Source: Pararhodobacter sp.
Lineage (GTDB): Bacteria > Pseudomonadota > Alphaproteobacteria > Rhodobacterales > Rhodobacteraceae
Length of the DNA stretch: 41,357 nt
Assembly (NCBI GenBank): GCA_020832665.1
Contig: JAFIEG010000037.1
Location: 1 to 41,357 of the forward strand
Reading direction: 5' to 3'
Positions 1 through 41,357 of the stretch are shown one piece after another (positions within the stretch are counted from its first letter, which is position 1; every line of letters begins with the position of its first letter). The notes beneath the pieces are model-generated. The model saw nothing but the letters and a program-made list of their open reading frames with translations, did no database searches and was not told the DNA's origin. The translations under genes were made by a program, and so were the position numbers.

Positions 1-41
<41 letters not shown>

Positions 42-120
42 CGCCCCTTGGCGGGGTCGCGGTGCCCGGCCGCTGCCGGTGGGAAAACACTCGGGCGTCG
101 TGCCGGGGTGGCGGCGTGGC

Positions 121-149
121 ATGAGTATTTTCGGCAAGATGAAGGGGGT
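121..149 (+). repeat. Tail-only copy of the dispersed intergenic element
   Basis: Bases 124-144 match the conserved tail of the three-hairpin element (AGTATTT, then a variable base, GGC, AAGATGAAG) with two differences from the copy at 14314. The upstream hairpins are not recognisable. It lies immediately before the start codon at 155, so its final G-run may also serve as a ribosome binding site. Confidence 0.65.
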
Positions 150-154
150 GGGCG

Positions 155-601
155 ATGTTGCGGATGATCGATCTGCCGCCGGTCTGGCTGGCCGGATTTG
201 CCTTGCTGGCCTGGCTGGGGGCGATGCCGGTTTTCGATGGCGCGGCGGCGCGGGTGCTGTTCGGGGCCGGGGTGGCGGTGGGGCTGGCCGGCGCGGTGCT
301 GATGGCGCTGGCTGCCTGGGCGATGTGGCGCGCGCGCACCACGATCATTCCGCGCCAGGCGCCCTCGCGGCTGGTCACCGACGGGGTATTCGCCTTTTCG
401 CGCAACCCGATCTATCTGGGCGATCTGATGATTCTGGCCGGGCTGTCGCTGATCTGGCAATCCTGGCTTGGGCTGGTGCTGGTGCCGGTGTTGGGATGGG
501 TGCTGTCGGCGCGCTTCATCCGCGGCGAAGAGGCGCGGTTGCGCGCCGCCTTCGGGGCCGAGGCAGAGGCCTGGATGGCGCGGGTGCGGCGCTGGCTTTA
601 G
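155..601 (+). CDS. Isoprenylcysteine/phospholipid-type membrane methyltransferase family protein
   Basis: This is a 148-residue integral membrane protein with three to four hydrophobic segments (roughly residues 10-30, 34-57 and 86-113). The signature of the ICMT/PEMT-like family is clear: a segment GVFAFSRNPIYLGDL around residues 77-91 and a C-terminal acidic/Arg stretch (EEARLRAAFG..AEAWMARVRRW). Members use S-adenosylmethionine to methylate a lipid, isoprenoid-cysteine or other membrane-bound substrate; the substrate here cannot be told. The ATG at 155 follows a G-rich run that can act as a Shine-Dalgarno sequence. It converges on the Lrp gene, with 9 bases between the stops. Length is normal for the family. 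Confidence 0.8.
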   Translation: MLRMIDLPPVWLAGFALLAWLGAMPVFDGAAARVLFGAGVAVGLAGAVLMALAAWAMWRARTTIIPRQAPSRLVTDGVFAFSRNPIYLGDLMILAGLSLIWQSWLGLVLVPVLGWVLSARFIRGEEARLRAAFGAEAEAWMARVRRWL

Positions 602-610
602 CGGCGGGTT

Positions 611-1075
611 TCAGACCGGCAACTCGGTTGTGTACTTGATCTCTTCCATCGACAGGAGCGCGGTCACGTTATGGATGCGCACATCGCGGATTAGCCCCTG
701 GTAGAAGGCGTCATAGGCGCGCGCATTCTTCACCCGCACCTTTAGGATATAATCGATATCGCCGGCCAGGCGGTGCGCTTCCAGCACTTCGGGGCGCGCG
801 CGCACCGAGCCGAGGAAGCGCTCCTGCCAGTCGGGCTCGTGCTCGGCGGTGCGGATGAGCACGAAGAAGCAGGCCTCCAGCCCCAGCGCTTCGGCATCCA
901 GCAGGACGGTCTGGCGGGTGATCACCCCGGTCTCGCGCAGCTTGCGGATGCGGTTCCAGACCGGGGTCTTCGAGGAATTGACCTTGCGCGCGATCTCGTC
1001 GAGCGACTGGTCGGCGTCGCGCTGCAACTCCGCCAGGATGCGGCGGTCGAGGGGGTCGAGTTCGGCTGCGCTCAT
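611..1075 (-). CDS. Lrp/AsnC-family transcriptional regulator
   Basis: A 154-residue protein with the standard two-domain Lrp layout. Residues 5-60 form an N-terminal winged HTH (LDPLDRRILAELQRDADQSLDEIARKV..SSKTPVWNRIRKLRETGVI). Residues 65-150 form the C-terminal RAM/ACT-like effector domain, including LAGDIDYILKVRVKN. Proteins of this type oligomerise and respond to amino acids or related metabolites. GGAGCG precedes the ATG. The gene is divergent from the DUF934/fpr pair. In related genomes, as I remember them, an Lrp gene sits divergent to the sulfite-assimilation operon, so sulfur amino-acid control is a reasonable guess but is not shown by the sequence. Confidence 0.9.
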   Translation of the reverse strand: MSAAELDPLDRRILAELQRDADQSLDEIARKVNSSKTPVWNRIRKLRETGVITRQTVLLDAEALGLEACFFVLIRTAEHEPDWQERFLGSVRARPEVLEAHRLAGDIDYILKVRVKNARAYDAFYQGLIRDVRIHNVTALLSMEEIKYTTELPV

Positions 1076-1291
1076 CCGCTGCTACGCTCCTGCTCCATTC
1101 GGGCCGCCGCGACCGCGCCATGATCGCGCGACCGCCGGGGGCACACGCTTGCGCAGGAACACGGGCTCGTTACCCCGGTCAGTCCCGGCGCCTTGATCCT
1201 TGTCATGTCGCGATGGCTCTGCCCGGGGCATTCTGGCTGCATCATTGATCGAGAATCGTCAAGAGGACTGGCAGGTTGACGGAGTGCTGAC
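1076..1291. promoter_or_regulatory. Divergent promoter region between lrp and DUF934
   Basis: These 216 bases separate two divergent start codons, so they should hold promoters for both genes and probably Lrp binding sites. No strong -35/-10 pair stands out. The stretch 1190-1262 is richer in A/T than the surroundings (GATCCTTGTCATG, TTGATCGAGAATCGTC). ACGGAG at 1279-1284 is the ribosome binding site for the gene at 1292. Confidence 0.4.
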
Positions 1292-1795
1292 ATGGGTATC
1301 ATCGTGACCGACCGGGGCTTGCGCCCCGACGACTGGAAGAATGGCTACATCCCGCTTGCCGCGCTGTCGGATTCGCCCGGGGCGGATATCGGCCCGCTTG
1401 CCGTCGAGATCGATACGCGCAGCTTCTGCGCGCGCCAGTGGCATCGGCTGCTGCAGGTCATGCCGCGCCTTGCACTGGTGCGTATCCGGCTGGCGAGCTT
1501 TGGCGATGCGGTGGCTTTCGAGCTGGCGCGGCGGCTGCGCGAGGCGGGTTTCATGGGCCGCATCCGCGCGCATGGCGCGGTACTGGCGCGCCAGTACACG
1601 CTGGCGCGGCGGGTCGGCTTCAGCGAGATCGAGCTGAACGCGTTGCAAGCACGGCTGCAACCGCCCGAGCATTGGCAGGACGTGGCACTGTGGATGCCCG
1701 ACGGGCTGGGCCACACCCCTGCCTTTGCCCAACTGCCGCCCCCTGCCGCCGACCCGGGCCAGGCAAACCCGCCCGCACCGCCACGCTGGGCATGA
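1292..1795 (+). CDS. DUF934 family protein, sulfite-reduction associated
   Basis: A 167-residue protein with the DUF934 core: DDW near residue 14, an aspartate-containing FGDAVAFELARRLREAGF..GRIRAHGAVLARQY at about 70-104, and RRVGFSEIEL after it. The family is of unknown biochemical function. It is almost always encoded beside cysH and cysI and is thought to assist assimilatory sulfate or sulfite reduction. Residues 135-167 are a Pro/Ala-rich tail. Here the gene is followed by fpr, as in relatives, but cysG, cysI and cysH are not between it and the divergent lrp, and they are not elsewhere in this window. The start has ACGGAG about 8 bases upstream. Confidence 0.85.
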   Translation: MGIIVTDRGLRPDDWKNGYIPLAALSDSPGADIGPLAVEIDTRSFCARQWHRLLQVMPRLALVRIRLASFGDAVAFELARRLREAGFMGRIRAHGAVLARQYTLARRVGFSEIELNALQARLQPPEHWQDVALWMPDGLGHTPAFAQLPPPAADPGQANPPAPPRWA

Positions 1796-1908
1796 CAGCG
1801 CCCTGATCTGGCACCGGGTGGGGTTTCGTTTTCCGCCCCCGGCGTATAAACGAATCGCCACCGATTGGCGTCAATCGCGCCGGATACACCCGCACGGAGG
1901 GCGACAGC

Positions 1909-2736
1909 ATGACACAGCTCGGCACCGGGCAAGCAACGAAACCGGCCGCGCGCACCCTGCCCGACGCGCAAACGGTCACCGAAGTGCGTCACTGGACGGA
2001 CAAGCTTTTCTCTTTTCGTTGCACCCGCCCGACAAGTCTGCGCTTCCGCTCGGGCGAATTCGTCATGCTTGGGCTGATGGACGAGCGCGGCAAGCCGCTT
2101 CTGCGCGCCTATTCGATCGCCTCGCCGAACTGGGATGACGAGCTGGAATTCTACTCGATCAAGGTGCCCGACGGCCCGCTGACCTCGCGCCTGCAACATA
2201 TCCAGCCCGGCGACCAGATCATCCTGCGCCCCAAACCCGTGGGTACGCTGGTGCATGACGCGCTGTTGCCTGGCAAGCGGCTGTGGATGCTGGCCACCGG
2301 CACAGGCGTCGCCCCCTTTGCCAGCCTGATTCGCGATCCCGAAACCTATGATAAATTCGAAACCGTCATCCTCATGCATACCTGCCGCGAGCAGGCCGAA
2401 CTGGAATACGGGCGTGAACTGGTCGAAAATCTGAGGGATGACCCGCTCATTGGCGAGATGGTCGCGGACAGGCTGCTCTACTACCCGACCACCACGCGCG
2501 AGAATTCGCCGCAGATGGGCCGGGTGACTGACAATTTGTCCTCGGGCAAGGTCTTTACCGATCTGGGCATTGACGGGCCGATGGACCCGGCAAGCGACCG
2601 CGCCATGATCTGCGGCTCGCTGGCCTTCAATATCGATGTCAAGGCCATCCTCGAAGGCTGGGGGCTGCGCGAGGGCGCCAATTCCGAGCCACGCGAATTC
2701 GTCGTCGAAAAGGCCTTTGTCGGCGACGGGGTCTGA
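1909..2736 (+). CDS. fpr: Ferredoxin--NADP reductase
   Basis: A 275-residue FAD flavoprotein that passes electrons between NADPH and ferredoxin or flavodoxin in the cytoplasm. The FAD-binding motif RAYSIASP is at 66-73, the phosphate-binding GPLTS at 89-93, the NADP-binding GTGVAPF at 131-137, and the family C-terminus EFVVEKAFVGDGV closes the protein. An extension of about 18 residues precedes the barrel. GGAGGG lies just upstream of the ATG. It follows DUF934 with a 113-base gap that holds a short AT-richer segment near 1848-1880, so it may have its own promoter. The pairing suggests it feeds electrons to a ferredoxin-dependent sulfite reductase or to oxidative-stress defence. Confidence 0.93.
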   Translation: MTQLGTGQATKPAARTLPDAQTVTEVRHWTDKLFSFRCTRPTSLRFRSGEFVMLGLMDERGKPLLRAYSIASPNWDDELEFYSIKVPDGPLTSRLQHIQPGDQIILRPKPVGTLVHDALLPGKRLWMLATGTGVAPFASLIRDPETYDKFETVILMHTCREQAELEYGRELVENLRDDPLIGEMVADRLLYYPTTTRENSPQMGRVTDNLSSGKVFTDLGIDGPMDPASDRAMICGSLAFNIDVKAILEGWGLREGANSEPREFVVEKAFVGDGV

Positions 2737-2743
2737 ACCCGCG

Positions 2744-2807
2744 CCCCTTCATCTTGCCCCAAATACTCCGGGGGGAGTCCGCGCAGCGGCCGGGGGGCAG
2801 CGCCCCC
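2744..2807 (-). repeat. Dispersed three-hairpin intergenic element, copy B
   Basis: Read on the minus strand, the element starts 11 bases after the stop of the M48 gene. It has hairpin 1 GGGGGC-GCT-GCCCCC (2793-2807), hairpin 2 GGCCGC-TGC-GCGGAC (2777-2791, one mismatch), hairpin 3 CTCC-CCCC-GGAG (2766-2777) and a conserved 21-nt tail (2747-2767). It fills the space between convergent fpr and the M48 gene and could terminate or protect either 3' end. Confidence 0.8.
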
Positions 2808-2818
2808 TTATTTCCCGC

Positions 2819-3514
2819 CTACCCGGCAGCGCCACCACCCAGCCAGCGTTCCTCCAGCGCCTCGATGGCGCGGATGCGATCGGCGCTTGATGGGTGGCTG
2901 GCCATCCATACCGGCGGGCCGCCGGCATGGCCGGTGATCTGCTCGAGCTTGGCAAAAAGCGATTTCTGCGGCACGGTGCCGATGCCGGAGCGGGTCAGCA
3001 GCGCCGCGGCGTATTCGTCGGCGGCGTATTCGTCGCTGCGGCTCAGCCCGGCGGCCATCAGCGTTACCAGCCCGCTGGCAATGAGCGCGCCGATGCCGGG
3101 CAGGAAGCGGTTGAGCACGCCCGCCAGCACCACGCGGATGGCGTTCTGGCCCGAGAAATCGATCATCCGCTTGCGGGTGTGGCCCAGCGCCACATGGCCC
3201 AGCTCATGCGCGATGACCGAGGCCAGCTCTTCGGCGCTCACCTCGCCGCGGCGGTAGCGATCCATGAAGCCGCGGGTGATGAAGATGCGCCCGTCGGGTG
3301 CCGCCAGCCCGTTCACCGGCGCGATCTCGTAAACCTGCACCCTGATCTCGGGCAGATCGAGCGCGCGCGCCATGCGGTCGGTCAGCGCCTTGAGGCGCGG
3401 ATCGCGCAAGGGCGCCGAGCGCGCGCTCAACTCGCGCCGCGTGCGCCAGGCCGAGAACTGATACATCAACAGCCCGTAGGCGATGATCAGCACGATGGGC
3501 AGGAATTTTGTCAT
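2819..3514 (-). CDS. M48-family membrane zinc metallopeptidase
   Basis: A 231-residue protein with an N-terminal transmembrane segment (residues 4-21) and the M48 catalytic site: HELGH at 103-107 supplies two zinc ligands and the catalytic Glu, and the third ligand is probably E162 in SDEYAADEYAA. A second hydrophobic stretch (about 125-157) follows the HELGH helix. Relatives such as HtpX act in membrane-protein quality control. The ATG at 3514 is preferred because family members begin directly with the hydrophobic segment; an upstream in-frame ATG at 3595 would add 27 basic residues with no Shine-Dalgarno sequence. It lies downstream of the acidic protein gene, separated by two strong hairpins. 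Confidence 0.88.
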   Translation of the reverse strand: MTKFLPIVLIIAYGLLMYQFSAWRTRRELSARSAPLRDPRLKALTDRMARALDLPEIRVQVYEIAPVNGLAAPDGRIFITRGFMDRYRRGEVSAEELASVIAHELGHVALGHTRKRMIDFSGQNAIRVVLAGVLNRFLPGIGALIASGLVTLMAAGLSRSDEYAADEYAAALLTRSGIGTVPQKSLFAKLEQITGHAGGPPVWMASHPSSADRIRAIEALEERWLGGGAAG

Positions 3515-3598
3515 GTTCCAGATATGGCGCGCCGAAGCCCGCGCTGCAAGGCCGGCCTTGCGGGCGCGCTTGCCGGCGGGGCGGGGCAGGCGCATGGG

Positions 3599-3631
3599 AA
3601 GGGGCGCGCCCCGGCCCGGTGCGCGCCCCTT
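3599..3631 (-). terminator. Perfect 11-bp hairpin upstream of M48 gene
   Basis: Arms AAGGGGCGCGC (3599-3609) and GCGCGCCCCTT (3621-3631) pair perfectly around an 11-nt loop. It lies between the acidic protein gene and the M48 gene, both minus strand. It could end the upstream transcript, although there is no clear U-run. Confidence 0.45.
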
Positions 3632-3651
3632 ATGTGTTCGATGATCAGCGA

Positions 3652-3674
3652 CGCCCCGCTCATTGCGCGGGGCG
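3652..3674 (-). terminator. Hairpin directly after the acidic protein gene
   Basis: Arms CGCCCCGC (3652-3659) and GCGGGGCG (3667-3674) pair perfectly with a 7-nt loop, 18 bases beyond the stop codon at 3693. Position and stability suggest a transcription terminator or 3'-end stabiliser. No T-tract follows. Confidence 0.5.
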
Positions 3675-3692
3675 CGCTATCAGCCCGAGATG

Positions 3693-4565
3693 TCAGGCCG
3701 CGTCCTCGGTTTCTTCGTCCTCGACCGGGTCATCGGTCCAGCCTTCGCCTTCGGCAAGCATGGCGATCTGCAGGCTGCTGGTGTCGATGCCCTGTTCCTG
3801 CATTGCCTCGATGGCGTCCTCATAGGCTTGCACCAGAGCCTCGTAGCTTTCGAACCCGCCTTCGGGTGCCACGATCGTCAGTTCCGGGTCAAAGGTAGTT
3901 GCCCCTTCCGGCCAGAAGCGGACTTCCTGCAACTCATCGAGACCGAAGGTTTCTCCCGCCTCTGCATCCGCCTGCCACAAGGCGACATAATCGGCAAAGG
4001 TGCCCTCGGCATCCTCGTCCAGATCACCAAGTTCATAGAACTTGCCGCCGCCCCCTTCAGGGTTGGAGACAAAGAACACCTTGTCATAGGTTGCGGGGTC
4101 TTCACCGTTGTCGTCGCCGTTGTCATCACCGTTCTCGGGATCGCCCGAAACACCCTTGATCGAGCCGCCGCCATTGACCGAGGTGGCGCGGATGCCGAAG
4201 AAATCGATATCGTCGAGGCTGTCCAGCCCGTCCAGATCCACCGTGAGCGTCTCGCCCTCCGTCAGGAAGGTTTCCTTATCCTCGCCCTCGCGGCCTAGGC
4301 CCGGGCGGCTAAGTTCCGCGCCGCCTGCCCAGGTGACCTGCTCGCCCTCATATTGCGAGCCCTCGCCATTCATGTTGAGCGGCCCTTTCGTGGGCGCGGC
4401 ATTGTCGCCGTCATAGTCTTCGCTCGACCAGTAAAAGGCGTTGACGTCCATGGAGCCTTCGTCGACGGTGATATCGGCCTTGAAGCTGCCAGGATTGTCC
4501 GGGTCTTCATAGACGGTGACGGTGTAGGACAGCCCGTCCTGGCTATAGGTAAAGGTCTTGCTCAT
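3693..4565 (-). CDS. Highly acidic protein, cadherin/adhesin-like N-terminal domain, function unknown
   Basis: About 290 residues, extremely rich in Asp and Glu, with no signal peptide or membrane segment. Residues 1-145 (YTVTVYEDPDNPGSFKADITV..MDVNAFYWSS..LNMNGEG..ETLTVDLDGLDSLDDIDFFGIRATSVNGGGSIKG) resemble, from memory, beta-rich units found in large RTX/VCBS adhesins. A linker NGDDNGDDNGED follows at about 149-160. Residues 165-290 form a second, different acidic region ending VEDEETEDAA. The ATG at 4565 is chosen because GGGGAT and AAGAG lie upstream; an in-frame ATG at 4592 is possible. It has its own likely promoter (4708-4736) and 3' hairpins, so it is monocistronic. Calcium binding or surface display without a classical signal is plausible, not shown. 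Confidence 0.6.
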   Translation of the reverse strand: MSKTFTYSQDGLSYTVTVYEDPDNPGSFKADITVDEGSMDVNAFYWSSEDYDGDNAAPTKGPLNMNGEGSQYEGEQVTWAGGAELSRPGLGREGEDKETFLTEGETLTVDLDGLDSLDDIDFFGIRATSVNGGGSIKGVSGDPENGDDNGDDNGEDPATYDKVFFVSNPEGGGGKFYELGDLDEDAEGTFADYVALWQADAEAGETFGLDELQEVRFWPEGATTFDPELTIVAPEGGFESYEALVQAYEDAIEAMQEQGIDTSSLQIAMLAEGEGWTDDPVEDEETEDAA

Positions 4566-4707
4566 CTCTTGATCATCCCCCTTGGCCGGCACGCAAAGAA
4601 TTGCATTCGGCGCACGCGCGTTAACCTGGAAAAACCAACCTGGCGACCAGCCGCCCGGCGTGGCTGGCCCCGCTCCCGCCGGCAGAAGCGGGCATGAACC
4701 AGCAGCG

Positions 4708-4736
4708 ACATTACTGGTTTAGAATGAGTAAAGCAA
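4708..4736 (-). promoter_or_regulatory. Sigma-70-like promoter for the acidic protein gene
   Basis: On the minus strand, TTGCTT (4731-4736) and TAATGT (4708-4713) are separated by exactly 17 bases, in an AT-rich patch that stands out in this region. It lies about 145 bases before the ATG at 4565, leaving a long 5' leader with no recognisable riboswitch. Confidence 0.45.
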
Positions 4737-4843
4737 TCTGGCTTCCGGAAACAATGCGTTCATATTTTCGAGTTAATGCTGACTCTTTGGCACCTGTTTG
4801 AATTGCCCGCTTTCGCCGTGCCCCCGGGCGGTTTCGGCCGGGT

Positions 4844-5575
4844 TCAGCCCAGCAGAAGCGTTGCCGCCATCATCGCGGCGAAGCCGGCGGTGACCAGCGC
4901 GCCGGTCTGGCCGCTGTCGAGCCCCGTCTGCGCGTCGGGCATCAACTCGGCGAAGATCATCCACAGCATGGCGCCGGCGGCCAGCCCCAGCCCCAGCGGC
5001 AGCCAGGGCGAGAAGGCCAGCACGAACAGAAAGGCCGGCACCGCCAGCAACGGCTGCGGCAGCGACGAGGCGATGGCGAAAAGCCCCGCGCGTGTGACCG
5101 AGGCGCCGCGCGGCACCATCACCAGCGCGATCGCCAGCCCCTCGGGGATGTTGTGCAGCGCGATGGCCAGCGTGATGAATTCGCCCAGCCGCTCGCCGCC
5201 GCCCCAGGCCACGCCCACGCCGATGCCCTCGGCCGCCGAATGCGCCGTCATCACCGCCATGATCAGGAACACCTTGCGCCGCGCCTGCGCGCCGTCATCG
5301 TGCAGCTTCGCCTCGGGCAGAAGCGCGCGCGCCAGCCAGATCAGCGCCAGCCCGGCCACCACCCCGGCGAGGGTGCGCCGCGCATCCAGCGCGAAGCCCT
5401 CCTGGATCAGGCTGAACGAGGCCGCCAGCATCAACCCCGCCGCCAGCGCCGTGCCGATGGCGCGCGCGCGCTCGCCGCTGTTGCGCATCGCCAGCAGCGG
5501 CAGCGCCCCCAGCCCGGTGGCCAGCGCGGTGATCATGGCGGCGATGAAGACGACAAGAACGCTGGGCGGGTCCAT
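4844..5575 (-). CDS. ZIP-family metal transporter
   Basis: A 243-residue inner-membrane protein with about eight hydrophobic segments and both ZIP signature helices: TAHSAAEGIGVGVAWGGG (TM4) and LAIALHNIPEGLAIALV (TM5), whose His, Asn and Glu residues line the metal site. ZIP proteins import zinc, iron or manganese into the cytoplasm. The loop after TM3 (LLPEAKLHDDGAQARRK) carries one His. The ATG at 5575 is preferred; a TTG at 5584 would add three residues. It lies 41 bases after glucokinase on the same strand and may be co-transcribed, though the functions are not obviously linked. Two direct GCAATCAC copies (5581-5588, 5591-5598) sit in the junction. Confidence 0.88.
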   Translation of the reverse strand: MDPPSVLVVFIAAMITALATGLGALPLLAMRNSGERARAIGTALAAGLMLAASFSLIQEGFALDARRTLAGVVAGLALIWLARALLPEAKLHDDGAQARRKVFLIMAVMTAHSAAEGIGVGVAWGGGERLGEFITLAIALHNIPEGLAIALVMVPRGASVTRAGLFAIASSLPQPLLAVPAFLFVLAFSPWLPLGLGLAAGAMLWMIFAELMPDAQTGLDSGQTGALVTAGFAAMMAATLLLG

Positions 5576-5616
5576 CAGGGGCAATCACTGGCAATCACGG
5601 GCAGGGTATGGGCAAC

Positions 5617-6624
5617 TCAGCCGCGCTGGCCGGCTGTCACGTTTTCGAGAAAGGCCGCGCAACCGGCAAGGGCGGCGTAATCGTCCTCGATCAGATGGAT
5701 GGAAAATTGCTCCATCAGCGCCGCGTATCGTCCCATCTCGCAAAAGGCCTGCGCCAGCCCCAGCCCCGGCAGGTGCGGCGCCATCGCCCGCGCCACACCG
5801 CCGAAAAGATAGATGCCGCCAAAGGGCAGATGCGTCAGCGCCAGATCGGCCAGCGCCCGGCCCAGAAGCCGCGCATAGAGCGCCGCCGTGGCGCGCGCCT
5901 CGGCCTCGCCGGCATCGAGCGCGGCCGAGATTTCCGCCGCGCTGGCATCAGTGCCGCTGCGCCAGCGATGGATCGCCTCCAGCCCGCGCCCGCAAAGTGC
6001 CTCTTCCACCGTTGCCAGCGCGTGTTCGCTGGCCAGCGCGCGGGCGAATGCGCGCTCGTCGCGCGCCTGCGCGGGCAGATGCGCATGGCCGCATTCCGAG
6101 GCCGGCACCACAAGCCCGCCCCCGGCGCGATGCACCGGCACGGCGTTGAAGCCGGTGCCGATACCCACCACCAGCCTTGCCGCCGATGCCGCGCCGGTCT
6201 CGTCCGTCGCCAGTGCCGACGAAACCAGCGGGCGGATGCGCGCGGGCGCGATGCGATCGAGCGCATGGCCCTGCGCCTGCAGATCGTTGATCAGCAGCAC
6301 CGGCACATCGCCGCCGGCGAGCGCGCGCAGGCGGTCGCGGTCGATTGTCCAGTCGAGATTGGTCATCACCAGCCGGTCACCGCGCACCGGCCCGGCCGCG
6401 GCCACGCAAAGCCCGCTGATATCGCTCACCGCATGCGCCTGCATATAGGCCTCCAGCAGCGGCTCCAGCCCGCCCTGCCCGGCATTTTCCAGCCGCCTTA
6501 TGCTGCCCGGGCGCAGCACGCCGTGATCGGCCAGCGCCACGCGGCTATGGGTGCCCCCGATATCGGCCACCAGCTGCGGCGGCGGGGTGAAGGGAAAGGG
6601 TTTCAGGCGGCGGGTTTCGGTCAT
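5617..6624 (-). CDS. glk: Glucokinase
   Basis: A 335-residue cytoplasmic enzyme that phosphorylates glucose with ATP to feed the Entner-Doudoroff or glycolytic pathway. The phosphate-binding DIGGTHSR is at 21-28, TNLDW at 88-92, LINDLQAQG at 111-119 with the catalytic Asp at 114, GTGFNA at 156-161 and ECGH at 177-180. The ATG at 6624 matches the family start; upstream in-frame codons to 6798 read as low-complexity non-coding sequence. The C-terminal part carries YLFGGVARA and matches the Pfam glucokinase type rather than ROK. A CGCTAACA site about 60 bases upstream matches the motifs before the two gap genes and suggests shared carbon control. Confidence 0.92.
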   Translation of the reverse strand: MTETRRLKPFPFTPPPQLVADIGGTHSRVALADHGVLRPGSIRRLENAGQGGLEPLLEAYMQAHAVSDISGLCVAAAGPVRGDRLVMTNLDWTIDRDRLRALAGGDVPVLLINDLQAQGHALDRIAPARIRPLVSSALATDETGAASAARLVVGIGTGFNAVPVHRAGGGLVVPASECGHAHLPAQARDERAFARALASEHALATVEEALCGRGLEAIHRWRSGTDASAAEISAALDAGEAEARATAALYARLLGRALADLALTHLPFGGIYLFGGVARAMAPHLPGLGLAQAFCEMGRYAALMEQFSIHLIEDDYAALAGCAAFLENVTAGQRG

Positions 6625-6681
6625 GTCGCTCGCTGCGCGGATTGCGGTTCCTGGCTTGCCGGGGGGCGGATGGCCCGACCC

Positions 6682-6692
6682 TGTCGCTAACA
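6682..6692. promoter_or_regulatory. Partial operator TGTCGCTAACA upstream of glk
   Basis: TGTCGCTAACA shares its CGCTAACA half with the palindromes upstream of gap1 and gap2 but has a shortened left half. It lies 58-68 bases before the glk start. A weak or half-site for the same regulator is the simplest reading. Confidence 0.35.
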
Positions 6693-6767
6693 GCCTAGAC
6701 CAGGCGACCGGTCGGGGGGAAGCGCATTCGCGCCGACGGCATTGCGCGGCGCGTGATACCAAGCCAG

Positions 6768-6825
6768 GTTGATCAGTTCGGGAAGCACGGCGGGACATTG
6801 CCGCCGAGCGGCCGAACTGTTCAAC
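6768..6825. repeat. 14-bp inverted repeat with 30-nt spacer in glk/exported-protein intergenic region
   Basis: GTTGATCAGTTCGG (6768-6781) and CCGAACTGTTCAAC (6812-6825) are inverted copies matching at 13 of 14 positions. They lie in the 294-base gap between divergent glk and the exported-protein gene at 6919, and could be a paired operator or a long stem-loop in the leader. Confidence 0.5.
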
Positions 6826-6918
6826 CGGAAACCATATGACGCGACGTCACCGGCTATCGGCAGGCTGCCGGGCGCGTCATACGCTTGCGGGCGGCGGTGT
6901 CGAGGCGACACTGGCGTC

Positions 6919-8088
6919 ATGCGTGTTCCGGGCTGGCTTTTTCCGTTTCTTCTGTTCGCCGCGATCGGGGCGGGCTGTTCCGTGCCGCCTGCGCTCGCGC
7001 CGGAAACGATGCCCGCGCCCGCATCACTTCGCCTTGATCCATCGCCGGAAACGGCCCGCACGCCACCGCCGAGCCGCGCCACGCCGCCAGCCGCGCCCGA
7101 TATCGAGGCACTGCTCGCCCCCTTCGAGGATGACGCGCTGATGCCGCCGTTGCTGGCCGGCCTGCCCTTCGAGCCGGGCCGCGCCTATGCCATCCTCGCG
7201 CAGCTGCCGGCGCCGGCGGTGGTTGATCTGTCGGCGCCCAACCGCGCGCGGCAGGGGCTGGCGGGGCTGCTGAACCCGCTGGCGGTGGCGCGTGCGGGCA
7301 CGGTGCTGGGCCATGTCATGATCGGCTGGCGCTGCGCCGATGGTCGCCAGGGGCTGGTGTCGCAAACCGGCGCCTCGGGTGGTCAGGGCCAGCGCATGCT
7401 GCTGGCCGGCTGGGGGGTCGGCACGCTGCTGGCTGAATACAGCGATGGCCGGCTGGTTTCGCTTGACGATCTGCCCCTGCCGCACCGGCGCCAGCTCGAA
7501 GGCGCGCGCGCCCGCGTCGTGGCCTTCGAGTTCGAGGCGCAGAGCTGCCAGGCGATGCGCCGGGCGCTGGCGGGTTACATCACCCATCCCGCCGCGCCGA
7601 CGCAGCGCTATACGATGGTTCCCGATCCGGCCTCAATGCAGGGGGCGGGCTGTGGAAGCTTCGCGGCCTGGCTCGCAGGGCAGGGCGGGGTGTTCGCGCA
7701 GATCGCGCCGGCTTTGCATCGCGAGGTGCCGCTGGCTGACAGCTATTTCGGCTTGGGCCGTTCGGTGCCGGCAGGCGTGCACCCCTGGCTGCCGCCGGGG
7801 GCGGAACCCGAGGTGCTGCAGCGGCTGCCCCTGCTTTCGCTCCTTCGCGCCGACTGGGAGGAAGGCGCCGAGCTGGGCAGCGTCTGCCTGCTTGACATGG
7901 AGCTTTTGCTGCTGGCGCTCGACCGCGCGCAGGCGCGCGCCGGAATCGCGCGCCCGGCGCGGCTGCGCGCCGATGACGAGGCGGCACGGCAATTGATGGC
8001 TGGCGCCGATCGCTGGCTGGCCCGCTATGGCCGCGTGACGCCGGTGCGCATGGGCAATGCGCGTGCGGCGGTGCTGCATTGGCGCTGA
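6919..8088 (+). CDS. Exported protein of unknown function, paralog 1 (possible lipoprotein)
   Basis: A 389-residue protein. An N-terminal hydrophobic segment (residues 4-19) ends in AIGAGC; Cys20 could be lipidated, although the -3 position is not ideal. Residues 22-60 are a Pro/Ala-rich linker and the mature domain starts near 61 (DIEALLAPFE). Motifs shared with the next gene are LGHVMIGWRCADG (His132, Cys139), VVAFEFEAQSC, RYTMVPDP, GCGSFAAWLA (Cys245) and a C-terminal RWLARYGRVTPVRMG. The His...Cys order resembles permuted papain-like (NlpC/P60, LRAT-like) folds, but that is only a guess from spacing. The ATG at 6919 is chosen because the signal sequence begins there. I do not recognise the family. 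Confidence 0.7.
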   Translation: MRVPGWLFPFLLFAAIGAGCSVPPALAPETMPAPASLRLDPSPETARTPPPSRATPPAAPDIEALLAPFEDDALMPPLLAGLPFEPGRAYAILAQLPAPAVVDLSAPNRARQGLAGLLNPLAVARAGTVLGHVMIGWRCADGRQGLVSQTGASGGQGQRMLLAGWGVGTLLAEYSDGRLVSLDDLPLPHRRQLEGARARVVAFEFEAQSCQAMRRALAGYITHPAAPTQRYTMVPDPASMQGAGCGSFAAWLAGQGGVFAQIAPALHREVPLADSYFGLGRSVPAGVHPWLPPGAEPEVLQRLPLLSLLRADWEEGAELGSVCLLDMELLLLALDRAQARAGIARPARLRADDEAARQLMAGADRWLARYGRVTPVRMGNARAAVLHWR

Positions 8089-8189
8089 GCGTCAGCCCAG
8101 CGCAGGGCCGGGTCCCGTTAAGTCGCTTGCATGGCTGCAGGCCGCGCCGGATACTGAAGCCTGCGCCATTGCGCCAATCGGAGAGAATC

Positions 8190-9368
8190 ATGTTGCCTGC
8201 TTTTTCCGTTCGCGGCTTCGGTCTTGCCTGCCAGCCTGTTGCACGGCCGCAATCGCGTGCTCGGGCGGACTGGCCCTTGCTGCGCTTTCTTGTAAGGGGC
8301 CTGGTGGCACTTGCCGCTGCGCTGATCGTCGCGGCGCCGCCCGCGCCGGCTTCGGCCGATGGCGCGCGCACCGGCGGCGGGGCAGGGGGCGTCGATGCGC
8401 TGCTCGCCCCCTTCGAGAGCGGCGCACCGATGCCGCCGTTGATTGCCGGGCTGCCGCTGGCCGAGGGGCGTGCCTATGCCATCCTCGTGCAGATCGTGCC
8501 GCCTTATGTGGCGAATATGCAAGACCCCAACAGCGTGCGCCGCGCCATGATCCGCGGGCTGAACCCGATCGCCGTCGAGCGTGCCGGCACCCAGCTGGGC
8601 CATGCCATGGTGGGCTGGCGCTGCGCCGACGGGCGCTTTGGGCTGACCGGCAAGACCAGCGAGGATTCGGAACTGGGCGAGGCGATGCTGCGCGATGGCT
8701 GGGGCATGGCGGCGGTTCTGTCGGAATTCCGTTTCGGCCGACTGCACCGGCTTGACGAGCTTGATCCGGGCTGGCTGCGCGCGCTTGAACGAGGCGCGGT
8801 GCGGGTGGTGGCTTTCGAGATCGGCGCCGCCGACTGCCAGCGCATGCGCCAAGCTCTGGCGCGCTACCTTACCCATCCGCAGCGCCCCGAGATCCGCTAT
8901 ACCAACCTGCCCGACCCGGCGCTTATGCGCGGCGATGGCTGCGCCAGCTTCGCGCTGTGGCTGGCCGGCGAGGGCGGGGTGTTCGCCGGCATCGGGCGCG
9001 ATCTGTTCTGGCGCGAGGTCGAGCTGCGCGATTCCTTCATCGGCCACGGCACCGAGGTGCCCGAAGGGGTGGTGCCCTTCCGCATGGCCGAGCCGGGCCA
9101 CGAGATTGGCGTGCTGCGGCTGATGCTCGGCGACTGGAGCACGGGGCGCGTGCTGGGCCGGGCGCGCGGGATCGACCCCGAATTGATGACCCTGGCGCTC
9201 GATCGCGCCTATGCCAGAGCGGGCCAGCCGCGCGAGCGCCGGCTGCCGGGTGATGATGCGCTGGCGCAACGCGTCGACGCCGCAGCCGAGCGCTGGCTTG
9301 GCGGCTTCGGGCGCATCACCCCGGTGCGCATGGGGCGTGCGCGGGCGGTGGTCATGCACCGGCGCTGA
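8190..9368 (+). CDS. Exported protein of unknown function, paralog 2
   Basis: A 392-residue protein with a long basic N-terminus, then a signal-like hydrophobic segment (about residues 29-51) ending PAPASADG, likely cleaved after ASA. From residue 68 (GVDALLAPFE) it aligns along its whole length with paralog 1, roughly half the residues identical by eye. LGHAMVGWRCADG (His138, Cys145), RVVAFEIGAADC, RYTNLPDP, GCASFALWLA (Cys251) and RWLGGFGRITPVRMGRARAVV are all conserved. GGAGAG lies just upstream of the ATG at 8190. The 101-base gap to paralog 1 suggests a tandem duplication and probable co-transcription. The unchanged His, Cys and Asp-rich motifs suggest both copies are active. Confidence 0.7.
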   Translation: MLPAFSVRGFGLACQPVARPQSRARADWPLLRFLVRGLVALAAALIVAAPPAPASADGARTGGGAGGVDALLAPFESGAPMPPLIAGLPLAEGRAYAILVQIVPPYVANMQDPNSVRRAMIRGLNPIAVERAGTQLGHAMVGWRCADGRFGLTGKTSEDSELGEAMLRDGWGMAAVLSEFRFGRLHRLDELDPGWLRALERGAVRVVAFEIGAADCQRMRQALARYLTHPQRPEIRYTNLPDPALMRGDGCASFALWLAGEGGVFAGIGRDLFWREVELRDSFIGHGTEVPEGVVPFRMAEPGHEIGVLRLMLGDWSTGRVLGRARGIDPELMTLALDRAYARAGQPRERRLPGDDALAQRVDAAAERWLGGFGRITPVRMGRARAVVMHRR

Positions 9369-9497
9369 TGGGGGCGGGCCAAGGGGGGCTTGGCACCGGC
9401 GCAGGGGCGCGCCCCGCGAGACAGCCTGCCCTTTGGTTTCACCGGTGGCGAAGGCGCTAGCTGCCACCCAGTCCTGCCTGGCCCGGAGCCAACCGCC

Positions 9498-10499
9498 ATG
9501 ACCCCGACACAATCGCGCCCCTCTCCGCCCCGGCCCCCGTTGGCCCCGGCGCCGGGCTTGTGGCGGCGCACCCCGCCGGCGATCTTTCCGCCGCTGATGG
9601 GGCTTTTCGGGCTGGGGCTGGGCTGGCGGATGCTGGCCGATCTTGCCGGCAGCAGCACGCTTGCCGGCTTGGCCGAGGCCTTCCTGGGCGCCGTGTCGCT
9701 GCTTTTTGCCTTTGCCTTTGTCGCCTGGCTGGCGAAGCCTCTGCGCCGTCCCTCGGTGCTGGTCGAAGAACTTTCGGTACTGCCTGGGCGCGCCGGGGTG
9801 GCGGCGGCAGCGCTGTGCCTGATGCTGCTGGCCGTGGCGCTGCTGCCCTATGGTTTTGTGCTGGCCGGCGCCAGCCTTGCCGCCGGGGTGGCGCTTCTGG
9901 CGCTGACCGGGGCGCTGGTTCTGCGCGCCTGGATCGCCGGCCCGGCTGAGGCGCGGCAGCTCAGCCCGGCCTTTCACCTGATCTTCGTGGGCTACATCAT
10001 CGCGGCGCTGACGCTGGTGCCGCTGGGGCAGGTGGGGCTGGCGCGGGCGGTGTTCTGGCTCACACTGCCAATTGCCGGGGCGATCTGGGCGTTCAGCCTG
10101 GGGCAGTTCGCCCGCCGCGTTCCGCCGGCGCCACTGCGCCCGCTGCTGGCCATCCATGCCGCCCCCGCCGCCCTGTTCGCCCTTGTCGCCGCGCAGCTCG
10201 GATGGGCGATGACGGCGGCAGGGTTTGCGTTCATGGCGCTGGCGCTGGTGGTGGCAATGGCGGTCTCGGCGCGCTGGCTGCTGGCGTCGGGGTTCAGCGC
10301 CATGTGGGGGGCGCTGACCTTTCCGCTGGCGGCGAGCGCCAATGCCGTGCTGGCAGCACTGCCCGGCGCGGCGGGGCTTTGGACGGGGGCGGCGCTGCTG
10401 TTCGCAGCGACGATGCTCAACCCCTTCGTGGCGCAGCGCGTGCTGCGCAGCTGGGCGCGCGGAGGGCTGGCGGCGCAGACCAACGCCGCCACGGCGTGA
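9498..10499 (+). CDS. TDT/SLAC1-TehA-family membrane protein
   Basis: A 333-residue protein with about ten hydrophobic segments from residue 28 on, preceded by a Pro-rich cytoplasmic tail. The opening PAIFPPLMGLFGLGLGWR and the later PLAASAN and FHLIFVGYIIAALTLVPLGQ are typical of the tellurite-resistance/dicarboxylate (TDT) and SLAC1 anion-channel family. Members conduct anions or exclude toxic oxyanions; the substrate here is unknown. CGGAG lies about 10 bases before the ATG at 9498. It follows the exported pair on the same strand after 129 bases, and converges with the short regulator at 10570. Confidence 0.75.
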   Translation: MTPTQSRPSPPRPPLAPAPGLWRRTPPAIFPPLMGLFGLGLGWRMLADLAGSSTLAGLAEAFLGAVSLLFAFAFVAWLAKPLRRPSVLVEELSVLPGRAGVAAAALCLMLLAVALLPYGFVLAGASLAAGVALLALTGALVLRAWIAGPAEARQLSPAFHLIFVGYIIAALTLVPLGQVGLARAVFWLTLPIAGAIWAFSLGQFARRVPPAPLRPLLAIHAAPAALFALVAAQLGWAMTAAGFAFMALALVVAMAVSARWLLASGFSAMWGALTFPLAASANAVLAALPGAAGLWTGAALLFAATMLNPFVAQRVLRSWARGGLAAQTNAATA

Positions 10500-10569
10500 G
10501 AGCGAAATCCGCTTGATTGGTTCGGTGTCATCCGAACCACCTGCCAAGTGCTTTCGCCGCTTCCGGCCA

Positions 10570-10923
10570 TCAACCGGGCTGAATGCCGGCCTGGGGCAGA
10601 AGCGTGGCGATCTTGTTGAGCAGGCTTTGCGCGGCGCGAGCGCGCGCCTTGTCGGGCCCGTTGGCCTGCGCGCGCAGCCCCGCCACCAGCGCTGCCAACT
10701 CATCCTGCGTCAGAACCGTCGGCGGCAGCACCAGCGGCTGTCGCAGCACATAGCCAAGGCCGCGCTCGCCCTCGACCGGCAGCCCGGTGGCGGCCATCAT
10801 CGCCATGTCGCGCCAGATGGTGCGGGTGGAAACCCCCAGCGCGCGGGCCAGCTCGGCCGCCGTGCGCAGCTTGCCGTCGCGCATGATCTGCACGAGATCG
10901 TAAAGGCGCTGGTCGCGTTTCAT
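10570..10923 (-). CDS. Short YafY/DeoR-like HTH regulator lacking the WYL domain
   Basis: A 117-residue protein. Residues 1-60 are a winged helix-turn-helix of the YafY type (RDQRLYDLVQIMRDGKLRTAAELARALGVSTRTIWRDMAMMAATGLPVEGERGLGYVLR). Residues 62-117 are a short helical tail (PTVLTQDELAALVAGLRAQ..LLNKIATLLP) that corresponds only to the beginning of the usual C-terminal region. Full YafY-family proteins have about 220-320 residues and a WYL ligand-binding domain, so this one is either naturally short or truncated. The ATG at 10923 is the family start. A perfect CTGACA-N6-TGTCAG palindrome 44-61 bases upstream is a likely self-operator, and it also lies upstream of tatA. Confidence 0.75.
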   Translation of the reverse strand: MKRDQRLYDLVQIMRDGKLRTAAELARALGVSTRTIWRDMAMMAATGLPVEGERGLGYVLRQPLVLPPTVLTQDELAALVAGLRAQANGPDKARARAAQSLLNKIATLLPQAGIQPG

Positions 10924-10966
10924 CCTGTCTGCCGCATGGCTGCCTGCCACCCGCAATGGGGGGCAA

Positions 10967-10984
10967 CTGACAAAATACTGTCAG
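10967..10984. promoter_or_regulatory. Palindromic operator CTGACA-N6-TGTCAG
   Basis: A perfect 6+6 inverted repeat (CTGACA at 10967-10972, TGTCAG at 10979-10984) with an AT-rich spacer, in the divergent region between the HTH gene and tatA. Such TGACA...TGTCA palindromes are common before self-regulated YafY-like genes. Confidence 0.5.
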
Positions 10985-11023
10985 CAGAGTCGGTCCGCCA
11001 GCCCCCAATCGCCGTATTCGGGC

Positions 11024-11052
11024 TTTGATCCGCGCCGCCGGGCCAATAAATA
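11024..11052 (+). promoter_or_regulatory. Probable tatABC promoter
   Basis: TTTGAT (11024-11029) and TAAATA (11047-11052) are separated by 17 bases. They lie about 70 bases before tatA and are the only good -35/-10 pair in that gap. Confidence 0.45.
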
Positions 11053-11119
11053 GAGCCCGAACGCATGAACAAAATGCCCCGGCGCCGGGCCGGGCGCGAC
11101 CCGCAGACAGGAGGCAATC

Positions 11120-11392
11120 ATGCTCGACGCGCAGATGGTAACGCCGCTTTTCATCAACAATGCCGGCCCCTGGGGGCTGCTTCTCATAGCCATCGTGGTG
11201 CTGGTGCTGTTTGGGCGCGGCAAGATCGCCGGGCTGATGGGCGAGGTGGGCAAGGGCATCACCGCCTTCAAGAAGGGCGTCAAGGATGGCAGCGAAGAGC
11301 TCGAGGACCGGAGCAATGCCGCCGAGGACGAAACCGACGGCGTCACGAGCGCCCGCGACGTGACGCCGTCGCGCGACCGCGATAACGCGTGA
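11120..11392 (+). CDS. tatA: Twin-arginine translocase subunit TatA
   Basis: A 90-residue subunit that forms the protein-conducting part of the Tat system in the inner membrane. One transmembrane helix (about residues 17-31, GPWGLLLIAIVVLVLFG) is followed by the FGRGKI hinge, an amphipathic helix (AGLMGEVGKGITAFKKGVKDG) and an acidic tail. AGGAGG (11109-11114) lies five bases before the ATG, so this start is well supported. It gives an unusually long N-terminal segment of about 16 residues (MLDAQMVTPLFINNAG) before the helix, where most TatA proteins have only a few residues. First gene of tatABC. Confidence 0.93.
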   Translation: MLDAQMVTPLFINNAGPWGLLLIAIVVLVLFGRGKIAGLMGEVGKGITAFKKGVKDGSEELEDRSNAAEDETDGVTSARDVTPSRDRDNA

Positions 11393-11459
11393 ATTCGGGC
11401 GCGTGAACTTGGGCCTGAGCGCGGCGCGCCCGTTGCGCCGTTGCTGAAGGGGGCACCGG

Positions 11460-12446
11460 ATGCTGGATATCGGCTGGACCGAACTTCTGATCATCGGCGT
11501 GGTGGCGCTGGTCGTGGTGGGCCCGAAAGACCTGCCGAAGATGTTTCGCGCGTTGGGCGAATTCACCGGCAAGGCGCGGGCGATGGCGCGCGAGTTCCAG
11601 CGGGCGATGGAATCGGCCGCCGACGAGGCCGGGGTCAAGGATGTCGCGCGCGACCTGCGCGACACCGCCTCGGGGCGCAAGCTGCGCGAGGCGGCGGGGC
11701 TGGACGAGATGGAGCGTGATTTCCGCGATATCGAGCGCGAGATGCGCTTCGATGAAAAGGGCGGCAAATCCGCTGCCGGCAAACCCGCCGGCGGCAAACC
11801 GGGCACAAGGCCGTCTGCCGCCGCTGCCGGGGCCGATACAACCGGCGATGATGGCGGCGAATTCGACGAAGAGGGCGCTGACGATCTGATCGCGGCCGAG
11901 CACGACGCCGATCTGGCGCGCAAGGCCGGCGGCAGCGCCCGCGAGGCCCAGCGGCAAAAGCGCGCCGAAAGCGCCACCGAGGCAAGGCGCAAGGCCGCCG
12001 AAATCCGTGCCCGCCGCGAAGAGGGGGGCGGTGGCAAACCCGCGCCCGCTGCAAGCAGCCCTGCGCCGGTGTCGCGGAACCCGGCGGCAAGGGGGGGCGG
12101 GGACAAAGCCGCCTCGGGCGACGCCGTGGCAAGCGGCAAGCCCGCCGCGCCCCGCGCCGCTGCCGGCAAGGCAAGTGCCGCAGGCGACAAGCCCGCCGCC
12201 AGCAAGCCGGCAGCCAGCGCCAGCACCACGCCCGCGCGGCGCAAACCAGCGGCGAAGGATGGCAGGGACAGCGCCAAGGCCACCGCCACCACCAGCAAGC
12301 GCGCCCCCGCAGCCGCCAAGCCGAAAGTCCCCGTCAGCAAGCGCGCCAGCTCTGCCACTGCCGAGAAGGGCCCCCAGGCCAAGACCAGGAAAAGCCCCGG
12401 CGGTGACACCCCCGCGCTCGATGGCGACCCGCCGCGCGGCGGCTGA
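11460..12446 (+). CDS. tatB: Twin-arginine translocase subunit TatB with long Ala/Lys/Pro-rich tail
   Basis: TatB binds TatC to form the receptor for twin-arginine signal peptides. The N-terminal helix and hinge are typical ([26 protein letters not shown]), followed by the amphipathic helix [23 protein letters not shown]. The first roughly 100 residues are ordinary. The remaining 230 are low-complexity: Lys/Ala/Gly/Pro/Ser-rich with [14 protein letters not shown] and SKPAASAS type repeats and a Glu/Arg helical patch at about 145-190, similar in composition to histone H1. At 328 residues it is about twice the usual TatB length. The tail should be cytoplasmic and disordered. Confidence 0.92.
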
Positions 12447-12532
12447 GGTGCGCCCCGCGCGGCGATGGCGCGGTGCCCGCTGGCACGACGCCCGGCTGAT
12501 GATGAAACCGGTTTCAGGATGATGTGACCACC

Positions 12533-13411
12533 ATGCCCAGCTCTGCAAACCCGGCGAAAGGCAAGCCCGAAGACGTGATCGAAGACAGCGCCGCGCCGCT
12601 GGTCGAGCATCTGGCCGAGCTGCGCTCGCGCATCATCCGCTCGCTGCTTGCCTTTGTCGTGGCGATGATGATCGCCTTCTATTTCTGGAACCCGATCTTC
12701 AATTTCCTCACCCAGCCGCTATGCGATGCGCTTGAAGCGCGCGGGCAGGAATGCAACCTGATCCTGATCCAGCTGCAGGAGGGCTTCTTCGTCGCCATTC
12801 GCATCGCCATGCTGGGCGGGTTCGTCATGGCCTTTCCGATCATCGCCTCGCAGATGTGGCGCTTCGTGGCGCCGGGGCTGTATCGCTCGGAAAAATCGGC
12901 CTTCCTGCCCTTTCTGATCGCCTCGCCGGGTATGTTCCTGCTTGGCGCGGCCTTCGCCTTTTACGTTGTCACGCCGCTGGCCTTTACCTTCTTCCTGGGC
13001 TTCCAGCAGCCGGGGGTGCTGATGGGGGGCGAGGCCGTCGAGGGTGAGAACCCGCTGGCGCAGGCCGGCATCACCTTTCAGGGCTCGGTCAATGAATATC
13101 TGTCGCTGACCACGCGCTTCATCATCGCCTTCGGCATGTGCTTTCAGCTGCCGGTGCTGCTGACGCTGATGGGCAAGGCGGGGCTGGTTTCGTCCGAGGG
13201 GCTGAGGAGCGGGCGCAAATGGGCGGTGGTGGGGATTCTCACGCTGGCGGCCTTTGTCACGCCGCCCGATGTGATCACCCAGATCATCCTGTTCACCGTG
13301 GTTTACGGGCTTTACGAGGTATCGATCCAGCTGGTGCGCTGGGTCGAGCGCAAGCGTCGCGAGGAGCTGGCCGCCGAGGGGCTGCTCGATGACGAGGACG
13401 AGTTGCCATGA
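12533..13411 (+). CDS. tatC: Twin-arginine translocase subunit TatC
   Basis: A roughly 292-residue polytopic membrane protein that recognises twin-arginine signal peptides. The N-terminal cytoplasmic motif [12 protein letters not shown] contains the conserved HLxELRxR. Six transmembrane segments follow, with [17 protein letters not shown] between TM2 and TM3 and [13 protein letters not shown] near the end. An insert between TM3 and TM4 ([27 protein letters not shown]) is in the usual place for alphaproteobacterial TatC. The start is uncertain: ATG at 12533 is given, and a GTG at 12524 adds three residues. AGGAT at 12516 is spaced poorly for either. The stop overlaps the next start as ATGA. 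Confidence 0.95.
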
Positions 13412-14289
13412 GCGCGGATGACGCCGCGCCATTCCCCGCAAGGGCAGACCAGGCCGAGGCGCTGGCGCGCATCGCCGCGGCGCTGGAGCGCATGACCCCG
13501 CCGCCGGCGCCGGTGCCCGATTTCGCCGGTGCCGATGCCTTCATCTGGCATGTCGGCCCCGACCGGCTGGAGCCGGTGGCGCAGGTGGCGCGGGTGGATC
13601 TGTCGCTGTTGCAGGGCATCGAGCGCGCACGCGACACCTTGCTGGCCAACACGCTGCAATTCGCCCGCGGCTTTGGCGCCAACAACGCGCTCTTGTGGGG
13701 CGCCCGCGGGATGGGCAAATCCTCGCTGGTCAAGGCCGTGCATGCCGAGGTGCTGGCGCGCGGCGCTTCGTGCAAGCTGGTCGAGATCCAGCGCGAGGAT
13801 CTGCCGTCGGTGGGCCGGCTGCTGGGCCATCTGCGCCGCGCCGCCGATCAGCGCTTCGTGCTGTTTTGCGACGATCTGAGCTTTTCGCATGACGATCAGC
13901 ACTACAAATCGCTGAAAGCGGTGCTCGATGGCGGCATCGAGGGGCGCCCGGCGAATGTGATCCTCTATGCCACCTCGAACCGGCGCCACCTGATGCCGCG
14001 CGACATGATCGAGAACGAGCGCTCAACCGCCATCAGCCCCTCCGAGGCGGTGGAAGAGAAGGTTTCGCTGTCGGATCGCTTCGGGCTGTGGCTGGGCTTT
14101 CACCCCTGCACGCAGGATGAATACCTGGCCATGATCGAGGGCTATTGCGCGGCTGCGGGGCTGGAGGTGGCGCCGGAACGGTTGCGCGCCGAGGCGATCG
14201 AATGGCAGGCCACGCGCGGGGCGCGCTCGGGGCGGGTGGCCTGGCAGTTCTTCTGCGACCTCGCCGGGCGGCTGGGGCGCGCGGTTTAG
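13408..14289 (+). CDS. DUF815-family AAA-type ATPase
   Basis: A 293-residue cytoplasmic P-loop ATPase. Walker [10 protein letters not shown] is at 98-106 and Walker [10 protein letters not shown] at 151-159. The family signature [28 protein letters not shown], including sensor-1 Asn, follows, and then [17 protein letters not shown]. The N-terminal 60 residues are helical. DUF815 proteins are widespread with no established function. The start overlaps the tatC stop by four bases (ATGA), which implies translational coupling; I recall the same order in other Rhodobacterales. An accessory role in Tat export or membrane-complex assembly is possible but unproven. Confidence 0.88.
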
Positions 14290-14290
14290 G

Positions 14291-14308
14291 CCGGGCAATA
14301 CCGCCCGG
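14291..14308 (+). terminator. Hairpin after the DUF815 gene
   Basis: CCGGGC (14291-14296) and GCCCGG (14303-14308) pair perfectly around AATACC, starting two bases after the stop codon of the tat operon's last gene. It directly precedes the three-hairpin element at 14314. Confidence 0.5.
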
Positions 14309-14313
14309 TCAGA

Positions 14314-14378
14314 GGGGGGCGCTGCCCCCCGTCCGCTTCGCGGACTCCCCCCGGAGTATTTGGGGCAAGATGAAGGGG
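14314..14378 (+). repeat. Dispersed three-hairpin intergenic element, copy C
   Basis: Hairpin 1 is GGGGGC-GCT-GCCCCC (14315-14329), hairpin 2 GTCCGC-TTC-GCGGAC (14331-14345), hairpin 3 CTCC-CCCC-GGAG (14345-14356), and the conserved tail runs 14355-14375. The element points in the same direction as the DUF815 gene, just after its stop, between convergent genes. Confidence 0.85.
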
Positions 14379-14413
14379 CGGGGGAGGCATGCTTTTCGCG
14401 GCGCGGCGCCGGT

Positions 14414-14851
14414 TTACAACCCCCTGAGCCAGCGGCGCAGGCGCGCGGCGTTCACGCCCCTGTCGGAGCGGCCGAAGCGCGAGCGCGAAAAGGCTGCCAG
14501 ATGCGTGCCGCCGACCTCTGCCGGCTCCAGTCGGAAGCTCACGAAATCCGGGTACCGCATCAGCCTGGTGCGGGCGATATAGGTGAAATGCCGCGCATCG
14601 CCGGTCAGCAACTGCGCCCCCTCGGCGCGGGCGGCGGCATCGATGCGCGCGCGCAATTCATCCGGGGGCAGGGGGCTGATGCGCTCGATGCGCGCGAAAT
14701 TCGGCGTGGCCGGGTCGGGCGCCGCCACCGGATCGACATGCCAGCGCGCCGGGTCCGATGGCGCCATGCGCACCCAAAGCGCGAAGGCCAGGAAGCCGAG
14801 CACGGCCAGCGCGAGTATGGCAAGAAGCGTGGTCAAGGCCCGTCCATTCAT
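14414..14851 (-). CDS. DUF1499 family protein with N-terminal membrane anchor
   Basis: A 145-residue protein. Residues 6-27 form one hydrophobic segment (TTLLAILALAVLGFLAFALWV), so the rest is likely periplasmic. The DUF1499 core shows FARIERISPLPPDELRARIDAAA, HFTYIARTRLMRYPDFVSFRLEP and the C-terminal family hallmark AAFSRSRFGRSDRGVNAARLRRWL. The biochemical function of the family is unknown. The length is typical. It is transcribed alone, convergent with the tat operon and in the same direction as agmatinase upstream (103-base gap). Confidence 0.85.
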   Translation of the reverse strand: MNGRALTTLLAILALAVLGFLAFALWVRMAPSDPARWHVDPVAAPDPATPNFARIERISPLPPDELRARIDAAARAEGAQLLTGDARHFTYIARTRLMRYPDFVSFRLEPAEVGGTHLAAFSRSRFGRSDRGVNAARLRRWLRGL

Positions 14852-14953
14852 GGCTTACCGGCAGGCTGGGTCCGGGTCAGCCGGTGATGTAGCGTGAAAG
14901 CACGGATTGCAAACCGTTCACCACGGGCCGGCAGCTAGGGTAGTGCCGGCGGC

Positions 14954-15916
14954 CTATGCCCGGCGAGCCCAGCAGTAAAGGCAGAGCAGCTCCATCGCCA
15001 CATGCGCGCCGGCAATGGCGGTGGCGCCCGTGGGGTCGTGGGGCGGCGAGACCTCGACGACATCGCCGCCCTTCAGGTCGATCCCGGCCAGCCCGCGCAG
15101 GATCGCTGCCGCCTGCCAGCTTGCCAGCCCACCCCAGACCGGCGTGCCGGTGCCCGGCGCGAAAGCCGGGTCAAGCGCGTCGATATCGAAACTGATGTAG
15201 CACGGGCAATCGCCGACGATCTCGCGCACCTTCGCCGCCACGGCCTGCGGGCCCTCCATATGCACCGAGGGCGCATCGATCACCTGCATGCCCATATGGT
15301 CTTCGGTCACCGTGCGGATGCCGATCTGCACCGAGCGCGCCGCATCCACCAGCCCCGCCTTCACTGCCTTGTACATCATCGTGCCATGGTCGATGCGCGC
15401 CATGTCGTCATCGGGCCACAGGTCGGAATGGGCATCGAACTGGATCAGGCGCAGCGGGCCGAATTTCTGGGCATGGGCCTGCAGGATGGGAAAGGTGATG
15501 TAGTGATCGCCCCCCAGCACCAGCGTGCCCGCCCCGGCGGTAAGGATGGTGGCGATATGCGCGCGCAGCGCGGCGGGGAAATCGGCGATGCGCGCGTAAT
15601 CAAAGGCCAGATCGCCGTAATCGGTGATGGCGAACTCGCTCAGCGGGTCGAAGCCCCAGCCATAGGGCGGGTCACAGGGTTGCAGGGTCGAGGCCTCGCG
15701 GATGGCGCGCGGGCCGAAGCGGGTCCCGGGGCGATGCGTCACCGCCTGATCGAAGGCCACCCCGGTTACCGCCAGATCGACGCCGGTCAGATCCTTGCTG
15801 TATTTCCGGCGCAGAAAGCTGGTGGCGCCGGCAAAGGCGTTCTCATAGCTCAGCCCGCGCGGGTCGGCGCGGGTAAAGGCGGCGTCGATCTCGTGTTTCG
15901 CGTCTTCCAGCGCCAT
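14954..15916 (-). CDS. speB: Agmatinase
   Basis: A 320-residue ureohydrolase that converts agmatine to putrescine and urea with a binuclear manganese centre. The metal ligands are all present: His138 in LGGDHYITFP, Asp161/His163/Asp165 in QFDAHSDLW, and Asp244/Asp246 in SFDIDALDPAFAPGTGTP. The N-terminal region GVAFDQAVTHRPGTRFGPRAIREAS is typical of agmatinases rather than arginases, although guanidinobutyrase or related specificities cannot be excluded from motifs alone. It is divergent from a FAD oxidase gene (101-base gap), which suggests a polyamine catabolic pair. The ATG at 15916 is preceded by GGGAGA. Confidence 0.9.
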   Translation of the reverse strand: MALEDAKHEIDAAFTRADPRGLSYENAFAGATSFLRRKYSKDLTGVDLAVTGVAFDQAVTHRPGTRFGPRAIREASTLQPCDPPYGWGFDPLSEFAITDYGDLAFDYARIADFPAALRAHIATILTAGAGTLVLGGDHYITFPILQAHAQKFGPLRLIQFDAHSDLWPDDDMARIDHGTMMYKAVKAGLVDAARSVQIGIRTVTEDHMGMQVIDAPSVHMEGPQAVAAKVREIVGDCPCYISFDIDALDPAFAPGTGTPVWGGLASWQAAAILRGLAGIDLKGGDVVEVSPPHDPTGATAIAGAHVAMELLCLYCWARRA

Positions 15917-16017
15917 TGCATTCTCCCTGTGGCCGGCACCGGCGAAACATGATCAAATGTCGCGGGCTTGGCAATCGCCAAGCGCCATTTTCGCCTTTTT
16001 CCTGCCGGTTGTCAGCC

Positions 16018-17334
16018 ATGCCCGATGCCCAAGCAAACGCCCCCGCCACCGACTGGCCCGACAGCCACTGGCTGGCCAGCACCGAGCCGCCGGCGGCCTT
16101 TGCGCCGCTTGCGGGAGAGACGCGCGCCGAGGTGGCGATCGTGGGGGCGGGCTATGCCGGGCTCAACGCGGCGCTGGAACTGGCCGAGGGCCATGGCATT
16201 CAGGCCGTGGTGCTCGATGCCGGGCAGCCGGGCTGGGGCGCTTCGGGGCGTAATGGCGGTTTTTGCTGCAAGGGCGGCGCGCGGTTAAGTGCGGCGCAGA
16301 TCGCAAGCCGCCTTGGCGAGGGCGCCGCCGGCGAATGGGCGGCATTCGAGCGCGCTGCCATCGAGCGCGTGCGCGACAATCTCGCGCGCTACGGCATCGA
16401 TGCCGATTCCGGGCCCGAGGGCGAGTTGCAACTCGCCCACAACCAGCGCGCCGCCACCCGGCTGCGCGCCGAGACCGGGCCGGGCGGCGCGCAATGGCTG
16501 GAGCCGCCCGCGCTGGCCGAGCGTGGCCTCAAGGGCCGGTTTCATGGTGGGCTGCTTTCGCCGACGGGCTTTCCGTTGCATCCGATGAAATACGCGCAAG
16601 GGCTGGTGCGGGCGGCCGAGGTGGCCGGGGTGCGGCTGCATGGCGACAGCCGGGTGACTGCGGTTGCGCGCGAGGGGGCGGGCTGGCGGCTGGCCACCGC
16701 GCGCGGCCATGTGCTGGCGCGGCGCGTGCTTTGGGCCACCAATGGCTACAGCGACGAGGCGATGCTGCCCTGGCTGGCCGGGCGTATCCTGCCGCTGGTC
16801 TCGGCGATCATGGTCACCAGTCCGTTGAGCGAGGCCGAGCGCGAAGCGCAGGGTTGGACCAGCCAGATCATGGCCTATGATTCGCGCCGGGTGCTGCATT
16901 ACTTCCGGCTTCTGCCCTGCGGGCGCTTTCTCTTTGGCGGACGCGGCAGCGCGTCATCGGCGTCGCGCGCGCAGGCCGCGTTCGCCTCGGTGCTGCGCGC
17001 CGAGTTCGAGGCGCTGTTTCCCGCATGGGCCGGGGTGGCGAGCGAACGCTACTGGAGCGGCCATGTCTGCCTGACGGGCTCACGCGCGCCCTGGTGCGCC
17101 GAGGTGCCGGGCCATGACGGGCTGTTCGCGGCGCTGGGCTGGCATGGTAACGGGGTGGCGGCAGCATCCGAGGGCGGGCGACGCATCGCCCCGGCGCTGG
17201 CCGGTGGTGCAAATTGCGCCCCGGCGCTGGCGCAGCACCGCCCGGGGCGGGTTGTGCCGCCGCTGTTGCGCCCGCTGGCGCTGCGCGCGGGCATGGCGCT
17301 GGCGCGGCTGGCCGATGGCCCGATCGGACGTTGA
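16018..17334 (+). CDS. FAD-dependent amine oxidoreductase (DAO family, PuuB-like)
   Basis: A 438-residue flavoprotein. The dinucleotide-binding motif VAIVGAGYAGLNAALELAEGHG lies at about residues 38-59, followed by WGASGRNGGFCCKGGARLS. The second half shows RRVLWATNGYSD, RILPLVSAIMVTSPL, FLFGGRG, and the C-terminal FAD contact FAALGWHGNGVAAASEGGRRIA. This arrangement matches the D-amino-acid oxidase/gamma-glutamylputrescine oxidase group, which oxidises secondary or primary amines with release of ammonia and H2O2. The neighbouring agmatinase makes putrescine, which fits a role in polyamine breakdown. The ATG at 16018 is favoured; an in-frame ATG at 15949 is possible. Confidence 0.82.
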   Translation: MPDAQANAPATDWPDSHWLASTEPPAAFAPLAGETRAEVAIVGAGYAGLNAALELAEGHGIQAVVLDAGQPGWGASGRNGGFCCKGGARLSAAQIASRLGEGAAGEWAAFERAAIERVRDNLARYGIDADSGPEGELQLAHNQRAATRLRAETGPGGAQWLEPPALAERGLKGRFHGGLLSPTGFPLHPMKYAQGLVRAAEVAGVRLHGDSRVTAVAREGAGWRLATARGHVLARRVLWATNGYSDEAMLPWLAGRILPLVSAIMVTSPLSEAEREAQGWTSQIMAYDSRRVLHYFRLLPCGRFLFGGRGSASSASRAQAAFASVLRAEFEALFPAWAGVASERYWSGHVCLTGSRAPWCAEVPGHDGLFAALGWHGNGVAAASEGGRRIAPALAGGANCAPALAQHRPGRVVPPLLRPLALRAGMALARLADGPIGR

Positions 17335-17420
17335 ACGCCGGTGCTTGCCCGCCACCGCGACGGTGGCTATGAAAAAGGCGATGGCGCAGCCCTTTCCCTC
17401 GTGCCAGCGGAGTTGCAGCC

Positions 17421-18326
17421 ATGTCGCCGTCCGATCACACAAGCGAGCCTTCCGACGGCCATGACCGGCTTGACCGCGTGGGCGATACCCACGCTCTTCA
17501 TCGCCGCATCCACGCCTATTACCGCCATTCCGAGCGCGGCTATGAACGGGTTCTGGGGGGCGCCAAGCATTTCGGCTTTCACCCCGAGGGGCGGCGCATC
17601 GACGAGGCACAGGCCCGCGCCCTGCTGCATGAGCAGGTAATTGCCCGCGCGCAGATCGGCGCCGGCGACCGGGTGCTGGATGCCGGCTGCGGCACCGGCG
17701 TTGTGGCCTGCGACATCGCCGCGCGAAGCGGGGCGCATGTCGAGGGGGTTGATATCGTCGATTTCGAGATCGCCAAGGCCCGCGCCCGGGCGGCGCGGCA
17801 GGGGGTCGGCGAAAGAACCGGCTTTTCGGTGATGGATTACAGCGCCACCGGTTTTCCAGATTCCCGTTTCGACGTGGTCTACACCACCGAAACGCTGTCG
17901 CATTCGCCCGATGTGGACCGCACGCTTCGCGAGTTCCACCGCATCCTGCGGCCTGGCGGGCGGATGGTGCTGTTCGAGTATTCGATCGCCGAACCCGAGG
18001 CTTTTTCCCGGCGTGAGTGGCAGTTGTTCGAGCGGGTCGCCGAGGGGTCGGCAATGGCCGGGCTGGCGTCGTTTCGCCATGGCCGCTTTCCCGAACGGCT
18101 GGCGGCGGCGGGGTTTGCAGGCGCGAGCGAAGAGAACATCACCGCCAACATGCTGCCTTCGCTGCAATGGCTGCGCCGCCTGGCGCGGCTGCCCTATTAC
18201 CTGCTCACATGGCCCCTGGGCCGGCAGCGCGCCAACCCCAACCGCTCTGCGGCGGTGGTGTTCTGCGCGATGGTCGAAAAAGGGCTGGTGCGCTACAATA
18301 TCTACAGCGCGTACAAGCCCTTGTAG
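17421..18326 (+). CDS. SAM-dependent class I methyltransferase
   Basis: A 301-residue protein with a Rossmann methyltransferase domain. Motif I VLDAGCGTGVVACDIAARSGAHVEGVDIV lies at about 90-118, FDVVYTTETLSHSPD at about 152-166, and LREFHRILRPGGRMVLFEY at about 171-189. The N-terminal YYRHSERGYERVLGGAKHFGFHPEG is reminiscent of tocopherol or sterol C-methyltransferases and cyclopropane-type enzymes that act on lipids. The substrate cannot be told from sequence. The C-terminus (LRRLARLPYYLLTWPLGR) is amphipathic and may touch membrane. It follows the FAD oxidase on the same strand after 86 bases, and an operon is possible. Confidence 0.8.
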   Translation: MSPSDHTSEPSDGHDRLDRVGDTHALHRRIHAYYRHSERGYERVLGGAKHFGFHPEGRRIDEAQARALLHEQVIARAQIGAGDRVLDAGCGTGVVACDIAARSGAHVEGVDIVDFEIAKARARAARQGVGERTGFSVMDYSATGFPDSRFDVVYTTETLSHSPDVDRTLREFHRILRPGGRMVLFEYSIAEPEAFSRREWQLFERVAEGSAMAGLASFRHGRFPERLAAAGFAGASEENITANMLPSLQWLRRLARLPYYLLTWPLGRQRANPNRSAAVVFCAMVEKGLVRYNIYSAYKPL

Positions 18327-18415
18327 CGGTTTCGGTTGCCTGCACCGGTTGCCGGTTGAAGAGCGCGCGCGGAAAACACCGCCAGGGTCTGCGTCCTGAG
18401 CGAACGGGTCTCGGC

Positions 18416-19096
18416 CTAACCCGGCGCGCCGCCCTCTTTCACCAGATCGGCCAGCATGGCCAGCATCCCGGCTTCTTCGACCTGATCGAAGCGCGCGTAA
18501 TGGGCGCCCACGGCCATGAAGGGCTGCGGCGTGAGCGGGCAGATCACGGAATCGGCACGCCGTTCCATCTCGGCCACCGTCTCCGGCGCGCCCACCGGCA
18601 CCGCCACCGCCACCTGCGCCGCACCCGCCGCGCGCGCCCAGGCTATGGCGGCGCGCATGGTGGCGCCGGTGGCCAGCCCGTCATCGATCAGCACCGCCAG
18701 CCTTCCGGCCAGATCGGGCGGGTCGGCCGCCGCGCCCCAGTCGGCGCGCCTGCGCGCGATCTCGTCGCGCGCGGGTGCGGCCAGCGCCTCGATCTCGGCA
18801 CGGCTCAACCCGAAGGCGCGGGCGACACTGTCATTGATTTCGAGTTCCGCGCCCGTCGGCCCGGCAATCGCGCCCACGGCCAGTTCGCGCTGGCCCGGCA
18901 GGCCGATCTTGCGCACCATCGCCAGCCCTAGATTGAGGCCCAGCGCGCGCGCCGCCTCGACAGCCACCGGCACACCGCCTCGCGGCAGCGCCAGCAGCAC
19001 CGGCGCCGCCTTCTGGCTGTCGATCAGCGCGCGTAGCGGCGCGATCAGCGCGCGCCCGGCTGCGGCGCGGTCGGGGTAGCGCTCAGCGCCCGGCAC
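18416..19096 (-). CDS. Phosphoribosyltransferase-domain protein (COG1926 type)
   Basis: A 226-residue protein with a type I phosphoribosyltransferase fold. LALPRGGVPVAVEAARALG at about residues 35-53 and the PRPP-binding loop AVLIDDGLATGATMRAAIAWA at about 134-154 are clear. Substrates of this subgroup are unknown; it is usually found near stress-related genes rather than nucleotide salvage genes. It starts with GTG at 19096, inside the end of the host-attachment gene (14-base overlap), so the two are translationally coupled. Confidence 0.82.
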   Translation of the reverse strand: MPGAERYPDRAAAGRALIAPLRALIDSQKAAPVLLALPRGGVPVAVEAARALGLNLGLAMVRKIGLPGQRELAVGAIAGPTGAELEINDSVARAFGLSRAEIEALAAPARDEIARRRADWGAAADPPDLAGRLAVLIDDGLATGATMRAAIAWARAAGAAQVAVAVPVGAPETVAEMERRADSVICPLTPQPFMAVGAHYARFDQVEEAGMLAMLADLVKEGGAPG

Positions 19097-19568
19097 CGCC
19101 GAGGCCCAGATCGACCGACAGTTTTTTCGCCAGGTCGGCCTCGGACAGGTTGAGATAGTTCGCCGTCTCCTCTTTCGTCACCAGCGCGCGCAGCGGCCCC
19201 GGCAGCATCTTGCGCAGCTCGCCCAGAACCTGCGGTTCGGCATAGATGACCAGTTCGCGAAATGCGCCCTTGCGCTGATGCTTTTCCAGAATTGCGATCA
19301 CCTCGCGGATCAGCCCGCGCGTTTCCTCGGCCAGCGGGTCCGAGCCGGACTCCATCGCCGAACGGCGCGAACTGAACGAGGCGAAGCTGCGACCGGGCCG
19401 GTCGGACATGATTTCGCCCAGTAGCTTCGCCTCGAACTGGCGCACGATCTCGCCGGGCGGCGTGGTGGCTTCTTCGTCGGGGCCGGGTGTCCAGCCCAGG
19501 CTGCGCAGAATACGCGCATGACTCGAATTCATTACCAGGGCCCAGAGCTTGCGTTTCTCGACTGGCAC
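19083..19568 (-). CDS. Host-attachment family protein (AtsA/baeRF-like)
   Basis: About 161 residues. The N-terminal KRKLWALVMNSSHARILRS is the hallmark of the host attachment family. Later parts include FASFSSRRSAMESGSDPLAEETRGLIREVIAILEKHQRKGAFRELVIYAEPQVLGELRKML and ALVTKEETANYLNLS. The family is named for a plant-attachment phenotype but its fold relates to archaeal-type release factor domains (baeRF), so a ribosome- or stress-related role is as likely. I choose the GTG at 19568 because GGGAGG lies ideally five bases upstream; the ATG at 19598 would add ten residues but has weaker support. It overlaps the phosphoribosyltransferase gene. Confidence 0.82.
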   Translation of the reverse strand: MPVEKRKLWALVMNSSHARILRSLGWTPGPDEEATTPPGEIVRQFEAKLLGEIMSDRPGRSFASFSSRRSAMESGSDPLAEETRGLIREVIAILEKHQRKGAFRELVIYAEPQVLGELRKMLPGPLRALVTKEETANYLNLSEADLAKKLSVDLGLGGAGR

Positions 19569-19668
19569 GAAAACCTCCCGTGTAAAAAGTAAATTCATTG
19601 CCTTGCAGGTTGATACCCTTGCCGGCGCGGCGCCTTGATCCAGGTCAGTCCCGCCGCTTGTTCATTGC

Positions 19669-20673
19669 TCAGCCCAGCCGCCCGATGGCGGCGGCGCTGT
19701 CAAGCATGCGGATGGCATAGGCCCATTCATTGTCATACCAGGCCAGCACCCGCACCAGATCGCCCCCGGTGACGCGGGTCTGATCGGGGTGAAACACCGC
19801 CGAATGCGGATCGTGGTTGAAATCGGCACTGACATTGGGGTGCTCGGTCACGCCCAGAATGCCCTTTAGCGGCCCCTCGGCGGCAGCTTGGCGCATGGCC
19901 TCGTTGATCTCTTCGGCCGAGGTGGCGCGGCTGGCCTGAAAGGTCAGATCGACGGCCGAGACATTGGCGGTGGGCACGCGCAGCGCCACGCCGTCGAGCT
20001 TGCCTTCCAGCTCGGGCAGCACCAGCGCCACCGCCTTCGCGGCGCCGGTGGTGGTGGGGATCATGCTCATCGCCGCGGCGCGGGCGCGGTAGAGATCCTT
20101 GTGCAGGGTATCCAGCGTGGGCTGATCGCCGGTATAGGCATGCACCGTGGTCATGAAGCCCTTCTCAATGCCGACCGTGCGATGCAGCACCTGCACCACC
20201 GGCACCAGGCAGTTGGTGGTGCAGGACGCATTCGAGATGATGCGGTCCGCTGGCTGCAGATCGCCGTGATTGACACCATAGACGATGGTGCGGTCGGCGC
20301 CCTTGGAAGGCGCCGAAACCAGCACCCTTTTCGCGCCGCCCTCAAGATAGATGCGCGCCTTGTCGGCATCCTTGAAGACGCCGGTGCATTCGAGCACTAC
20401 ATCGACATCGCCCCAGCCCAGCTCGGCCGGGTTGCGAATGGCGCTGGCGCGGATTGGCCCGCGGCCGGCATCGATGTTGTCGCCATCGACGCGCACCTCG
20501 CCGGGAAAGCGCCCATGAACCGAATCGAAGCGCAAGAGATGCGCGTTGCTCTCGACCGGGCCGAGATCGTTGATGGCGACGATCTCCAGGTCGCGCCGGT
20601 CAAGCTCGACCAGCGCGCGCAGCGCCAGCCGGCCGATGCGCCCGAAGCCGTTGATGGCCAGTCTGGTGGTCAT
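19669..20673 (-). CDS. gap: Glyceraldehyde-3-phosphate dehydrogenase, copy 1 (NAD type)
   Basis: A 334-residue cytoplasmic enzyme interconverting glyceraldehyde-3-phosphate and 1,3-bisphosphoglycerate. The Rossmann start [10 protein letters not shown] is at 6-15. The cofactor-selecting position in VAINDLG (Asp36) points to NAD. The catalytic Cys151 is in SNASCTTNC, with the partner His in [12 protein letters not shown] and the C-terminal [17 protein letters not shown] lies just before the ATG. A CGGTGGCGCTAACA operator-like site lies 38-51 bases upstream of the start. It is separated from gap2 by the rhodanese gene, all on one strand. Confidence 0.95.
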
Positions 20674-20710
20674 GGATGCCTCCTGTGGGGTATGATCACA
20701 GGATAGGCAC

Positions 20711-20724
20711 CGGTGGCGCTAACA
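20711..20724. promoter_or_regulatory. CceR-like operator upstream of gap1
   Basis: CGGTGGCGCTAACA matches the right half and centre of the palindrome TGTTWGCGCWAACA seen twice before gap2. It lies 38-51 bases before the gap1 start, a position suited to repression or activation of initiation. Confidence 0.4.
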
Positions 20725-20786
20725 TCAACCGCCGCGCGAGAATCCATGCGCAAACCCGCCTGATTTGGGCTGCGGAAGGTGGCGTT

Positions 20787-21206
20787 TCAGCAGATGGTGC
20801 AGCCGGCCTCGCGCGTAGGCGGTTCCGGGTTGTATCCTTGCGCCATGAGTCGCAGCATGCCGCCCTGAACATCGATCACCGGCACTGGCAGTTGCTGCGC
20901 CAGGATCTGCCCGGCGCGGCTGGTGCGGTTGCCCGAACGGCAGATCAGCGCCACCGGCTGCCCGGGGCGCAGATGCGGCGCCAGCGCCTGCAGGAAACTG
21001 GCCGGATCATTGAAGGGGATGAGCAGCGCATTGGGTAGCACGCCGGTCTGCACCCATTCATGCGGCTGGCGGATATCGACCAGCAGCACCGGTGCGTTCT
21101 CCAGCTCTTCGGCCGATGGCGCAGCCGAGAAAAGCTGCTGCGCAGCCAGCGGCAGCGGCGCGAGGGCCAGCAGGAAAGCCAGGACAAGGGGCGAGATTTG
21201 TCGCAT
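20787..21206 (-). CDS. Periplasmic rhodanese-domain protein
   Basis: A 139-residue protein. Residues 1-22 are a signal peptide (MRQISPLVLAFLLALAPLPLAAQQ) likely cleaved before Gln23. The rhodanese domain follows, with VLLVDIRQPHEWVQTGVLPNALLIPF and the active-site loop CRSGNRTS, catalytic Cys89. The C-terminus ends GCTIC, giving two extra Cys. Such single-domain exported rhodaneses may transfer sulfane sulfur in the periplasm. The ATG at 21206 has CAGGA upstream; in-frame ATGs at 21224 and 21284 would precede the signal. It lies between the two gap genes, 209 bases after gap2. Confidence 0.87.
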   Translation of the reverse strand: MRQISPLVLAFLLALAPLPLAAQQLFSAAPSAEELENAPVLLVDIRQPHEWVQTGVLPNALLIPFNDPASFLQALAPHLRPGQPVALICRSGNRTSRAGQILAQQLPVPVIDVQGGMLRLMAQGYNPEPPTREAGCTIC

Positions 21207-21415
21207 ATTGATTCCTGAATGCATTCTCGCCTGCTGCGCTATCACAAGGCCCGGCCGAGCAGCAAGCGCGGCCTCTTGCCGCATCCGGCGCGGGTGGCGG
21301 GGTCAAGGCGCTTCGAAGAGCCGTGTTCGCTGCCGCGGCGGTGGCTTTCCAGCGCCGGGGGCGCATGAAAAAGGGGGCGCGCGCCCCCTTTCGCCCGGCC
21401 CGCAAGCGCGGATTG

Positions 21416-22417
21416 TCAGACCAGCCTTCCCATCGCCGCCGCCACATCGGCCATGCGGCAGGAAAAGCCCCATTCATTGTCATACCAGGCCAGCACGCGC
21501 ACCGTGCGCCCGCCCACGACCTTGGTTTGTTCGGGTGCGAAGATCGAGGAATGCGTGGTGTGGTTGAAGTCGATCGAGACCTTGGGTTCAGGGTCATAGG
21601 CGAGTACCGAGCCCATTGGGCCGGAAGCGGCCTTGCGCACCGCCTCATTGATCTCGTCCACGCTCACATCGCGTGAGGCGACGAAGGTCAGATCAACCGC
21701 CGAGACATTGGGCGTGGGCACGCGGATGGCGGTGCCATCCAGCCGCCCGGCCAGTTCGGGCAGCACCTCGCCCAGCGCCTTGGCGGCACCCGTCGAGGTG
21801 GGGATCATCGCCATGGCGGCGGCGCGCGCGCGGTAGAGATCGTTGTGGCGGCGGTCCAGCGTGGGCTGATCGCCGGTATAGCTGTGGATCGTGGTCATGA
21901 TCCCCGATTCGATGCCCACCGCCTCGTGCAGCACCTTGGCCAGCGGCGCCAGGCAGTTGGTGGTGCATGAGCCGTTCGAAACCACCAGATGCTCGGCCAG
22001 CAGCTCGCGGTGGTTGACGCCATAAACCACGGTCTTGTCGGCATTCTTTGCCGGCGCCGAGATCAGCACCCGCTTGGCGCCGCGTTCCAGATGCACCGCC
22101 GCCTTGTCGCGCGCGTTGAACTTGCCAGTGCATTCGAGAACGATATCGACGCCCTGCCAGTCCAGCTCGGTCGGGTCATAGGTGGAAAACACCTTGATCG
22201 GCCCGCGCCCCAGATCGAGCTTGTCGCCCTCGACGCGTATCTGGCCGGGAAAGCGGCCATGCACGCTGTCATATTTCAGAAGATGCGCGTTGGTCTCGAT
22301 GGGGCCGGTGGCATTGATCGCCACCACCTCGACATCGTTGCGCGCGCTCTCGGCGATATGGGCCAGGGTGCAGCGCCCGATGCGGCCGAAACCGTTGATG
22401 CCGATGGTGATGGTCAT
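21416..22417 (-). CDS. gap: Glyceraldehyde-3-phosphate dehydrogenase, copy 2 (altered cofactor position)
   Basis: A 333-residue GAPDH. The Rossmann start [10 protein letters not shown] is at 6-15, catalytic Cys151 is in SNGSCTTNC, and [14 protein letters not shown] and [11 protein letters not shown] are present. At the cofactor-selecting position it reads AINATG (Ala36-Thr37) where copy 1 has Asp36. Loss of this Asp usually allows NADP, so a gluconeogenic or anabolic role is reasonable. The two proteins are about 60% identical by eye. GGAGG precedes the ATG. Two palindromic sites (22563-22576 and 22593-22606), spaced exactly 30 bases centre to centre, lie about 145-190 bases upstream. Confidence 0.95.
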   Translation of the reverse strand: MTITIGINGFGRIGRCTLAHIAESARNDVEVVAINATGPIETNAHLLKYDSVHGRFPGQIRVEGDKLDLGRGPIKVFSTYDPTELDWQGVDIVLECTGKFNARDKAAVHLERGAKRVLISAPAKNADKTVVYGVNHRELLAEHLVVSNGSCTTNCLAPLAKVLHEAVGIESGIMTTIHSYTGDQPTLDRRHNDLYRARAAAMAMIPTSTGAAKALGEVLPELAGRLDGTAIRVPTPNVSAVDLTFVASRDVSVDEINEAVRKAASGPMGSVLAYDPEPKVSIDFNHTTHSSIFAPEQTKVVGGRTVRVLAWYDNEWGFSCRMADVAAAMGRLV

Positions 22418-22562
22418 GTCGTCATCCTCCGCGCTCGCCTGCCTGGCAGTTCCTGCTTGCTGCCGCCCGGCCCGGCCGACCGCGCGGTTATGCCGCGTCT
22501 ATACCCTTGCCGGCGTTCTGGCGAAAGCCACAAAGGCGGCAATTCGGTGTTTTTCATCAGGG

Positions 22563-22576
22563 TGTTAGCGCAAACC
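22563..22576. promoter_or_regulatory. Operator TGTTAGCGCAAACC upstream of gap2
   Basis: A near-perfect palindrome of the form TGTTWGCGCWAACA. Together with the copy at 22593 it forms a larger inverted repeat (GTTAGCGCAAAC...GTTTGCGCTAAC). It fits a LacI-family sugar-catabolism regulator such as CceR of Rhodobacter. Confidence 0.55.
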
Positions 22577-22592
22577 ATACGCGCAGGAATCA

Positions 22593-22606
22593 TGTTTGCG
22601 CTAACT
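22593..22606. promoter_or_regulatory. Second operator TGTTTGCGCTAACT upstream of gap2
   Basis: Same palindrome type as 22563-22576, exactly 30 bases (three helical turns) away, so two dimers would bind on one face. It overlaps the stop codon of the upstream aminopeptidase gene (22601-22603). Confidence 0.55.
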
Positions 22607-24418
22607 GCCCGTGCCCAGCGGCGTGCAGGCGCGTTGCAGCCAGGCGGCGGCGGCGGGGCTGACCAGCGGCGCAAGCGTGGCGGCGACGCTAGCGTGATAG
22701 GCATTCAGCCAGGCGATTTCGGCCTCATCGAGGATGCCGGGCACGATCAGCCCGGTATCGATGGGGCAAAGCGTCAGCGTCTCGAATTCCAGCATCACCC
22801 GCTTGTCAGTGCCTTGCACTGCGTCCTGCACCACGACCAGATTCTCAATGCGAATCCCCCAGCCGCCGGCGCGGTAATAGCCCGGCTCGTTCGACAGGAT
22901 CATGCCTTGCGCCAGCGCCAGGGTCGAGGCGCGCGAAATCCGCACCGGCCCCTCATGCACGCTCAGCGCCGCGCCCACGCCGTGGCCGGTTCCGTGGTCG
23001 TAATCCATGCCCTCAAGCCAGAGCGGATAGCGCGCCAGCGCATCCAGATGCGCGCCTGCCACGCCGCGCGGAAAGCGCGCGCGGGAAAGCGCGATCATGC
23101 CCTTGAGCACGCAGCTAAAGGCGGCGCGGCGCTCGGGCGCGATGGCATCGGCCGGGCCCACCGGCAGGGTGCGGGTGATATCGGTAGTGCCGTCGGCATA
23201 TTGCCCGCCCGAATCGAGCAGGAACAGATCGCCCGGTTCCAGCCTGCGGTTGCTGGCCTCGGTCACCCGGTAATGGTTGATGGCGGCGTTCGGACCGGTG
23301 GACGAGATGGTATCGAAGCTCAGATCGATCAATTCGCCGGTGGCGCGGCGGCAGGATTCGAGCTTCACCGCCATGTCGATCTCGCTCAGCCCCTCGGTGG
23401 CTTCGGTATAGTACCAGGCAAGGAATTCCACCATCGCCGCCCCGTCGCGGATATGCGCTTCGCGCATGCCGGCAAGCTCGGCCTCGTTCTTGCAGGCCTT
23501 GGCCATCAGGATCGGGTCGGGCGCGGCGACGCCGTTTTTCAGCGCGCGCGCCAGCGCCACCGGGGCGGTGGCCGGGTCGAACTGCACGCTGCCCTCGATC
23601 GCCCCGGCGGCTTGCAGAAAGGCATCTGCCGGCTGCGCGGAAACGCCTTCGCCCAGCGCCAGCCCGGAAAGCTTGGCGGCATCGGTGAACAGATCGACGC
23701 GCGCATCGCCATGCAACAGCGCAAAGCCCTGCATGACCGGGTTGCGCGGGATATCGGCGCCGCGGATGTTGAGCAGCCAGCACAGGCTGTCGGGCAGGGT
23801 GATGGCCAGCGCCGCCCGCCCTTCCTTGCGCAGATCATGGGCGAGGCTTTCGCGCTTGTCGCGCGCGGATCGGCCCGCCAGCGCCTCGGGATGGGCGCGC
23901 GCCGGGGCGCAGGCGGGGGGCGGCTGGTCTGGCCAGATGGCATCGAGCGGGTTGTCATCGACCGCTTGCAGCGTGATGGCACTGCCCTGCAGGCCCTTCT
24001 CCAGCCGGCGTATCTCGTCGGGCGTGTGCAGCCAGGGGTCGAAGCCGATGATGCCGCCGCCGGGCAATTGCTCGCGCAGCAATTCGGCGGGGGCGGTATC
24101 GGGCCAGTCAACCGGGGTGAAGGCGCCGGTGTCGATCTGCTCGCGCACCTGCAGCCGGTAGCGGCCATCGACAAAGACGCCGGCGATTTCGGGCAGCATG
24201 ATGCAAAACCCCGCCGAGCCGGTAAAGCCGGTCAGCCAGGCCAGCCTGTCGTCTCGCGCGCTGACATATTCGCCCTGATGGGCATCGGCGCGCGGCACCA
24301 GAAAGCCACTCAATCCGCGCCGCGCCAGTTCCGCGCGCAGCCGGGCCAGCCGCGGCGGGCCCTGTTCGGGGTTGGTGGTGGCGGTAAAGGACTGCAGCGC
24401 CGGTGGGTTTGGTGGCAT
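22601..24418 (-). CDS. Aminopeptidase P family protein (Xaa-Pro aminopeptidase)
   Basis: About 605 residues, the long three-domain form of M24B peptidase. It removes N-terminal residues before proline in the cytoplasm. Domain 1 starts RLARLRAELARRGLSGFLVPRADAHQGEYV; domain 2 lies near residues 160-300. The C-terminal pita-bread domain carries the dimetal ligands in LDSGGQYADGTTDITRT (two Asp), DHGTGHGVG (His), LSNEPGYYR (Glu) and VMLEFETLT (Glu). The ATG at 24418 matches relatives; an upstream ATG at 24448 adds ten residues. It lies upstream of gap2 with 183 bases between, so co-transcription is possible. Confidence 0.93.
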   Translation of the reverse strand: MPPNPPALQSFTATTNPEQGPPRLARLRAELARRGLSGFLVPRADAHQGEYVSARDDRLAWLTGFTGSAGFCIMLPEIAGVFVDGRYRLQVREQIDTGAFTPVDWPDTAPAELLREQLPGGGIIGFDPWLHTPDEIRRLEKGLQGSAITLQAVDDNPLDAIWPDQPPPACAPARAHPEALAGRSARDKRESLAHDLRKEGRAALAITLPDSLCWLLNIRGADIPRNPVMQGFALLHGDARVDLFTDAAKLSGLALGEGVSAQPADAFLQAAGAIEGSVQFDPATAPVALARALKNGVAAPDPILMAKACKNEAELAGMREAHIRDGAAMVEFLAWYYTEATEGLSEIDMAVKLESCRRATGELIDLSFDTISSTGPNAAINHYRVTEASNRRLEPGDLFLLDSGGQYADGTTDITRTLPVGPADAIAPERRAAFSCVLKGMIALSRARFPRGVAGAHLDALARYPLWLEGMDYDHGTGHGVGAALSVHEGPVRISRASTLALAQGMILSNEPGYYRAGGWGIRIENLVVVQDAVQGTDKRVMLEFETLTLCPIDTGLIVPGILDEAEIAWLNAYHASVAATLAPLVSPAAAAWLQRACTPLGTGS

Positions 24419-24468
24419 GTCGGGGCCTCGGCTGGGGGATTGCGGCATGTGTCGGGCGCTTCGGTGCC

Positions 24469-24519
24469 GGGGTCAAGGGGCAGGGTCAAGGGGGCAGGGT
24501 GAAGGGGGCAGGGTCAAGG
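24469..24519. repeat. G-rich tandem repeat, about four 13-14 bp units
   Basis: GGTCAAG or GGTGAAG recurs at 24471, 24484, 24498 and 24512 in units of the form GGGCAGGGTCAAGG. The multiple G-runs on one strand could form a G-quadruplex or be a slippage-prone array. It lies upstream of the aminopeptidase start. Confidence 0.75.
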
Positions 24520-24526
24520 AGCGCCG

Positions 24527-24552
24527 CAGGATGGGCGATTCCGCCCATCCTG
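24527..24552. terminator. GATGGGC-type palindrome, copy 1
   Basis: CAGGATGGGCG (24527-24537) and CGCCCATCCTG (24542-24552) pair perfectly around ATTC. The same palindrome type recurs at 31538 after anmK. It lies at the boundary where AT-rich sequence begins, downstream of the GIY-YIG gene. Confidence 0.6.
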
Positions 24553-24666
24553 GTGTCCGCCGCCTGACAGAAAATACCCGATGACGGCTTGGAGCCCATA
24601 GCGGACTCTCGACCGAGGCTTTTACTCTGAAGAAACGGCTTGGAGTTGCCGCCTCTTAGCTGACAA

Positions 24667-25551
24667 TCAGCTTGCATTGGCAGGAAGCGAAAACGTGCGG
24701 TTCCTGCTGCCCCGAAGGACCGTAATATTATCATCGTCATCGACGCGAATTACAAGAAAATTACCTCGTTGCCAGAAGCCTTTGCAATGATCAACGATTG
24801 CTGAGACGTTCTTGTAGATCAGAGCGTTAAGTTTTTGCGTTCCATCTGAGGATCTGTAAGGAACGATCTCCCATCTGGTGTCAGATACTTGTTTCCATCC
24901 TTCGATCTCTACCGCCACTCTAGTAATGCCATTTATACAACCGACGGCTATTGCTGCGTCCAGAGCGCGGAATTTAGCTGCAACGTTCCAGAACTGGCAG
25001 GTTGCTTCTCTGTAGAGGTCGGGGCAGTCATCGGGGAAATTGTTTCGACGATCAGCTACACCGTTATGAATATTGAAAAAGAAAATCGGTCGTTTAATCA
25101 AAGAAGGCGGAAAACTTGAGATGTCGAGTTCAGGGGCGCACCAAGTACGTAATTCTGTGCGCGATTTCATCCCGGTCTTGGCTGAACCAGACCCAGATTT
25201 CTTATTCGTCAACGGAATATCCATTTCTCGCAGCATGTCGATCAACGCACTTTCAACCAGAAATGCCTCTTGTTCATCTTTCAGTCCTGATCGAACAATT
25301 CTCCACTTTACGTCGCTAGAAGTTTTCCAAATTTCTCTGATCTTCGCTATTTTTTTTCGCTCTGCTCCGCTCTTGCCACGCGCCTCTTCAAAGTGGTCGA
25401 AAATTCGGCGATTTCCATGCCCTACGCGACCGCCACCTTTTCCAACATAAAATGGTTGACCCGTCGCCGGATCAAAAAGTGCATAGACATAGTGCCCGAG
25501 CTTATTAGCGACTAGATCATCGAACAACTCGGCATCGGTCTGATTTTCCAC
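24667..25551 (-). CDS. GIY-YIG (LEM-3-like) domain protein in AT-rich island
   Basis: A 294-residue protein. Residues 19-110 are a GIY-YIG nuclease domain of the LEM-3-like kind: YVYALFDPATGQPFYVGKG at 21-39, Arg42, then HFEEARG, and EQEAFLVESALIDML with the likely catalytic Glu, ending LTNKKSG. The C-terminal 150 residues (WNVAAKFRALDAAIAVGCINGI.., GFWQRGNFLVIRVDDDDNITVLRGSRNRTF) match no family I know. Base composition is about 45-50% G+C against about 68% around it, and codon use is correspondingly different, so recent transfer is likely. GTG start with GAGGG upstream. It stands alone; DNA cleavage in phage defence or a selfish element is possible. Confidence 0.7.
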   Translation of the reverse strand: MENQTDAELFDDLVANKLGHYVYALFDPATGQPFYVGKGGGRVGHGNRRIFDHFEEARGKSGAERKKIAKIREIWKTSSDVKWRIVRSGLKDEQEAFLVESALIDMLREMDIPLTNKKSGSGSAKTGMKSRTELRTWCAPELDISSFPPSLIKRPIFFFNIHNGVADRRNNFPDDCPDLYREATCQFWNVAAKFRALDAAIAVGCINGITRVAVEIEGWKQVSDTRWEIVPYRSSDGTQKLNALIYKNVSAIVDHCKGFWQRGNFLVIRVDDDDNITVLRGSRNRTFSLPANAS

Positions 25552-25753
25552 GTAAAAATCCCTCTTAGTCCACTCATGCAGGTCAAACTTGCAGCGTTAA
25601 ATTTCAAGAAGATACAACCACGATTACTTTGCGGTTTCCAGTCTTGAACATGCATCAGAACATACGGCACGACCGTCCGCTTCGTCCGCAAAGCTCACCT
25701 TCGTATCCAATGGCAGCCGGTACACACGGGAACCGTGTGTCAGGCGCGTGATT
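25552..25753. other. Intergenic region bounding the AT-rich island, with 8-bp hairpin
   Basis: The 202 bases upstream of the GIY-YIG gene remain AT-rich to about 25625 and then return to normal. A perfect hairpin ACACACGG-GAA-CCGTGTGT (25723-25741) lies 13 bases beyond the stop of the diheme cytochrome gene, where it may act as a terminator. No integrase, tRNA or clear attachment repeat is visible. Confidence 0.45.
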
Positions 25754-26659
25754 CTAGCCATCGCCCTCGCGCAGCCAGACCAGATAGGCGGCGATGGCCT
25801 CGCGGTCCTCGCCGGGCAGTTGCTGCATATGCACAACCACATCCGACATCGAACCGCCGACGACATCGAAATCGGGCGTGAAGCCGGTTTGCAGATAGGC
25901 GGCGATGGCCTGCGCGTTCCAGCCCTCGCCGGGAATGGCCGGAACGCGCCCACTGCCCGAGGGGTTGGGCGCGCCCGCCATCCATGCGCCGCGATCCAGC
26001 GCGCCGGTCAGGTTGCGCGGCGTGTGGCACTCGGCGCAATGGGCCAGCGCCTCGGCCAGGTAGCGCCCGCGTCCGATCTGTGCGTCAGGCGGCTCGGGCG
26101 TGGCGTAATCCTCGTGCAGGTTGAGCAGCTTCCACAGCCCCACGGCGCGGCGCTGGTTGAAGGGAAATGCCAGCTCATGCGCCCCCGATGGCGTGGCATC
26201 GGCGGGCAGCGTCTGCCAGAAGGCCCACAGATCGGCCACATCCTGCGGGGTCATTCGGATATAGGTAGTATAGGGAAAGGACGGGTAGTAATGCGCACCC
26301 TCGGGCGAGACGCCGGCAAGCGTGGCGGTGGCGAATTGCTCCAGCGTCCAGCCGCCGATGCCTGCCTCTTCATGCATCGACACATTGGGCGCCACGAAGG
26401 TGCCGAAATCCGATTCCAGCCGCTGCCCGCCGGCCAGCACCAGCCGTTCTTCCAGCGGCGAGGTCATGTCGAGCCCCGGCTTGGCGTGGCAGCCCGAGCA
26501 ACCCGCCGCCCAGAAGACCCGCTCGCCGCGCTCGGCATCGGCCTCATGTACGGCAAGCGCCGCCTGCACATCGGCTGGCAGCAACTGCGGCCGTGTCAGC
26601 GCCCAGACGAGCGCCAACCCGGCCAGCAGCAGCAGAACCGCCCGGGAAAGCCAGCGCAT
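25754..26659 (-). CDS. Diheme cytochrome c
   Basis: A 301-residue exported electron carrier. Residues 6-21 form a signal peptide or anchor. The first heme site is CSGCH at 54-58 and the second CAECH at 208-212, followed by TPRNLTGALDRGAWMAG, a pattern seen in cytochrome subunits of alcohol or aldehyde dehydrogenases. Possible axial methionines are in NVSMHEEAG and GGSMSDVV. It passes electrons in the periplasm; its donor is not encoded here. It lies 9 bases after the cytochrome c'-type gene on the same strand, so the two form an operon. Confidence 0.88.
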   Translation of the reverse strand: MRWLSRAVLLLLAGLALVWALTRPQLLPADVQAALAVHEADAERGERVFWAAGCSGCHAKPGLDMTSPLEERLVLAGGQRLESDFGTFVAPNVSMHEEAGIGGWTLEQFATATLAGVSPEGAHYYPSFPYTTYIRMTPQDVADLWAFWQTLPADATPSGAHELAFPFNQRRAVGLWKLLNLHEDYATPEPPDAQIGRGRYLAEALAHCAECHTPRNLTGALDRGAWMAGAPNPSGSGRVPAIPGEGWNAQAIAAYLQTGFTPDFDVVGGSMSDVVVHMQQLPGEDREAIAAYLVWLREGDG

Positions 26660-26668
26660 GGCGAGGGC

Positions 26669-27127
26669 TTACTCCGACGCGCGGAACTGCTGGTGGCAGG
26701 CCTGGCAAGCCCCGGCAGCGCCGCCCAGCGCGCCTTGCAGGCTGGCCAGATCGGTGCCTGCAGCCCCTTGCAGCGCCTCGATCCCGTCTTGCAGCGCGCC
26801 ATAGCGGTTGGCGAAGCCCTCCAGATCGTCCCAGATGGCGGGCAGGGCGCGGGTGCCCTCGATGCTGGCATTGTCGCTGCCCTCGGGCCACATGAAATCC
26901 TGGCGCTGGCGGGTGAGATGGTAGAGATTGTCTGCCGCCGTCTGCGCGGTGGCGGCGTCATATTCCCTCTGGCCCTGCGCCATGCCGGCAAGCACGCCCA
27001 GATTGAAGGCGAACAGCGTGAATTGCGACTGGCGGGCCTTCACGGCGGCCTCGTTGGCGGCGGCGGGGGCCAGCGCCGGCAGCGCCAGCGCGGCGGCAAG
27101 GGCGAGGACTGAAAACTTGCGGAACAT
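26669..27127 (-). CDS. Cytochrome c'-type protein
   Basis: A 152-residue periplasmic monoheme protein. Residues 1-24 are a signal peptide (MFRKFSVLALAAALALPALAPAAA). The rest is helical, and the heme site CQACH at 141-145 sits at the extreme C-terminus followed by QQFRASE, the arrangement of cytochrome c'/c556. These proteins bind NO or CO or carry electrons. AGGGAG precedes the ATG at 27127; a further upstream in-frame start at 27208 is unlikely because it would precede the signal peptide. It heads the operon with the diheme cytochrome. Confidence 0.88.
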   Translation of the reverse strand: MFRKFSVLALAAALALPALAPAAANEAAVKARQSQFTLFAFNLGVLAGMAQGQREYDAATAQTAADNLYHLTRQRQDFMWPEGSDNASIEGTRALPAIWDDLEGFANRYGALQDGIEALQGAAGTDLASLQGALGGAAGACQACHQQFRASE

Positions 27128-27292
27128 GACAAAACTCCCTGTGCTTGCTTGTGTCGCCGCCGTTGACGGCTGCGCTGATGAGCTTAACGCATGGCCGCTG
27201 ACTGGCAAGGGCGGTAACCTCTCGAGTTCGTGATCCGATCGCCCGGTGCGGGATTGACCGCCACCCGGTCATCGGTCAGAAGCACCCGGCCC

Positions 27293-28075
27293 ATGACACA
27301 TGCCTTGCCCCATTCCGAACCTTGCGCGCTCGTCACCGAAACCTTGGCCGCGGCGGTGGCGGCGGCGCGCGAAGCCGGGCAGCGAGTAACCCCCGTAACC
27401 ATTGCCGGGCGCCCGGCCTGGGTGAAGATCGCGCTTGAGAAGCGTTTGATCCTGCGCTTGCAAAAGGGCCCCGCGCCGCGCCTGTTGCGCGAGGAAACCG
27501 CCATGCTCAGGGCGATGGCCGCGCGCGGGCTGGCGGTGCCCGAGATAATCGGCGCGGGCGATGACTGGCTGATCACAAGCGACACCGGCCCGACACTGGC
27601 CGCGCTGCTTGCCGACCGGCCCGAGGCGCCCGATCTGCCGCGCGCCTTTGCCGCTGCCGGCCGGGCGCTGGCGCGGATGCACCGCGCCGGTTGTGCCCAT
27701 GGCCGGCCGCATCTGCGCGATGTCTGCTGGGACACGGCGCAAGGGCGCGCCTGTTTCATCGACCTCGAACGTGCCGCCTCGCTCTCGGCGGGGATGAGCG
27801 GCTTTACCCGCGACCTGCTGATCTTCGTCTTCGCCTATTACAGCGTCCGCCCGCAGCCCGGCCCGCAACCGCTGCTGGACGAATTCGGCGAAGCCTATCG
27901 CCAGGCGGCGCCGGCGGGGATATGGGGCGCGGCCGGCCTGCGCGCCCGTCGCTGGCGCTGGCTGGGCCCGCTCAGCCGCCCGCTGCGCTGGCATGAGCGG
28001 CGCTTCAAGCCGCATCGGCGCTTCAAGGAATACGCCGCCATCCCGCTGACGCTGCGACATTTCGATGACGGCTGA
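27293..28075 (+). CDS. InaA/BUD32-like kinase-fold protein, paralog 1
   Basis: A 260-residue protein with a compact protein-kinase-like fold. Lys45 in AWVK is the likely ATP-anchoring residue, with a Glu in LLREE (67-68). The catalytic loop reads AHGRPHLRDVCWD (136-143 core) and the metal motif FIDLE is at 155-159. Related proteins are annotated as lipopolysaccharide kinase InaA/WaaP or RIO-like. The usual HGDLHxxN loop is changed to HGRPHxRD, so activity may differ. The basic C-terminus (RRWRWLGPLSRPLRWHERRFKPHRRFKEY) suggests contact with membranes or nucleic acid. The ATG at 27293 is chosen. It is followed directly by its paralog. Confidence 0.7.
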   Translation: MTHALPHSEPCALVTETLAAAVAAAREAGQRVTPVTIAGRPAWVKIALEKRLILRLQKGPAPRLLREETAMLRAMAARGLAVPEIIGAGDDWLITSDTGPTLAALLADRPEAPDLPRAFAAAGRALARMHRAGCAHGRPHLRDVCWDTAQGRACFIDLERAASLSAGMSGFTRDLLIFVFAYYSVRPQPGPQPLLDEFGEAYRQAAPAGIWGAAGLRARRWRWLGPLSRPLRWHERRFKPHRRFKEYAAIPLTLRHFDDG

Positions 28076-28142
28076 CGGTCTTTGCGGGCAATGCCTCGCA
28101 AGCGATATGGATAGGCCTGCGCAGCCCTGCTATGGCGCTGGC

Positions 28143-28904
28143 ATGGGTGAAAAACCGTCACCGGCGGCGCTCGCCGCGATCAGGGCGCAGGCTGCGCGCA
28201 ACCTTGACCGGCGCATCGAGCCGGTCGAGATAGAAGGTGCGCGCTACTGGATCAAGCGCCGCGAGACGCTGTCGCTGCGCTGGCAGTTGCAAAAGGGCAA
28301 CCCCGCGCGCCGCTTCGTGCGCGAGCGCGAGACTCTGCGCCAGATGCGCGCCGCCGGTGCGCCGGTGCCGCCGATCCTGGCCGAGGGCGACGACTTTTTC
28401 GTGCTGCCCGATTGCGGCGAAAGCCTCGAGGCGCTGCTGGCCGCCCGCGACAGCGAAGCCGGGTTCGCAACTTGCCGCGAAGCCTTTGGTGCGGCGGGCC
28501 ATGCGCTGGCTGCGCTGCATGCAATGGGGCTGGCGCATGGCCGCCCGCATCCGCGCGATCTGGCCTGGGATGGAAAGCGCATCACGTTTCTGGATTTCGA
28601 GCGCGGCGATGCGCGCCCGGCCGGTCGCGGGCGGCAGTTGCGCGATGTGGTGCAGATGGTCTTTGCCTGCCATGCGATGCTGCTGCGCGATGATACGCTG
28701 GTGGAAATCTTCTGCGCCGCCTATCGCGAAAGCGACCGGCGCCAGGTCTGGCCGGCGGCGCGGGCCTGGGCGCGGCGCTGGCGCTGGCTCGACCCTGTGA
28801 CAAGACCCATCCAGCGCTTCGAGGCGCGCCACAAGGCGCTCAAGCCCTATCAGGAATGGCAGGCGATCCCGCTGGCCCTGGCGCGGCTGGCCAGCGAGGG
28901 GTGA
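28143..28904 (+). CDS. InaA/BUD32-like kinase-fold protein, paralog 2
   Basis: A 253-residue protein clearly related to the preceding gene. Lys38 in YWIKRR, Glu61 in RERETL, catalytic loop AHGRPHPRDLAWD (132-139 core), metal motif FLDFE (149-153) and the same ending ARRWRWLDPVTRPIQRFEARHKALKPYQEW. Both copies keep the variant HGRPHxRD loop, so the change is not random decay. The ATG at 28143 is preferred; an in-frame ATG at 28065 overlapping the previous stop is possible and would couple translation. Target unknown; lipid A core or Kdo phosphorylation is the family default. Confidence 0.7.
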   Translation: MGEKPSPAALAAIRAQAARNLDRRIEPVEIEGARYWIKRRETLSLRWQLQKGNPARRFVRERETLRQMRAAGAPVPPILAEGDDFFVLPDCGESLEALLAARDSEAGFATCREAFGAAGHALAALHAMGLAHGRPHPRDLAWDGKRITFLDFERGDARPAGRGRQLRDVVQMVFACHAMLLRDDTLVEIFCAAYRESDRRQVWPAARAWARRWRWLDPVTRPIQRFEARHKALKPYQEWQAIPLALARLASEG

Positions 28905-29022
28905 AAGGGAAATCCGTTTGGAGATCTCGGGCGGTACGCGGGGGCGGCCCGGGGGGCGATCTGCCCTTGCTGGAACGAACCACGAAGGCGCGATTTACCC
29001 CGCTGCCGGTTGACCGGACCGG

Positions 29023-29070
29023 TGCGCTTGCGCCGCGCGACGGGCCTTCGAAGGCCCGTGCGCAAGTGCC
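29023..29070. terminator. Long hairpin between convergent kinase-like and tyrS genes
   Basis: A perfect inner palindrome ACGGGCCTTC/GAAGGCCCGT (29040-29059) is extended by imperfect outer arms GCGCTTGCGC and GCGCAAGTGC. It sits midway in a 197-base convergent gap, where it can serve as a bidirectional terminator. Confidence 0.55.
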
Positions 29071-29101
29071 TTGTGGCGCATCAATCAGCCCGAAATCGCC
29101 C

Positions 29102-30352
29102 TCAGCCCAGCACCACCAGCGCGTGGCGCTTGCGCCCGGCGCTAAGCTTGATCGGCTCGGCCAGATCAGCGGTGCCGATCATCTGCCCCGGGTCGCTGAC
29201 GCCCTCGTCATTGAGCCGCGCGCCGCCCTCGGCGATCAGGCGCTTGGCCTCTTTCCCCGATTTCGCCAGCCCCGTGCGCACGAAAAGCTGCGCCACGCTC
29301 ACCCCCTCGGCGGCTTCCCCGACGCTGAGCGTCAGGCGCGGCAGGTCATCGCCCAGGCTGCCCTGCTCAAATACCGCGCGCGCCGTGGCCTCGGCCGTCT
29401 GCGCCGCCTCGGCTCCATGGCAAAGCCGCGTCACCTCGCCCGCCAGTACCACCTTCGCCTCGTTGATCTCGGCGCCACCCAGTGCGCCCAGCCGGTCGCA
29501 TTCCTCCACCGGCATTTCGGTGTAAAGCTTCAGGAAGCGCCCCACATCGGCATCATTCGTGTTGCGCCAGAACTGCCAGAAATCGTACGGCTTGAGCAGA
29601 TCGGCATTCAGCCATACCGCACCGCCGGCCGATTTGCCCATCTTGCGCCCGTCCGAGGTGGTCAGAAGCGGCGTGGTCAGACCGAAGACCTGCGCATCGG
29701 CCACCCGGCGCGTGAGATCGACGCCGTTGACGATATTACCCCACTGATCCGAACCACCCATCTGCAACAGGCAGCCATGCCGGCGATGGATTTCAAGGAA
29801 ATCATAGGCCTGCAGGATCATGTAGTTGAATTCGAGAAAGCTCAGCGATTGCTCGCGGTCAAGCCGCGATTTCACGCTCTCGAAGCTGAGCATGCGGTTG
29901 ACGCTGAAATGCCGGCCGATATCGCGCAGGAAATCGAGATAGTTAAGCCCGTCCAGCCATTCGGCATTGTTGAGCATGATGGCATCACGGGCGCCCTCGC
30001 CATAGCGCAAATACTTGTCGAACACCGTCTGCATCGAGGCGATGTTGTCGTCGATCTGATCGGGCGTCAGCAGCGGGCGTTCCTCTGACCGAAAGGACGG
30101 GTCGCCCACCTTGGTGGTGCCGCCGCCCATCAGCGTGATCGGCTTGTGGCCGGTCTTTTGCAGCCAGCGCAGCACCATGACATTCAGAAGGTGCCCCACA
30201 TGCAGCGAGCGCGCGGTGGCATCATAGCCGATATAGGCGGGCACGGTGCCTTTCATCAGCGCCTCGTCCAGCCCCTGCAATTCGGTGCAATCGGCAACGA
30301 AGCCGCGCTCTTGCATGATGTGCAGGAAGTCCGATTTCACCCGGTAGGTCAT
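29102..30352 (-). CDS. tyrS: Tyrosyl-tRNA synthetase
   Basis: A 416-residue class I aminoacyl-tRNA synthetase that charges tRNA-Tyr. The HIGH-type motif is HVGH at 51-54, with [12 protein letters not shown] just before it. Tyrosine and tRNA contacts appear in [13 protein letters not shown] and [19 protein letters not shown]. The KMSKS-type loop is KMGKS at 237-241. The C-terminal S4-like RNA-binding domain is at about 350-416 ([35 protein letters not shown]). Length and order are normal for the short bacterial form. It is divergent from anmK, and the 68-base gap holds a GTCTATAGAC palindrome (30384-30393) that may include the -10 element. Confidence 0.96.
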
Positions 30353-30420
30353 TTTGCTGTTGCCCTCGCTGCCGTGCCGCGCTGTCTATAGACCGAAGCG
30401 CGGGGCGAGGGAAAGCCGGG

Positions 30421-31515
30421 ATGCGGGCGGCAAAGCAGCGAGAACTGGAGCAGCGGGTTTTGGGGTTGATGTCGGGCACCTCGCTCGATGGCGTGGATGC
30501 GGCGGTGCTGATCAGCGACGGCGTCGATATCGGCGGCTTCGGCGAGAGCGCCTATCGCGCCTATTCCATGGCCGAGCGCGCGGTGCTGCGCGCGGCGCTG
30601 GGGCGCTGGCCGGGCGAGGATGGCGTGGCCGAGGCCGCCGAGGTGGTGGAGACCGTCCATGCCGAGCTGATCGCGCGGTTCGAGGGTATCGCGCTGGTGG
30701 GCTTTCACGGCCAGACGCTGGCGCATGAGCCGGGCGGGCGCGGCACCCATCAGGCGGGGCTGGGCGATGTGCTGGCCGAGGTGACGGGGCTGCCGGTGGT
30801 CTGGGATTTCCGCTCGGCCGACATGCGGCTGGGCGGGCAGGGGGCGCCGCTGGTGCCCTTCTATCACCACGCGTTGGCGCGCTGGCTGGGGCTGGATGCG
30901 CCGGTGGCGTTTCTCAATCTGGGCGGGGTGGCCAATCTTTCCTGGGTCGATCCGGGCGTGCCGGCGCCCGAGCATGCCTGCCTGGCCTTCGATTGCGGCC
31001 CCGGCATGGCGGCGATGGACGATCTGATGCGCGCCCGGCGCGGGGCCGAGTATGACGAGGGCGGCGCGCTGGCCGCCGGTGGCGAGGTCGACGCCGCCGC
31101 GCTCGATGCCTTTGCCCTGCATGGCTATTTCCGCCGCATGCCGCCGAAATCGCTCGACCGCGCCGCGCCGGTGCCTGATGTGGCGGGGCTGTCCGATGCC
31201 GATGCGCTGGCCACGCTGGCGGCGGGGGTGGCCGGCGGCGTGGCGCTGGGGTTCGAGCATTTCCCTTCCCCGCCGACGCGGCTGCTGGTGGCCGGCGGCG
31301 GGCGGCACAACGCCACGCTGATGGCGATGATCGCGGCGGGCTGCGATTGCCCGGTCGAGCCGGTCGATGAGCACGGACTCGATGGCGACATGATCGAGGC
31401 GCAGGCCTTCGCTTTTCTTGCCGCGCGGGTGTCGAGGGGGCTGCCGACCACGGCGCCGGGCACCACCGGGGTGGCGGCGCCGGTGGGCGGCGGGCGTATC
31501 AGCCGGCCGGGGTAA
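30421..31515 (+). CDS. anmK: Anhydro-N-acetylmuramic acid kinase
   Basis: A 364-residue cytoplasmic enzyme that opens and phosphorylates 1,6-anhydro-N-acetylmuramic acid to recycle peptidoglycan. The ATP-binding start [18 protein letters not shown] is at about 13-30, then [50 protein letters not shown] and [14 protein letters not shown], ending with a second glycine-rich LVAGGGRHN and [18 protein letters not shown]. All family blocks are present and length is typical. It is followed within 25 bases by a perfect palindrome that likely ends the transcript. In relatives it is commonly divergent to tyrS, as here. Confidence 0.95.
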
Positions 31516-31537
31516 GGCTTCGGTCGGTACCGGGAAA

Positions 31538-31565
31538 GCAGGATGGGCAATATTGCCCATCCTGC
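31538..31565. terminator. GATGGGC-type palindrome, copy 2, after anmK
   Basis: A perfect 28-bp palindrome with arms GCAGGATGGGCAAT and ATTGCCCATCCTGC, 22 bases after the anmK stop, between convergent genes. It is the same family as 24527-24552. Confidence 0.65.
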
Positions 31566-31617
31566 GCGGGGCGACGCGCCGGCCGAGACCGGTGTCAGGC
31601 CGGCAAGCGAAGGGAAT

Positions 31618-32385
31618 TCAGCCGCGCCCGCCCTTGATCACCCGCCAGCCGGGGCGGGCGCTATGCGCCGGCCGGCCCGAATCGGGCGTGGCAATGGTGG
31701 CGTTCTCGGCCTGCGAATCGGTTTTGGCTACTTCGTTGCCGCTGCTTGCCGCCCCCGCCCCCGTCGCCCCCGTCGCGCCATCTCCCGCAATCGCGCGCAG
31801 ATCGAGCGAGGCCGGCTCGGCCGCAAGATCGAAGCGCCGCGGCGTGCGCCCGATCTGGCCATGCGTTTCCAGCACGCCAAGCACACGGGTGATCTGCCCG
31901 GCGCTGTCGGTCAGCGGCATCAGCGCCAGCAGCCCGTCCATGCCTGGCTTTCCCAGCCCGCGCGCAGCGCGCAGCGGCAGCTGCACCCGCGCCCCTTTCT
32001 GCACGCGCGCCAGCGCCTCGGCCAACTCGTCGCGCGAGGGCGCGGCCAGCAGGCAGGAAAGCGGCATGCCGCGTGGCTCCATGCCCAGCAAATCGTGCAG
32101 GTGCTGACCGGCAAAACGCAGCCTTGCCACGCCAGGGGCGACCAATTCGGCGATGAACATGAAGCGAAGCGCCTCGGCCAGCGGCGCCGGTTCGATCTCG
32201 CTGCGCGCCGGTGCGATCCGGGCCCCGCGGCGGATTTCCCAATAGCCAAGCACCGTGCGGATGGCCGCGTATTCGGGCCGCGCGCGCTCACGCAGGGCAA
32301 AGGGCAGCCGAAGCAGCCCGTTTGCACGCCCCGCCTTGTCGGCCGCCGTGTCGGGCCCGGTACGGGTAAGGGTGACGTCGCTCAT
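31618..32385 (-). CDS. PAS-domain protein (PAS_5/DUF1457 type)
   Basis: A 255-residue soluble protein. Residues 30-190 fit the PAS_5 family common in Rhodobacterales: AIRTVLGYWEIRRGARIAPARSEIEP, then LRFMFIAELVAPGVARLRFAGQHLHDLLGMEPRGMPLSCLL, and LMPLTDSAGQITRVLGVLETHG. The C-terminal 60 residues are low-complexity (Gly/Ala/Ser/Thr) ending GWRVIKGGRG. There is no output domain, so it probably senses a signal and binds a partner; its role is unknown. GGAGG precedes the ATG at 32385. It is divergent from yicC, and the shared upstream region carries a CtrA-like TTAC-N7-TTAA sequence. Confidence 0.78.
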   Translation of the reverse strand: MSDVTLTRTGPDTAADKAGRANGLLRLPFALRERARPEYAAIRTVLGYWEIRRGARIAPARSEIEPAPLAEALRFMFIAELVAPGVARLRFAGQHLHDLLGMEPRGMPLSCLLAAPSRDELAEALARVQKGARVQLPLRAARGLGKPGMDGLLALMPLTDSAGQITRVLGVLETHGQIGRTPRRFDLAAEPASLDLRAIAGDGATGATGAGAASSGNEVAKTDSQAENATIATPDSGRPAHSARPGWRVIKGGRG

Positions 32386-32543
32386 GGAACAGCCTCCGCC
32401 TGGTTCTCGTAGATTTCCCCTTGCCCGGTATAGCCCGCCGGGTCTGGCCTTCGTTGCCAATCAGGGTTTACGTTGCAGCAATATGTCTTACCGATGCCTT
32501 AATTTAGCCGTTTTTAGGCAAATGTGGGGAGGTTTCTAAACAA
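32386..32543. promoter_or_regulatory. Divergent PAS/yicC promoter region with CtrA-like site
   Basis: TTACCGATGCCTTAA is TTAC-N7-TTAA, one base from the CtrA consensus TTAA-N7-TTAA, in an AT-rich patch (about 32460-32545). GGGAGG near 32527-32532 is the yicC ribosome binding site. Confidence 0.3.
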
Positions 32544-33449
32544 ATGGTTAAGTCCATGACCGGTTTTGCCAGCCATCTCGATACACTCGATGCCGGCGCG
32601 GCGCGGTTTTCCTGCCAGTGGGAGATGCGCGCGGTCAATGGCCGCGGGCTGGATCTGCGCTTTCGCCTGCCCGACTGGCTGGAGGGGCTGGAGGCGGCGC
32701 TGCGCAAGCGGCTCTCGGCGCGGCTGGGAAGGGGCAACGTGACCCTGTCGCTGCGGCTGGGCCGCGCCGATGCCGGCGCCGCGCTCAGGCTCAATACCGA
32801 GGCGCTCGATGCCGCGCTGAACATGCTGGCCGAGACCGAGGCGCGCGCCGAGGCGCGCGGCTTCGCGCTGACCCCCATCGGCGCGGCCGATGTGCTGGCG
32901 CTGCGCGGGGTGATCGATCAAGGCCCCGATCTGACCGACCCGGCGCCCTTGATGCCGGCTCTGATGGAACAGGCCGAGGCGGTGATCGATGCCTTCGAGG
33001 CCGCGCGCGCCGCCGAAGGGGCGGCGCTGGCGGGCATCCTTTCGGGCCAGATCGACGCCGTTGCAGCGCTTCTGGCCGAGGCGCGCTCGGTGCTGCCCGA
33101 GCGGCGCAGCGACCAGATGCAGGCGCTCAGGGCGGCGCTGGCGCGGCTGGGCGAGGCCGCGCCGCAGGTCGAACCGGCGCGGCTGGAACAGGAACTGGCG
33201 CTGATCGCCATGCGCGGCGATGTCACCGAAGAGCTCGACCGGCTCGATGCCCATGTCGTCGCCGCCCGCGCCCTGCTCGCGCAGAAAAACGGCCCCGTGG
33301 GGCGCAAGTTCGATTTCCTGATGCAGGAATTCAACCGCGAGGCCAACACGCTATGCGCCAAGTCGCAGCATGCCGCGCTCACCCGTATCGGGCTTGACCT
33401 CAAGACGGTGATCGACCAGATGCGCGAGCAGGTCCAGAATGTGGAGTAA
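32544..33449 (+). CDS. yicC: YicC/YloC-family endoribonuclease
   Basis: A 301-residue protein. The N-terminus MVKSMTGFAS and the WEMRAVNGRGLDLRFRLP block are family hallmarks. The C-terminal domain (about 215-301) has the conserved RLEQELALIAMRGDVTEELDRLDAHV, GPVGRKFDFLMQEFNREANTLCAKS and the ending IDLKTVIDQMREQVQNVE-type segment. Family members cleave RNA, and in E. coli YicC affects decay of a small RNA. It lies 6 bases before gmk on the same strand, the standard yicC-gmk order. The start at 32544 fits the GGGAGG upstream; an internal ATG at 32556 is the only alternative. Confidence 0.94.
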   Translation: MVKSMTGFASHLDTLDAGAARFSCQWEMRAVNGRGLDLRFRLPDWLEGLEAALRKRLSARLGRGNVTLSLRLGRADAGAALRLNTEALDAALNMLAETEARAEARGFALTPIGAADVLALRGVIDQGPDLTDPAPLMPALMEQAEAVIDAFEAARAAEGAALAGILSGQIDAVAALLAEARSVLPERRSDQMQALRAALARLGEAAPQVEPARLEQELALIAMRGDVTEELDRLDAHVVAARALLAQKNGPVGRKFDFLMQEFNREANTLCAKSQHAALTRIGLDLKTVIDQMREQVQNVE

Positions 33450-33455
33450 AGCCAG

Positions 33456-34109
33456 ATGCAGCGGCGCGGGCTTCTGATCATCCTGTCCTCGCCCTCGGGG
33501 GCGGGCAAATCCACGCTGGCGCGCCGACTGATGGCATGGGACGACACGCTGCGCTTCTCGGTCTCGGCCACCACCCGGCCACCAAGGTCGGGAGAGCGCG
33601 ACGGGGTGGAGTATTTTTTCCGCTCGCGCGCCGAATTCGAGGCCATGGTGGCGGGTGACGAGATGCTTGAACATGCCGAGGTGTTCGGCAATTTCTACGG
33701 CACGCCGAAAGCACCGGTCGAGGCGGCTGCCGCCGAGGGGCGCGACACCCTGTTCGATATCGACTGGCAGGGCGGTCAGCAGATCCGCCGTTCGGCGCTG
33801 GCCAAGGATGTGGTCTCAGTCTTCATCCTGCCGCCCTCGATCGCCGAGCTGGAAGCGCGGCTGCGCAAGCGCGCCCAGGACAGCGAAGAGGTCATCGCCG
33901 GGCGCATGCGCAAATCGCGCGACGAGATCAGCCATTGGGCGGAATATGATTACGTCCTCGTCAACCGCGATCTCGACGAGACCGAGGCCAGGCTGCGCAC
34001 GATTCTGGAGGGCGAGCGCGCCCGCGCCGACCGCCAGCCCTGGCTCAACGATTTCGTGCGCGGGCTCAATGCCGAATACGACGCACGCCAGAAGGGAGAG
34101 AAGGCATGA
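33456..34109 (+). CDS. gmk: Guanylate kinase
   Basis: A 217-residue cytoplasmic enzyme converting GMP to GDP with ATP, essential for GTP and cGMP supply. The P-loop [10 protein letters not shown] is at 11-20, the GMP-binding [21 protein letters not shown] follows, then [22 protein letters not shown] and the lid region [21 protein letters not shown]. It is normal in length. It starts 6 bases after yicC and its stop overlaps the next start by four bases (ATGA), so the three genes form one translationally coupled operon. Confidence 0.97.
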
Positions 34110-34627
34110 TCTATGCGCTGGGCGACATGCTGCCCGAAATCGATACCGACAGCTGGGTGGCGCCCAATGCCGCCGTCATCGGCAAGGTGCGGCTGATGGC
34201 AGGTGCCTCGGTCTGGTTCGGCGCCACGCTCAGGGGCGACAATGAATGGATCGAGATCGGCGAGGGCTCGAATGTGCAGGAAGCGTCCACGCTGCACACC
34301 GATATCGGCTACCCGCTGACCATCGGGCGCAATGTCACCATCGGCCATAATGTCATTCTGCATGGCTGCTCGATAGGCGAGGGCAGCCTGATCGGCATGG
34401 GCGCGACCGTGCTCAACGGTGCGCGCATCGGGCGCGACTGCCTGATCGGCGCCGGCGCGCTGGTCACCGAGGGCAAGGAAATCCCTGATGGCTCGCTGGT
34501 GATGGGCGCGCCGGGGCGCGTGGTGCGTGAACTCAGCGCGGCGCAGCGCGAACAGCTTCGCCACGGCGCCGAGCATTACCAGGAAAACATGCGCCGCTAC
34601 CGCGACAACCTCAAGCCTGTCGGCTGA
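34106..34627 (+). CDS. Gamma-carbonic-anhydrase family protein
   Basis: A 173-residue left-handed beta-helix protein built of hexapeptide repeats (for example [55 protein letters not shown]). The three zinc-ligand histidines of the gamma-carbonic-anhydrase group are present at 64, 81 and 86. Many members (YrdA, PaaY, CaiE-like) have weak or other activities, so the reaction is not certain. The C-terminus is a long helix ([26 protein letters not shown]) that usually packs in the trimer. Last gene of yicC-gmk. Confidence 0.9.
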
Positions 34628-34643
34628 ACGCGTCGCCGCTCCC

Positions 34644-35276
34644 TCAATACCCCATAGGCGCGATCAGGCGGCGAAAGGCGGCCAGCGGGTCGGGCGCTTC
34701 CCAGATCTCGGTGCCGAGCGCGACGAAATCCACCACCGGCGCCAGCTCGCCCACCAGTTCCGGGCTCAGCGCCCCCTCGGCCACCACCGGCACCTCGATC
34801 ATCTCTGACCACCAGGCAAACAGCTCGCGCCCGGCGCGGGCCTCGGCGCCTGTTCCCAACCCGGTCTCGCCGGCGGGCGCGAAGCTGACATAGTCGGCGC
34901 CGGCCTCGGCAGCATTGATCCCCTCATGGCGCGAGGCGCCGCAATCGGCGCCGATGATGAAATCGCCCCCCAGCCGCGCGCGCAGCTTGCGAATGCCACC
35001 CGTCCCGCGCGGCAGATGCACCCCGTCCAGCCCCAGCCGCTCGGCCAGCACGACATGGCTTTCCATGACCAGCGCGATGTCGCGCGCATGCGCCAGCTCG
35101 CGCAGCGCATCGGCGGCGCGAGCGATGCGCGCCTCGTCGCCGCCGGCCAACGCCAGGCGCAGACAGGCCACCGGCGCGGCATCGAGCACCGTCGAGAGGA
35201 CCGGAACGAATTCATCGATCTCGAAAGCCGCCGGGGTAATCAGGTAAAGCTGCGGGCGGTCGGGCTGGTCAGACAT
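34644..35276 (-). CDS. Thiamine-phosphate synthase-like protein
   Basis: A 210-residue TIM-barrel protein of the ThiE/TenI superfamily. It starts PQLYLITP and has VACLRLALAGGD, LVMESHVVLAERLGLDGVHLPRGTGGIRKLR, IGADCGASRHEGINAAEAGADYVSFAPAG and a C-terminal PVVAEGALSPELVGELAPVVDFVALGTEIW. True ThiE uses ...GxDGVHLGQxD and a phosphate loop GGI; here the motifs are only partly kept (HLPRGTG, EGAL), so the protein may be a divergent paralog with another role. It is not next to other thiamine genes. A 241-base upstream gap contains the repeat copy D. Confidence 0.75.
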   Translation of the reverse strand: MSDQPDRPQLYLITPAAFEIDEFVPVLSTVLDAAPVACLRLALAGGDEARIARAADALRELAHARDIALVMESHVVLAERLGLDGVHLPRGTGGIRKLRARLGGDFIIGADCGASRHEGINAAEAGADYVSFAPAGETGLGTGAEARAGRELFAWWSEMIEVPVVAEGALSPELVGELAPVVDFVALGTEIWEAPDPLAAFRRLIAPMGY

Positions 35277-35441
35277 GGCGGAACCCTCGGCAATTGCGGC
35301 CCCTGCTTAGCGCCCGCTCGCTGCGCGCGCAATGCGTGCCGGCAGGGCCGGGCAACACATCCCGCCGCCGCACCTTGCCGCACCCCGTCGCTCCCGCCCA
35401 CACACCCGTGCGGCTTGCGGCGGGGTGCGGCGCGCCCCTCA

Positions 35442-35517
35442 CTTCATCTTGCCCGAAATACTCCGGGGGGAGTCCAGCCTCGGCCCCGAGGCTGGACGGG
35501 GGGCAGCGCCCCCCCCC
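35442..35517 (-). repeat. Dispersed three-hairpin intergenic element, copy D (long middle stem)
   Basis: On the minus strand the element begins immediately after the hom stop codon. It has hairpin 1 GGGGGC-GCT-GCCCCC (35499-35513), a perfect 12-bp hairpin 2 with arms GTCCAGCCTCGG and CCGAGGCTGGAC (35472-35497), hairpin 3 CTCC-CCCC-GGAG (35461-35472) and the conserved tail (35442-35462). The middle stem is wholly different in sequence from copy C yet fully paired. Confidence 0.85.
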
Positions 35518-36804
35518 TCATACCTCCTCGATGCGCAGCGCCACCGGCTCGCCCACCACCACCCCGGTGCCCGGCAGCGCCGCCATGGCGTGGCGGATAT
35601 CGTCGCTCGAGGCCTTGTGGGTGACAATCAGCACCGGCGCCTGGGCATCGTCATGGCCATACTGGCGCATCCGGTCGATCGAGATGCCTGTCTCGCCCAG
35701 AAGCGTGGCCACCTTTGCCAGCGCCCCGGGCTTGTCGAGAAGAACCATGCGCAGATACCATTGCGCGCCGGTCGAGACCGCTGCCGGCGGTGCTGCCACC
35801 AGGCTGGTGGCGGGCTGGCCGAAGACCGGCAGGCGCATCCCGCGCGCGATGTCGATGACATCGCCCATCACCGCGCTTGCCGTCGGCCCCTCGCCGGCGC
35901 CGGCGCCGCGCAGCACGATCTGGCCCACCGAATCGCCCTCGATCACCACCATGTTGGTGCCGCCATCGAGCTGCGCCAGCGGGTGGTGCTCGGGCACCAG
36001 GCAGGGGGTCATGCGCTGCTCCAGCCCGCGCCCGGTCATCTGCGCCACGCCCAGAAGCTTGATCGCATAGCCCATGTCGCGCGCCAGACGGATGTCATGG
36101 GTCGCGATCGCGCCGATGCCCTGCAGCTCGATGGCATCGAAATCCACCCGGCAGCCAAAGGCCAGCGCCGCCAGGAGGCTGAGCTTGTGCGCGGCGTCGA
36201 TGCCGCCGACATCCAGCTCGGGGTCGGCCTCCAGAAAGCCCAGCTGGCGGGCCTCTTCGAAAACCGTCTCATAGCTCAGCCCGGCGCTTTCCATGCGCGT
36301 GAGGATATAGTTGCAGGTGCCGTTCATCACCCCCATGACGCGCAGCACCTCATTGCCCGCCAGCCCTTCGCCCAGGGCCTTGATCACCGGAATGCCGCCC
36401 GCCACCGCCGCCTCGAAGCGCAGCGCCCGTCCCGCCGCCTCGGCGCGTTCGGCCAGCGCCTGACCATGATGGGCCAGCAGTGCCTTGTTGGCGGTGACCA
36501 CATCCTTCCCGGCATCGAGCGCGGCCTCGACGCTGGCCTTGGCCGGACCATCCTCGCCGCCCATCAGCTCGATCACCAGATCGACATCCTCGCGCCGGGC
36601 CATCGCCACCGGGTCGTCCTCCCAGCCATAGGCCGAGATATCGGCGCTACGGTTCTTCTGGCGCGAGCGGGCGCTGACCGCGGTGATCTCGACGGGCCGG
36701 CCGGCGCGCGCGGCGATCATCGCGCCGTGGCGCTGGACGATCTTCACCACTCCGATGCCGACGGTGCCCAGACCAATGATGCCCAGGCGAAGGGGGCTTG
36801 TCAT
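35518..36804 (-). CDS. hom: Homoserine dehydrogenase
   Basis: A 428-residue enzyme reducing aspartate semialdehyde to homoserine for threonine, methionine and isoleucine synthesis. The NAD(P)-binding GLGTVG is at 11-16, followed by TANKALL (104-110), VAGGIPVIKAL and MGVMNGTCNYILTRM, and the substrate region EADPELDVGGIDAAHKLSLLAALAFG. The C-terminal ACT domain, about 350-428 (YLRMVLLDKPGALAKVATLLGETGISIDRMRQYG), probably binds threonine for feedback inhibition. The ATG at 36804 is chosen because relatives start MTxPLRLGIIGLGTVG; an in-frame ATG at 36867 is unlikely. It is followed directly by repeat element D. Confidence 0.96.
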   Translation of the reverse strand: MTSPLRLGIIGLGTVGIGVVKIVQRHGAMIAARAGRPVEITAVSARSRQKNRSADISAYGWEDDPVAMARREDVDLVIELMGGEDGPAKASVEAALDAGKDVVTANKALLAHHGQALAERAEAAGRALRFEAAVAGGIPVIKALGEGLAGNEVLRVMGVMNGTCNYILTRMESAGLSYETVFEEARQLGFLEADPELDVGGIDAAHKLSLLAALAFGCRVDFDAIELQGIGAIATHDIRLARDMGYAIKLLGVAQMTGRGLEQRMTPCLVPEHHPLAQLDGGTNMVVIEGDSVGQIVLRGAGAGEGPTASAVMGDVIDIARGMRLPVFGQPATSLVAAPPAAVSTGAQWYLRMVLLDKPGALAKVATLLGETGISIDRMRQYGHDDAQAPVLIVTHKASSDDIRHAMAALPGTGVVVGEPVALRIEEV

Positions 36805-36920
36805 GTACAGGACTCCGGGTTTGTCAGGGCATGCGCGGCCCCGGTCTGGGCGCGTGTTAATGCCCAAGGCCGCGGCTGTGAAGCGCTTTCTGGCCGGTTC
36901 TTCGCGGCGAGGGGTAAAGC

Positions 36921-36980
36921 GGGGCGCCGCCCCCCGCCCGCTGCGCGGGCTGCCCGCAGAGTATTTCGGGCAGGTTGAAG
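36921..36980 (+). repeat. Dispersed three-hairpin intergenic element, copy E
   Basis: Hairpin 1 is GGGGC-GCC-GCCCC (36921-36933), hairpin 2 GCCCGC-TGC-GCGGGC (36936-36950), hairpin 3 CTGC-CC-GCAG (36950-36959), and the tail is at 36960-36980 (AGTATTT, CGGGCAGG, TTGAAG). It is oriented opposite to both flanking genes, with the tail next to the msrB stop at 36988. Hairpin 2 differs from copy C by a paired T-A to C-G change. Confidence 0.8.
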
Positions 36981-36987
36981 CAGTGCG

Positions 36988-37557
36988 TCAGTCGGGCCGA
37001 AAGGCCATCGCAAGGCCGTTGATGCAGTGGCGCAGCCCGGTGGGTTGCGGTCCATCCTCGAAGACATGGCCCAGATGGCCGCCGCAGCGGGCGCAATGCA
37101 CCTCGGTGCGGCGCATGAAGAAGCTGGTGTCGATGGCATAGCCGACCGCGCCCTCGATCTCCTGCCAGAAGCTGGGCCAGCCGGTGCGGCTGTCGTATTT
37201 CGTCTCGGAGCGGTAGAGCGGGTTGCCGCAACCGGCACAAAGATAGCTGCCGGCGCGTGATTCGTTCAGGAGCGGCGAGCGCTCGCCCATCAGCGAATTG
37301 GTGAAAGGCTGTTCGGTGGCATGCTCGCGCAGCACGGCAAATTGCGCCGGGCTCAGCCGCGCGCGCCATTCCTCTTCGCTCAGGCTTATCTCGAAATTCG
37401 CGCCTTCATCTGTGGCGGCATGGCCGACACCGGCCCGTCTGCCGCCAGCACCCAGCGCCAGCGCGCCAACCCCGGCCAGCAGCGCCGCACCCATGAACAC
37501 CCGGCGCGGCAGCGCCCCAGACCTTTCCCGCCCCGGCAACCGGTCGCGCTGTGTCAA
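36988..37557 (-). CDS. msrB: Exported methionine-R-sulfoxide reductase with twin-arginine signal
   Basis: A 189-residue protein. The N-terminus carries a Tat-type signal: PRRVFMGAALLAGVGALALGAGG with twin Arg at 18-19, then HAATDE as a likely cleavage area. The MsrB domain has the two zinc-binding pairs CAGC and CARC, GWPSFW, HCARCGGHLGHVFEDGP, and the catalytic Cys in RHCINGLAMAF. It repairs oxidised methionine, here probably in the periplasm. The start codon is TTG, supported by AAGGAG about 10 bases upstream; the next ATG (residue 22) would remove the twin-arginine motif. Confidence 0.9.
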   Translation of the reverse strand: MTQRDRLPGRERSGALPRRVFMGAALLAGVGALALGAGGRRAGVGHAATDEGANFEISLSEEEWRARLSPAQFAVLREHATEQPFTNSLMGERSPLLNESRAGSYLCAGCGNPLYRSETKYDSRTGWPSFWQEIEGAVGYAIDTSFFMRRTEVHCARCGGHLGHVFEDGPQPTGLRHCINGLAMAFRPD

Positions 37558-37686
37558 GGCCTGGCTCCTTCTTTCAAATCCCTGCCCGAGAAGTTATATC
37601 ATGCCCGGGCACCGGCCAGCGCCGCGTGCTCACAACCGCGTCACCCCGCCCGCTGCATATCGGCCCGCTACATATCGGATCGTCGC

Positions 37687-39624
37687 ATGTCGCTGCCCCC
37701 TGGCTTTCTGGAGGAACTGCGCTCGCGGGTTTCGCTGGCGCAGGTGGTGGGCCGCAAGGTGAGTTGGGATCAGCGCCGCTCGAACCCCTCGCGCGGCGAC
37801 TGGTGGGCGCCTTGCCCCTTTCACCAGGAAAAGACCGCCAGCTTTCATGTCGATGATCGCAAGGGGTTCTATTACTGCTTTGGCTGCCACGCCAAGGGCG
37901 ATGCGCTGAGCTTTCTGCGCGACAGCGAGAACCTGGGCTTTCTGGAGGCGGTGGAACTGCTGGCGCGCGAGGCGGGCATGGCGATGCCGGCACGCGACCC
38001 GGCCGCCGCGCAGCGCGAGGACCGCCGCGCCACGCTGGTCGGGGTGATGGAACAGGCGGCGCGTTTTTTCCGGCTGCAGCTTGCCGGCGGCGCCGGGGCA
38101 GGCGCGCGCGACTATCTGGCGCGGCGCGGGCTGGATGCTCAGGCGCAAGAGCGTTTCGGGCTGGGTTATGCCCCCGATGCGCGCCAGGCGCTCTGGGCGC
38201 ATCTGACTGGCGCCGGGGTGGCCCCCGATCTGATCGTCGAGGCCGGGCTGTGCGCGCGCCCCGACGACGGCGGCGCGCCCTATGACCGCTTTCGCGGGCG
38301 CGTGATCTTTCCCATCCGCGATGCGCGCGGGCGCTGCATCGCCTTTGGCGGGCGCGCGCTGGCCGAGGTTGCGCGGGCGAAATATCTCAACTCGCCCGAG
38401 ACCGCGCTCTTCGACAAGGGCCGCACGCTTTACAATATCGGCCCGGCGCGCGAGGCGTTGGGCAAGGCGGGCGGGCAGGGCGCAAGGCTGGTGGTGGCCG
38501 AGGGCTACATGGATGTCATCGCCCTGGTGCTGGCCGGGTTCGAGGCCGCCGTGGCGCCCCTGGGAACGGCGATCACCGAGGACCAGCTGCGCCTTTTGTG
38601 GCGGCTGGCCGACGAGCCGGTGGTGGCGCTCGATGGCGACAGGGCCGGGCTGCGCGCCGGGCACCGGCTGGCCGAGCTGGCGCTGGGGATGATGGCGCCG
38701 GGGCAGGGGCTGCGCTTTTGCCTGCTGCCCGCGGGGCAGGACCCCGACGATGTGCTGCGCGCGGGCGGTGCACCGGCGATGCAGGCGATTCTGGACCGCG
38801 CGCTGCCGCTGTCGGAATTTCTCTGGCAGGCCGAGACGGCGGGCGAGCCGCCCGCCAGCGCCGAGGCGATCGCGGCGCTGGATGCGCGGTTGCGCGCGCT
38901 GGCCGCGCGAGCGCAGGCACCGGGGCTGCGCCAGGCGCTCCAGGGAGAATTTCGCAATCGCCTGAAGCGGCTGGAGTTCGAGCTGGCCGGGCGCCGCTGG
39001 AAGAAATCCAAGGCCGATCCGGGCGCCAAGCCAACGACGCGCGCAACGCCGCTGGCCTCGGCCGCCGATGGCCAACCGGTGGACGAGGCGCTGCGCGAGG
39101 CGCGGATACTGGCCATGCTCTATGCCCATCCCGCGCTCATCGCGCGCTTCGAGACGGCGCTGTTGCAGATCGAGCCCATCCACGCCGATCACGACGCGCT
39201 TTTCGCTCGGTTGATCGAGGCCGCCGCCGAGGCCGAGCCGCCCGATGCGGGCAGCCTGGCCGCCAGCGCCGGGCCGGCACTGGAATCGCTGCGTGCGCGG
39301 CCCTATATCCGCTCGATGCCGTATTTGCGTCCGGGTGCCGATATCGAGCAGGTCGCGTTGTGCCTGGCCGAGGATTTTGCCATTCTCGCTGCGCGCCGCT
39401 CGGCGCGCAGCGAGATCGCCGAGGCCATGGCCGATCTTGATTCGTTGCCCGATGAGGGCATGACGTGGCGCCTGGCCCAGGCCGCCGCCGCGCTCGATGA
39501 CGCCGGGCGCACGCGGTTCGATCAGAAGGGAAACGAAGCCGATGACGATCACGCCCGCCTTTCAGACCAGCTGCAAAGCCTGATCGATGCCGAAATCTGG
39601 ATAAAGAAACGCCCGCGACGCTGA
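37687..39624 (+). CDS. dnaG: DNA primase
   Basis: A 645-residue enzyme that makes RNA primers at the replication fork. The N-terminal CHC2 zinc site is Cys43, His46, Cys64 and Cys67 (CPFHQEKTASFHVDDRKGFYYCFGCHAKGD). The RNA-polymerase core has RVIFPIRDARGRCIAFGGRAL, and the TOPRIM metal residues are in VVAEGYMDVIALV (near 271), VVALDGDRAG and DPDDVLR. The C-terminal helicase-binding region (about 450-645) is variable, as usual. The ATG at 37687 gives the family start MSLPPGFLEELRSRVSLAQVVG. It is divergent from msrB and followed by rpoD, the usual dnaG-rpoD arrangement. Confidence 0.97.
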   Translation: MSLPPGFLEELRSRVSLAQVVGRKVSWDQRRSNPSRGDWWAPCPFHQEKTASFHVDDRKGFYYCFGCHAKGDALSFLRDSENLGFLEAVELLAREAGMAMPARDPAAAQREDRRATLVGVMEQAARFFRLQLAGGAGAGARDYLARRGLDAQAQERFGLGYAPDARQALWAHLTGAGVAPDLIVEAGLCARPDDGGAPYDRFRGRVIFPIRDARGRCIAFGGRALAEVARAKYLNSPETALFDKGRTLYNIGPAREALGKAGGQGARLVVAEGYMDVIALVLAGFEAAVAPLGTAITEDQLRLLWRLADEPVVALDGDRAGLRAGHRLAELALGMMAPGQGLRFCLLPAGQDPDDVLRAGGAPAMQAILDRALPLSEFLWQAETAGEPPASAEAIAALDARLRALAARAQAPGLRQALQGEFRNRLKRLEFELAGRRWKKSKADPGAKPTTRATPLASAADGQPVDEALREARILAMLYAHPALIARFETALLQIEPIHADHDALFARLIEAAAEAEPPDAGSLAASAGPALESLRARPYIRSMPYLRPGADIEQVALCLAEDFAILAARRSARSEIAEAMADLDSLPDEGMTWRLAQAAAALDDAGRTRFDQKGNEADDDHARLSDQLQSLIDAEIWIKKRPRR

Positions 39625-39665
39625 TTGCCGCCGTTTTTCGCGGTTTAGCCGCGCCATCCCCCTGT

Positions 39666-39683
39666 GATTCGGCGCACCGAATC
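39666..39683. repeat. GATTCGG-CGCA-CCGAATC hairpin between dnaG and rpoD
   Basis: A perfect 7-bp stem with a 4-nt loop lies 42 bases after dnaG. The right arm ACCGAATC is repeated at 39698-39705, just upstream of rpoD. It could be an attenuator or a site of separate rpoD control; no T-run follows. Confidence 0.45.
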
Positions 39684-39726
39684 GCTACATGAGAAAGACC
39701 GAATCATGCCCCTGCGCGGAGGACCC

Positions 39727-41357
39727 ATGGTCGCCAAGGATACCGAAGACGCCAAGACCGACGATCAGGAAGCCGAATTCATGCTCGACATGAGCCAGGC
39801 ATCGGTGCGGCGGATGATCGCCCAGGCAAGGGAGCGCGGCTTCATCACGCATGAGCAGCTCAACCAGGTAATGCCGTCAGATCAGGTCTCGTCCGAGCAG
39901 ATCGAGGATGTGATGTCGATGCTCTCGGAGATGGGCATCAATGTCGTCGAGGATGACGAAGCCGCCGAAGAGCCCGAGGCCGCCACGCCGGCGACCACGG
40001 GCTCGACCGAGTTGGTCGTTGCTGCCAGCACATCGGAAACGCTCGACCGCACCGATGACCCGGTGCGCATGTATCTGCGCGAGATGGGCTCGGTCGAGCT
40101 GCTCTCGCGCGAGGGCGAGATAGCCATCGCCAAGCGCATCGAGGCCGGGCGCAACACCATGATCGCGGGGCTTTGCGAAAGCCCGCTCACCTTCAAGGCG
40201 ATCATCGTCTGGCGCGACGAGTTGCTGTCGGAAGACGTGCTGCTGCGCGATGTCATCGACCTGGAAACGACCTTCGGCACCGCGCTCGATGACGACGAAA
40301 ACGGCAGTGTCATGGAAACGCTGCCCCAGGCGCAGGCGGGGGGCGCCCCCGCCGCGGCCCCTGCCGCCGCCGGCCAGAAGCGCAGCGAGCCCGAGCTTGA
40401 CGCCGATGGCAACCCCATCGCCGGCAATGACGACGAAGACGACGAATTCGACCAGTCCAGCCTGTCGCTGGCAGCGATGGAGGCCTCGCTCAAGCCGCGC
40501 GTGCTCGAAACGCTCGACCGAATCGCCGCCAATTACGAGCAGCTGTCGCAGATGCAGAACCGGCGCATGCGCGCCACGCTCGAGGAAGACGCGCGCTTTT
40601 CGGCTTCGCAGGAATCGGCCTATCAGAAACTGCGCTCCGAGATCGTGGAACTGGTCAACTCGCTGCATCTGCACAACAACCGCATCGAGGCGCTGATCGA
40701 CCAGCTTTACGGCATCAACAAGCGCATCATGACCATCGACGGCGCCATGGTGAAGCTGGCCGATCTGGCGCGCATCAACCGGCGCGATTTCATCGAATCC
40801 TATCGCGGCTACGAGCTTGACCCCACCTGGTGCGAACGCATGGCCGTGGCCAGCGGGCGCGGCTGGGACGTGCTGATGGAGCGCCACCGCGACAAGGTGC
40901 TCGAGCTGCGCGAGGAAATGGCGCAGGTGGGCCAGTATGTCGGGGTGGATATCTCGGAATTCCGCCGCATCGTGAGCCAGGTGCAGAAGGGCGAGAAGGA
41001 AGCCCGCCAGGCCAAGAAGGAGATGGTCGAGGCCAATCTGCGGCTGGTGATCTCCATCGCCAAGAAGTACACCAATCGCGGGCTGCAATTCCTTGATCTC
41101 ATTCAGGAAGGCAATATCGGCCTGATGAAGGCGGTGGACAAGTTCGAATACCGCCGCGGCTACAAGTTCAGCACTTACGCCACCTGGTGGATCAGGCAGG
41201 CCATTACCCGCTCGATCGCCGATCAGGCGCGCACCATCCGTATTCCGGTGCACATGATCGAGACGATGAACAAGCTGGTGCGCACCTCGCGCCAGATCCT
41301 GCACGAGATCGGCCGCGAACCCTCGCCCGAGGAACTGGCCGAGAAGCTGCAGATGCC
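39727..41357 (+). CDS. rpoD: RNA polymerase primary sigma factor RpoD (5' part; runs off window)
   Basis: The first 543 codons of the housekeeping sigma-70 factor; the reading frame is open to the window edge. Region 1.1 is at the start ([22 protein letters not shown]..), then region 1.2 ([30 protein letters not shown]). A long acidic non-conserved insert contains [10 protein letters not shown]. Region 2 has the core-binding and -10 recognition helices ([53 protein letters not shown]). Region 3 begins [17 protein letters not shown]. The ATG at 39727 has GGAGG five bases upstream; an in-frame ATG at 39706 is less likely. Region 4 lies beyond the window. Confidence 0.96.

Follow-up and report, generated by a model that had tools for sequence, protein, structure and literature searches.

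Introduction

Among the interspersed repeats of bacteria, REP/BIME elements are short intergenic palindromes that are present in many copies, avoid divergent regions and turn over; they carry a GTAG/GGAG foot and are associated with a RAYT (Y1) transposase. Another class of dispersed sequence comprises polar chromosomal signals such as KOPS, which are bound by the FtsK gamma domain. KOPS/AIMS are reported to be non-palindromic, strand-biased 8-bp motifs that prefer the leading strands, with a bias rising towards the terminus (PMC5993296, PMC13342612).

The element described here has something in common with both. Like REP/BIME, it is short, palindromic, intergenic and many-copy, it avoids divergent regions and its sites turn over; unlike them, its constant part is a 20-base 3′ tail and not a GTAG-footed palindrome, its hairpins are exchangeable, and its genome has no recognisable Y1 transposase. 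Like KOPS/AIMS, it is non-palindromic and strand-biased, and in one genome (G009) its sign changes where the GC skew does, but it is 20 bp long instead of 8 bp, lies between genes in tens to about 140 copies per genome, and its arm polarity was not found in two of the four genomes tested. As in a Rho-independent terminator, a stretch containing Ts comes after a G/C hairpin, and the site is often close to a stop codon; unlike a terminator, however, the element has no proper U-run, its orientation is not tied to genes, and 12 conserved bases lie further on. A search of the open-licence literature found no description of this repeat, the letters matching only in unrelated papers.

Results

The window, i.e., the whole stretch of 41,357 nucleotides that was analysed, is a complete contig (C102) of a Pararhodobacter draft genome of 4.19 Mb in 157 contigs (G000). 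The initial annotation had placed five intergenic copies of one element in the window, and all five were found at those positions (Table 1): the tail pattern AGTATTTNNGGCAAGATGAAG with up to three mismatches gave five matches, versus 0.01 expected from 100 dinucleotide shuffles. It was also right that three full copies follow stop codons, since copies B, C and D start 12, 25 and 1 bases past a stop and are oriented along that gene; copy E is oriented against both of its neighbours. The genes were called with a home-made caller, and Pfam matches agree for the tested called genes adjoining the five copies. No tRNA or tmRNA was found in the window. Two open minus-strand frames, 636 codons at 10700-12610 and 861 codons at 8118-10703, have no Pfam match; the codon model puts the genes there on the opposite strand, one with a TatA/B-family match, followed by TatC.

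Table 1. Copies of the element in the window and their surroundings
Feature	Position	Strand	Composition	Neighbouring genes
Copy A	124..144	+	tail alone, without G/C hairpin	10 bases upstream of the start of a phospholipid methyltransferase-like gene (155-601 +)
Copy B	2744..2807	-	hairpin 1, hairpin 2, C-run, tail 2747-2767	convergent: oxidoreductase 1909-2736 +, M48 peptidase 2819-3595 -
Copy C	14314..14378	+	G6-loop-C6, hairpin GTCCGC/GCGGAC, C6, tail 14355-14375	convergent: DUF815 gene 13408-14289 +, DUF1499 gene 14414-14851 -
Tail of copy C	14355..14375	+	constant part of the family; proposed recognition site	
Copy D	35442..35517	-	long hairpin 2, tail 35442-35462	directly after the stop of homoserine dehydrogenase (35518-36867 -), before the TMP-TENI gene (34644-35276 -)
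Copy E	36921..36980	+	tail 36960-36980, 2 mismatches	both antisense to the tail: homoserine dehydrogenase, SelR gene 36988-37500 -

In its own genome the family comprises about 140 copies between genes. With up to two mismatches, AGTATTTNNGGCAAGATGAAG matched 127 times and its reversed control not at all, while the 20-mer GTATTTNNGGCAAGATGAAG (the tail without its first base) matched 142 times at up to two mismatches and 173 times at up to three, 90 of the matches listed being exact. The own tails aligned with their flanks were the best 90 of the 127, and two-mismatch copies are therefore under-represented among them. Over 63-77 bases, copy C shares about 90-98% identity with many places in its own genome and in other genomes of the genus. 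At least 14 own copies, copy A included, are no more than 150 bases away from a contig end (contigs C8, C22, C24, C26, C33, C44, C70, C73, C76, C93, C99, C102, C118 and C121), and the repeats seem to break the assembly.

A usual copy consists, in this order, of a G-run, a short loop, a C-run, a variable hairpin 2, a second C-run, GG and [A/C]GTATTT-NN-GGCAAGATGAAG. Only the tail, non-palindromic and built of two blocks (RTATTT-NN-12 bp), is constant; the part upstream is exchangeable and may be made of G/C hairpins, of a short hairpin of the GCCTCCGGCGGG type, of a long palindrome with another sequence or of TTTTG alone. The tail had been annotated as AGTATTT-N-GGG, which stood as regards its being fixed and had to be corrected as regards the spacer (NN, not N plus GGG), copy E being off at two positions. 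Furthermore, a hairpin 3 (CTCC/GGAG) did not hold up as a family feature, as it can form in at most 10 of 28 aligned copies, the others having no GGAG there; in these 28 copies the bases after the second C-run are mostly GGCGTATTT or GGAGTATTT, and the conserved columns contain no GTAG foot. The G-loop-C-x-C layout was seen in 51 of the 76 own tails with 100 bases upstream and in 74 of 187 from other genomes, a 3-base linker replacing hairpin 2 in 25 of these 74 foreign copies. The two C-runs are equal in length in 38/51 own copies (24.3 expected from shuffling) and 57/74 foreign ones (27.7 expected), so that the G-run could pair with either C-run, switching its partner (e.g., in 14314-14354). 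The spacer of the tail is free: in 20 pairs of tails at shared sites, mismatches averaged 1.3 in the two spacer positions vs. 0.55 in the 18 fixed ones, a figure biased low by selecting the pairs by the tail on both sides, and the flanks differed at 8.25 and 9.45 positions per 18 bases.

The annotated compensatory changes in hairpin 2 were confirmed by a significant covariation test on 28 own copies hand-picked from 53 listed. Two-sided changes occurred in 6/6 pairs (4.0 in shuffles; 24/500 as high) and in 27 cells (7.8 in shuffles; 0/500 as high), compared to only 3 cells changed on one side, and the covariation score was 0.233 vs. 0.082 in shuffles (0/500 as high). RNAalifold, run unaided on the same alignment, predicted hairpin 1 and not hairpin 2. 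The stems of hairpin 2 seem to be replaced whole, which fits DNA palindromes. Three sets, each without internal duplicates, gave 42, 25 and 26 linkers of at least 12 bases, and a stem of at least five pairs is present in 79 of these 93. As 66 of these 79 stems are perfect palindromes and the mismatches comprise 3 G-T vs. 10 A-C, the tail strand, on which selection on RNA should tolerate G-U, bears no signature of wobble pairing; the excess of A-C, which is G-U on the opposite strand, is not significant (p 0.09). Compensatory changes are expected equally of DNA palindromes and structured RNA, and the case serves as a warning that covariation in bacterial intergenic repeats is not proof of RNA. 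Thus, the view that the selected structure is probably RNA found no support as to its RNA part, the G-U signature being absent, 66 tails in tandem gene pairs lying against the genes and the orientation going with the locally G-rich strand.

Rfam gave no match at the gathering threshold, in agreement with the initial annotation, which knew of no described function, and a known RNA family was rejected on this ground; at a lax threshold, the best sub-threshold match of copy C had an E-value of 0.098. A terminator scan flagged none of the four full copies in the direction of the tail, and hairpin 1 of copy B in the opposite direction. By the home-made gene calls, the next gene starts no more than 35 bases beyond the element in 15 of the 22 own copies along tandem genes, too short a distance for a terminator to be followed by a promoter. 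A promoter role was rejected because 27/69 own tails point towards the end of a gene that converges on them. The sequence AAAAGGGGGCGCGCGCCCCCTTT at 21374-21390 of the window, a simple G/C stem accompanied by runs of A and T, may illustrate the usual appearance of terminator-like sites here.

That the element is common in Rhodobacteraceae proved correct: a wider skeleton, RTATTTNNNNMMARADGAAR, was found in 69 of 100 sampled genera/genomes of the family, at least five times in 54 of them, 31 being without a match and 46 having fewer than five. The canonical tail with up to two mismatches was present in 60 of the 100 genomes of the window's family. G068 and G098 are without the wider skeleton, yet they hold 34 and 17 canonical-type tails. 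In the class, the wider skeleton is at background level, with matches in 63/190 genomes, a maximum of 6 outside the family and a reversed control of similar size. Named contigs with the exact pattern (at least 110 stretches) are nearly all from Rhodobacteraceae in the older, wide sense among the matches listed, the family label resting on record names; the exceptions among these matches are a Tenacibaculum contig, one Hyphomicrobiales MAG and a few MAGs labelled no further than Alphaproteobacteria. Phage records did not match the element, and 4 of the 10 viral contigs with the exact pattern have it in A/T-rich sequence unlike the element; phage origin was rejected on these grounds.

Individual sites turn over within the genus, the nearest member of which is about 85% identical. 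At the site of copy C, a whole tail was present in none of 16 congeners, of which G105 and G106 were read only 250 bases past DUF815, with the far-side gene unaligned; G102 has GGCACGATGAAG there, perhaps a remnant of the tail. By eye, three congeners carry other G/C-hairpin repeats at this site and seven carry GTAGGGTG-type palindromic repeats, which thus resemble our element in the intergenic site they occupy and differ from it in having no tail. At the site of copy D, one of 15 congeners, G100, has a tail, in the form of the longer variant ATATTTTCGGACACAAAATGAAG, which was missed by the search pattern and seen by eye. When 37 congener tails were compared with 83 own tails, both flanks were common to three (L440/L101, L446/L074 and L451/L124). 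More widely, locus pairs with both flanks homologous comprised 29 in the same orientation (L034 and L230 among them being a single place) vs. 9 inverted, only L187/L007 among the latter not being explained by two tails in one locus. Some sites are common to different genera with the orientation kept, and where a site is shared, the hairpin before the tail often differs entirely or is lacking. At one own locus (L120), the left flank matches one copy in G112 and the right flank another, inverted, about 12 kb apart (L478 and L449, at about 50 kb and 38 kb of contig C2); such a pattern would be expected if two elements had recombined and inverted the stretch between them.

The tail core differs between genera: it is ATATTTNNGGCAAAATGAAG in G009, GCCAAGATGAAG in G039, GAAAAGAAGAAG in G086 and GACAGATGAAA in G028, and Parasedimentitalea, Phaeobacter and Leisingera each have GGAAAGATGA in one replicon. 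Several genomes, e.g., G010 and G035, have more than one subfamily. Within the genus, 40 places were fetched, 39 of them with a tail; they had been picked for likeness to copy C or D and are mostly of the G/C-hairpin type. The core is GGACAG at 6/6 places in G110, five of which read GGACAGATGAAG; it is GGCAAAATGAAR at 4/4 places in G105 and GGCAAGATGA at 16/16 places in G101, G102, G103 and G112 as well as 5/5 in G100, while G109 and G111 are mixed, 3 to 1 each. Moreover, orthologous sites may carry different cores, as in G110 L446 vs. own L074 (flanks 85 and 86% identical), G009 L317 vs. Aquicoccus L150, and G039 L039 vs. own L103. Either the drift of a binding protein or rapid recopying would lead to such differences between cores.

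The orientation of tails was determined in six sets with one gene model, that of the own genome, leaving out tails near locus ends (Table 2). In tandem gene pairs, 103 tails (61%) lie along and 66 (39%) against both genes; the direction along genes is weak, and it is reversed in G035. Convergent regions hold 92 tails vs. 10 in divergent ones, compared to 39 vs. 56 (G116 stretches) and 36 vs. 65 (G035 stretches) for all intergenic regions. The expected enrichment at gene 3′ ends thus held for placement by gene ends, as an avoidance of divergent regions more than as a direction along genes.

Table 2. Orientation of tails relative to genes and to local GC skew (element excluded)
Set	Tails	Along	Against	Convergent	Divergent	Other	Skew positive along tail	Skew positive, tails against both genes
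Own genome	69	22	14	27	4	2	58	11
G116	30	15	6	8	0	1	28	6
G009	30	10	6	12	2	0	28	4
Named contigs	103	44	23	29	2	5	82	11
G035	31	5	11	13	2	0	23	9
G073	17	7	6	3	0	1	11 (not significant, p 0.33)	1

Local GC skew predicts the direction of the tail better than gene direction does. Tails are oriented with the G-rich strand in 80-93% of cases in four data sets and in 74% and 65% in the two others; as a rough, unsimulated estimate, a G-rich motif falling on a G-rich strand would, by its composition alone, show this orientation in about two thirds of cases. When tails lie against both genes, skew along them is positive in 42/66, the link failing for this class in the named contigs (11/23) and G073 (1/6). 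In tail-free control regions, with the same gene model used for those of G035, the flank skew was positive along tandem genes in 12/17, 65/113, 61/117 and 83/128. Own tails in tandem pairs run along the genes in 20/23 cases on the G-rich strand and in 2/13 on the C-rich strand. These data allow us to conclude that the strand rather than the gene sets the direction of the tail in most sets.

In G009, with its single 3.56-Mb contig, tails with up to two mismatches point forward on one arm and in reverse on the other in 65/72 cases (0/2000 shuffles as good), and 10 of 14 further tails with three mismatches agree with the replichores. The polarity changes sign where the local GC skew does, and at two of the exceptions, at 828 and 840 kb, the local skew is reversed too. 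Since the sign change lies at 2.78 Mb and dnaA at 3.22 Mb, the origin of G009 was placed by skew and not by dnaA. In G116, with dnaA at 0.42 Mb, polarity was 36/50 (106/1000 shuffles as good), or 33/50 when counted from dnaA, the ter half giving 17/22 vs. 16/28 for the ori half (p 0.23). Replichore polarity was not found in G035 (28/44; 951/1000 shuffles as good) or in contig 1 of G073 (23/33; 717/1000). A universal replichore polarity, present in G009 and not in G035 or G073, was accordingly demoted. The link to skew in G116 is local: in stretches chosen where polarity was poor, it was seen for 18/20 tails within 1.5 kb, 11/20 at 1.5-4 kb and 10-11/20 beyond. We conclude that replication is one cause of the strand skew rather than a proven driver of orientation.

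Discussion

We propose that the element is a REP-like interspersed DNA repeat of Rhodobacteraceae whose 20-base tail is a functional core read by a putative trans-acting protein, and we rate the chances of this reading as about even. It is suggested by a strict tail with two free positions, hairpins that are exchangeable but palindromic, the turnover of sites, near-identical 65-base copies at unrelated sites, species-specific cores and, in most data sets, orientation with the locally G-rich strand. The near-identical copies, the cores and the link to the strand were observed, and what we infer from them is the protein, the single strand and the act of copying. The protein would read the RTATTT-NN-12 bp tail in double- or single-stranded DNA, the hairpins would act as single-stranded DNA structures, and the element would be copied or inserted with a fixed orientation towards the G-rich strand, which is often the lagging template, with the tail and the protein drifting together. 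Several points count against this reading. PF01797 does not match in the own genome, replichore polarity is not general, and the skew link is local in G116 and not significant in G073. Some sites are moreover shared between genera in the same orientation, and a purely mobile repeat does not call for so much conservation. As to the reader, we tentatively suggest, without expecting it to be the likelier outcome, a DNA-binding Rhodobacteraceae protein that recognises a single-stranded hairpin plus tail on the G-rich strand and copies it without a RAYT, its specificity changing from species to species and tens of sites per genome being rewritten together.

An ordinary REP/BIME family that has lost its RAYT transposase, or in which the transposase persists in few genomes, would also account for intergenic palindromes in more than 100 copies that avoid divergent regions and turn over. 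We consider it quite improbable, because PF01797 had no match in the own genome (E 0.001, a cutoff at which a diverged Y1 transposase could be missed) and because the repeats of a lost transposase would hardly persist with new species-specific cores. PF01797 matches were found in 2 of 17 congeners, and no tail lies near the fetched Y1 matches (L061, L062, L063, L066 and L067). The weak match in G104 (L066, about 1501-1972) has an inverted GTAGGGTG pair about 100 bases beyond it and not the tail element; the two may be one of the genus's ordinary RAYT/REP pairs, separate from the tail element. The 3 kb fetched around the G110 match contain neither. A RAYT was rejected as the reader on these grounds, and no candidate for the reader protein emerged.

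Strictness of sequence around two free positions, orientation that tracks the strand more than the genes, some sites kept across genera in the same orientation and the arm polarity of G009 with its sign change at the skew would also be expected of a host-selected polar signal, i.e., a non-palindromic protein site guiding segregation or replication on each arm (KOPS/AIMS- or Ter-like), with the hairpins as passengers. Such a signal is unlikely: polarity is absent in G035 and G073 and weak in G116, the sites of copies C and D are mostly not kept within the genus, and many genomes of the family have no wider skeleton or fewer than five copies of it. A role at transcript 3′ ends, as an attenuating terminator, an RNase E site or an mRNA stabiliser with the tail serving as U-rich end and RNA-binding site, appears rather unlikely as well. 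It would explain the strong hairpin directly before RTATTT in many copies, the canonical-looking hairpin plus T-run directly before the tail in a few named contigs (e.g., L181 and L232), the excess of convergent over divergent placement and the majority of tandem-pair tails along the genes. It does not readily explain the 39% that lie against both genes, the own tandem tails on the C-rich strand, the absence of a G-U signature from the stems and of terminator matches in the tail direction, or the copy between bchX and bchY in the bacteriochlorophyll gene run of a Roseinatronobacter plasmid (L408, NZ_CP121115.1 86162-86223).

The REP-like reading brings with it a chance that the reader protein is of a new kind. 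Should the reader turn out to be a strand-transfer enzyme of a new type or a factor that organises the chromosome, it would be new in either case, and this for an abundant intergenic repeat in a large, much studied marine family. The species-specific cores give a key for finding it, as the partner must vary in step with them. For tests of strand effects, G009 (L060, L299-L327) is a good genome, having an almost perfect tail polarity and a strong strand skew with means of 0.11 to 0.19 along the tails.
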